Assembly (NCBI GenBank): GCA_033439265.1
Contig: JAVTVX010000035.1
Coordinates: forward strand, 21,106,001-21,170,000
Direction of reading: 5' to 3'
Source: Dillenia suffruticosa
Taxonomy: Eukaryota; Streptophyta; Magnoliopsida; Dilleniales; Dilleniaceae
Length of the DNA stretch: 64,000 bases
The notes under the pieces: generated by a model
Told to the model about the DNA's origin: nothing
Seen by the model: the letters and a program-made list of their open reading frames with translations, nothing else
Databases searched by the model: none
Translations under genes and position numbers: made by a program
Shown here: positions 1-64,000 of the stretch, piece after piece
Layout: each line of letters opens with the position of its first letter
Position numbering within the stretch: the first letter of the stretch is position 1

Positions 1-80
1 GTTCATGTCTAGTTACTCGATGTCACATGAATGAAATATATTGTGTACATGTAACACTCCAACACTCCTGTACTAGATGA

Positions 81-1830
81 TGTGGTACCATGAATAAGGG
101 CAATAAGATGGACCCATTCTCCACCGATATGTGGAATTATATTTTGATTAATTTATTTTGAATATTTACGGGAACTTTATTTAGAGAGTGACTCTTCCGA
201 TATAATTTTTTATATTTTTAAATTTTGAATATAAAATTTGATTTAGCTCGTTAATTATCCGTTAGTGAAACCATATTTCATTAGGATAGTCTTTTTGGAT
301 CACTTCAGCAGACCGAAGGAGATACACGATACGTGGCTCATCAAGACTGGGATCGCATCCTTCAATGCATTCGTTGAGGACTTCACAGCATTCCCATATG
401 CTTATCACTGACCTGTCAAATGTTCCGTACTAAATTCTTTTTTTTTTTTAATATGAATTTAAAATTGGAATCATCACATTTGAGAGGAGAATTTATGCAA
501 CTAGGAACAACTTTCTTCTTGTTTACCTTTGTTCATGACCACAACCGAAAATTAGCCAAAACCATGAATATGTTTTAGTGGGCTTCACTCGGGCCCAAAT
601 CAAAAAATGGCTCTAGATTCCGCAAATAAACAAGCTGTATCTTTCGAAAATAAACATAACAAAAAATGTCCCTAAAAAACAATTTAATGGTCACAATCTT
701 CCTTCTTTAATTCGATGATCTCAAATTCAAATTTTAGTATAATAAAAAAAACATAAGAAAAAATTACTCCAAAAAAAAGAAAAAAAAAATTCCCTAAAAG
801 TAAAAAACATTAAGATGGTGAGTTTGCAAATGAAAATGTCATTCTTTCGGTAAATTAGTATTTCTATAAACCGGATTTAAAGATTTGAAATGAAAGCAAA
901 AATATTCATTTGGGAGAGCCAACCCCATAAGAGATCCCATAGTGTTCGGGTCAGATAAATCGTTTCAACCCAAATACTGGTCGGTGAAAAAAAAATCGAA
1001 ACGAAAGCAAAATATTCCTTAGTATACATCCAACACAAAAATATATAAAAAAAGAGAAAGAATAGACGGTGAATTTGTAGATGAAAATGCCAAGGGAAAT
1101 TAGAAATTCATAAGTTGATAGATTTGGTTTTTTTTTTAACAATAAAATTTGATTCCCAAATCGCTCGATAGGGAGAGAGGATGTGATGGATGTCCCCAAG
1201 GGACATAAGTATGATAGATATGATTCTTCGACAAAATTCCTCAACCAGTGCCAATAGATTATTAGCCGGTTTGTGATCCACGGGGTGCTTTTTAAAGCTT
1301 TTGATACAGAGAGAGAGAGAGAGAGGGGGGGGGGAATAGCTGTACTGATATCTTAGCTAGAATGGGTAGACGATAACCCCCCGGGGGTTTTCACGAGTTC
1401 TTTTCTTCTCCTCGTGAGATGCACTCTTTTTTAAAACGTAATATTCGAGGCATGATTTATTTAAAAACTAATTTCCATCACTGTATCCCCCCCCCCCCAA
1501 TAAAAAAAGAAAAAAACTAATTCCCAGGACTTGAAATGAATTTCAAGAAATCTAAAAGCGTGACCAAAGGCATTATTCTGTAGCACGAGAAATTGTCCAT
1601 TGAGCTTCAATTCGGTTTCTTGAACTCGATATTCCACATTATCGTTCTCCTTCTTCTCATTGTTCACATTTTCCGGTAAAACTGGCTCTTAAAAAAAAAA
1701 AGCAGAAGAAGTAGAAGATGAAGAAGAAGTAGAAGGAATCAATGTGAAGTCCAAAATGCATGAAATTTCAAGCAAAAGATTAAATTAAAAAAAGAAAACA
1801 TAAAAATCTACCTGGAACAATAACAGTCAT
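81..1830 (-). pseudogene. Broken inositol oxygenase (MIOX) copy, runs off left edge
   Basis: Read on the minus strand, three pieces match the intact MIOX gene at 6891-8937. Exon-1-like: 1830-1812, ATG then TVIVP, phase 1 as in the intact gene. Exon-2-like: 1687-1552, containing ELKLNGQFLVLQNNAFGHAF against ELVLDGGF...FVVPDNNSFGRSF. Exon-4-like: 429-about 275, containing SIWECCEVLNE and LDEPRIVYLLRSAE, resumed at about 117-89 with EWVHLIALIH and a good GT donor. Damage is plain: exon 2 lacks a GT donor (AG is followed by ATTT), no exon 3 was found, a TAG stop lies just before the exon-4 match, an AT-rich insertion splits exon 4 and brings a TAA stop, and the His of the intact EHLLQTAE, an iron ligand in this family, is Tyr. 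A TATA-like box (TATATAAAG, reverse of 1908-1916) still sits upstream. Later exons would lie left of the window. Confidence 0.85.
118..274. mobile_element. AT-rich insertion inside pseudo-MIOX exon 4
   Basis: On the minus strand the exon reads DYPNE, is interrupted by about 155 bp of very AT-rich DNA, then continues EWVHLIALIH. The intact paralogue reads DYPDEDWLHLTALIH without a break, so the intervening DNA was inserted. It belongs to the dispersed repeat family also seen at about 3320, 3960, 4560, 11470, 49590, 54170 and 54890. No clean target-site duplication was recognised, so the boundaries are approximate. Confidence 0.65.
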
Positions 1831-3319
1831 CGTTAATTCTTTAGTCTTAGAGAGAGGGAGAAGAGAACCAGTGAGGGAAGATGGAGAGAAGTGAATGAAA
1901 GAGATCTCTTTATATAGGTGAAGTGAGTTTGAAGTCATCGTTAACTATGTAAGGCCTTTGTGCGTGTTGACTTATCAACGAATTAGTACATTAAGTCTTA
2001 TGTTTTGCATTTTAAGTTTGAGAATGATCATTGAATCTTTATTTTAAGGAAAAAAATTTTATTAAAAAAACTTATAAAAAATAGGAAATCAAACTGTAAT
2101 AAATAATTCGATTAGTATACAGGTGTCATTGAATTATGGAAAAAAAAAAAAAAACATAAATGGGTTATAATAATCAATTTGGCCATCCCAAAAATAGAGA
2201 AGTTAATCATACAACATATTTTGAATCGAATGAATATGGTGAATTCTAGGTAGTAACGTTAACGTAGGCATTTTCTATTCTAATTTTTCCATGAATTTTC
2301 TAATGAAAATATGATTAGACTTCGTAAGAATGGAAAGTTGAATCTCAATTACATAACAAAGGTCAGGCTCTTAAACTTTATCCAAAACATCATTACTTGG
2401 AAAAATAAATGTTTTGAGATCTAATAGTTTGATATTCCACGAGGCATTGTTGAATCTCCAACCTCACCCACATCCTCTTAAAATAGTAAATGCCATACAT
2501 TGTATGTTTTATGACATTTTCAAACCGCTTAATATAATTAAGTACATATAATCTTTAATTTTTTTTATTACGTAGGGTCACAAAACTACAGAAATACATA
2601 CGTTTATAAAAATTCGAATACTAATTTTAAAAAAAATATTTAAATAAGAGATATTTATCATTCGAATATCCATTCGAATATCCTTATAAAGATACAAACT
2701 ATCTTCAATTCACTTCGTTTAAGGTGCACAGGCTTTCACACACCCATGAGCTAATTTCTGTACATATAATGAATCAGGCAATCATAAGACGTAAGAATAA
2801 GTTTTAACATAGATTCAGAGGGGTAAATTAGTAGTTGAGCACAATTTGTTGTGTAGTTGAGATGTTGGAATAGAGCCTACGTGTTGACGCAGGAGAGGAA
2901 GAGTGCAACGTCGTGTTGCTCATTAATTTTTTTTTGTTTCACTTATTGCTCATTAATGGCTTCTTTCTTTCTTTTTTTTTGGTTGGATAATGGCTTCTTG
3001 CAACTTACTCACATTGTGGACAGCTCAAAAATTGATTGGATGGCCTAACTTGGGCATGTGAAAGGCCTAACCAGGAGTAGTCCACATACTTTGGGTATTG
3101 TCAGATGGAAGTCCAGGCCCAACTAGTCTAAGCCCATTTTGCACCAAAGTAAAATGGCCCGGCCCAAGTATAGCATTTGTCCCGTGGCGGGGTCTGAGTT
3201 TGAATTCCGCTTAGAGTTTATAAGTAGCCAGAGAGCTAACACCATTGCTAAGACTAGTTAGTGCATTTTTTTTTTCCGATATGAGGTATGTTATGATTAA
3301 TTCAGTTTGAGCGTATGCA

Positions 3320-3440
3320 GGGGTCTTATTTAGGGGACAGTTCTACTAATATAGTTTTTTTCTATTCTTAAGTTTCGAACTAGAGATTTGGTTCGGAGAC
3401 CTATCATTTCATTTCACTAAATCGATTGTCCATTGGTGCT
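3320..3440 (+). repeat. Dispersed AT-rich repeat, copy
   Basis: Shares the order of blocks found in the other copies: TTA(T)TTAGGGGA, then CTANTATAGTTTTTTTCTATTCTTAA, then a GAGATTTGGTT-like block and an ACTAAATCGAT-like end. Edges are approximate. Confidence 0.45.
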
Positions 3441-3903
3441 AAAACTAGTAAGTGCATTGCCATGCCATGTTAGGGTTGAACGAAGATGACCTAGGTGAAG
3501 AATCATTTTTTTTTGTTGATATAACTAATCGGTATCTAAAATAATATTATGACTAATTCAGTCTAAAGTAATATATATATATATATATATATATAAAATT
3601 TAAAATTTAAAATTTGATTAATAAATATAATATTCATACCTACCAAATCGACCCCTTTTTTAGTAGGGGATGAAGCGTGCACCAACTAAAACTATGCCTA
3701 TCCTTCTTACCTATTATCCTTTGGGGTTCCCCGCTTGTTTCCCCGTGGGATGCAAGTTTTTGGAATCCAGAAATATGAAATTTTTCTAAACCGTGTGAAT
3801 AGATTTAGAAACATGAATTTTTTCTAAACCATGTGATGGATGATTCACACGATTTATAACACTCTGACAAAAGTTAAACATGAAAAATTTTCTTCCCATT
3901 GGA

Positions 3904-3954
<51 letters not shown>

Positions 3955-3957
3955 TTT

Positions 3958-4120
3958 TACCTATCAATATCTGGATTTTAATCGAATAATCCGATTCGAG
4001 TATTGTAAAATCTATTAAGGGGTTGTCTCTCTTAAATTCTTTTTTCTATTCTTAAAATTAAAATTCAAAATCTCTTATTAAAAAATAGAATATTCGTTTA
4101 CTCAACTCAAAAGAATTTAA
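3958..4120 (+). repeat. Dispersed AT-rich repeat, copy
   Basis: Begins near ATCCGATTCGAGTATTG, continues through AAGGGGTTGTCTCTCTTAA and TTCTTTTTTCTATTCTTAAA to an ATTCAAAATCTCTTATTAAA block, the same order as the copy at 54890-55040. Lies directly after an (AT)n tract. Confidence 0.5.
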
Positions 4121-4559
4121 TGCAAGATACATGTATTCTAAACAATGGATGATTCACATCTTTTTATGTTTAGAATAATATAACAAATGAAGTTTATATT
4201 CTTTTAGAACTTGTTGCCCTATTACTTACTTGGAGTAATAACAACTTGACATAGTGAGGCCGAAATTGTTGATGTATGCAATTTCAACCCCCTAGTAAAA
4301 CTAAATGGAAGAAAAGATATTTAACGATAATGGAGTAAGACATCCTTTTGTTCGCGAATGGGATTGCTTTGGTGTCGAACCACAATGGAAATCACACTAT
4401 ATATGGATCTGCGTTAGCTAAAGGCGAAAGATGAATAGGACGTTTAACAGCTGACAAATATTAAATTTAGCATTTTAATTAATCCATCTATCATGATCTC
4501 ATAGCTGTAAACCATAAATGGAAAGTGAGAGAGCGTTAGTGAGAGAGACACTAACATAT

Positions 4560-4690
4560 AGTTAATCTAGTTGAAAGAATACTAAATCCTCTAATCAAGA
4601 CTCGATTTTAAATTTTAAGAATGTAAAGAATTATATTGAGAGATCTCTCTTTATAAAGAATCCGATAATAATTCGAGTCGAATTAATTAA
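4560..4690 (-). repeat. Dispersed AT-rich repeat, inverted copy
   Basis: The reverse complement reads TTCGACTCGAATTATTATCG, then a GAGAGATCTCTCAATATAATT block, then TTTAAAATCGAGTCTTGATT, in the order of the plus-strand copies. Inverted orientation shows the family is not a local tandem array. Confidence 0.5.
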
Positions 4691-6769
4691 AATATGATTT
4701 TAAAAGAAAATACATTTAAATTAAACTTTGTCCCAAATTATGTTATGTTGTCTTAGTCAAACGATATGACCCCACTAATTTTGATTTCTTGCTTTTCATC
4801 ATGTTAGTGGTGTAATTGTCGCAATAAACCAACCAAAATGCAACCATTTGGTAACAATCCTAGTTGCTATATTTGCATACCTATTTGTATAATATAATAA
4901 TACTTTTAGTAGTTTGAGATTTAAGATTTATTCAAGTATGTGATAATAGTATTGTTTTTAATCTTTTTGAATAATGAAAATGAGCCGACACGGGGACAAA
5001 ACATCATAATACATAGTTAAGAATTTTCTATCATTTCTATGACATGATTATAAGTAAAAAATAGCTACTTAAATGTCGTCGATAGTTAGCATTAATCATT
5101 TTTTATTTTTAAGTTCAGAGCTATTACAATTTACGTTCTCACTTTTTTTTTCTTATTATATTAGAAGAGTCGAATTCGAAATTTTTAAAGAGAAATGAAA
5201 CAATATCAATTGAGTTATTACTCATCGGCTATGTTCTCACTCTACTAGTATTAGTTGGTTGATGTTAGCTCTGCACACTCCATACACAACCCTAATCAAA
5301 TGTATTTCAAACATCCACCGATCCATTGTGATTTCTTATTTTCTCTGAGTTGAGGTTGTGAAATTTTTAATAATAAATTATTAATATGATGATAAGTTTG
5401 ATTTTTATGAAGCAATTAAATTTATCAAACTATATTTTTCATTAAAAATTATTTTAATTAAACATATTATAAATAAAATAAAATAAAAATTAATTAAAAT
5501 CCAAGCAAATTAAACTTGGGTCAAAATAACATTTTTATGCAAGCAAAGTCATTTTCATCCTAACCAAAAAAAGGCACTTCTCACGCGGAAGATATTTGCG
5601 CCGACACACAATATATTAATTTTCATTTTTTTAAATAACTTTTACCGTTGAATATTTATATTAAATTTGAATAAATTTGATTCATAATGAATTAAATTTT
5701 TAAAAGAAACAAAATTTTCTTGATATCTATTTTCTTTATACACAAAACTCAAACTTAAGATATTAATTAAAAGAAATTATTCTTACTGAAATATTAATTT
5801 TTTTAATAAAATTACCGTCCCCCAACTTTAATTAAATTAGTCCGGAAATAATGATATCGACCTGGCCTACGTGGCACCACATAATCCGTCCATTTAGTTG
5901 ACTGATTCAACGAAGCCAACTCCTTTTATAGCTAATTATAGCCATCCGATCTTTCCCACAAAGTCAAACAATAAAGATGCTTTGCTGTATCTTCCGCGAA
6001 TGCGCGTCAATAGGGCCCGTATCTAATCTGTGATATGTCTACGTCTATAAATGTGAGATCCACGTAAGGCTGACTGCGCTTCACTTTTGGAAAATCCATA
6101 TTTTTTCGGCAAGTCCTTTCACCTATCCCACTACCAAGCTCAAAGGCGTGCATTACACCCTTTAAAGTAATTGGGTTGCAATTACTAAATAATCTAATAT
6201 TAAAACCATTTGAAACTCGATAAAATTAGAATTAATCGATAAACTACCAAATTCACATGTGCAAAGTAAATTTAATTTGAAAGTATAAAGAACCCATTTC
6301 AATTCATGCTTGAATTGAGTCAAATTTAAACATAATTAGTTGGGTAATAAATAGAATTTAAACTTATTAGTTCATTCAATTCAATTTATTTTTATATATA
6401 ATAATAAATATTTTTAATTAGATATTTCATGATTTGATTTAAAATCATTTAAAAGTTGAACAAATATTTATAGTGTGACAATTAGTATACCGTGTAGATT
6501 ATTTTAGGAAATAAATTTGAATTTTTAATAATAATTTTAATTTATTTAATGATCATATAAAAAGAATTATCGTTGTGCTGTGGTAATTAGCCCAACACTA
6601 AAAAAGCAAAGTGACTAACACGCGCTTGGTGGAGAGTGGGGCATGAGATATTTTTGTTAAAATGATAGTTTCTATGATTTTGAAGCAAAGAACCTCCCGC
6701 TTCCCAAATCACAAACAAGGGCTACCGAGTAGCAAATCTCGAGGAAGGACACTTTCGTGCTTCTGTTCC

Positions 6770-6777
6770 TATAAATA
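6770..6777 (+). promoter_or_regulatory. TATA box of the intact MIOX gene
   Basis: TATAAATA, 114-121 bp upstream of the start codon, is followed by a CT-rich leader. This spacing fits a plant core promoter with a 5' leader of roughly 85-95 nt. Confidence 0.6.
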
Positions 6778-6890
6778 CGCTTTATCCACGTTGTGTTTCT
6801 CAGAGCATTTGTATTCTCTGTTTTCTCCTCCTTGTCCATTTAGCAATACTTCATTCTCTCTCTTTCTTTCTCAAACCAAAAGAACCCAAG

Positions 6891-8937
<2,047 letters not shown>

Positions 8938-10141
8938 AGCTCCGAAGAACATGGAATGGTGCAGATTCAAAAGAAAAAAGATATATATTATGGTCTGCTA
9001 GTCATGCAAGAAAATGAATTTAACAACCATTTATATATTTTTTCTCCTTTGTTCTCTATGTAATTCTTCATTTCTTATTGTGCCACACTAATCCTTAGGT
9101 GTTTGAGGGGGGGGGGGGTGTATGTTTGAAGTGTACATGTTTCATCACCAAGTCTAAATTTGTAACCACATGTGATTTCATCAACAATAAAATTTCCTTG
9201 TTCTTTTGGAAAAAGTTGGGATCAACTTGTCCCTTTTATCTTATTTTCTTTGATATGATGCCTCTTTGGCTGGCTACTGTGGATCTAGTCAAATTGATGA
9301 TGGCAGCGCTGATGCCTTACAATGCGGTCGTTTGAACAAAATCAATATTCTGTAAACTCTCATGATCAAAATCTCATATTAAAGGTTTTAAAACAAAAGA
9401 ATAGACGTTAATAAATTAATATCTAAAATGGATCATATAGTGTTTAAATCGAATTAATCGAATAATTCGATTAGTAAAAAAAAAAAGAAAAAAAAACTTT
9501 TGAACTCAATGAACAAGACAACTGTTTATAACAGTGCAAATGTTAATTTCTAAGACAACGAGTGATAGTCTCTTGAAACATACTTTTATAAGATAAGAAC
9601 TTTATATCACACAGGAAATTGTAAAATGATAAGGGTTGAACTTTTATTTTTTTAAGGATATAATATTAGGATGATAATGTGGTTTGAATGTCTTTAGTTG
9701 GATAACTGTAATAAAGACAATGTCAATGTCAACTGTATAACAAATTGCAATTAAATATAAGACAGTATAGACAATGTTTAAGCACTTCGAGTCGTTGGTT
9801 TTGGAGTAGAGATTGAAGTAATCTCTCTCCGGAAGCAATTGGATTAAGGGAAGGCCACTTGGGTAGCAGGATCTAGTGCCATTATGCAAAGCCAAGTGTC
9901 CAGATTATCTCGTCGTCTCGTCTTTATGCCTGTGCCCATTTAGGCCTAAACAAATGTTTATAACTTTGATCCATCTTTTAAACTCGTCCCAATTTATCTT
10001 TGATCTCAAATTTAAGGATATAATTCTTCTTCTTATAAATCAAGTCTTCTCTTATAGGCTATGTCTTGATTATGATAATTCTATCAATTGAAACTTTTGC
10101 ATTTGACATAATTTATTGTCATGAACTCACCATGACTTTAA
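8938..10141. other. MIOX 3' region and spacer
   Basis: After the MIOX stop comes AT-rich DNA with a G(10) homopolymer near 9108. Short open frames here (for example 9099-9335 and 9876-10091) show no family resemblance and are treated as chance. I see no gene. Confidence 0.5.
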
Positions 10142-10702
10142 GGGTCAGTTTTGGTTCGTGGAGAGAGGAGGAGAGGGGGGAGGGGAAATTTTGCTTCGAT
10201 AAATATATTTTCTTCATTTTTGTTTGGTAGGAATGAAAAGTAAAGAAATGAGTGATACTTTTTTTTGTTAAGTAGAAATGAAAAGTGGAAGGAAATATCA
10301 TCTTATTTATTATTATACTCTTGTAAAATAATATTTTTAATATTTTTCACAATATAATTTTTTTATATTTTTCTAAAAAATAGTTATTTAATATACTTTT
10401 CTTATTTTTCTAAATTATTATTATTATTATTTTTAAAATTATTTTTATTATCATTTGATATAGAAAAAAGTAATGAATAATTTCGTAAATATTAAAGAAA
10501 AACAAAGATAAATTTATTTAAAAATGTCATTTCCTTCCATGACAAAAATGATTTTTTTTTAAAAGGAGAAAAAGAAATAACATCCCACTTTTACTTTTTC
10601 TCTATATTTCCTTCTCTACTAAACGACCAATAAAACTATTTCCCCTCGCTTTTACTCCCCCTTTATTTCTCCTTTCAGTTTTTACCTCAACCAAATTAAC
10701 CC
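10142..10702. mobile_element. Tourist-like MITE (PIF/Harbinger type)
   Basis: The left end GGGTCAGTTTTGGTT matches, in inverse orientation, the right end AACCAAATTAACCC. Both ends are bordered by the trinucleotide TAA (10139-10141 and 10703-10705), the target-site duplication typical of PIF/Harbinger elements. The 561-bp interior is AT-rich in the middle with purine/pyrimidine-rich arms that partly mirror each other (GGGGGAGGGGAAA against TTTCCCCTCGC). It has no transposase frame, so it is non-autonomous. Confidence 0.7.
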
Positions 10703-11469
10703 TAAACCTATGACTTTGCCCCGTGTGCTCTCAATCTCTATCATTTTGCTCTCTCCATTGCCGTTTTCCCATTACGACTTGCTCCGTCTGAGAGATTAGT
10801 GAACGGGTGATGTAAGACACACAAATTGGTTTCAACCACAGGGTAGTCCTCCCTTATCCGTGTTGAAGACCACGTGCCATCTCTTCATCCCACAAATGTC
10901 TCTCTCTCCGATTCGACTTCCATTCTCGAGTCTTCTTTACAGATAACATGCAGTCTGCATCATCAGAAAAGGGGGTTAAGTATATTTTTTCTAATAAAAA
11001 ATTCCTCTCCCTCCAAGCTTTCTATATCATTCTCAACACTTCCTTTTCAGGGCGGTCAGGCTAATTTTTATGTTGGGTCCCATTCCACTGCATTACCACC
11101 GTCCAAAACATTTCTATTTCCCCTTTTCTCAAAATATTCCACTTTTTGTCGAACCTGTCTTTGGGCGGATCTTACGGGAGCACGTAATGTAAATAACTTC
11201 TTTGCACACAATTTTAATGTCAAGCAGATATTCATTAGAATAGCCATTAACGGCATGGATCTTCAACAAGGAACGGACATTTGCGGGCAGAGGTAGCCAA
11301 GGCCATGCTCCCCCCATAGCTCCAAAACATGCTTTCACAAAATAAGCTAAAAGTCAAATTTAAATGAAAACAACATTGCAAAGTGTGCCCTCCTCCCCCA
11401 TGAAACTTCTGTGAATTTTCTAAAGGCTTGAGGTTTTTTTTTTTTTTTTTTTAAATGTCTAAAATTATA

Positions 11470-11630
11470 ACTCTATTAATTTGATTTGAATATCTATAAA
11501 TTCTATTTAAAAGCGATTCTTTTAACATAATTTTTTTACTTTCAAATTTTAAATTTAAGAATTGATTAAGAGATTTATTATATTATCTCACTAAATCGAC
11601 CAACGATTAATTGACTTGAGATGAGAAGTG
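11470..11630 (+). repeat. Dispersed AT-rich repeat, copy
   Basis: Shows the same block order (AATTCTATTTAAAAG, TTAACATAATTTTTTTACTT, TTTAAATTTAAGAATTGATT) and ends with CACTAAATCGACCAACGAT, like the ends at 3440 and 55030. Confidence 0.5.
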
Positions 11631-12387
11631 CCGGCTCATTACTTAAATTTTTCCTATATATTACTCGTAAAATTTTATTATTTTATTACTGAGAAACAAA
11701 ATTAAAAAAATATTTTTTCTTTTTTGTAAAATCAAATTATTCTAATATTTATTTTCTATATAAATTATAAAATTTTCAATAATTTTTTCAGATAATTGGC
11801 AAGGCCTTTGGTTCAAGATTTTACTGACTCCCAAGATATAATTGAATCTCATAGCAGAAACAATTGAAATTAAAAATATTTAATCAAAACATTATCATAA
11901 ACTTTAGACCATTATCAATCTTCCATTTAGGTATGCTAACCATAATTTTATGAGCTCAAAAAAAAGAAGGAAAAACCATAATATTTTTCTAACATTAATG
12001 TTGTACCATAATCTAATTTTCTTAACCCATCCGAATCAAATTTCACTTTCTCAAAATGCCCAAAAACATAGTGGAAATAATATTTAGAAAATGATGCCCG
12101 TATGGACAAAAGATTCGTAGTAAATTAAATTTGTTTTATTTCTTTTCCTGTGTGGCCTGAAAGGGTAAAAATGAATAATTATACGAATTTTAAAAATAAA
12201 TATTATTTTTATAAAAATATCTAATTTAAAATACAACCTCATACCAATCGTTTATAAACTATCATTATGGGTCCAAACAGATTCCTCATATTACCAAATT
12301 ACCATTCTGGTAATAATTTAATAATTTTAGAATCGGCAGCTTTTTGTAAAATTTTATTCCGAAGGACATCTGGTTCTGCGTGTTGCG

Positions 12388-12390
<3 letters not shown>

Positions 12391-12429
<39 letters not shown>
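12391..12429. repeat. (CT)n microsatellite upstream of glycine-rich gene
   Basis: About 19 CT repeats lie roughly 170-210 bp before the start codon, probably in the 5' leader or core promoter, as at several other genes in this window. Confidence 0.9.
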
Positions 12430-12431
<2 letters not shown>

Positions 12432-12600
12432 GTTTACTCAAAAATTCCTTCCTTTTCCGCAGAATACAGGGACACAATTCAACTGTTCATACTGTGCTCT
12501 TTATCTTCCGAGAGAACTAGGGTTTTAGAAAGATTTTAGTATACTTATATATATATATATATATACGAACTCGATCTGTAATGAGTTTTGGATTCGTAGA

Positions 12601-15600
12601 ATGGCGAGAGGTTCTTGTGCTTTTGTTATCATGATCACTAATTTGATTCTTCTCCCACAGTCCCTTGCAATCTCCGCCTCGAATGATGATGAGTTCTCTA
12701 TAATTGATTACGAATTGAGTTCAATTCATGGTGATTATTCACCCCCTTCACCTCCACCACCAATTTCACCACCACATCCTCCATCTATTTCGTGTGAGGA
12801 TTTGAAAGGAATTGGAAATTTGGATTCTCTATGCTTGCTTAATACTAGTTTAGGGTTTGATAGTGATGTGTATATTGAAGGGAGGGGTAGTTTGAGCATT
12901 GGGAAAGGTGTGGTTGTGGAATGCCCTAATTCTGGATGTTCACTTTTGGTTAATTTGACTGGGGAGTTCATTGTGGGTGAGAATTCATATATTGTAGCTG
13001 GATCGGTTAAAGTTTATGCTGATAATACTAGTTTGCTTGAGGGTTCTGTGATTAATACGACGGCGTTGGCGGGGTCGCCGCCAGCACAGACGAGTGGGAC
13101 GCCGGCTGGGATTGATGGAGCAGGAGGTGGGCATGGTGGGAGAGGTGCCACTTGTTTGGTTGATAATTGGAAGTTGCCAGAGGATATGTGGGGTGGGGAT
13201 GCTTATGCTTGGTCTACGTTGGATCAGCCTGATACTTATGGGAGTAAAGGCGGGACGAGTAGTAGGGAAGTAGATTATGGTGGCGGAGGCGGGGGGAAAA
13301 TCTGGTTTGTGATAGGGAATGTGGTTCAAGTGGAGGGAAGTCTTTTGGCGGATGGTGGTGATGGCGGCCAGAAAGGCGGAGGCGGCTCGGGAGGCAGCAT
13401 GTTCATCAAAGCTCGTAAAATGTAGTTTTATCTTTCTTTTAATTTGCAAATGATAATGTTTATCTGCATCTGTTTCTCATTAATCTTTGCTGTATATGTT
13501 TATGATAGCTTATCTGCCTGTCACTGTACTGTAGGAGTCTAAAATGATCTTTTATGTTATATTGGCTTTTATGCAAATGCTTAAAATCATGTAGTTATGT
13601 CTAAATTATCTTTTATTTGTGTTACTAGAAGGTTGGATGACTTCGGGAGAAGAACTTAATGTTCTGCATTGGAATGAGTATTGACAACTTAACTTAGTAA
13701 AACCTTTCTCTCCATAGTATGGATTAGCTTATTTAATGCACCAATAATGCTTTTCACCCCCCAACTGAACCCTTTGAAAGTTCCTACTGCCAGACACCAT
13801 AATGCATTCAGAAACATTCAAATGCCAAAAGAGAGAACATTGGCAAAGACAAACACCATAAGATTCACAGTACGGCACATTTCAGTAAAATTTTGAACTC
13901 TTATTACTTGATCAAAACTAAATTATGCTTCACTTCTTATACAGACCAAATTCTTGAAAAAGAAAAAAACTGCGAAGAATCTATCGCCAATGTCATGAGG
14001 TCGGGGAAAAGATGATCTCTTGTAATATCACTAGTTAGGCGCATCGGACAATTATCTAGAGATAGTGCTCTGATTGACGTCCTACTAGCAACAAATTATT
14101 ATTGCTGAATCCTATTAAGGTCTTCCTCAGGAGAAAAGATCCTTTAAAATGAACCTTCACCTTTCATTATATTTGGCCAGTGGAAAAGGAAGGAGCATTA
14201 GTGATTTGAATAAGACGAGAAAAAAAAGGATCTACCGAAAATGATGCAATAACTAACAATGCTACTAAAAATGATGGATAACTAACAATGCTCTAAATAC
14301 TCCTATCTTGGGAAAGGAATATGGTTAAAAAAATTCAAAGAGGCTCTTTAACGAACCACACCCCTATCATTGAGGTTTTTGAGTAAGTAAATAACACCAC
14401 GAAGGTATCATAATAAGAATGATAGGGTTACTTGTAATCTTTGTCCTAAACTAGTGGGGGGGGGTATCAATTTTCAAGGTTTTTTTGGTGTTCTCCTTCT
14501 TGGGCTTTGAATGATTGGACTTCACTTCTTTTTGGACTTTTCTTGTTCCTGTTCCTGTTCCTTTTTTTTTTGTTTTTGTCTGTGTTTTCATTTCTTTTGC
14601 TTTTATTTATCCATTCATTTATTTATTTATTCTCCTCTTAGGAGGATATCTTTTCCTTGGTTTTGTAGATTCCCTTTCTCTATTGATACTGATTCTTATT
14701 TTTCCATCTGGAAAAAAAAAGTGGAAAATCATGTTAGATAGATAGTTTCATACTGCAGAATAACTGATTCCGTAGTGTGCAAGTGCATCATAGTACCTCT
14801 CTATGAAATGACAGCAGCCCCTTTTGCTTATAATTTCATTGGTATCAATGCTAATAGAATTTCTAAGTCATCCTAGGAACATCTAAAACAATGTTAGAGC
14901 TGACATTTTCTGTGGAGTATGTGATACTGGTGACAGCATTTTTAACTTCCAATATCTGATTTATCTGTGTCTGCCCTTATGTCAGCTGAACGTTCACTTC
15001 ATAACAAATACAATGCTCCATCTAACAGGGCTATTCTCTGGCACAGCCTGATTCCATGCTAAGTGCTTCCTGCGAATTCAGGTCTTCATATTTGCTGAAG
15101 CTAACCTCTCTAAAGTGGATTATAGTTTGTATGTCTATGGAAATTAAGATTAAAACCCTATGATTTTTTTCCCTGAATGGCCAACTAGGTTAATTTCTGA
15201 GATATCCTTTATTTTGTGTTCCCTATACATATGCATGCTTCCCAGAAAGTTTTCTTCCTGAATACTCTATAAAGTACAGTTATATGAACTTTTCTTTATA
15301 GTTGTCTGAAGATTTGTTTTACTTTGGATTATATTTTTCTTTTCTTGTGGAGGGCAGGATTGGGAGTGGCATGATCACTGCACGTGGGGGTAACGGATTT
15401 GCTGGAGGTGGAGGTGGAAGAATTTCTGTCAATGTTTTTAGTAGGCGTGATGACCCAAAAATCTTTGCTCATGGTAAAATTTTGTTACGGATATGATATT
15501 CTTCAGTTTCTGAACATTATTTCTATAGATATTTTTGATCAGGTGCTTTTGGGGTTTGAATGCATCAAAGAAGGATCAATGTTGGGATTTTCATTCTAAA

Positions 15601-18600
15601 TAAAGTCTTATTGTTTCACATGCAAATGGAGACTTGAACTTGGTTCTAAAATTGCTCAATACATGGTCATGATGTGATTGGTATATATGATTGCTGGAAT
15701 CATTTTGACCTCAGATGAAGACAACTCGTCTGATGTTGCAAGATCATCAATAAGCATTTCTTCTTGCAAATCTGGGTTTGCAATGCTTAGTTTCCACAAT
15801 GGCCATTCTTTTGCACTATAGAAGTCTTGGATATTTTTTACGTGAACTATAAATGCCTTCTCTCTTGTTTGGAGTATCAAAAATGCATATTTCTTGTCTG
15901 TCTTGTGGACTAGCTTAAATGGAGGTTGAGATCATCTTGTGGACCCAAATTTTGGTGCTATTAACATCACTAGTTATTGTGGCCACTGAAGCAATATAAT
16001 GGTCAAAAAACTGTCTTTAGTACTGGGTAGATAACAGCTGTAGGCTGATATTCTAAGGTAAAGGTTGATATGGCTGAAACTTGGAGTCATCAGTAGTTAT
16101 GGTCATCATAGTAAGTGATCATAACAAGGTTTTTGGTCCACATTAGCCAATTGCATTACATATCGCTATTGCAACCAGTAGGGTAACAATGAAATATTCC
16201 CACTGGTACCATGATCAGGAGCTTGGATGATTAGCTTTCTTTGTTCTCCAATTGCATTACATATCTTTAGTTGCACCCAGTAGGGTAACAATGAAATATT
16301 CCCACCGGTGCCACTATTTTGATCAGGTGCTTGGATGATTAGCTTTCTTTGTTACCCATTGCAAAGAAGGATTGTGGTGCTTCTAGGTTCTTGCTAGAAC
16401 AGCTTAGATCTCTTTTTCCTGTTTCTAAGATGTGAATGTGCTTCCACATGAGTAAGATTGCTATTATCTACATTGAAAATTCAGCTACTCATTGTATTAA
16501 AACAGGGGTGTAAGTTTGTTTGCAGGTGGGAAGAGTTTTGGCTGCCTTAAAAATTCTGGTGCTGCAGGGACATTTTATGATGCTGTTCCTCGAAGCCTTA
16601 CAGTTAGCAACAATAATATGTCAACAGATACTGACACACTCTTTCTAGAGTTTCCTCATCATCCATTATGGACGAATGTTTATATCAAGGATCATGCAAA
16701 AGCTATGGTTCCTTTGTTTTGGAGTCGTCTCCAGGTTAGGCGCAGATCTGATGAGATGTTAAGCATTTTTGTATAGCTTTTGTGATTCTGCCATCAATAT
16801 GTCTCTCCTCTGCACAGAAAAAGGAGAAAAATAAACAAAAAGAAGAACGCACTCATCCTCCTCTGCATGGCATTTATAGCATTAATAAGTCGAATGATCT
16901 GCATGAGTCAATTTTTGTCAAAATGACTGGCTTCTACATGGCATTACGACTTGTTAGGCACATCATACAAACACGTTGAATAAGATGGAATCTAACAGTG
17001 GAATTGGTCCTTTAGCTTACACTTGAAATGATGCTTGTGTCAACAAATGTATGTTTCAGAAAATCTTATACTAGACTAAAAAACATTATAATAAAGTTTC
17101 TGCCCCATGGTTTCTATCCTTATAGGACAGAAAGACTAATGGCTGTGTCTGAAAATTGGCAACTGGGTTGGAATTTTGTGGGACTTTTAGTTCTTTGTTC
17201 TCTTTATATAAGTGAGCATGTTTGTGAACTAGTTTTGATGAGATCAACTGATAGGACTATAACTCGTATCAGTTTGTGGTTTCCTTGTCATTGTGATTTA
17301 ACCTCCATGACATACAGGTCCGTGGACAACTAAGCTTATCGTCTGACGCAGTTTTAAGCCTTGGGCTGGTTCATGTTGCATCATCTGAATTTGAGCTGAT
17401 GGCTGAGGAGCTTTTAATGAGTGACTCGGTATTAAAGGTGTGTAGCCATTATTTCTTTTCTTGCTCTTATTGTTAGAAGATTTTAGTTCATATATTTGAT
17501 TAGAAAGAGCATTTTTTTTAATGAAAAACATCTATTTCTTGAAATGATTTTAAAAAAGAAGTTCTGCATTGATCTATGATTGAATAGGAGCAAACATGAT
17601 TTAATCTTCGTGACTAATGTTTCTAATGTATGATGGTGCATCTCATTATTTAGCTGGATGGAAGTCCAATTGATCTTCTTGAAATGATTCTTAAGAAGTT
17701 GTATGTTGATCTGCAATCGGATATTTGCAAAGATGATTTAATTATCGTGTCTGTTGTTTCTAGTGCATGATGGTGCATCTCATTATTTAGCCGGATGGAA
17801 GTCTAATTGATTTTAATTCCTTTGAAGAATTACATGGAAGTAGCATATCTGATTTTTCTGCTAGATTTCATCCTTGATGTAAAATGGCTTTCTTTATGAC
17901 CATAGGTGTTGCCACACCGTGTGAGTCCCCCCACCCACCAACCCCCCAATGTGAACCGTGTGCATATGCAATTTGAAACTCTCTAATGATGTTGCAGATA
18001 TAACTCACCTGGTTTGCTGCCTTTTTGAATGACATTAATGATTAGCCAAAGAAAAAAGAGAAAGATTAATGACACCAACAATCTGCAATGACTCCTTGTC
18101 TATATGGTCGATGCTTGGTTGCTACTTGCTGCAACTGTAGCATATTTTCTTTGTTTATTATATTCAAATTCATATCATTCAGTTATTTTTCAGATATATG
18201 GGGCCCTGCGCATGTCTGTCAAAGTGCACCTGATGTTGAATTCACAAATGCTTATAGATGGTGATGGTGACTCAATGGTTGCAACATCCTTGCTTGAGGC
18301 TAGCAACTTGCTGGTTCTCACGGTACTTAACCTCAAGGAATTCCTGGTGTAGATTAAAGTTAAGGCATGCATAACATGTCATTTTCATTCTGTCAGGGGT
18401 CATCTGTTATACACTCAAATGCAAATTTGGGTTTACATGGGCAAGGTTGGTTGAATTTAACTGGACCAGGAAACTCAATTGAAGCGCAGCGTCTGATTCT
18501 CTTTCTATTTTATGGCATCAAGGTAAACTAAAAGCTGCTATATTGTTCAAAATTGTATCTGTTTGTCATTATACATGCATAGCACTGAAGGGGGGGGGGT

Positions 18601-21600
18601 GTTAACATCCCATATTGTAAAGACCAGGAAGGGAACAAAAGTGTTGATGACACACTGCAACTTGGTAGTCGTCTAAAGAGGTGAAAGGGGCTTATGTAGT
18701 TGGTTTCTTAACGGGCCATTGGAAAGCTTTGGCCAGGTGACTTCATGATTGATATCAATAAAATACACAGTAAATTTAATATAGCTCACAGAACTAATGT
18801 GAAATAGGTCAAATACATGATGCAAGGACAAACCGTTCAACTACTTATTGGGGCATATAGCCCTCTCCAAAACTATCCTATCCTTGAATTAATGAGGCCT
18901 ACTTTCTTATATGGATGACTATGGTGCTGTTTCTTTCATAGATTTCCTATGCTATTAACCCTTGTTGCTTCTTTTGAATACAATTTTACTTGCATGAAAA
19001 AATTCAAATGACACCTTTTCTTTTTTCCTGATCCGAACTTGAGGCCTGCTAACTGGGCCTTATTGCTAGTTTTAAAGAGAGTTTGTGAAACTGCAAAGAG
19101 TGGAGTTAGAATCCCCGTGCCTGTGTCTGTCTAGCAAAGCTATACAATTATGACTTTTTAAAAGGATGGTGAATAGTAAGAAGGGTTTGGTCACAGCTGG
19201 AGGCAGATACTCTTATTGTGGTTGTTCTTGGTTGGATAAGGAATAGGATTGTGGTTTACAGTTATTTTTTTTTATTTGTGGAATATCCAAGTGGGTTCTG
19301 TGCCATGATTATTTATAAATCTTGCACAATACTGAAAAAGTTTGACAGCTATCCTTACTTGCATAGACAACTCTACATGATCATATCGGTTACAAATGCC
19401 TTCTCTGGCTTCAGTCATCTATATCATGCCAGACATATCCCCATTATCCTGAATTTATTACCAATGAAGTTAGAACCTAATCTGCTGGTAGTAAAATGAA
19501 TCAAATAAATAAGAGTATGAACTTATTAATTTTGCCTCCACAAATAGGAAATATTTCCTATGAATTGAACTGTTCCAAAAAGTAGCCAATATCTTGCTTA
19601 AGTATCATTTAAAGGAACTCTTTACATGCCTTGTTCTCAACAGCAAACAATTCAATTGGCAGCTAAACCTTTGGAGAAACCAGCTAATGGTAATTTAATA
19701 AGCTGGTCAGAAAATCTTGTTAGCCACTTCAAAATGTTCATATAGATGATTATTTGCCTCCTTGTTACTACCAAATGCATATAAATCAACACCGGCAATC
19801 TTTGTTCTCCTTTTAGTCATAATTGACTTGTAAACTATTTTTGGTTGGACGGACTGAAAATGGGAAGAAAGGAAGAGGAGAAGAAATGGTATTTTCCTCT
19901 CATTGGCTGGTTACTGACAGAAGAAGGAAAAGAAGTGGAAATAAATGAGAGTGAAGGGAAGGGGGAAATGGGGGTATTCTTCCACCTTTCTCTTAACCAG
20001 ACAAAAGAAAGGGCCTTTCCCCTCTAATGGTCCATCCTTCACCTGTTCTCCCTTTATAATGAACAGAAACCTATGAGTTGATTCCCATTCCTACAGTAAA
20101 GTTTAATTGTCCAATCCTACTTCATGGTGGCTGTCTAGCTTGACAGCTGTTACTATTACTCACTTTCCATATAACCAATTGAATGGAGGAACTTCTAATT
20201 GTGCTTGAGGCTTATTTAGAGTAGTCATCCTTCGAAGCGTGTGCACTTGTTATTTTGTAATATTTGTTCATGACTTGACTAGGTTGCAACACTACAAGAG
20301 AACCAGTTTTCCGTTGTTCATAACTTTCTCCATAAAATTTTCAATCTTGTCATTCACATGGACCCTGCTAAACAACCCAATGAATGAACATTTAAACTGA
20401 TGGAGGAAGGTGTCTTTATTATTTTATATTTATAAGTTAACACTCCACACATTTGGGTGACAACTTTTGAAGGGATATGTGATCAACTGTTATCCATTCA
20501 CTTGACAATGCCCAAACCACAATTAACAACGTTGCAGCAGATGTTGTAATCCAAGAAAATGAATGAAAAAGAGTTTGTTATGGGATCCATATATAATATA
20601 AGGGATTCTTTCTCATTCTCAGTTTCATGATTCAGTACTTTTCTTGCCTAGAGAGTCCAATGTAGAATACGAGGCAATACCAGAATATGGAAAATTTATA
20701 ATCTTAGGTTATATTTGTATGATGATTTTTGTGGCTTTTAATCATTAATTAAATTCATCTTATCTAATATGATGGCCATTAACATTAATAGAATAGTCAG
20801 AAAGAGGATTTGAATAGGTTAGAATAAATGCTTTTACATTTATTTTATTAGTGTAAAGGGGGGTTAGATCCTTTAAGAAAATCAGCCAATGTATTTGATA
20901 ATTTTAAGGAAGATTTGAGTGTCTCTCGTTCTCTCTCTCCCCTTTCTATTCCCGTCTCTTTCCGTCTGGTTTCTCTCTGACTCTCTCCCTCTTTCTTTGT
21001 ATATCATGCTCTCTCTCATTCCCTATGATGCTCTTGCATGATCATAGAACACGTGGACTACTAAATTAGGTTGTGAAATATCCATTATTGAAGCTAAAGG
21101 AGTCACACTCGTGTTTTTACTATTTTATAATTTAATGTTCATCATATGTGCGGGCTCGTGATATCTTATGTCAGAGTTCCAATACATGGAATATTAAATG
21201 GGTGAAAAGGTGCCTCACAAGACTGGAACTCAGGTGCTTCCACTGTCAACCATGTAAAACAATCATGTCTTCCAAAGGTTTAAGCTAATGGAATATGATG
21301 TTTTTATTATCTTATTATCTAACATGGCTTGAAGGGGGTTGGTAGGCCCTCAACCATGTGTTACCAGGGGGGACGGCGTTTACCCTGTTACAAACCAGAT
21401 GGGAAGAGATAAAGGGTGCATAAATAATTGGAAAATGGTAAAGTTGGAGGGCGCAAGAAACTGAAGAAGGGACGAAACTGCATTTTGTTATTTGAAGCTT
21501 GGTCATGATAATTAATTGCAGTGGCCTATTCACAGGTGTCCATCCTAATTGTAAGGAAACTAAAGATGGACAACCTTTTTCAAATCTTTAATTAATATGT

Positions 21601-24600
21601 GAAATATTGGATCAAATCCTCTAAGTAGTACAATGGATCTAATTTTGTCTGATGAAATCTCAAATTGCTTGAATCTTGATCCCACTTGATCTTCTAAAGC
21701 TAATAGATATGCTGTATCATGCATTTTTTTTCTTTTTTATGTTCTCCCTAGTGATATGGAACATGGGTCTGTGAGATCAACTTTCTGTCTTTGACCTTTG
21801 CGGTTGTCCTTAAAAATAGCAGCAACGGTTCTACCTGCTTAATTTGTAGCTCTGGAATAAGTAAATTTAGAAATCAGTATTCATAACATGAGGATTGGTA
21901 CAATTATATCTGAATTTAGACTTTCGATCAAGAGTCTCCATTTCCTGACAGCTCTCTCCAAAAATTTACCTTGATTTTCTCTATAAAAAGCTGGAAAGAT
22001 AACAATAAAAGGACCCTCTTGCTTGATTTCTCAAGTTGGATGATATGATCTCTTTAGGAGGATTAGTACAATTATAGGAGGATTGGTAACAGTAAAATTT
22101 AGTCATTACTATACATAACTTTAGGAGGATTGGTACAAGTTTACCTGAATTTACATATCCGATTGTGAGTCTCCTTTCTTGACAGCTTCTCCAAAAATTT
22201 ACCTGGATTTTCTTGTAAACAGCAGAAAGGAAAACAATAAAAGGACTCCCTTGCTTGATGTCTCATGTTGGATAATATGATCTTACTTTTGAGTATTGTT
22301 AACTAAGGAAAGGGAGAGGGTGGTGTGGGGTGCATAATCCATCCCGTCTGTATCACAAAGTATAATTACTTGTAAGTTTTTCCAATTGATTGCGATTCTG
22401 GTTTGGATAATTTATATCTATATCTAGCATGGTCTCCATATAACTACCTCTTTTCTCTGGAATTTATGTAAGATTTGATGAGCCAAGAAGATACTGTCAT
22501 TATAATCCTTTCTTTTAACAATTCCAAAAGAGTGGTGAATATCTTATCAAATAATGCTTAATTCTATTAGCTAACTTTTTTCAAATAATCACGTAAGTAG
22601 AATTAAATGAGCTAGACTTTGAATTATTGGGACGTTTCTTCTACGGGCTTAGATCTTACTTTGGTAAAGAATCAGTCTTATTGAATTCTGGAGCGGAAGA
22701 GTAAATCACTTGTTACTACACCATGATGGGGAGAGGATGTTGTGGAGGCTAGTGGATTGTGTCAAATGTTGTATTGAGTTTTATACAGATAGAGACACTT
22801 TTTTTTACCACTATCATTTAGATGGATTGAAGAGAGAAAAGTGAAAATTTTAATGAGAATTAAATCTTTGAATTTCATTAATTTTCTAACCGGCTAGATT
22901 TTAAAATTTTGGTTTTCAGCTTTTTTTGTTGATTTTATCAGATCGGGGTCAAACTGTTTTGTGCTTTTAATGTATTTCTTTTGTGTAAATAACGATTCAG
23001 CATGTATTTTGAGCATTTCTCTTTTTTATTTTCAAAGTCTGGGGTTGCTTGGATGTTCTGTCATGCATTGAGAGATAATGAGAGATTATCATCCTGATCC
23101 GGAGCTTTGGATCTCCGCAAGGGGTTGTGAGGTAAAGTCAAATTTGAGCTTAGATGGTCCTGGTGATTTGATATCAAAGTTGCCTGGATGTGAAATTCTC
23201 AGTTAGCTCTTGGTGCCCGTTATTGTGAATTTAAGCCTTGATATGTTGGCTAAGTTAATAAAAAGTAGTGTCAACCAAATGGAGTGCAGAAAGTTAGCTA
23301 GAGATTCTACTCAAGTAAATTAGGAATTACTGGACACCATGAGGGGGAATTCTATGGTAGTACTTATGGCCCTACCCTTTGATTTGCTTTGTATGTTCAA
23401 AGGATGTAATGAGTTATGCGGGTAATATCCATGGTGTTTTATAGTTAACAGAATAAAATTTTGGGTTGGAGCCCCTTACAGCACATTTTATGGTCATTTT
23501 GCATTTTCTTTTTAATGCCAAAGACATATAGTCATACAATACTTTTTAAATCATATGCACAATAGATCACTGGCAGCCAGCACTCCCTCCTTATTTGATC
23601 TCTTAAATGTCTAAGTTATTGTTTTGCTTTTTATTCTGCTGTTGGTGGTTGCTTATGTAATCTTTTTTTCCTCACATGAAGATTGAGCCTGGATCTGGTC
23701 TACAAGGTCCCTTGAAGAATGCAAGTAATGGTGATGTGTAAGTTCTGACTTGAGCTTTCAGTTGTCTTCTTTTCTGAATTTATTTTGTAGGTTGAGGATT
23801 GACTATGAGGAATGACAGGACCCCACGGCTTCATTGTGACCTTCAGGATTGTCCGGCAGAGCTACTTCATCCCCCTGAGGATTGTAATGTGAACTCTTCA
23901 CTTTCTTTCACTCTTCAGGTGTTTGCCTATTTTGTTTCTAGTTACTTTTGTCATATAAGCACCTTAATTGGTGTGCAAACAAGGGAGGCCTTCCTTTCAA
24001 ATTTGTAGAATGTTCTGCAGATTTGTCGAGTTGAAGATGTAATTGTTAAAGGAGCTATAAAAGGATCAGTTATTCATTTTCACTTGGTTAGAACTGCAAG
24101 AATTCACTCATCTGGGACAGTAAGCGCATCTAGGATGGGTACTTTTCAAAATCCTACTGTCATTTTACTTATAGAAAAATCTATGATCTGCAAAGTTATG
24201 CCTAAACAAATAGATGACACTGTCTTTCCGGCTTCAGGACCACCAATACTTGGTACTGTAGTAGTACATTGGATTTAATCCCTTCTTGTGGCAAATTTTC
24301 TCATATAGTATTATGGCCACATCACGCAGGATGCAAAGGTGGAGTTGGTAGAGGAAAGGTGTTAGACAGTGGATATGGTGGTGGTGGTGGGCATGGCGGA
24401 AGAGGAGGCGATGGTTATTACAATGGCAGTTTGATTGAGGGTGGTCTTGTGTATGGGGATGCTGATTTGCCCTGTGAACTTGGCAGTGGAAGTGGAAATG
24501 ACAGTCTATCTGGTGCAACAGCTGGCGGTGGTGTCATAGGTTAGGGCAATATGCTTATTTTGGAGTATAATTTGCCTTGATTTTTGGTGGATCTCATGCT

Positions 24601-27600
24601 TTCATCATAGAACAGATATGACCATAGCTGTGTGGGTGTAAACTCCAACAGGCTGAAAAATAATTTTGATTAGATTCAAATGGAAACATATTAATTATGA
24701 TAACCGAGGTATTGGGTCCGCATCTCCAACTCTTCTTTGTCAATCCTAATTTAAATCAACTAAAATTATTTTCCATCTGCAATGACATCTTTGTCAATCC
24801 TAATTCTCTTATAATTTTGCTATCTTTTCTAAGTTTTTAATATCAAAAACTTGTGTTTGGCTCACTGTTTACCTTGAGTGTTTCTTGATTGTTTCCCTGT
24901 ATTTGAATCTTGTGATTTCCTTCATAATTTGTAGTTTACTCATATATTAAATTGGTCACGTGAGCAGTGATGGGATCATTGGAGCACTCCTTAACAATTT
25001 TGTCAATCGATGGTTCACTTAGTGCGGATGGAGAAAGCTTTGGAGAAAACAGTATGGTGCACAATGGCGAGGTTTTTGCAGCTACAGGCCCTGGAGGTGG
25101 ATCTGGTGGAACTATACTGTTATTTGTCCAAAAATTAGGCCTGGGAAAATCATCTACCATTTCAACAATTGGAGGACATGGTAGTTTCGATAGTGGTGGC
25201 GGTGGTGGTGGGAGGGTTCACTTCCATTGGTCAGACATTTCTGTTGGAGATGAATATGTGCCTATAGCAAGGGCAGAAGGGAGCATAAATACTAGGTTTG
25301 TTTCTGACCGAGCATATATTTTTCTTGTGTTGTTCAGAACCAAGCATATGCGGTTTTATTACTTCACAAGAGACTAATTTCACAAGTTGGATCCTCCACA
25401 GATGGATGACAGTTCTTGTCTGGACAAGAGATAAGTTTGAGGTGATATAGGCTGTTGTTCAGGTTTAAAGTCTACTTAGAAACTGTGCAATACACTGAAG
25501 TCTAAAAGGAGTAGGGCCATGATATAGGCTGTCATTCAGGTTTAAAGTCTACTTAGAGATTGTGCAATATACTGAAGTCTAAAAAGAGTAGGGTCATTAT
25601 ACTTCCCTTGCATGACAAATGCCTTCAATGTGCAGTTGTCACATGTACACAATTATTTTATCTTATACAGAGGCAAAGAGCTGCAACTGGAGAAAAAAGA
25701 GGATATGTGTGGGTGCGCGTGCACGCACGTGCGTGTGTGCATACTTGTAAAAAAATCAGTAGGCGTGTGTGCATACTTGTAAAAAAATCAGTAGTATTAA
25801 TAATCAAGAAAACATTTTAATTAAAATATTCATGAGAGAATAGGAAATCCATATGAAAAGATTATAAGAATAGCAACTATTACAATTATAAACTACCTGG
25901 TGGAAAGGTGCTTGTAATTGCTGAACTATCGGTATCAGATTGTTAGTACTACTGAATGAAACAACATTGATTAACTTTTGATGATCCAAAAAAGTATAGA
26001 TGAACTAATATCTTTTCCTTGTGTTTTTAATGATCAAGTTCTGTACAACATAGATCGGGTCTTTTCAGGTCGTATTTTACAACAATCTGATCTCAGTTAC
26101 CCCTTGAACTTCAAAATTCTTCTTTAGATGCCTAATTGAGTTCTAACTTGACCTTATAGCTCAACACTTGTCCAAAACATCCACTTTTGCTTCGGTAAAT
26201 TGCCCTTATAACTTGCCCTCGTAGTTGGTATCACAGTCGGTATACCAACAACCTTTGCTCGACTCTTTCTATCATACACTTTTTTCCAGTCATAAATTCC
26301 CGTTCTTGGTAAAAGGTTGTTCTCTATGTCATATATGAAAGTATACATAGAAGGATAGTAACTTGCCCGTATATATTTTATTCACTGAAATGCAACTTTA
26401 GTGGTCCAGATGCAAGAAAATTAGCTCTATGTGAATCTCATGATCATGCCCAAACATATAAGAAACTGCCTGTCCAAGAGTATGATCATGCCCAAACATA
26501 TAAGAAACTGCCTGTCCAAGAGTATGCTGGGAAAAATTGGCTGGAGTACTGTTCCATTTTTCTGATGTATAGATTTATCGGTTTTTCTGTACAATAACAG
26601 ATTGTGCTGACTTTCACATTTATGACTTTTTTAGTAATAACTGATTCTGATCCTCTGTTTCAGGGGAGGACTGGGCAGAGGTCAGGGCCTTCCTGGGGAA
26701 AATGGAACTCTTACTGGAAAAGCCTGTCCAAAAGGGCTTTTTGGGATATTCTGTGAGGTATCTGTGAGACCATATTATTACTTAGTTAGAATATCCAACA
26801 AATGCTTTATTCAGGAAAACGAAACTCTTACCAGACAAACCTGTTCAGCTGCATGAGATACTTTCACATTAAATCTGCCATTGACATACACATGCCATGC
26901 AACACATTTTAGACACAAAATTTATTGTGTGGTAACCTGTTGCCTGTTCTGGAACACAGGTTGAATTTCTGATACCTTTTTCTTTTTGCCCTTTGAGTCG
27001 GGCCCTTTTGTGGGGTTGGGAGGGGTGAGGATTGTGCAAGAAGGAAGAAACTTTGCTGCATTAATTAAAGCCTCTTACTTCTATTTAGTCACAACAGTAA
27101 AAAGCAGCATGGCCAGCTTCTGTCTAGCCAATAAGAGTGTTTTCGCCGGTTACTCCTGCCCTACTGTTGGTATTCTAGTATGCCTAATCATTACTACCTT
27201 GTTACCTTGCTTGTAAACATGTTTTAGCCTGATGATAGTAAAAGCAAACAACAACAACAACAACAACAACAACAATCTGAGTCTTAATCCCAATATTTGG
27301 GGCCTGCCATATGAGAGACAAATTTGAAGAAGATAAAATATATATATAATAGATAAATAAAATAAAATAAAAAGAAAAAGAAAAAGAAAAAGAAAAAGAA
27401 AAGTAAATAAATAAATCAATAGATATATATCTAAAATATATTAGTTTAATTTATGTGGATTCTTTTACGCCATCTATTTTTATCCAAGATCATTTTCTCT
27501 TCTAAACCCTTAACTTCCATATCTTTATAAATAACTTGCATCCAAGTTTTCAATGGTCTACCTTTCCGTTTTATTAGATTTCCCGTATTTAAGTTCTCGG

Positions 27601-30600
27601 TTCTCCTAACCGGTGCATCTTTGGGTCTTCTTTGCACATGCCCGAACCATCTCAAACGACACTCTCGCATTTATTCACAATTAAACTAACTTCTACTTTG
27701 TTATGAATCTTTTCATTTTTAATTCTATTTTTTCTAGTTTTTTCACACATCCATCTAAATATCCTTATTTCTGCTACAACCATCTTCTGTTCTAGTCAAA
27801 GCAGCTTAAAAAATAATTATCTTGTAGTAAATCTTATAAAGCAAGGAGCTTTCTCTCCTTTTTTATTGTTTTTAACTAATAATGTCAATCTTGTCCACTC
27901 GTATTTTGGTTGGAGTCACAACCACATCGTGAACAGTGTGCCACTCAGCAGTAACAGTGGAGTCAGAGTACATCCGCGGTTGATCTGCCATAGATGAGTC
28001 TACCTTAAATATATCTGGTATAATAGTCTCCTGCTGCAGAAGTACATTATTACCTTCAGAGCCATCAAAATTATTTTCCCAACTTAGGCTTCCCTGGGGT
28101 TCCCATGGGTTCCCATGTATGATGTGCGGGACTGTTGTTGATGTTTTTACGTTGAATTTGTTACCTTCCAAGTAGAGCTCTACTCAGGATTACAGGCAGC
28201 CAGGAAAAGAAAACCAAAGAACAGAATAAATCTATTGATCACGTCTATTGTGTCAGTCATGGATGGTGCAAGGATCTGTTTCTGTTTATAAAGGACTGTT
28301 ACTTCTTTGTTGTGGGGCTTATTAGCACTTCAGGATTTGATAGGGTCCTTTCTGATTACTTTACCAGTGACAAAAAGAAGGAACAGGGAAATTTAAGTGC
28401 GAATCATTGTTTTATTGAATGTGTAGACTATGTCTTGCAGGAGTGCCCAGTTGGAACTTTCAAGAATGTGAGTGGCTCTGATAGGTCCCTGTGTCAAAGC
28501 TGCCCTGCTTATGAGCTTCCAAGTCGTGCAGTATATACTTCCGTTCGAGGTATCTTTGATATTTAACGCTTCCTGCATAATTCTTAATTTTTGGTTTGCT
28601 CTCTATCTCTTTGATAGGGTACATGCCCATCCCCCTTTTCTAACCCCATTTCATAATGTTGCAAATTGTCTTAACTATTCATATTGTCGTCTGTCAGCAA
28701 CTATATTTTTGTATTCTTTTGTGCTTTTATTTGATTTTTAGGTTTAGATTGTATGGTAGGTCAATGCATGTTATTATCTTTCTTGGTAATTGTATCACCC
28801 TTTTGTACCCTATATTTCGTTCTTCAGGTGGCGTTTCGGAGACTCCATGTCCCTATAAATGCATTTCTGACAGATATCATATGCCTCATTGTTATACCGC
28901 ACTGGAAGAATTGATATACACTTTTGGTGGGCCGTGGCTGTTTGGTCTACTTCTTTTGGTTGTTCTTATCTTGCTAGCTTTAGTTCTAAGTGTTGCACGG
29001 ATGAAGTTTGTCAGTGCAGATGAATTACCAGGCCTTGTCCCCACTCGTCGTCGTTCACCAGTAGACTATTCCCTTCCTTTCCTGGAATCATTGAACGAGG
29101 TCAAATTTTATATGTTTTTGTTGCCGTTGCTTCTTAACTATATGAGATTGATATAATCTTAAGCTTCCCGCTTACTGTTTTACAGATTCTCTGAGGTAAT
29201 TGTATAATGTTGGTTTTCAGGTTTTGGAAACAAATAGAGTTGAGGAGTCCCAGAATCATGTGCATAGAATGTACTTCATGGGGCCTAATACCTTTAGTGA
29301 ACCATGGCATCTCGCTTACTCGCCTCCAGAACAAGTGACTGAAATTGTGTAGGTTCCATTCTCCTTAACCTTCCATGTCCAAAAAAGGAATAATGAATAA
29401 CAAATGAAGTCTGGTGTTTGACAATTTCTGCGGTTTAATATCTATTGCATCCCTTGAATAGATCATATATGTTGCTTCTAATTAAATACAGTATTCTTGC
29501 CCCTATAAGTCGATCAATTTTAATTTCTAAATTTCTGATTGTTCATAATGACCCCATTCAATCATTTTTTCTTTTTTTTCTTTTTTTTTTTAATTTACAA
29601 TCCAATGACATGGCAGGTATGAGGATGCATTTAATCGATTTGTGGATGAGATAAATGGATTAGCGGCTTATCAATGGTGGGAAGGATCCATTTACAGTTT
29701 TCTTTCTGTTCTGGCATATCCACTAGCTTGGTCCTGGCTGCAATGGCGCCGGAACAATAAATTCCAGAAACTACGTGAATTTGTTCAATCGGAATATGAT
29801 CATGCTTGCTTTCGTTCTTGCCGTTCACGTGCACTCTATGAAGGGCTTAAGGTTTATTTCAAACTCCCAGCCATATGGCTTCCATAGTTCGTCTCTATCA
29901 CTTTGATTCTATGAGCTAGGTTGGATTATTAAACCAAGGACATGGTTTCTTACTTTCGGCTATTAGAGTTGTCAGATAATTTGCTATTGGTCTTCTTTTT
30001 GTACTCATCTAATATTATTGCATATCTTCCATTTCCATGCGATTTTCTAGATTGATATATTGCTGTACTTGATCTTACAAACAGTTTTGGTCTTTTTTTA
30101 TTCTCTCTGTTTCTCTCTCTTTTTTCCCCCACAGGACAATCAGATGAACTTCTGAATTCCACAAATCATATTCTCTTGATTTAAATCTTCCTTCTCTGGC
30201 TTTTACCAATTTATCTACCGATCTATAAAGTTTTATCAACATCAGGATAACTTTGGCTCTAATTTATGGGAAAGAAGATAGGTCAATGGCCCCAAAGCTG
30301 GTTCTGTTGAGAATCACTAAATGAGTGTTCCTCTCTGATTCTCAAATTACTCTCATCTCTATTTAACTTCATAACAATCATTGGAAGGATTATAATGCAC
30401 CATTCTTGTGTGGATCTTGTGCATTTAGATGGCTTGCTGATATATTTGTTATTATGGTCTCAAAGTTGAAATAAACATTGATCGGGGAAAATGTCCCTTC
30501 TCTTGTGCTGGAAGAGAAGCCTGTGGAGGCTCTATTTCCCCAACAACCTGGGGCGCAAGCAGTTGTGGTTAACCCTAATGGAAAGTCCTACATCTTTTGA

Positions 30601-32682
30601 AGTGATATAACGTGATATCTGGCAACATTGCAGGTTGCTGCAACTTCTGATCTAATGCTTGCATATGTGGACTTTTTTCTCGGAGGAGATGAAAAAAGAC
30701 CTGACCTTCCTCCTAAACTTCATCAAAGGTTTCCAATGTCTATAATTTTTGGAGGAGATGGAAGCTACATGGCTCCTTTTTCCCTGCAGAGCGACAATGT
30801 CCTCACTAGCCTAATGAGCCAGGTTTGGTATCTGTTAGTTTTAGGGAGCATTTCATCTCCTTTGTGGTTATATGTAGATAGCAATTCAATTAATATTCTT
30901 GACATCTTGGCAGTCTGTACCTCCTACTATTTGGTATCGGTTGGTGGCTGGTCTGAATGCTCAATTACGCTTAGCTCGTCGTGGTTACCTGAGGATGACT
31001 TTTCGTCCTGTTATTCATTGGCTTGAATCACATGCCAACCCTACATTAAAAGCTCATGGGGTTCGTGTTGATCTTGCTTGGTTTCAACCTACAGCTTGTG
31101 GATATTGCCAGTTTGGACTTTTAATATCTGCTATGGAAAATGAGGGTGTGACGCCATCTCAAGAGGGATCTTTGGCATCTGAGAGAAATTTGGGGTAATA
31201 TTATTGTGAACTTGTTTCACATTCTTTTACGGCTTGTCATTTTGACCAAGTGTACTCAAAAGTCTTTGCCATTTGCAGCTTGCTGAATGCTCAAATGGGA
31301 AACTCAATGGACCATTCTAAAGCCGGTGAACATCTAATAGTGCATAGAAGGATGTTTGCAGGAATTTTACATGCTAAGGGCTTGCTAACATTTAAGGAGA
31401 AGAAAGCTATATTCCATCCTTTACTTTTATTTGTTCACAATTCCAAACCTGTTGGTCATCAGGTATCATAGCTTTGTACCTTGCAGTCCTGGCCGAGTAG
31501 TTTTGTCAGTTTTCCTTAGTGCTTGCCTTTCTGCTCCACTTCGTCCCTTCCATCTTTTTCTCATTATTTGTTTTGCATAATTTGCAGGATCATGTTGGCT
31601 TGGTCATCTCAATACTACTTCTAGGAGATTTTAGCTTAGTCTTGCTTACTCTGCTTCAGATGTATTCTATCTCTTTGGTGGACTTCTTTCTAGTATTGTT
31701 TATCCTTCCTCTTGGCATGCTATTTCCCTTTCCAGCTGGAATTAATGCTCTTTTCAGCCAAGGATCTAAGAAATCAGCAGGCCTCGCACGTGTTTATGCA
31801 TTATGGAATGTTACATCCTTGATTAATGTTGTAAGTTGCCCTCACATTTAACTTCAATATTCAATGGTAAAGAATATTTCCTACATTGAGCTATTGCTTA
31901 CATAGAGGCTTCTCTCGTCAAAAAGTGTCATTGGTAATCTTTAAATACGAAGTACACTATAAACTATTGGTTATATGGTCAGTAGAATTCCCCTTTGAAA
32001 TTTGTCATGCTAGATAATTTTCACTTGTAAATGATTACGTTTAAATGAGCTATTGTCAGTAGACTAACCAAAGTAGGAAGAAATTATGTGTTGAATATGG
32101 TGATTAAAGGGATTGACATTTTGTATCTCCAAGGTAATGGTTTCTGGCCTTAGAATTAACATGTCAAAGAGTGCGTTTTTTGTTTGCTAATTTCACCTGG
32201 TGCTGAAAGTGTTAAGAGCTCTTTTTTTCTTCATTTATTAGACTGTGCAAGGGTTCAATTATATGAGATCTGCAGGTTCCTATTTTACAAATTTTACAAG
32301 ATTAATAAGCACTCGCTCCTCTTGTTTATTGCAGATAGTTGCCTTCATTTGTGGTATTGTCCATAGAAAGATCCAAACTTCAAGTGACTTGCAACCAAAC
32401 TTTCAGCCCTTGAATTTTACCATGTAAGAATCATTCTTTCTTAGCTGGCCATGATCACATGTTTGTTTGAGCACTTCATTCATTTGGCAATATTGGAATG
32501 TGAATGTGGTCGTGATGTTTTGTGGGTGCAGCAGGGATGAAAGTGAGTGGTGGATGCTTCCTGTAGGACTAACAGTATGTAAGATTGTTCAAGCTCGATT
32601 GATTGATTTTCACGTTGCTAACCGGGAGATCCAAGATCGGACGCTGTACAGTGATGATCCAAATATTTTCTGGCAGTCATGA
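12601..32682 (+). CDS. Large membrane-anchored glycine-rich protein of unknown function
   Basis: Matches the plant family sometimes named glycine-rich protein / ephrin type-B receptor-like (from memory, relatives of Arabidopsis At5g11700, At4g32920, At5g47020). Exons: 12601-13421, 15358-15473, 16526-16734, 17318-17437, 18194-18322, 18397-18522, 23682-23737, 23819-23918, 24021-24138, 24330-24539, 24968-25295, 26664-26757, 28441-28549, 28828-29099, 29221-29348, 29617-29851, 30634-30822, 30914-31194, 31279-31462, 31588-31830, 32335-32423, 32535-32682, giving 1434 aa. A signal peptide (residues 1-23) is followed by a Pro-rich patch and a long ectodomain with Gly clusters (GGGGGGK, GGGGGGR, GGGGGHGGRGG). 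Next comes a Cys-rich stretch (CPKGLFGIFCEECPVGTFKN ...) resembling ephrin-receptor GCC repeats, a membrane span near 882-905, and further C-terminal spans (about 1276-1400). The protein is likely in the secretory system or at the cell surface. The molecular role is unknown. Exon 8 is set by frame: its acceptor must be the AG at 23817-23818. Confidence 0.9.
16149..16352. repeat. 101-bp tandem duplication in intron 2
   Basis: Two imperfect copies, 16149-16249 and 16250-about 16352, both contain ATTGCATTACATATC, AGTAGGGTAACAATGAAATA and GATGATTAGCTTTCTTTGTT. This is a local duplication within the glycine-rich gene intron. Confidence 0.85.
17536..17815. repeat. ~140-bp tandem duplication in intron 4
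   Basis: Two diverged copies start with TTCTTGAAATGATT (17536 and about 17677) and share GATGGTGCATCTCATTATTT plus GGATGGAAGTC(C/T)AATTGAT. Confidence 0.75.
18523..23681. other. Intron 6 of the glycine-rich gene (5.2 kb)
   Basis: The longest intron of the gene. It contains a G(9) run near 18590, a CT-rich stretch at about 20920-21020 and a duplicated segment of about 245-bp period (about 21895-22050 and 22135-22290). A purine-rich block at 19855-19985 gives short open frames by composition only. No embedded gene was recognised. Confidence 0.6.
21895..22290. repeat. Direct duplication in intron 6
   Basis: The two halves share AGGATTGGTAC, TGAATTTA, CTCCAAAAATTTACCT, AACAATAAAAGGAC and CTTGCTTGAT in the same order, about 240 bp apart. 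This is a tandem duplication that has since diverged. Confidence 0.75.
25443..25598. repeat. 78-bp tandem duplication in intron 11
   Basis: Units 25443-25520 and 25521-25598 both run from GATATAGGCTGT through CAGGTTTAAAGTCTACTTAG to GAGTAGGG(C/T)CAT with few differences, so the duplication is recent. Confidence 0.9.
25731..25794. repeat. 32-bp tandem duplication in intron 11
   Basis: GCGTGTGTGCATACTTG, AAAAAAATCAGTAG and the following bases occur twice with a 32-bp period (25731 and 25763), right after a GT/GC-rich alternating tract. Confidence 0.9.
26441..26524. repeat. Exact 42-bp tandem duplication in intron 11
   Basis: The unit starting TGATCATGCCCAAACATA is repeated without a visible difference at 26441-26482 and 26483-26524. 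An exact copy points to a very recent event or an assembly artefact. Confidence 0.95.
27245..27785 (-). mobile_element. RTE-type LINE 3' fragment in intron 12
   Basis: On the minus strand, 27670-27446 encodes the classic C-terminal tail of plant non-LTR reverse transcriptases: CRLRWFGHVQRRP, then KGRPLKTWMQVI, then LDKNRWRKRIH. Upstream in another frame lies IFRWMCEKTRKNRIKNE (about 27765-27690), so a 1-nt deletion near 27674 shifts the frame. The element ends in a (TTG)n tail (reverse of the CAA array at 27247-27275), preceded by a GGCCCCAAATATTGGGATTAA block, which is typical of plant RTE LINEs. It is truncated at the 5' end, dead, and antisense to the host gene. Confidence 0.88.
27370..27402. 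repeat. (AAAAAG)n-like simple repeat inside the LINE 3' region
   Basis: Roughly five AAAAAG units are embedded in an A-rich block with (AAAT)n neighbours. This is low-complexity expansion within the dead LINE's 3' region. Confidence 0.8.
27872..28171 (-). other. Unrecognised 99-codon antisense open frame in intron 12
   Basis: An open minus-strand frame between the LINE fragment and exon 13 contains FKVDSSMADQPRMYSD and VTAEWHTVHDVVVTPTK. The composition is more protein-like than the surrounding AT-rich DNA, but I recognise no family. It could be a gene or transposon remnant, or chance. Confidence 0.25.
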
Positions 32683-33065
32683 GGTCCTTCAGTGGTCTTA
32701 TACAAGCATGCAGTCTTTTAGTCGGGATGCCTTTTTATTCCTCTCCCTTTTAGTTTTAGTTTGTTGTTGAAATTAAATACTTAAAAAAAAAAAAAAAAAA
32801 AAAAACAGCGTAGATAGAGAGAGAGAGAGAGAGAGAGAGGGCACAAAGTTAGGTGTGTGTGTCTGTGTCTGTGTCTGTGAAATATACTGGTTTTAGTTGT
32901 CTAGCACTTTACACGAGCAGCATGCACTGGTTTTGGAGTTGTCTTAATGAGTTGTTACTTTCAAATATCTCAAAAAATATAATTACAGTAAAGTAGCATT
33001 AAATTTATAAAATCATATTTTTCTAACCTCTCATCCCCACTTTTGTCCCGAATTGCCCTCTACAT

Positions 33066-33103
<38 letters not shown>

Positions 33104-34183
33104 AGAGAAAAACTCTAGTGCGTTTTTTCATCGGCAGTGGGTAGGTAGTTGATGACGGCTGATTCTTGTTTGCGGGTGGGAATTTCTCTCTTTTGTCCTT
33201 GTCGATCAGCTCTGTCTCTACTGCTACGTTTGTGTATCCTTTTTTTTTTGGGGGGGGGGGGACTGGGTTTCCCACCTCAAACTTCAATTCCAGTGAGAGT
33301 AACCCACCAACTTAAATAATTGTATCATTTTAGCTCAAAAGTGGATGACTTCAGTTTTCCCTCCTTTTCTGTATGATGTGCCCTGCATGTGACACTCTCC
33401 CCCAACTTTTTTTTTTCTTGGATTGCCATCGATGGAATAAAGAAGGGGAGAGGGATAAAACAACATTGGAGAGGGAGAGAGAGAGAATGAATGGAATTCT
33501 CTGGTGGGGATTGTGGATGCTGACAAAGGTAGCATCATGGTCGCCGGCTCGTGACATGAAAACAAATCAACTTGGAAGAGATTTGATTTCGGAAATTTTT
33601 AACTTTAATGTTTTATATTTTTTAAATATTTTTTATTTTGAAAACATATTAAATTAATTAATATTTATACAAAAATAATTATATTTTTTTATATTTATAT
33701 ATTTTTCACATTTAATGAATTATTTATTTAATTATAATTTTTGTTTTTATAATATTTATTTTATGATTAATAATTACACATTTGATATATGATTAATAAT
33801 TACATATTTGATATTTTAGATTTTTATTATAAAATATGAATTTTTTATTATTTTTACAAAATAATTAACATTTATATAAAAATTTTTATATTTTTTTATT
33901 CGCATGTTCATATTTTCATTTTTTTATATATTTATATAATATCATTTTTTGTATCTTTTGTATTCGTATTCGTTTTTTTTTTTTTTTTTTTTTTTTTTGT
34001 TTTTTTACATGCAACCTAGGAGTACAGATGAGAAAAACGTGGTCTGGTTCGTATGCGTATTTGGAGCATCTAACGGAGTTCAACCCGTTGCCTAAGCCGC
34101 AAGTGATGCCAAATGTGTACGAAGAAGAAGAGCAGAGCAAATGAAGCATGTCCAAAAGTAAACCAGTTCCTTGGGCTGCTGTT

Positions 34184-34204
34184 CCCCCCCCCCCCCCCCC
34201 CCCC
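34184..34204. repeat. C(21) homopolymer
   Basis: Twenty-one C residues in a row. Such runs are unstable in vivo and unreliable in sequencing. Confidence 0.9.
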
Positions 34205-34664
34205 GATAAGTGGGAAGTTTAACCAGTCAAAGTGTCTGCGGTGATGTTCATGGATAGGGCACGCCTCATGTCACAAAAGAAAGTTTAGGATGAAAGAAAT
34301 AACTGGGTCTCTTGTATCATAATCAAACACTTGCGTGTGTAATGACGAACACCACATTTGAAAAATCATCCATCAACAAACTTAAGCATCATTGTCCAAA
34401 ACCATGCGCCTGTCGGCCACCTTCGCAGAACACGTGCCGATGGGAAAAATAAAAAATCAAATTTTCGTGGAATCCGTGTCCCTTTTGTCTTTTTGGTTCT
34501 TTTTTCATTCGTGACTAATGAGTAATTCTAGCGATCACAATACACATATCGGCCGTTCCATACATTTCTCTGGTAATCATCGAAGGGTAATTTTGTCAAA
34601 ACATAGACAAGTAGAATCTCGTTTAAACTTCGATAGCGTTTTTGTTGGCAGATTCCCTCCCCCA

Positions 34665-34678
34665 CAATATATATATGT
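34665..34678 (+). promoter_or_regulatory. TATA-like element before GGT
   Basis: An AATATATATATG stretch lies about 90 bp upstream of the GGT start codon, before a (CT)n leader at about 34728-34750. It could be the core promoter; the AT composition around it lowers certainty. Confidence 0.4.
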
Positions 34679-34763
34679 GTTTGGATTTGGATGTATGCAT
34701 GTATCAGCTCCACCAATCTATGAGAGACTCTCTCTCTCTCTCTCTCTCTCGGTTGGGAAAGTG

Positions 34764-37700
34764 ATGGCGCAACAGAGCATTGAAGCTCCACTTCTGGGTA
34801 GAGATGCAACTGCCAAAAGGAAAAATGTTTGGAGTAAAGCTTTATGGTTCATTGTTGGAATTTTGACTCTCACATGTGAGTTTCTATGGTTTCTATTTCT
34901 TTTGGTTCTTTTTACATGTAAATTAGTAATTTATGATCTGGGGTTTATGATTCGTTGTGAACTTCATTGTTGGGTCTGAAAATTTGGCGTTTCTAAAATT
35001 ATTAAGTCTAAGTTTCTAAATTGCCTTTCGTAGCCCATCTATCCAAATTGTTAATCAATACATTAATCTATGTACAAGGAACAGTTTCCTCAAGAAATTC
35101 TTTCCTCATGTTCTTTTATTCAAACTTTTTGGGATTTTAAGACTGGATTATTCATTTTCGTCATGTTCAAGTGCTTAATTGTTGGGAATAGTTAAACCCT
35201 TTGAAAAAATTATCTTAATCCTAGTATCGTGGCGATTCCTGAAAGCTGGGGACTGTCGTAGGATTCTACAAACTGATGGTTTCATTTTGCTTCCCAAAAT
35301 TGAGGTTGCCACTTGTCCTTGGTGTTACTTCCTAAATCTGATTAAAAGAGTATGGTTGTGTTGTAATTTTAATTTATAGTTTGAATTGTGGTTGCTCATC
35401 TTGTGGACCACTTTTCTATTATGATCATATTCTTTTTGATCCAATGATGCCCGAGCCAAACCTGGGTCTTGTAGTTGTTGCTATCGATTTGAACTTAATG
35501 AGATATACCCAAGTTAAATGATACTAGTCACAAAAATTGGCTCCCAATTACAAGTACCTCTGTCTCTCTCCCTCTCTCTCTTGCTTCTTGGTCTATTATT
35601 AGTAAGCCTGCAAATAAGCCAGCCGAGCTGAGTGAGGTGTTCAAACTCGTTCATTTCCTAAGAGAGCCGACCTCCATTTTGCAACATTTGTAGCCTAATT
35701 AGCATGTCTTATTTCATGATTACTGATGAAATAAGATGCGCTAGTTCATTTGACAGCTTCTTTTATTCCTATTATATGCCTTGCAGTTATAGGCCTCACT
35801 ATAGAAAGCGACTTAAGGTATTGGGTACTAAGAGTTGAGAACGAGTACAATGCGAGGGGAGGGTTAGATGGTTCTGGTGTAGTTGAGTCAGAGGTGGGTG
35901 TTGTGGCTGCTGATGATGGCCGTTGTTCGGAAATTGGTGCATCAATGCTTAGACAGGGTGGCCATGCTGTTGATGCTGCAGTGGCCACTGCTCTATGCGT
36001 TGGTGTTGTCAATCCAATGGCGAGTGGTATTGGAGGTGGAAGTTTTATGATTGTTCGATCTTCCTCCACGTCACATACTACAGCTTATGACATGAGGGAA
36101 ACCGCTCCCGCAGCTGCTTCCAAGGTTAGATTTCTCTCTTTGGCTTAAATTTATGGATCCCAATTTGTCCATTCTTAATCTTGAACTCCGAATTGAAACA
36201 AGTAATTATATGTTACCGGTCTATGCTATCACAATCCAGGACATGTATGAGAATAATCCTTCTGCAAAGTATTATGGTCCACTCTCAATGGGTGTTCCAG
36301 GTGAAATAGCTGGCCTCCATGAAGCTTGGTTAAAACACGGGCGATTGGCTTGGAAATCTTTGTTCTTACCTTCAATAAAACTAGCCAAAGGAGGGTTCAT
36401 TGTCGCTCCTTATCTTGGTCATTCCATTGCTCAATATGAAAAGCTGATCATGGCTGACGCAGGCTTGCGCCAAGTGTTGGCACCAAAAGGGAAATTGTTG
36501 CAGGCAGGCGAAATGTGCTACAATGAAGAACTAGGGCACACCTTGGAGGTAATAGCAGAACAAGGGCCCCAAGCCTTTTATAATGGGACCATTGGTGAGA
36601 AGTTGGAAAAGGATGTGAGGGAAATGGGTGGGATTTTAACCATGGAGGACTTGAGAAATTACAAAGTGGAGGTGATGGATGCCCTTGCTGTCAATGCCAT
36701 GGGATACACAATCTTCGGAATGCCACCTCCTTCAAGTGGAACACTTGGACTTTCTCTAGTGAGAGTTCTTGTCTAGCATTTTTTTTTTTTTTAAAAAAGC
36801 AGGATTTAACTTAGTCTTGCCGTTGGAAGGACAGGTGCTCAACATCTTCGAGAGCTATGGAAGTTCAGATGCCGCAAAGGGGTCTGTAGGGTTACACCGG
36901 CTGATAGAAGCACTCAAACATATGTTCGCAGCTCGAATGGACTTGGGCGATCCTGATTTTGTGAACATCAGTGAATCCATGTCCAATATGCTTTCTCCTT
37001 CGTATGCCAAGCAACTTCAGCAAAAGATACTCGACAACACCACTTTCCCTTCCAATTACTATTTGTATAGGTAGTAGGATTCAATCTTTATTATTATTAT
37101 TATTATTATTGGTACAATGTTTCTTCATTTTGCATAAGCTAAGCCTCTCTGAAGGAATGACGGATATTATGTCCAGATGGAGTCAACTTCAAGACCATGG
37201 AACCAGCCACTTCTGCATTGTGGACGCAGAGAGGAATGCAGTGTCAATGACAACTACCATAAACTATCCTTTTGGAGGCGGCGTGCTCTCTCCTTCAACT
37301 GGTATTGTGCTCAATAATGAGATGGGTGACTTCTCAGCACCATCAGAAATAAGTCCAGATAGACTCCCTCCTGCTCCTGCAAATTTCATTGCACCAAACA
37401 AGAGACCTTTGTCTTCCATGACACCCATCATTGTTGTCAAGGTATAATGATGTGTCAAAAAAACAGAAACATTTCCTGATTATGTAGAATCTATGATTTT
37501 GTTTATTTTTTTTCCTTCTTTTTGGAACTTTTGCAGGAAAACAAACTGGCTGGTGTAATTGGTGGAAGTGGCGGTTTATTCATAATTCCTGCGGTGATTC
37601 AGGTTTTTCTGAACCATTTCGTGTTAGGAATGGAACCATTAGCAGCCGTTCAACAACCTAGGATCTATCATAAGGTAATTTTATGTTTTAACATTTGATA

Positions 37701-38039
37701 TAGAGATATGATTCTTTCGACATTCTCAAAACCATTTGTAAGCATTTTTCTTATGATTTTGCACAGTTGATACCAAATGTAGTTTTGTATGAGAACTGGA
37801 CTGTGATTGATGGTGATCACATTGAGCTGCCCAAGGAGAATAAGGTTTTCTTAAAGGAAAGGGGTCATGAGCTGAAGGCTCAAGCATCAGGTGCTATAAG
37901 CCAGCTAGTTGTTCAGAATCTTCAGAACTCGGTTGACATGGGAAGAAAAATAGGAGGTGGTTTCAATAGCCAGGTATTTCGAGGGACACTTACTGCTGTT
38001 AGTGATCCCAGGAAAGATGGGAAGCCAGCAGCACTCTGA
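34764..38039 (+). CDS. GGT: Gamma-glutamyltranspeptidase, membrane-anchored (vacuolar type)
   Basis: Breaks the gamma-glutamyl bond of glutathione and glutathione conjugates. Exons: 34764-34875, 35787-36124, 36240-36758, 36835-37070, 37177-37441, 37537-37674, 37767-38039, giving 626 aa. A basic N-terminus (TAKRKNVWSK) and one hydrophobic span (about residues 24-44, ALWFIVGILTLTFIGLT) act as an uncleaved anchor. This resembles the plant vacuolar GGT (Arabidopsis GGT4, sometimes called GGT3) rather than the apoplastic GGT1/2 with cleaved signals. The autoprocessing/catalytic Thr is T411 in DHGTSHFCIVD. Other family motifs are GQ-less GGHAVDAAVATALCVGVV, MASGIGGGSFM, LSMGVPGEIAGL, MPPPSSGTLGL and the C-terminal GGSGGLFI. 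All junctions keep frame. The last exon ends with DPRKDGKPAAL. It is convergent with the AP-4 sigma gene. Confidence 0.95.
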
Positions 38040-38677
38040 CTTTTATTTGTCTAGACACGTAAGTAAGATCAACTGAGAAGAGGGAAGGGAGTCTTAGGCT
38101 AGGTCTCTTGATCAGCTTCTTTTATTATTGTATAGTCAGCTGATTTATTTTTGTTTATGTATTATTGGATGTGCAACTGTTAAAGCTCGGCTTCACTATT
38201 AAAAGCTCACTTGAATAATATAACAGAAGCATGCCTGAAATGCACCAAGAAGTCATTATTTGTGTTCTAAGTGTATTGGGTGAGAAATTTTCCATCACTA
38301 GTGACTAATAATGCTTCCTTTCTTTTTTGGACTTGGTGAGAGAGTGGGGAGATAAAATGTGTCTACCTAGAGTTAAAGCTGGCTCTTTGAATGTGTCTAC
38401 TTTGTATCCATGTATATAGCAAATGCTTACAACTGAAGATCCTGTACAAGCACGGGGAAACACACTGAGTCACCAAATTTATACTGCAATTTAATGTGTA
38501 CAAAGTCAGGTTAAGGGCAATGCAATTCATCCAATAAAAATGCTATTTGTGCAATCACACAAATTTCTTGAGCCTTTATAACAAAATCAGAATAAAACTT
38601 ATAATTGTGCTAACCTCAAAATCTACAAGGAAGTCTATTGCATGTCTGAGCATACTTGAAACACTATGATGAAGTGA
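38040..38677. other. Convergent 3' regions of GGT and AP-4 sigma genes
   Basis: 638 bp between two stop codons, presumably both 3' UTRs and polyadenylation regions. AATAA-type signals occur on both strands. No gene or strong repeat seen. Confidence 0.6.
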
Positions 38678-40999
38678 TTATATGGCTTTATCCATCAACT
38701 GAATTGGGGCCAAAATGTTGGTTTTACTGGTCTCGACAATACACCCATTCATGACCATTTCTTCCAGCATGAAATGTGCTTTCTCGAGATGGAACATGAT
38801 ATCCAATTCACACTGCAGAATTAACAGACATAAAATAAGAAGAGGGCCAAACATGTTCTAGAAATGGAAGGGCACAGATATTGAATCACATTTAACACTT
38901 ACAACATTGCCAAAATGGCGATCCATGGTTTCAACCAACAGATGTATGAACTCCAGAATTGCAAGCTCATTCTGAGAACAGAAGAAAAGATGTATCATGG
39001 AAAATGTGCCATAATAGATTTGAACATCACCAAAACTCAAAACTGATTTGGTTGACTGATTTGGCTATCCAATATCATGATCTAAAACATGGTTGACATT
39101 GAATGGAAGTTAAAACCTCACATATTCCCATTTTGACATCCCTGTAAGGATAATGACGTTGAAGGTGCAGAAAGAGCTATATCAAGTTCTCATGGCCGAG
39201 CAGCATCAAGAATCTTTTTTTTTTTTTTTGAATTTCTGGCAACAAGTACTGCCTGATGGATGGACAAGGCTTCCAACATCAACAAAAAATTATCAGCAAC
39301 ATGGAAAAAATGAGAACCAAAATCCATGGGCCCCATTTAAGATCCTCATAAGGATAATGATATTGAAGGGACAGAAACAGATGAATCAAGTTCTCATGGC
39401 CGAGAGGCATCAAATTTTTTTTTTATATATATTTTTTATTTTTCTCTGCTAACACCAAAGGACTATCTGATGGATAAATAAGGTTCCAAACATCAGCAAT
39501 AAATTATCAAAAACATGTAAAATGTAAGATATGAGAACCCAAAATCTACAGTCAAATTCAGGGCAAACTGCTGCTACTGATAATAATCAATTCTAGCAAT
39601 GTATGCATCTTCATAAATTCAGCAAAATACCAAAATTTCCAAACAAACGAGTATTGATGAGGACTGAAACATATAGCGACAATGCTACAGTCATTGACAT
39701 ATGACCAAAAGTGACCTGGGGGCGAACAGATTCTTATCGGACTAGTGTCACTTTTTACAGCTAACTGAGAATAAATATGGGGTTTACACCCAAAAGGTGG
39801 CCAATGTTCATATTAGCCCAAAAGACAGTGACACCATAACTCAATAGTATGCCAACAGGCCTCATACCTAACTAATGGCTCTATGATGCTTGAGCAGACC
39901 ACTTTGATTGGAAGAGGACACAATGCAGTTTGTAAATTCTTTCCATGCAAACATCTGAACTGTTATAAATTAACAAAAATGCATTCTGAATAAAATGGGC
40001 AGTCTGGAATTGTGCAATTTCTGTTCTAGTCAATAGAGAGGGTAAATAGAAGCCATCAAAAGTACTTACTTCATCATTGTCAACTCCAATCAAGAAAAAC
40101 AGTGAGGCATAGCGTCTATAGACAATTTTGTAGTTGCGATGCTCGACAAAAGAACACTGTTTACATATGTGGAACAACATTATCAGAAGAAACCCATATA
40201 GTATCCCACAGAAAAACAGAGGTATCCGAAAACAAAAACCTTATGTGACACAAATTCATTGGTCACACAAAAGCAAATGATAGCACATAGTACCATGTAA
40301 TTATTCACTATTAGGATGACGTAAAAAAATTCCCAAAAACAGCATCAACATATGAAACCAAGATCAATTACGTCATTTCACAACCACTAATGCTAATAAT
40401 CTGAGCATCAACCTAAGTAGTCAACACAAGAGCAACAGGGGATCCAAATAACCTTAAAGTTTATTCGCTTACTGCTAGCTGTGTGTCAATTCATGCAACG
40501 AAACAAATTACAATGAACTAGAGCAAGAGAGAACAACTTATCATAGTTTAACAAAATTTTCTCCCCAAAATAATTAAAACAAAACATCGAACAGTTCTCC
40601 AGTTAACATATGTTGACTAGTAAATTCTAGTTCCAAATCTGAGGCATATAATTTAATCCAATCAAATCGAAAGCAAAAATTGGAACTAAAATAGTCTCTA
40701 AAACTGCGATCTGGTAATAAAATGGAGATTACAATAACCAACATTTGAGAAGTCGAAATTGGGAATGACTGATTCCAATGTGATTAGTGTTTGTTAACTC
40801 AATTCCGATTTTAGAACGAAACTCGTGCAAGTTTAGGGAGGGAGGGCGGGAGAGAGACCTGTTGCTCGGTTCGAGCGAGGCATTTGCGGACGATTTCACC
40901 TTCAAGAGCACGTCGTTCTTCGAGGGTTAGGTACTCGTAGTATTGTGCCAGTCTTGTTTGTCCTTGCTTGTTCACCATCAATATGAATCTGATCCCCAT
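38678..40999 (-). CDS. AP4S: AP-4 complex subunit sigma
   Basis: Small chain of the AP-4 adaptor, which sorts cargo at the trans-Golgi network (in plants linked to vacuolar sorting). Exons in transcript order: 40999-40859, 40156-40070, 38971-38903, 38812-38678, giving 143 aa, the usual length. It starts [20 protein letters not shown] and carries the sigma-chain signature in [20 protein letters not shown]. The start [23 protein letters not shown] and the end IQLMDKAI identify AP-4 rather than AP-1, AP-2 or AP-3 sigma. Introns are GT-AG; intron 1 opens with GTCTCTCTC, a pyrimidine-rich donor. Intron 2 holds a 204-bp tandem duplication. A transposon sits about 150 bp upstream of the start codon. 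Confidence 0.95.
39146..39555. repeat. 204-bp tandem duplication in AP-4 sigma intron 2
   Basis: Both copies (starting at 39146 and 39350) contain AAGGATAATGA, ATCAAGTTCTCATGGCCGAG, a T run, CTGATGGAT, AAATTATCA and GAGAACC in the same order. They differ by small indels and T-run length. Confidence 0.88.
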
Positions 41000-41152
41000 T
41001 GTTTTCCCTAGAGAGAGAGAGAGAGTGTGTGTGTGTGTGTGTGTTTTGTTTGATCAGAGAAGAGAAGGAAATGATTCTTCAGCTGAATTGGAGTCTTCTC
41101 TTGGGGAACTTTGGTTAGCGATGCCAGATTCAAATTAGATTCGGTCAGTGAT

Positions 41153-41437
41153 GGAAAAGAGATAAATTATGTAAAGTCAATTTAACCCAAATTCATAAAT
41201 TGTTCTTTAAATTTCAAAACACAATTATTGAAAATCTAGATTTTAAAAACCATAACTTCTTAGTTTTTTTTTTTTTGTTAATAACAGTATTTAACTGGCC
41301 ATTAAGTGCTGATTTGGTTCAATATGACAGATTATGTGGATATCGCATATTAAAAATTACTGATATATCACGCGATACATTAGTACCATCACAAACAATA
41401 GTGTCATGCTGACGTGATAGTATCACGTTATCATCCT
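41153..41437. repeat. Left terminal inverted repeat
   Basis: Shared blocks with the reverse complement of the right end, in order, include AGATAA(A)TTA, AAATTCATAAAT, AACCATAACTTC / AATCATAACTTC, TTAATAAC, AACTG(G/A)(C/T)CATTAA, TTCAA(T/C)(A/G)TGAC(A/G)GATTATGT and TAGTGTCA. Similarity continues inward to about 41437. Confidence 0.82.
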
Positions 41438-41658
41438 AAATTAATAAAATTTAATTTTTTTAAAATTAATAAAAATTAAAAAATTATTTATAAAAAATTA
41501 AATTTAAACTCTATTATATTAATTAAAATTTGTCATTTTCTCTCTCCTCTCCACTTTCTCTCTATCCTCTCTCTTACTGAAAAAATGAAAAAACATTTTC
41601 TCTCTCCTTCCCTCCCCTTTCTCTTCTCTCCTCCCTCGTCGCTGAGAGAGTCTTGTTT

Positions 41659-42300
41659 TGGCAACGACCCATCAGAATCCAAAACAAAATCCACCTTCTC
41701 CTCACCATTCAAACAAACATTTTGCTCAGTTACACCAGAATCAACACTTCTATTCCCTCCATTCATCACCGCGTGCCACGTGCAGTTGCACTCAATGCAC
41801 TCAATTAGGGTTAGGGTTTCTCTCTCTCTCATAATAATTGAATTCCCAACCAAATTCCCTTGAACTCTCCTTCTTCTCTCTCTATCAGCCTCATCAGGCG
41901 CAAACTCTGTATCACATCATTGACAATGCTATCCGACAAACCCTCACGATTCTTCTTTAAAACTGAAGAAGTAAACAAATTAGAAATTTTCTGCTTACCC
42001 ATTAGAGCAGCAGCCTGAGAGAGAGCAGTGGGTTTCTTTAAAGGTGGCTCCCTCTTTTTCTCCACCAGTTTCTTCTTACTCGGCTTTTCCAATTCGTTGC
42101 CGGATTCATCTGAAGACGGAGGGAGACCACCCTGAGTCCAATCCTCTGCTTGACCTTCGTCGCCGTAGCCAAGGGTGTCGTTGTTGTCGACGATGAAATT
42201 GCCATAATCCTCACGGCGTTTGGCGACTAGGATGTTCTAGGCGTCGTCGTCAACGATGTCATAGATTGAATCTTCGATTTTGATTTGGGACTCGGTAATC
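41659..42300 (-). pseudogene. DNA polymerase alpha catalytic subunit, N-terminal fragment (captured)
   Basis: On the minus strand the frame reads IKIEDSIYDIVDDDA, a TAG stop (42240-42238), then NILVAKRREDYGNFIVDN, LGYGDEGQAEDWTQGG and MGKQKISNLFTSSVLKK. After a 1-nt frameshift near 41910 it reads EFAPDEADRE, and further on MNGGNRSVDSGVTEQN and VDFVLDSDGSLP. The order of these motifs fits the N-terminal, non-catalytic region of plant POLA1 (acidic patch, FIVDDDGLGYGD-type motif, MFTSS-type motif, P-D-E-x-D-R). About 640 bp of coding-like sequence is retained. The stop, the frameshift, and loss of both the start and the polymerase domain make it nonfunctional. Confidence 0.8.
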
Positions 42301-42342
42301 TACAGAACTGCACAGGAGATTGAGGAGAGAGAGAGAGAGGAC

Positions 42343-42625
42343 GATGACATAATACTATCGTATCAGTATAAGTATTGACGTGACACTAATACGTGTGACG
42401 GTGTTAACATGTCATGTAAGCAATTTATGACACATAGTATTTACATAATCCGTCACGTTGAATTAACTTAGTATTTAATGATCAGTTAGATATCGTTATT
42501 AATGAAAGGATCGAAGTTATGATTTTTAAAATTTAAATCCTTAATTATTATATTTTAAAATTTAGAGACTGATTTATGAATTTAGAATAAAATTAACGAT
42601 TTGACATGTAATTATCTACCGAGGA
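42343..42625. repeat. Right terminal inverted repeat
   Basis: This is the inverted partner of 41153-41437. The best-matching core is 42440-42500, where the reverse complement reads TTCAACGTGACGGATTATGT against TTCAATATGACAGATTATGT on the left. Confidence 0.82.
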
Positions 42626-42639
42626 ATTCGGTCACTGAT

Positions 42640-43267
42640 TGATATCTTAACAATTTATCCATCAATTTACAGTTTTTCATTATGTCCATATGAAATGAAT
42701 ATTTTATCCTTTTTCTCTCTTTTGATCGGATGAAAAATGCCCTTCACGGCCTTTAGACTTGGGCAATTTTTTATTTTATTTTTATTTTTTTTCCCCTCTC
42801 TCTCTCCCCTGATCAGCATCAGTCTGTTTCTACGTCGTTCTTCTAAAATGGTGAAACCTGTGGGAAAGAATGAGCTTCCCAAGGAAAGCTCTTCAAACAA
42901 GATCACATTGTTGTTGTAATATATATATCATTGCACATTCTACTCCAAAATTGATCGATTTTGGAGAATGCACACCATTGAAACTTTCCTTAAAAGTGCT
43001 TTAAGCATCCATTATAGTGCAAAACTCATAGGAATAGCCTTGTTCTCTGCAAATGACTTTATTCAAAGAAGAAATATGTACACACAGAATCATCATTTTG
43101 GGTACTAAAAAAGACATGTTCCCATATGACAGTACGAGTTCTACGACCTCACAGTATTCATCAGAATCCTACCAGCCCAAACATAGTGGCTAGAAAAAAC
43201 AAAAATGGCGAACAACACCCAGAATAATTAATAGAAATCTGCTAACCACAGAAACCATTCCTGGAAC
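42640..43267. other. Spacer downstream of the PFK gene
   Basis: Contains the PFK 3' region and pyrimidine-rich DNA near 42770-42800. Open frames at 42667-42906 (-) and 42737-42919 (+) overlap each other in low-complexity sequence and are not supported. Confidence 0.5.
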
Positions 43268-46200
43268 TTATATCATCCCGTTCACGGGCATATTATCATC
43301 TATCTCCAACTGACTTTGTGATTCTTCATCATCTCCCTTGTCTTCAATGATATCCTTGGGACTCAAAAAGCTTGGCTGGTTCGTAGAAGAGAGAAGCCTA
43401 GCCCACATCCTGTCTGTTATCACAACGTTGTTCTGTTTCTCAGTGATTCGCTGCAACACATGACCAACAATAACCTAGGAGTCAGCAACAAGCTCGATGG
43501 TACTCAACCTTGGCTAAGTTGTAAGATTTCATGGTTGAAACATGGCCAAAATATCAGAGGAAAAAAAAAACGTGGAAAAATGTAAAGATTTTCCTTTCAT
43601 TTACTGCAATTCCAAATATTTACAAGGCAAAAAAAAAAAAAAAAAAAAAGTTTAGTCATCTGCAATTAAATACTTACATAAAAAGGTATATAAGAATGTC
43701 TGCCATTGACAGGTCCAACCGTAAAACCTGTGTAGCCTGCCATGGCCCCATGAACAGCACTCTGTGCAAGAAGTGTGCAGTAGACATTGTCAGACGCATT
43801 ACTTGGAATGGCTCTGATCATATATGTGGGATCTACAAGCAAGATAGAAACATACTGTCAGATCATCCATTTCACAGTTTCTGAGTTCCAAAGGAAGGTA
43901 CAACAAAGTGGAATAGAAATCAAATATCACCAACCTATATATTTGAGATTTATAGCCATCTTATTCCGTCCTGCAAAATGATCCTGCAAAACAGAAACAG
44001 AACTCATCAGTCCGTCAGCAGAGAAGTTGCATTGGGCAGTCTTGTATCTATTGATGGAAGTATTACAGAACGCAAAGACAAAAGTGCTCAAGAGGTTAAT
44101 TCAGATCCATTAGTAGCCACACCCTCAACCATAATAGTAAGGATGTAAAAGCGAAACTTCATAAAGTCGGTACATTCTAATCATCTCTCTGATGCAATGG
44201 CTGCTGAGCCTCCAAATCCAACAGGATATTGAATAAATGCTCTTCAGTTATTAATTGCTAATCATTCATCAGATGTGACCCTCAAGGCAAACTCGGAAGT
44301 TTCTATTCATACGCATAAGTGCATCAGTTAAGACATGAAAAGACGTGAAAAAACAACAAATTTAAGTAACGGACAACATGCCAAGTACATTGCTTAAAGT
44401 GATAACCATTAACGCCATTAACCCATTCTCTTTTAGCAGTAGATAACATATTTGGATTAGGATCCAAACCTTGATCTTCTGGGAAATCCAAAGCCCTACA
44501 TCCTGGAGAAGCTTGTTTCCTGATGGATCCTGCTGCTCCATAGAGCGCATGCTCTCAGAAACAAGCTCCTGTCCCGCACCCTCAGCTATAACAATAACCA
44601 TGTGACCATTTTCTTTGAGTCGTTTCTCTATGTATTCAAAAAGTCCACCAGACCCTTCCAAATAAAATGGCGACTCTGGAATTAAGCAGCAATCAACATC
44701 TCGGCTTGCAAGAGTAGCATACATTGCAATGAAACCTGCACATAGAAGTTCATTTTAGACTGACTGATATTTGAGAAAAATCCATTTAGAAAGAATCAAA
44801 TAACCGAACGCTCACAGTAAAGAATCAAAATGTGACAAACGAAGAATCAACCAAAAGTCAATAACCCCCCCCCCCCCCCCACAAAAAAAGAAGAATGAAT
44901 CAATCAAAAAGTTATTTTAACCTTTAAAATATGACACAAATACCAATTTATAATTGCCACTCTGCAGATTTAACATTTCAATTCCATTAACTATTTTGCT
45001 CATGATCAACTCCTCCAACATGAAAATTAGAGATGATGTTCAACATTAAAATAGAACAAATGTACCACCACAAAAAGTTTTCTTCTCCCGATTCTCATCA
45101 TACATAGTGTGCAGAGAATTATTCAGCCATGGAATATACATTATCTATGTCGAATGCATAATCCCAGCAATACAGATTCTACTTACCACTGTAGCGACCC
45201 ATCAGCTTAACAACTCCAATGCCATTCTCGACACTTTCAGCTTCAACATGGGCTGCATTAATTGCACGCTGGGCCTCCTCAACAGCAGTGTCAAAACCAA
45301 AGGACTTGTCAATAACCTGCATAAGATGAAAGAAAGATGATTAAAAAGGGTAGGACTTTCTTTTGAGTAACTTGTGTATCACTTAGTACACAATATAACA
45401 AGCAGGCAGGAGATTAGATACCGGAATGTCATTATCAATCGTTTTGGGAATCCCAGCTACAGCGACTTTCAGACCACGCCTCCTAATTTCCTGCAAGTTG
45501 AAGAATGAGTTAAGAACAGTATCACTGAAGGTTGCAACAGAGAACATTTAATGTCAATAATGACAATACCTCAAAAATCACTGATGCTCCCTTTTGAGTT
45601 CCATCTCCTCCAAGAATGTAAACCTGTGAGAAAAAAGGCTTTCAATCTATTATCTTTCTTGCACAGCGTATCCAGGATAAATGGGTGCCAATTGAGGAAG
45701 GCATCTTTTATATACCTGGTTAATTCCCCGGTCCTGGATGCTGTCAACTATCTTTGCGGTGACATGGCCACCTCGTGATGTCCCAAGAATGGTCCCACCG
45801 CGTTTATGTATATCATTAACAACCTTAGGGTTTAGGGTAATAGTATTTCGAGAATAAAATCCCCTGTATCCGCCCTGAAAATCCAAAATAACCGTAAGCA
45901 GATGTTAGCTGGACAATTTCTCTTGCCAAACATCCAGTTACATCTATTTACATCCATGACTATTTTCAGAAACAAATCAAGCCACTTAAAGGAAAATATC
46001 TGACTTGAAGAAATCACGACTCTATTGATTTACCTCTATTCCTAGAATTTTGGTTACACCATACATATAGGACAAGCCACAAACAATTTCCCTAATCACA
46101 GTGTTGAGTCCAGGACATAGTCCCCCGCATGTCACAATACAAGCATGCACTTCATCAGAATCAAAATACACCTGAAAAACATTCAGAAACCAAACATTAC

Positions 46201-47302
46201 TAACAACAAACCTTATTCAATTGTACCATAGTTAATGGGAAGAGATTCAGAGACATACTTTTTGACGGGGTCCAGCACGCCTAAAATGAATGCCTCTTGG
46301 ACTATTCTTATGAACAACAACCTGCAGAGCAAGGAAAGCACAATACACGTTGGCATTCAGTAGAGAAGACAAACATTGTGCTCCAATGATTCTGTGCCTG
46401 GAATTCAGATTCATGAAGAGGGACTTTTGTTAAAGGTAAATTAAAAGACTTTAGGAGAAATGCATGTATAGCTTAATCAATCCGTTTAAAAGTACTGCCA
46501 TTTGTGACGCAGCAAAATCAATAAAATTATTATATAAAACGATGTTCATGTAACGCCACATCTAGTCAGATCCAAATGATAAATAGCATTTTATCTGAGT
46601 TAAGAAAGGGCTGTGAAGACTAATCCATACTGTCCATGTCCGTACAAACAAAGCAAAACATTGATGAACAGCAAGACAAAGGAAAATCACCTTCTGTTGA
46701 ACAGTGTCGTCTACATTGACAAAATACTGCCTGCAGAAAAGTTAAAACCAAACAAAGCAAAAAATCGTAATTACACATCACCAGCAAAACCTTGATAATA
46801 ATCGTTACCATTGAAGACAGACGAGAAAAACTAAAACTTAATTTAAAAAAATCAAAATTAATTTTTTAATGTGAAAAAGGAAAGCAAATTAGACTTACTT
46901 AACAACTGAATATGCAGGATTGTCTTGCAAGGGATTCGGATATGTCTGCCACACAAAATCGAGAAAAGCAAAATTAAAAAAACCAAATCAATCTGAACCC
47001 AGAGAGAGAGAGAGAGAGAGAGAGCATACGGGAAGATCCGGAGTGTAGTCAGAAAGATGAGGAACGTCTTCGAGAACATAACCGCCATAGCCATTAACAA
47101 TCTTCTTGGGAGAATGATTAGCAGAATCACCCATCGCGTTTTTCGAAGAAGAAGACGACGATCGAACCGAAACGAAATTCAATTTCTGATTTCTCGGACT
47201 AGAATTGGAAATAGGACAACAACGATCGAAGTGATTAATCTTCGACTTATGATTCAAACACGATACTGAAGAAAATGAAGAAGAGCTTAGAATCGATTTC
47301 AT
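43268..47302 (-). CDS. PFK3: ATP-dependent 6-phosphofructokinase, PFK3-like
   Basis: Phosphorylates fructose 6-phosphate to the 1,6-bisphosphate in glycolysis. Exons in transcript order: 47302-47030, 46945-46899, 46730-46691, 46321-46259, 46171-46034, 45874-45716, 45623-45570, 45490-45422, 45316-45187, 44735-44470, 43983-43935, 43832-43678, 43450-43268, giving 541 aa. Motifs: [23 protein letters not shown] (Gly after GGD marks ATP rather than PPi use), [23 protein letters not shown], and [13 protein letters not shown]. Plant ATP-PFKs combine this Gly with the Lys of PKTIDND, as here. The first 56 residues are Ser/Asn/Lys-rich with few acidic residues, unlike the cytosolic PFK3 start; they could be a plastid transit peptide, or translation may start at the internal [11 protein letters not shown] (47134-47132). 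Oddity: the conserved SRGGHDT reads SRGGHVT (GTC at 45763-45761). Intron 1 begins GTATGC followed by a CT array. Confidence 0.93.
44866..44880. repeat. C(15) homopolymer in PFK intron 9
   Basis: A run of about 15 C followed by a short A-rich stretch. Its length may be uncertain. Confidence 0.85.
47000..47024. repeat. (GA)n / (CT)n tract at start of PFK intron 1
   Basis: On the transcribed strand this is GTATGCTCTCTCT..., a CT array starting 5 nt after the splice donor. Similar tracts start MIOX and AP-4 sigma intron 1. Confidence 0.9.
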
Positions 47303-50300
47303 TCAAGGAAAATTGATTAATGAAATTAGAGAGAGACGCCATTTCCGTTAATATAAAGGAGTGTGTTGACTATTCGCAGTTGTGAAAACGACGACCTTTC
47401 TTAGAATTTTCTTGAGAAAAAAACCTTTGGGCTTTGTCTGTTTCTGCTAAAGGGGCTTGATGGAAATAGAAACAGGAGGAGATTATGGTTTTTGACGGTC
47501 AGAGAGATTCACAGAACTTTGGAGAGGATGAGGAAGAAGAAGAAGAGAGAGAAAGCGCATGGTCTAGTCATAGAAAATTCATTCTACCTCCAGATTCGGT
47601 CAATTTAAATTAAAATTAAAATGGCATAATTGGGGCTTCGAAAGGATCCTGAATTACGGAAACACCACTGGTGCGCTCTCTGTGTGCGTGTGTGGGTCGT
47701 GCTTTGTGACCGTGACTGCATGCTTCTCTCATCTCATAATGTACATATATATAATGGAGTTCTATGTGTGTCTTGAAAAGCATTGGCTAGTTCCGACCAT
47801 CCCATGCCATTTTGTCAAACTTTAGGTCATTCACTCCCTCTCATGCCTAAAGTGATCTTCAAGACATTGGAGGTGAATAAACTGACCTTTTTTTTTTTAT
47901 TATTTTTAAGACAAAAAGAAAAGTATGATTTGTTGTTCTTAATTTATGAGTTGATGATGTTTCATCTTCTATGATGGCACGAGTGATAATAGATTTTGAG
48001 ACAAAGAAAGAAAAATACAAATGGACTATCCGTTTATGGACAATGAAATATTCTCATAAATTAAATATATTCTTTAATATGATCATTTTTTTTATATATT
48101 TAAAACACATTCGAATTTAATTTAATTAAAAAAAAAAAAAAAGAATAATATGCCACTTTGATTTGACTCTTCCCTACAGTTAAAGTGGTTAAGAAAACCT
48201 TTAGGAAACAAGGGAGACAGGATAGCTAAGGTGGGGTCGCTGCATTTATTTATAGCAAAATTTATTTTGTTCTATAAAACGTATAGTTAAATAACCAAAA
48301 AAGAAAAAAGTGACCAAACTCACGAATCCAACCTGCGAAATATTATATTTCATGTCACATTTGGTAATGGGAATAACAACTAACATAATAATTAATACGC
48401 GAATTTGCCCCTCAATTTATGAACTTCCATTTTGTATTATGGAATCCTACCTATAAGATTTCATGGTCGTTTGGCACAGCTCTTTCTATGCTTGTTTCCC
48501 TTCTTTTTTCCCAAGGGAGGAACTATGTTCTACTATAAATCTCTACCTTAAACAAAAAATAATAATAAAAAAAGAATCGATTAATAAGAGTCTTTTTGGT
48601 TGTCCTGTAAAATAAATAATTTATTTTTTTAATAACGGTTGTACATATAGAAGAGACCCATATGAATTACGATTTTTGGGTGTATGGTTGCCAAGATTTA
48701 AATTCTGGGTAGACCCTTGAACTGTATGTAAAATGGTTTAAAAAAGATGAGACAGTTTAGTGATTCAAATTTTCTCTCATAATCTGATAATTCTAAATTT
48801 AAATCTCTATATAATAAAAAAAAATAGTTCAGAGAAAAGGCGGGCATCTCTTGACATAAGGAGATATAAATGTAAGATAAAGATGTATCTCACTTTAGAT
48901 TAGTAAAATGATTTGACTTCAAATTTCTAAGTTGAGAAGAATCGATGTTTTGTTACATGTTTTTTGGATCCGGACAAGCATTACCCATCGATCCCTTGAA
49001 CCTCTAATTAAAAAAATTATGGATATATAACTATTGACCACCGTATGGTATCAATCGATCCCTTTGGAAATTTTCTTTTCTATTATAGAGTTAAAAAAAG
49101 AAAAAAGAAGGCCAGGCGACTTCATTTATTGGCCTGGAAAGGTTGTCAAAGTCTAAAATGGTGCCCCTTCACCTACCACGAAACCCGTGTCTTGCTCTTC
49201 TCTTTTCTTGGTCTTTTATCACGAGTGGTTTTCTTTTCCTTTCCCCAACAATACATCACGAAATTTCTGTTTTCTAAACTTGCCACCTGGAAATTTAGAC
49301 CTTCCTTTATTCATCTGACGAATTTATGGCTTCTAGAGCAATCTCTAAATTCAAACCTTGCATAAGCCAGCTATGTTGACAAGTGTTCTAAGAATACCCA
49401 TTTTCCTTAACGTGCCATCTCTTTCCCAGGGTTTGAGAAACATTATTCTACACAGAATAGGTAGAATGATTCATACCGGCGCTCACACTATTCGTTTCTC
49501 TTATTTTCGCCATTAGAATGGGCTTGCCACAACATAAATTTATCACTCGTATTTTTTTTTGTCTCTAGTTTGATCACCTTTTAGATTTCGCACTGACTAA
49601 TCAGAATCGATTCGTTATTAGGTTTGTTTTCGAGAGATCTCTCAATATAATTTTTTTTATTCTTATGTTAAGTCAAATCCGGATATGGTTAAAAAGTTAA
49701 CGCTCTTCCTACTAAACTAATCAAACGTTCAATATTTATCACTTGTATTTGTATTCTGTCACTCAGACTCCACATCTATTTCTTTTTTTTTTTTTTTTTT
49801 TTGGTAATAGTGAAAGTCTAAGTACGCAACAATCGATAACTCATGCGCAGGTAAAACACGTCCGAGCAGAGGGTTTAAAATTTTCAGAAAAATGATTTTT
49901 GCTCTTAGATGTTCAAACAAAATTTTAATAGAACGACACTCACATTAATGTTAAATATCAAAAACCAAATTTAACATTAGTGTGAGTGTTGATTATACTT
50001 TTACTTCAAAACTTTGTTCAAAGTGACCTCTCGAGCTCAATTAAAAAAAAAAAAAAAAAAAACTTAGTGCAAAAATCTAACTCTTGCCATAATGAGTTGA
50101 GTTTAAGTAATTTATTGTTTAATTTAATTTATTTGCTATCACCCCTAGTTAGGAGTTTGAGATATAATTTCAGTAGTATTATATAATTCTTATTAAAAAA
50201 TATATATGAAAAAAAGAAGACTCTCATATAATCAACACTATTTTTGACTCAATAAATTGCATTCTTCATTAGTTTTTTTTTTTTTTAATTTATTTCATAG

Positions 50301-50510
50301 AGGTTGTAACAATCGTAAAAATACATACGTTTACGAAATTTTAAACACAAGATATTGATAAAAATATTTAAATAAAAATTCTTTACCACTCAATTATTCT
50401 TGTAAGTACTTCTTCTTGTATTTCTTAATAATATTGACATTTTTCATATAAATATTGCTCCTGATCACATTGCCTCCTTTATTACGTCAAGTCGGTGTAG
50501 CGAAGTGATT
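47303..50510. other. Spacer between PFK promoter and Nudix 3' end
   Basis: 3.2 kb. The first few hundred bases are the PFK promoter and leader. The rest is AT-rich with a dispersed repeat copy (about 49590-49735), a T(20) run near 49783 and an A(19) run near 50043. Short open frames (for example 49045-49365) look like chance. Confidence 0.55.
49590..49735 (+). repeat. Dispersed AT-rich repeat, copy
   Basis: Contains TCTCTCAATATAATTTTTTT and ATTCTTATGTTAAGTCAAAT followed by a CTACTAAACTAATCAAACG end, in the family order. Other copies carry CTCTTAATATAATTTTTT-type versions. Confidence 0.5.
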
Positions 50511-53500
50511 TTAAAATGAGGTTAAATTATGATAATACAAGAAAGTGAGCTTCCCATCGATTTTAGAGACTAACTGATGAGGAGTGAATCCGAGGGAACT
50601 ATCTTCAAATCTTGCCATGCAGATGTCTATTATTTTCCTTGACATCTGGTCCTCCGTATAAAATGGTTGCTCTACAAGTTCATCAAGACTCATCCACTGA
50701 AAAATAATAATAAATAAAAGAGACTTGTTTCAAGCACTCTGCCAAAGAAAATAATAATAAAAAAATTCTTTAAAGGCTCTTGGCTGGCTCGCCAATGTTG
50801 ACTTAATTTTATTTTAGGTGATTTTTAAAAACATATATATATTTTTTTGTCTATAACAATGATAAATAAGAGAAAATATATGTATATATACAATATTTTT
50901 TTTAATGAAAACGTGTCGTAATCATTGTAGAAATAATGTTGACAGCTTGAATTTTGTAATGGGAAAAATGTTGGCAATTCAAAAATAAACCTTAATACTC
51001 AGCAGCTTAGAATTTTATCTGGTAATAAACTTTTTTTTTTAATGATTTTACAATATCAGAAATTAGATTGAAGGTTGTTCAGTTAATCGAGAGGCTAAGT
51101 ATACCTTGGCAGCTTGAATCTCCTTCTCATCTATGGTGATCTCAAAAGACAGCGGCTTAAGCATGCAAACAAAGAGCAAGTCTGACTTCTCAAAAGCGAC
51201 AAGGTGGACATGTCTGACTCAAGCCCAAAGCAAACATCAAAAAACAAACCAGTGAGTAAATAAGGCTGTAAAAGAATTTTTGTATGTTAGAAATTAGAAT
51301 GACGTATTAAATTAAATAATTACCTAAAAGCAACCATTTCCAAAAATGATGTGCTTATCTGCAGAGGAAATTACATGCAAGTGTGACCTGAAAGGAGTTG
51401 GTAACAAAAAACAAGAGGAAACGATGAAAGAGACGGATTTGTTCTTACCCCAGTCTCTTCCTTCACCTCTCTTACAGCCCCAGAAAATATTTCTTCAGAC
51501 TGAGAAGAACAATCCCAAAAACAAAGAAATTTAACTTTTTGTCCCATGACATGACTATTAGTTAGAAGAACCTAAATCACTAAATTCTTTCCCCCAAACC
51601 TTATACTTGATAAATGACGTTAGAGTATGGTTATAAATTATATCATTTCAATCCTGATTCACTTCAGACCAAAGCATGGCTGGGCTAGTCCCCGAACCAG
51701 TGTTGATTGGTCGGCATTTATTATATTCTGAAAAAATTTGTGTTCGAGCCATGCTTAGACGCTCGGCCAGGCCGGGGCTGTCTTGTGTTAGTTTGGGCTC
51801 GGGGCAGGCCACAGGTAAACTGAAAATTTTCCCTTAATGTCCCTGTAGCGTGGCCCAAACCCAACCAAGCTTAACTCCATGCAAAGATTTAATTTTTGCG
51901 TGTGTATATATATATATATTATAAATCATCCGTATCCGATAGATCTTACTAAATCTGGTAAATGTTACAATTATGCAAGCAAAACATGTATTCATTAGGA
52001 CTACTTTCATTCCGCCTAATCGTTGAGAGTGTGTGTTGTCTAGTTCCAAAAATTTGTGCAACGAATTTGCAGGTTTCTCTATTTCGATTTCTTCCCTTCT
52101 ATGGAAATAAAAACAAAATGGCCAAACTTTGTGGAGGAGCAAAACGGAAGCATGAGCAACAAACTAGAACAAGAGATACCTTGTTAATGTAACCTGTGGG
52201 CAGCTTCCAAACCCCAGCACAACTACAGGGACATTTTTCTTTCACAACTAGCACCTACTCATTGGTTTTGCAGAATTTAGAAGTTGAATAAAAAGTTAGT
52301 AAAGAAATGACAAAACTATTTTACTAAGAAGTTTAGAATTATTAAATAATTAAAAGTAGTGCAAGTGCCTCTCTTTTGTCGTTGACGACAAATCCTGCTA
52401 TGCCAATTTGATGTGAAGGGCTCGCAGGAAGCATGCAAGGCTCCTCTGAAACCCAATGGGTTAACATGACATATCCAGGCTCCGCATGGTGGTAGTCAAA
52501 GCCCTCCTGGAAAACCGAAAGCATAGAAAACGAAGCAATTATCTTTGTACTCAGGTAGATCTCGTCTGAGGAAGAAAACTCGTGATTCTTATTCTTAATT
52601 AAGTCGAGAGGCCTAATTACTCCCGCTGTTGACTGACAGGTTCCTATCTTGTTTTCAAATTTCTATCCACAACATGATCTATCCCGGCTCAATCAGATCA
52701 GTAAGAGTGTGGTGTGGGTACGTAACATCTGTATGGGTGCTGTTTCGGTGACATGGTCAAGCTACTTTTAGTAACAATGGATCAGTGAGGACCAGAATCG
52801 AATGATCATTATAAGTAATATTTAACGGAAGATTAGTGACCAAAAGTTGATTGTCACTAGAAACTATTATAGCAGCTCGTGACCATGATTTTTTTTTTTT
52901 TTTTTTTAAATTTTAGTGGTCGTATCTTTGGCCACCATGTCTTTAGCGGTGGTGGCCGATGTCAATTTTTGGTGACAGCCATGACCCCACTAAAAGTCAT
53001 ATACTTATCCAAGTAAAAATAAAATGTGAAGATGTATTTACTTGGATCGCAATTGGAACTAGATCAGCTTGCTCTAAGTATATCTTGAGCCATACCCCTC
53101 TTTTGCCCTGCAATTATTCAGCGAAGTCTACATCACTAAGTTGGGCTATCTATGGAACACTGCATGAACACGAAGGGATAAAGCTACGAACCTTTGCCTT
53201 CCAGAGTGAGAGTGAAGCCCGAAGTGTGGATGCAAAGGCATTTGCGCTTGAAGGTAAGCAAGTAGAGTCAATAATGACTCCTTCATATTCATCATCCCAA
53301 GCATAAAGGCACTCCCCTGCAGTGCTTGGCGATGATACATTAGGAGACAATACTTGAACTCCAATTTTCTTGGGGCTATACCATCCATGGGCTAGGGGTG
53401 AATTAGTTGACAAACTGAGTTTTGCGGTTGGGATTTTTGTCAACAATGATTTCCATGACAATCCTATATTAAAAGAACAAAAAGGCAAAAACTTTTAATA

Positions 53501-53721
53501 CTCATAAAGCAATAGTCATGAAATGAGATTTAAACATTTGATTATGAGGACGGTTTATTTTATTCTCATTACATAAAAAAAATTAAATTATAAAACATTA
53601 TTTATGTTGGATTATGTAGAGACTCACCATTTGACAAACCATGAAAAATGGAGCCTTTATCCTTTGGGAAATACTTACAAGGAAAACCAGACAATTGGAA
53701 GTCTTTGATAGCTGATGCCAT
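50511..53721 (-). CDS. Nudix hydrolase, NUDT8/NUDT2-like
   Basis: Hydrolyses nucleoside-diphosphate-linked compounds; the exact substrate cannot be told from sequence. Exons in transcript order: 53721-53628, 53463-53192, 53107-53042, 52506-52369, 52254-52180, 51499-51449, 51358-51324, 51213-51105, 50696-50511, giving 341 aa. The Nudix box is complete across exons 5-7 (GYINKSEEIFSGAVREV, then KEETGI), matching G-x5-E-x7-REU-x-EE-x-GU. The N-terminal pre-Nudix domain (GVWLKIYLEQ, EGFDYHHAEPGYVMLTHW) and the C-terminal KSDLLFVCMLKPLSF and KWMSLDELVEQPF are those of plant NUDT2/8/10-type proteins. Exon 1 must use the donor at 53627 (GTGAGT): the nearer GTAAGT at about 53672 would create an in-frame TGA. 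Intron 4 has a GC donor (GAGAG then GCACTT) with a normal AG acceptor. The N-terminus is long enough for a transit peptide, but this is unproven. Confidence 0.9.
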
Positions 53722-54169
53722 TCTCAAACCCCACAACTAGAGTAGGCAAAATTTGATCTTCTATATCTATGTATATAGTACTCCAAATGTGGTTGTAATC
53801 AAATGGACCTGCCAAAAAGAAAGAAGGAATACCATAGGGAATCACATTCCTCTTCCGAGCCAAGTAGTAGGAGAGACAGAAATTGCGCTTCATTTCCTGA
53901 AAATCAATTTCTCCTTCTTCCATATCGCACATTTGTTCACAAAACCACCATCAAGAATCAATTAATCAATCAACACACTCTACATATTGATAAGGAAGCA
54001 ACTAGTGACTTCAATATATTCCTTCACAGGTACTATTCCTTGTGATAATAACAAATGCAATTACCGCTCATATTCCTTTATTGTATCACTTCTAATACCT
54101 AGTTGTATACCCTTTTTTTTTTTTTTTACTTGACCATCGATATTCAAAAAATGGATTAACTTGTTTCGA

Positions 54170-54300
54170 GTAGCTATAAACCCAAATTACGGATTAATTC
54201 TCACGGTATTCATTTTTTCATTTTTAAAATTTGAATTCAAAAATTTTATCAAAAAAGTTTAGTGTTCTGTCGCTAAATGTGAGCATCGTTGGTGTAATTG
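54170..54300 (+). repeat. Dispersed AT-rich repeat, copy
   Basis: Reads GATTAATTCTCACGGTATTC, TTTTTAAAATTTGAATTCAAAA, AAAAAGTTTAGTGTTCTGTC and CGTTGGT, matching the second half of the family order. Confidence 0.45.
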
Positions 54301-54889
54301 TATGCCTTGAAGACACGAGCCTCATTTGATGATTTGTACAAGTGGCAATGAGCTATTGGCTCGGTGGTTTTAGGTGCACAATGCTAGGCCATTTGTAAGC
54401 CATAATCAAGAATTTTCCATGTAAAGATATTCTCTTTCTACTAACATAAAAAGAGAATTTGGGTTGATGTCATAGCGTTATTCTTTATGGATATGTAGTA
54501 ATGTCACATTCATGGGTATACTTGTTCAAATACTCCCCTTTCATAATTCTTTTAATGCTAGAGCTAGTTGTGTGTATACAAAGGAATGTGGGCCTTTTCT
54601 TTCTATCAAAACAAGATAAACAAAGGGTCATGTTTTTCTTGAAAATCCTTTTAAAAGAAAATACTCAAGCTGATATTTGTACATAATTTTATACTTAAAT
54701 GAGAATTTTAGGTTATAATCTTATGAGGCTTGATCAAATCATGATTTATAAAAAAAGGGATTAAAATAGAATTTGAATTTTGAATGATATAACATTTTAT
54801 TGTAATATATGAATCAAATGCCCCCAAGAGTAAATTTTAACCAAGTATGCATATTGATTTTTGTTTTTTACGTATTTATCCGCTGTTAT

Positions 54890-55040
54890 TTGGAAATCTG
54901 ATTAATCTGATTCGAGTATATGAGAATCTAATTTAGGGGATTGAGTCTTTTAGTATCTATTTTTTTATTTTTAAATTTTAACTTGAGATTTTAATTAAAA
55001 AATTTAATATTTTAACACTGAATCCATAAATCGTCGGTAT
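54890..55040 (+). repeat. Dispersed AT-rich repeat, best-preserved copy
   Basis: Contains CTGATTCGAGTATATGAG, AATTTAGGGGATTGAGTC, TTTTTAAATTTTAACTTGAG, TTAATTAAAAAATTTAATATT and TCCATAAATCGTCGGT. It serves as the reference for the other copies. Confidence 0.55.
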
Positions 55041-55558
55041 ATTCCTATCTATAATCCTGTGGTGATAGTTTTAACCAATTGTATACCTTTCTCGGCCTCC
55101 AGGTAGGATAAGTTTTAACTAATCGTCTGCTTTGAATTGAGAAACCAATGTCAAGCCCAAGTTGATTGGGGCCGCCATTGAGACCTTAGCATTCTCAAAT
55201 TGTCATAGAGGCATCCGAAGGCGATTCAGTTTAGGCCCAAAGTTATGATTTCTAGCCCATTTTTAACTCCATGCCCATTACACCTCCAAACGCAAATTCT
55301 GGCCAATGGACCGTCAAGTAATCTGACGGTCAAGATTGGAATCAACGAAATCCCAAACCGTTGAGATCTTCGCAAGTGTAAGGAAAGGCCCAGATCAGAT
55401 CACGGCCTACAATCAGAACGCCACACGCGTGACTAATCATTCCTCCTCTCTCACTCTCTCTCTCTCTCTCTCTTCGGTTCATCAAAAGGACACCATTTCA
55501 GGTTCACAATCTCCCTCAAAATTGGAAGTTGCTGGAATTGATTGAGTGACGCTCCATC

Positions 55559-58500
55559 ATGTATAGATCTGCAGCTTCGAGACTAGGAGCTCTGAAGGTC
55601 AGTACTCAATTCCATGATCACAAATTTCAAACCCCATCTTCAATCTCTTTCGTTCGATGATCTTGATTTCTGTTTATACGTTTCATTTTCCTGATCACTT
55701 CTTCTTTAATTCGGTTGGTTGTGAGAGAGAGAGAGAGAGAGCGAGCATATGCGTGTGCGCTTTTTGTTGATTTAAATGTGGTTTGCTTGTGTTAGACATG
55801 TGAAGAGTAATTCTTAAACAGTGAATAATGCATTGTAATTGCTTGTTTCTTGGTGACTCTGTTATTCAAACCTTGATCAGTTTTGTAGTCACTTGAGAGA
55901 GAGAGAGAGAGAGTTTGCGGTTGTGATTATTTCCATCTTGATTGTTTTGTACTACTGAATCCTATACTTGAAGAATTTGTGAATCTCGATATGCAATTTC
56001 TTTGTAGAGTGGCTTTGCATTGTGATTTGAGATGAACGTATGTTGTAACTGTTTTGAGCAGAGCAGTGGAGGCAATAAAGCTTTGTTAAGGTTCGCGAGT
56101 TCTAGTTCCGTAGCCACCAGGACAGCCTCCTTTGGTGGTATATTCAGCTGGTTTAAAGATGAGGCCAGTACTCCACCTCTTGACTTTCCTCTTCCGGGGG
56201 TGAGTCTCCCACCTTCGCTACCTGACAAGGTTGAGCCCGGTAAGACCAAGATAACGACGCTCCCAAATGGGCTTCGAATAGCCTCTGAAACATCACCGGT
56301 ATGCATTGCCCTTGCGCTTTTGGATTGCTATAGGTTGAGTGGAATTTAGCCAGTAAGTGGATTAATGTATTTTAATTTGATTGATGTTGTTGGGCAGAGT
56401 GCTGTAGCCTCGGTAGGTTTATATCTTGACTGTGGTTCAGTCTATGAGACGCCAGAGACATCTGGAGCCATAAATTTGCTGGAACGCATGGCTTTCAAGA
56501 GCACAATAAACAGGAGCCACTTGCGTCTTGTGCGTGAAGTGGAGGCAATTGGGGGCAATGTGATGGTAGGAGTTTCTCGGGAGCAGATTGGGTACAGTGT
56601 TGATGGTTTGAAGACTTATCTTCCTGAAATGGTTGAGGTGCTTGTTGACTCTGTCAGGAACCCTGCTTTCCTGGATTGGGAGGTTAAAGAACAGGTAAGG
56701 ATTATCGCCTTCCACAATCCAAGAATTGGATGCGTGGTGATGAGTTTGTTCAGCACAAACATCAAGACATAGAAAACCTAATCCAAGGTTTTAAGAGAGA
56801 AACATTAAGTTTAAATCAAAATAATAATCTAAGTATTACAATGATAGCAAAGGGTTTAAATTACATCAGTCCTAACAACCCAAAAAGGAAATAACATAAT
56901 AATTATTAAAAAAACAGGATAAATAAAGGGGAAATTTCCAGATGCCTTGGCAGCCTGCGGCCTGCACCCTGCACCCTGGCATGGCTGCATGCATGCGCGG
57001 ACCTAAAGGGCCTAGCCCTTTTGGCCAGGTGCTCTTGCTTTCTCCGCAGTTGGTCTTTCTGACTCCCTTCCGGCAAGCTGTTCGCCTTTCCAACTGGTCC
57101 AAGAACTTGTTGGCTTGCTGTTTTATGTCACAGAAGATCCTGAATGTGTGTTCTATTATCATTTACGTTTTTTGGCCAGCCTTTAAGGCATTCTTCATTC
57201 AGTTTAAAATTCAAACAGTTGTGCAATATCTACTAGAGTATTCTTGCACTACTATCTTTTGTTTGATGATCATTGAGATAAGAACATCGGGGAACTTGAA
57301 TAGAATTCGTGTTTAGTTAATGGAATGAATGGATGCAGTTTTTGGTGTAGCATTGGGAAAAGGCTGAATTAATTTGTTCGTTCAGTTGAGTAGCATGTTG
57401 AAGGAGGTGTTTCTTCATTTCATTTGATTTAACTGAGGAGATGTTTCAATTTCTATCGTGTCTGTTCTTCAGGAAATATGTAATAGAACTTTGGATTATT
57501 TGTTACTTTAGCATAGGGAACTATTGATGACAGATCAATAAAATAGGTATTATGAGCCAGCATTTGGGAGTGTAACTAGTTAGATTGTAAAATTGTCTTT
57601 GATCAAAAAGGTAGTAAATTTCTCACCTATCTGATGCCTTTGATTTAGAGAAAAAATGAATTTCCCTGTTGAGGGCTTTAGATGAGTTCTATGGGGATCA
57701 AGGCTCAAAAATTCCCTTGGCTTTACCCTTTTTTGCTTGTCACATCTAGATGGATTTATCATTTGCTGATGTTTAGTTGGTGGCTGAAGGTATTAATTTG
57801 TATTAAAAAAAGAAAGCCAAGAAAAGAACTTCCTCATTGGTGCTCTCTTTGAAAACATCTTTTTCCCTAGATAAATGTTATTTGTTTCTGATGATGTCCT
57901 GGTCTGTATCATGCATAATTACTCTCCTTTGCTAGTAATCTTGCTTGGTATGTACATAGTTGAAAAGAACAGAGTTCCTACTCCCTTTTCTAGCAACACT
58001 TATGGCCTCCTTTCAAAATCCATCAATGTTGTTAGTTCATGCTAAACTCATTGATCATTTCACAGTTGGGGAAATTGAAAGCTGAGCTTGCAGAAGTTTC
58101 CAACAACCCCCAGAGTTTGCTTGTGGAGGTAATTCATTCTGCTGGTTTTTGCGGTGCATTAGCAAACCCTCTCATCGCTTCTGAATCTGCAATCAATGGA
58201 TTAAATAGTGACATTTTGGAGAAATTTGTTGCTGTAAGTGATTGCTACTATGTGAAAGTATTGCACTAGTTTGCAGCTTGTATAGGTTACTGCCTTCTAA
58301 ACTTTTATGACTTAAAATGGTTCCTTTTTGTGGAAAATTTTAGGAAAATTATACCGCTCCACGCATGGTACTTGCTGCTTCAGGTGTTGAACATGAGGAG
58401 CTGGTAAAAATTGCAGAGCCACTTTTATCTGACCTACATAGCACTTCTCGCCCTGAGGAACCAAAATCTGTTTATGTTGGGGGCGAATACCGTTTCCAAG

Positions 58501-59925
58501 GTGATGCTGGGGTATGTCTAATGGATTTTCCAGGAGTATTCTTCTGTTTTATTCTGTATGACACTTGTAAGCATTGATTGTCATGTATTGAAGGCCACCT
58601 CATTTGAGCAGAAAACACATATTGCTCTGGCCTTTGAACTTCCTGGTGGCTGGCACAAGGAGAAGGATGCAGTGACTTTGGCTGTTCTACAGGTATCCTA
58701 CCCTCTTGATATTGGTCTCACTGACCTTCTAACAGTTATTGTTGAGATTTAAGTTTGGCAGCTATGACAAACTGGATTTTCTGTAGATGCTAATGGGAGG
58801 TGGAGGATCTTTCTCAGCTGGAGGTCCTGGAAAGGGCATGTATTCTCGCTTATGTAAGTTGGCAAGCTTATACTTTTGGGCCTAATGGAAAATTACTAGA
58901 CATTGATATTGATGTTTTCTTAAGCTCGCAATAGTTCCTTTAAAGTGGTATCTAATTCTTGTTGTGCCACAAAATGTCTAACTTTTAGGTCCCTGAGTAG
59001 AACTCAATCTAAGTACCTGCAATAATTCTGCCCCTTTTGCTTTAAAGAGACCATTGCATGCATGCACAGTTACAAATCTATCTCAATTTCTTCCTGGATT
59101 TCTAATTGAACTTTTTCACCAATTTGTTGACCAGATCTTAATGTCTTGAATCAATTCCCAGAAATTCAGTCATTTTCAGCATTTAACAGCACGTATAACA
59201 ACACTAGTATATTTGGTGTTCAAGCTACTACGGTAAGCCAACTGCATGGCCCCTTTTTTTTTGGTTATACAGAGATTCGAACTTGGGATCACCAGGTTGG
59301 GGGAGGAGATTGTGACCACCAGACTGTCCCCTTGGGGACACCTGCATGGCCCTTCAACCCTTTTACCTGGTCTTATTTTACAAGAACTGGGATTGTGCTA
59401 CGGCTTAAAATTATGATGTGTTCATTTCATTCAACTCATATGCTGGTTACATTCATGGGAACAGCAATCTGAATGCATTTATTTTGATAATCATCCTCTT
59501 TGTCTGATCTCTTGATATTGTTGTGCATTAAATATTGCCAATTCCAACTGAGCATTTCCGTTTTAGGCCCTGGGTTATGCATCAAAGGCTATCGATATAG
59601 CTGCTAAAGAACTGTCTGCCGTTGCAACACCTGGTCAAGGTTTATTACTTCACTTTTCACATTAGTTCCTGGTGGATGCATCTCAAAGTCCTGTTATAGA
59701 GTTGCTAACTGTTGCCTGTTGCAGTTGATGAGGTACAGCTAAAGCGAGCTAAAGAGTCAACTAAATCTGCTATTCTAATGAACTTGGAATCCCGAGTATG
59801 TTATCTTTACTTTAGATTTTTGGGTGCATGTGCTTTTCCATTCGGCAAAATATCTCACATTTCTATGCCTTGCAGGTGGTTGTATCAGAAGATATAGGTA
59901 GACAAGTGTTGACACATGGAGAGAG
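55559..59925 (+). CDS. Mitochondrial-processing peptidase subunit alpha (last exon not in window)
   Basis: Glycine-rich-loop subunit of the peptidase that removes mitochondrial presequences; in plants it is part of the cytochrome bc1 complex. Exons: 55559-55597, 56062-56298, 56398-56694, 58066-58233, 58344-58511, 58612-58692, 58787-58853, 59135-59232, 59567-59639, 59725-59795, 59876-59925, giving 449 residues plus a split Arg codon. The family usually has about 500, so roughly 50 C-terminal residues are missing. The N-terminus MYRSAASRLGALKSS is an Arg/Ser-rich amphipathic presequence. The zinc motif of the beta subunit (HxxEH) is degenerate here (N118-L-L-E121-R122 in INLLERMAFKST), as expected for alpha. 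The substrate loop GGGGSFSAGGPGKGMYSR lies at about 334-351. The exon-6 acceptor was chosen at 58611 so that GDAG joins KTHIALAFELPGGW; an earlier AG at 58593 would add six residues in frame. Confidence 0.92.
56760..57310. other. Intronic insertion-like block with GC-rich core
   Basis: Inside MPP alpha intron 3. An AT-rich stretch is followed by a markedly GC-rich core (about 56940-57130, for example GCAGCCTGCGGCCTGCACC), very unlike the neighbouring intron. A minus-strand frame over it (57162-56872) contains WPKGLGPLGPRMHAAMPG but no known domain. It is probably a piece of a transposable element; the class is unknown. Confidence 0.4.
59255..59342 (-). mobile_element. tRNA-derived SINE remnant in MPP alpha intron 8
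   Basis: The reverse complement reads GGGACAGTCTGGTGGTCACA (A-box-like), then GGTGATCCCAAGTTCGAATC (B-box-like, compare GGTTCGAATCC), then TCTGTATAACC and an A run. That order, A box, B box and A tail over about 85 bp, is that of a tRNA-derived SINE. Confidence 0.6.
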
Positions 59926-60849
59926 GTATGAACTGGAATTTTTTGTATTGTTCCATCATCAAGTCATAATCCTCACAAAACCTTTCTATTTATTTATCAG
60001 TGGCCTATTGGGAGTTGGCTGTATCTTGTAGCTAATTCTGCAAGAATGATATTCTTTCTCATTTTTTGCTTTTGGATTTTGCAGTTAGGATTAGTCTAGT
60101 AAAAGATGAGACAGAAAATGAGTGGCAATTTCATTTTAAGGTTCATCTTCTGCAAAAATTAGATTTTGAATATGTAAATTAAGTTTATCAATTAAGGTGA
60201 ATCTTGTCACAGGATGCTTTGCAAGGAAATCCTCTCTTCCTTTGCTAGAGTTTTTCCCTCTCAGACCCTATGATTGCAGTCAGTAAACATGTTCCCTAAC
60301 AAGTTTCCTACCACCGATCTTTTAGGAGTATTAGACTTGCTTCTTATTCATTGTACCCCCCTTTAAATAAGGGAAAATAGGTTTCACAATAGAATAGGTT
60401 TTCTATTAAAACACAAACTCTTGAAATTATTCCTAAAATTAAGAATAGCAAAAATAAGAAAATTGCTGTTCTAAAGAGAACTATCAACTTCTAAATATTG
60501 TTTTAAGAGATAACCATCGTCTGCTAAATATTCTCCTAAAATATTTTTTTCCTATGAATTCATCATGCATATCATAAGGATGTTGAGAATTTTCCCCACA
60601 TTAGAGCCATTTGAACCATGAAGGTGTTGGGTTGGGTTAAATTATGGTTTAAGTCTTGCATGTTTGAACTCAAGGAACATGGGATAACCAAAGTTGCATG
60701 TGCCTGCAAAGAAAAAATATGGTATTTCATACAAGAAGGTCCAAGTGCAACATGGATACTGCTCTGATTGTAATTAAATGTGATTCAAACCTCTTTTCCA
60801 ATTTTAACAAACTGATATAGCGGAAAAGTTTAGGGCAATTAGATCTCCA

Positions 60850-62230
60850 CATTTAGGGGTGGAATAGGGTGATTATGGTTGGAACAATAATAAATAAATA
60901 GGTTTAAAGAAAATATTGAAATAAAATTCTAAATTAAAAGAGAAAATACCAAGCCCTTATTCTATATTAATAACTTTCTAATTAGTTAATAGAATAAAAA
61001 TAAAACAAAAAAATAGAAAGTTCCTAAATGAAAATGTAAATAAGGAAGGAAAACTAATAAAAAGCAAAAGAGGGGAAACCTTCTAATTCCTTAAATGCTC
61101 ATGCATTATTCTTTCGTGGTTGGAGATGACTTATCGTCGCGGTGGGACTTATCTTCATTTTCAAGGTATGGTTGGAGCTCTAGTCAATTTCTTCGCTATA
61201 GTTGTTCACCTCATTGGTACGCTTCTTACCTGAAACCTTACTTTGAAGTTGGTAATATGACAACCCAAACCCAATTTCAATAAACTTGGTTTTGTACTAA
61301 TAAAATATATTTCTTGCCATGATTGCTGAAAAGATGGCCTTCGAAACTTGTGTCCTCCATGTTTGATGTGGTCAGAAATTTTCATGAGCCTTCTAGTTTT
61401 CTGTTCAACTGGTGGCATTTCCAATGCACATGTTAACCAACCTATATCAGGTTCATTGACTGGGGGTGTTCAAATATGATAAAGTGACAAGAGCCTTCCC
61501 TTGATCACCATAGGTGATCTCTTCCTGCTCACCTTCATCCTCATCATAGATGTAGTAGTTGAACGCTGGTTCATTTACAACTTCCGCAAGAGATGAGAGG
61601 GAGAGATGATCTCCAAAAGTGATTTCAACTTCTTGCTTACCCTCATACACATCATTCTCATCAAAAACTGGTTCCAACTCTTCATAAAAACTCCCACCAT
61701 TCAGATCAAGAACATGTAGTAATGTTCTTCCGATCCACTTTGTGCACTTGATTTGCAGGTCCAACTTTGGTTCATGTTCTCGACTTCCTCTTCAATCTCA
61801 AGATCTTGTATCTCAAGTTTGTAGTCTCCTGAAATTTCTATTCAGGTTTCCATGGGTTCTTAGCATTGCAAGGCTGGAACCTAGTTCGGATCAATTTCCT
61901 AAAAACGAAAATTGAATCTGGAATAAAAAAATTTGTTCCAATAGTTAGGGCTAGAATAGGGTTATTGTGGTTGAAAGAATAACAAATATTTAGATTTAAT
62001 AATAACATTGAAGTAAATTTCTGAACTGAGAGAGAAAAAAAAAATATTATCATAAATTGACTACTATTGTCCTTTTGATTCAAGTTAGGACAAATGACCA
62101 AACAATTTTTAATTTCTTAAAACTTCGTAATTAGTTTAATGGAATAGAAACAAAAATAAAAATATAGAAACTTCCTAGAAAGAGACCTAAATAAAGAAAG
62201 AAACTAATAAAAAAATAGAAACTTATTCTG
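60850..62230. repeat. Diverged direct repeats in the last MPP alpha intron
   Basis: Two segments, about 60855-61090 and 61945-62230, share GGAATAGGGT(G/T)AT, a GATTATGGTTG/TATTGTGGTTG block, TAATTAGTT(T)AAT(A/G)GAATA, AAAATAGAAA/ATATAGAAAC, CTTCCTAGA-type and AACTAATAAAAA motifs in the same order about 1.1 kb apart. Between them a minus-strand open frame (61764-61453) reads an acidic, low-complexity protein (EPVFDENDVYEG, DEDEGEQEEITYG). This might be a decayed LTR-type element; no reverse transcriptase was seen. Confidence 0.4.
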
Positions 62231-62762
62231 CATCACCAAACATGTATAAATACCAATAATTTTGTCGAATGGAAAGAAAGAACAACAAAATTTACAGTTG
62301 GTCCAGTGGTGTTGAGGCCCACATAGTGTAACTCCAGAGAAGTGAATGCCCTCCATGTGCTGGACGCATTGTGAATCACACAATATCACGTTCCCTTGTT
62401 GGAGCCTTGCCCTACATAATTGTTTCCAAGTGGTGTTACATTCTGTGTTGGTTGCAGGACTTTGACCCATTTCAGAAACCCTATGTTAATGTACTTAGTG
62501 ATGAATGTACAATTGTTGCTCCTATAATTGAGGAATAGATGCTCCTTTTTCTATGATACAAGAAGCATTTTGTTGATGAAGGATGCATAATTATCATTCT
62601 TTAAACTTGTGGAAATACTGGAATGAAAATGCATGTCGTCCCAAACGATGGTCTCTATTGCTGCCTCTATAGCATGCCTCTTCATCTGGTTTGTCCAATT
62701 TTTGTGGAAACATATATGAATACATGCACGCATTTCATAGACACACACAAAATGTATATAAT

Positions 62763-62830
62763 ATGCTGGGATGTCAAGTGGTTAGGGGACTGTTACTGTT
62801 GTGATCGAGATTCAATCATTTTAGGACATC
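62763..62830 (+). mobile_element. Possible SINE head in the last MPP alpha intron
   Basis: GGGATGTCAAGTGGTTAGGG resembles a Pol III A box (TGGCNNAGTGGTTAGG). GATCGAGATTCAATCATTTT, about 30 bp later, resembles a B box. Short and without a clear tail. Confidence 0.4.
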
Positions 62831-64000
62831 AGGAATGTTGAGTTTCCAAATTAGTATGTAGTTAATTAGGAAGGTCTGTGATTTAACGGTCTTGATTTTT
62901 TTTTAATTCTGCTAGTGCTGTGTGTACTTATACAACTCAAGCAAAATGGAGAGTAGCAAAAACCCAATTAGTCAGAGTAATAGGTACATTAATCTTCCAA
63001 ACATGCTCCTGCTCAAAAGATTGATCATTTCACGACCATGGGATTCATCTAAGATTTTAAATAGGAAAAATTGTATTTGTCATCCATAATAAAGAAAAGT
63101 TTGTGGTTGCTTTTAGATTAAACTAGATTTGCCATGTGTTGCTGTGGTAAGATAATTGTTTTCTTGAGGATTTAGAAGCAAAGGAAAGGTAATGATTTTA
63201 TATTAAATATCTAACTAAATAATAAAATGGTAAAGAATTAATAATTATTGATGAAAAGAATTAATAATTAGAAGTATAAAGTTTAATATGAAAATTATCT
63301 TGGCGCAGTAGTTTTAAAACATTTTGTTGCATACAGTTTGATAAACAATGAAATTAAGTGCTATGCAATTCCTTTTGTCAGCTGCTCTTTCGTAAAGACC
63401 CTTCAGATGGTTTCAAGAGATTCCAGGATCAAATCTCACTCTTAGAACTTAGTGTTTTTTTTTTAAGTTGTGCTATTTAATCATTGACTGTTTTGCCCCT
63501 GTAATATAATTTTTTACAAAACTTATTATTTTTGTATAAACTTGCAATCAGTTTATCTATGTAAAATTATACTACAAAATCTTTAATTTCAAAAAATGAG
63601 AGAAGGATTTATTTTGTTTTGTTTTGTTTTATTTTATTTTATTTTTTTAATGATATAACCCTACGAAAATTAGTTAGTGGTTCCCAATAGAAGGGCAAAA
63701 AAAATGTAATACTTTAGTAAGAGTTTTGAGGGCTATGGGTCGATGAGAGAAAGAAATAGAGTGCAAGAGGGTGGGGAGGGGTAGGGAGGAATACAGTTCA
63801 CTTTCAACAAAGGTAGAAAAGTAGAACATGTAAGAAAGGAAAAGTGTGATGAGAAGCACTTCTCCATATGAACAGCTGTCTGTGCCAAAACTCTTGGCAG
63901 CTGACAGGGAAAACTGTGGTAGAATGGCACAGGTAATTCGATAGGGAAACTTGATATGCTATGGGTCTTAGTAGTATTATGATGCAAGAGGATGAATTTC

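What the first reader, a model, noticed from the sequence alone, without database searches (positions are those of the whole stretch)
41139..42639. Pack-MULE-like transposon that captured part of the DNA polymerase alpha gene
The sequence shows about 285-bp inverted ends, a near-identical 14-bp direct repeat just outside them, and inside, motifs in the order of the POLA1 N-terminus with one stop and one frameshift. Capture of host gene pieces by Mutator-like elements is established for plants. It lies about 150 bp upstream of the AP-4 sigma start codon, so it may have changed that promoter, and a captured fragment antisense to its parent could make small RNAs.
Basis: partly seen in the sequence, partly recalled or inferred. 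Interest (0 to 1): 0.8.

Follow-up and report, generated by a model that had tools for sequence, protein, structure and literature searches.

The report
Jumping gene carrying stolen polymerase fragment
A 1.5-kb plant transposon between two genes carries a broken piece of the host's own DNA polymerase alpha gene; it is a genuine but ordinary member of a known class of gene-capturing transposons (Pack-MULEs).

Summary
Window 41159-42618 is a non-autonomous Mutator-like element. Its interior is a decayed, minus-strand fragment of POLA1 (Pfam PF12254, E 6.5e-10). The host genome (596 Mb, unnamed plant) holds two duplicate POLA1 loci with an open first-exon frame (C27, C12), four further copies of the fragment with the same 5' capture junction, and many copies of the same terminal repeats (capped lists). 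The parent is most likely the C27 gene, copied after C27 and C12 separated (no outgroup). The duplicated AP-4 sigma locus on C13 is an empty site. One claim fails: the 14-17-bp direct repeat is real but is not the target-site duplication. The family terminus (GAGATAATTACATGTCAAG) puts the ends a few bases further in, and the left repeat copy is host DNA at the empty site. In relatives, 5 of 14 end pairs have 9-10-bp duplications exactly at those ends, against 1 of 251 mismatched pairs. This copy has none left. Promoter and small-RNA effects are untested.

The parts
41159..41437 (+). left terminal inverted repeat, beginning GAGATAAATT (family terminus GAGATAATT, one base off)
   Evidence: Arm alignment; family terminus; homology with the empty site reaches 41158
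41438..41661 (+). inner part of the family's long terminal repeat (AT-rich, then CT-rich); also at the right end of the C4 copy, absent from this copy's right end
   Evidence: C4 right arm matches window 41159-41661
41659..41799 (-). captured POLA1, downstream piece (ends ...FVLDSDGSLP), 96.5% to C27; 41660-41799 89.4% to C12
41799..41800 (-). junction of a 262-bp internal deletion relative to both POLA1 loci, shared with the C37 copy
41800..42295 (-). captured POLA1, upstream piece (from about QIKIED, parent codon 43), 92.4% to C27, 89.9% to C12; stop at 42237-42239, 1-bp deletion near 41911
42296..42337 (-). junction piece (CT-rich, then CTGTGCAGTTCTGTAG) not matched by POLA1; shared with small differences by the five POLA1-bearing copies, pointing to one capture event
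42338..42618 (-). right terminal inverted repeat, TAGATAATTACATGTCAA read inward
40862..40999 (-). AP-4 sigma exon 1 of the neighbouring gene
   Evidence: Pfam Clat_adaptor_s E 2.9e-6; coding blocks; constraint. The label AP-4 sigma rests on a recalled plant protein

Best explanation
A non-autonomous Mutator-like element of Pack-MULE type. An ancestral copy of this terminal-repeat family took up a stretch of POLA1 coding sequence (at least parent codons 43 to about 339) once, most likely by gap repair that switched template to the C27 POLA1 gene. Copies were then mobilised by a transposase encoded elsewhere, and they lost different internal parts. One copy landed between a phosphofructokinase gene and AP-4 sigma after the duplicate chromosomes had separated, and has decayed since. 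Shown here: the arms, the captured gene, the parent-type loci, the shared junction, the sister copies, the empty site. Inferred: the repair mechanism of capture, the transposase source, the order of events. As a protein it is most likely inert; any effect would be through the AP-4 sigma promoter or small RNAs and is untested.
For: Inverted arms far above chance. POLA1 N-terminus by Pfam and solved structures. Genome search: a near full-length second copy on C37, POLA1-bearing copies on C11, C4 and C1, parent-type loci on C27 and C12. The five copies share the 5' junction and differ in their 3' parts. GAGATAAT is exact in 16 and one base off in 13 of 45 candidate ends. 9-10-bp duplications exactly at such ends in 5 of 14 end pairs, one of them the POLA1-bearing C1 copy, against 1 of 251 left and right ends paired across loci; AAAGGTAAAA on both sides in L026 by reading the rows. 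Empty site on C13 with homology up to 41158. 33 sites join the window and C37 elements with C27 against 9 with C12; on the same 206 codons dS is 0.129 to C27, 0.229 to C12 and 0.194 between C27 and C12. No transposase domain inside.
Against: This copy has no recognisable target-site duplication at its true ends (TGATGGAAAA before, CCGAGGAATT after; rule not passed), nor have the C37 and C4 copies; the left end of the C11 copy was not found. The arms are only about 70-80% alike. No transposase-bearing member of the family was found: 6 regions were opened for it out of at least 150 transposase-domain matches, and two large inter-end stretches hold a copia element and transporter pieces instead. 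The best-scoring join in the scan (279.0) puts the right boundary 8-10 bp inside the arm, slightly above the join at the family ends (273.5).
Confidence: 0.94

Rival explanations
1. A POLA1 pseudogene fragment (segmental or reverse-transcribed) that merely happens to lie between inverted repeats.
For: The fragment lies within one uninterrupted parental frame, so DNA and mRNA origin cannot be told apart.
Against: Four other loci carry the fragment with the same junction piece, each with at least one arm of the same terminal-repeat family, one with a 9 of 10 duplication at the ends.
Confidence: 0.02
2. An insertion with an unusually long (14-17 bp) target-site duplication.
For: 15 of 17 identity just outside the arms, rarer than chance. 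One published pipeline tolerates up to a 10-bp swing between repeat end and duplication (PMC4858842, passages), so it might call this one.
Against: The left copy and the GGAAAA between it and the arm have counterparts at the empty site; joining the flanks at the repeat scores 245.5-249 against 273.5 at the family ends. Relatives show 9-10-bp duplications at the family ends.
Confidence: 0.04
3. The insertion rewired AP-4 sigma or feeds small RNAs against POLA1, and was kept for that.
For: 159 bp from the start codon. The element shares 151 exact 21-mers with the C27 locus, longest exact stretch 59 nt. Some Pack-MULE fragments in rice are expressed (PMC13317346, passages).
Against: No expression or small-RNA data. 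The frame is broken. AP-4 sigma is open and constrained in both duplicates (142 codons, dS 0.293, dN 0.006), which does not single out the copy with the insertion.
Confidence: 0.08

Closest known systems
Pack-MULEs (Mutator-like elements carrying host gene fragments) of rice, maize, tomato, Arabidopsis
   Same: Long inverted repeats, non-autonomous, captured host gene fragment, several copies from one acquisition, 9-10-bp target duplications in relatives (definition: PMC3310237, passages). A bias to insert near gene 5' ends is recalled, not from a call.
   Different: This copy has lost a recognisable target duplication. No paper pairing DNA polymerase alpha with Pack-MULE or Mutator-like came up in two searches of the held library.
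Maize Mutator (Mu) elements
   Same: The terminus GAGATAATT resembles the maize Mu terminus (recalled; the one paper search that included such a motif gave no listed paper holding it).
   Different: Similarity beyond the terminus was not tested; no partner transposase identified.
Chimeric Pack-MULEs with fragments of several genes (recalled as a known kind)
   Same: The sister copy on C1 joins POLA1 to a fragment of a gene on C20.
   Different: In the window copy only POLA1 was recognised.

Membership tests
Mutator-like element (MULE) | long terminal inverted repeats, typically 100-500 bp | tested here: met
   Arms of about 280 bp in this copy; about 500 bp in the C4 copy's right arm
Mutator-like element (MULE) | 9-11 bp target-site duplication directly at the ends | tested here: inconclusive
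   This copy: not seen at its true ends, perhaps decayed. Family: 5 of 14 end pairs against 1 of 251 mismatched pairs, plus L026 read by eye
Mutator-like element (MULE) | dispersed copies with the same ends | tested here: met
Mutator-like element (MULE) | moved by a MULE-type transposase | tested here: inconclusive
   Genome has at least 150 MULE-domain matches (150 of 737 candidates scored). Six regions opened for this and two loci returned show only short AT-rich matches and, in L039, one 20-nt terminus match with 5 mismatches
Mutator-like element (MULE) | mobility: empty site | tested here: met
   Duplicated AP-4 sigma locus on C13 lacks the element
Pack-MULE | carries a host gene fragment between the ends, parent elsewhere in the genome | tested here: met
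   Parent-type POLA1 loci on C27 and C12
Pack-MULE | no transposase gene inside | tested here: met
   Six-frame Pfam scan: only DNA_pol_alpha_N above its cut-off
Pack-MULE | transcribed or small-RNA producing (reported for some, not defining) | not testable with these tools
   No expression data available

The most novel reading that the evidence does not exclude
A dispersed Pack-MULE family bearing POLA1 coding sequence supplies small RNAs that tune a core replication polymerase after genome duplication, with one copy also altering the promoter of one AP-4 sigma duplicate.
Probability: 0.05. Interest if true: 0.6.

Novelty: new member of a known kind. Interest (0 to 1): 0.27.

Why it matters
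It is a clean worked case of gene capture in a plant: apparently one capture, five copies with different later deletions, a likely parent, an empty site on the duplicate chromosome, and a sister copy that also carries a second gene. It places capture and insertion relative to a duplication of the genome region. It adds no new mechanism.

Tried and rejected
Rejected: the 14-17-bp repeat as target-site duplication. Considered for its origin: chance, or a short templated filler copied from the left flank during repair of the right junction; not resolved. Not testable: capture from spliced mRNA against capture from DNA, because the whole fragment lies in one uninterrupted parental frame. My early idea that the 262-bp gap was an intron was wrong: it is coding sequence inside that frame. 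Rejected: dating by divergence of the two arms, since arms of other copies differ from them to a similar degree.

Led nowhere: the search for a transposase-bearing relative. Six MULE-domain regions were fetched for it (L040-L045), and two shorter loci that one search returned (L038, L039) were scanned in the same script. Only short AT-rich matches came up, plus one 20-nt terminus match with 5 mismatches in L039. L018 holds a nested copia element. L046 holds sulphate/dicarboxylate-type symporter and malate-channel pieces between two facing ends. The tree of the POLA1 pieces is a near star with weak support, so the claim of a C27 parent rests on site counts and distances, without an outgroup. 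Papers on DNA polymerase alpha together with Pack-MULE or Mutator-like: none in two searches; a search with walnut, a guess at the host, also gave none. The origin of the extra fragment in the C4 copy was not obtained.

One search then added a control for the target duplications, a recount of the ends, and dS on equal codon sets (the C27-C12 value rested on 321 codons, the element values on 206). Changed: POLA1 loci called intact are now described by what was seen, an open first-exon frame.

Full report
What was claimed.

The arms. Gapped local alignment of the left end with the reverse complement of the right end gives arms 41160-41437 and 42617-42338 (lenient scoring; strict scoring covers 41160-41337 and 42617-42443). 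The strict score is 102 against a maximum of 55 among 969 random pairs of equal-sized stretches from the same window; the lenient score is 102.5 against 61. The ungapped core is 79 nt at 78%.

The cargo. The minus strand of the interior matches Pfam DNA_pol_alpha_N at E 6.5e-10. In a six-frame scan with X at stops this was the only family above its cut-off; one other hit, a phage tail-fibre model, had E 0.29 and lay below its cut-off. Among solved structures the best match is yeast Pol1 at E 6.3e-4; the other two hits, at E 0.75 and 1.4, are unrelated.

The genome. The element gives 95 matches with 40 of 284 candidates scored, a lower bound. Two loci, on C27 and C12, carry POLA1 with an open frame of 364 residues from an ATG, in which the whole captured stretch lies; the frame's last residues may already be intron. 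I saw only this first part of each gene and take the two as duplicated parent-type genes. C37, C11, C4 and C1 carry the POLA1 fragment together with terminal repeats of the same family; the left end of the C11 copy was not found.

One capture, several later losses. The five copies, the window's included, share with small differences the junction at window 42296-42337, a CT-rich stretch followed by CTGTGCAGTTCTGTAG in the window, which the parents do not have. The window and C37 copies share a 262-bp deletion. C11 keeps most of that stretch. C4 has another deletion and keeps a piece further downstream. C1 stops earlier and runs into other DNA. So the original capture reached at least from codon 43 to about codon 339 of the parent. 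In the window copy there is also a stop at codon 59 and a 1-bp deletion. The stop that one search lists at codon 204 lies at the deletion edge and may be an artefact of alignment.

Which parent, and when. Across columns present in the window copy, the C37 copy and both parents, 33 sites put both elements with C27 against C12, and 9 the other way; 28 separate elements from parents, 46 differ between the elements, and 2 split them between the parents. On the same 206 codons dS is 0.129 from the window copy to C27, 0.229 to C12, and 0.194 between C27 and C12; with the C37 copy included, on 202 codons, C37 is 0.158 from C27 and 0.233 from C12. Over all sites of the upstream piece, however, C27 and C12 are closer to each other (0.061) than the window copy is to C27 (0.080), as expected if the copy lost constraint. 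With no outgroup this is an argument from distance. It favours capture from the C27 gene after the two genes separated. The tree itself is a near star with weak support.

The ends and the direct repeat. Aligning the ends of other copies shows a family terminus GAGATAATTACATGTCAAG; 16 of 45 candidate ends carry GAGATAAT exactly, 13 differ by one base, and 16 by more, the last being partly internal or chance matches. That places this element at 41159-42618; each of its own ends is one base off. Of 14 end pairs in the fetched loci, 5 had 8 of 9 or 9 of 10 matching duplications exactly at the ends: L014 (the C1 copy with POLA1), L017, L021, L025 and L027. The same rule passed 1 of 251 left and right ends paired across different loci, and did not pass the window pair. 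L026 has AAAGGTAAAA on both sides by reading the rows; its right end was missed by the automatic rule. The C37 and C4 copies had none.

The window copy's own flanks at those ends, TGATGGAAAA and CCGAGGAATT, share only GA-GGAA with a gap. It lies 3 to 11 bp (left, depending on how much of it is counted) and 7 bp (right) outside the ends.

The empty site. The AP-4 sigma region has one strong second match in the genome, C13:4741044-4741860 at 87%; the other 38 listed matches are short and fall on one simple repeat. The C13 stretch has no element. Window homology runs in the left flank to 41158; on the right the BLAST matches resume at 42834, and the pairwise alignment carries the homology back to the element's edge with some gaps. 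The left repeat copy and the GGAAAA that follows it have counterparts there (GGTCAGTAAGGGAAAAC), so they are host DNA. Joined flanks score 273.5 with the family ends and 245.5 to 249 with the repeat as boundary. The top of the scan (279.0) has nearly the same left boundary (41158-41160) but a right boundary 8-10 bp inside the arm, so the right end is less exactly fixed. The origin of the right repeat copy is unresolved.

Neighbourhood. There are 159 bp between the near end and the AP-4 sigma start codon. Four coding blocks of AP-4 sigma, located with a recalled plant protein, are open in both duplicates: 142 codons, dS 0.293, dN 0.006; splice sites were not checked. On the other side is a phosphofructokinase gene (30.7 bits against a cut-off of 30.9, so just below). 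The POLA1 fragment lies on the same strand as AP-4 sigma. The captured part has 45% G+C against 36% for the window. The element shares 151 exact 21-mers with the C27 locus and 73 with C12, so small RNAs from it could match the parent; whether any are made is unknown.

Wider family. The C1 copy also carries a stretch of 177 residues. Residues 3-132 match a 1745-residue open frame on C20 at 88% and 3-131 one of 1662 on C17 at 76%; residues from about 130 on match other places. A 139-residue open frame runs from POLA1 into this second fragment. That is a chimeric Pack-MULE. The C4 copy has a further fragment that I only recall as GARP-like; Pfam found nothing, and the genome search for it did not complete.

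Transposase. The genome has at least 150 MULE-domain matches, with 150 of 737 candidates scored. Six regions opened for this, and two shorter loci returned itself, show no such ends beyond short AT-rich matches and one poor 20-nt match in L039. A source of transposase is therefore inferred, not shown.

Literature. Definitions come from passages of PMC3310237, PMC8277862, PMC13317346 and PMC4858842. No paper was read whole. No paper joining DNA polymerase alpha with Pack-MULE or with Mutator-like was found in two searches, which cover only the held library.

Verdict. A real, well-supported Pack-MULE carrying part of POLA1; new member of a known kind.

Noticed in passing
L014:1615-3887 (C1:2493114-2495386): Chimeric sister copy: POLA1 joined to a fragment of a large gene on C20 (coiled-coil-like by eye), with a 139-residue open frame across the junction (2938-3357, minus) and a 9 of 10 target duplication.
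   Followed up: partly
L013:2995-6336 (C4): Another POLA1-bearing copy, 3.3 kb, with a further captured-looking fragment at 5305-5652 (minus).
   Followed up: partly
L046 (C29:12560500-12568500): Two facing ends of the family about 7.6 kb apart enclose broken sodium/sulphate-symporter and malate-channel pieces: either a large gene-carrying element or two elements around a decayed gene.
   Followed up: partly
Own genome, for example C21:11985670-11985972: 11 of the 150 MULE-domain matches listed have the same score (63.0 bits) and an 870-residue open frame without stops, as if one transposase family had spread recently; the one opened (L040) lacks the window element's ends.
   Followed up: partly
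L018 (C4:266500-276000): Copy of the same terminal-repeat family with copia retroelement domains between its ends.
   Followed up: no
window 26440-26523: Two perfect head-to-tail copies of a 42-bp unit.
   Followed up: no
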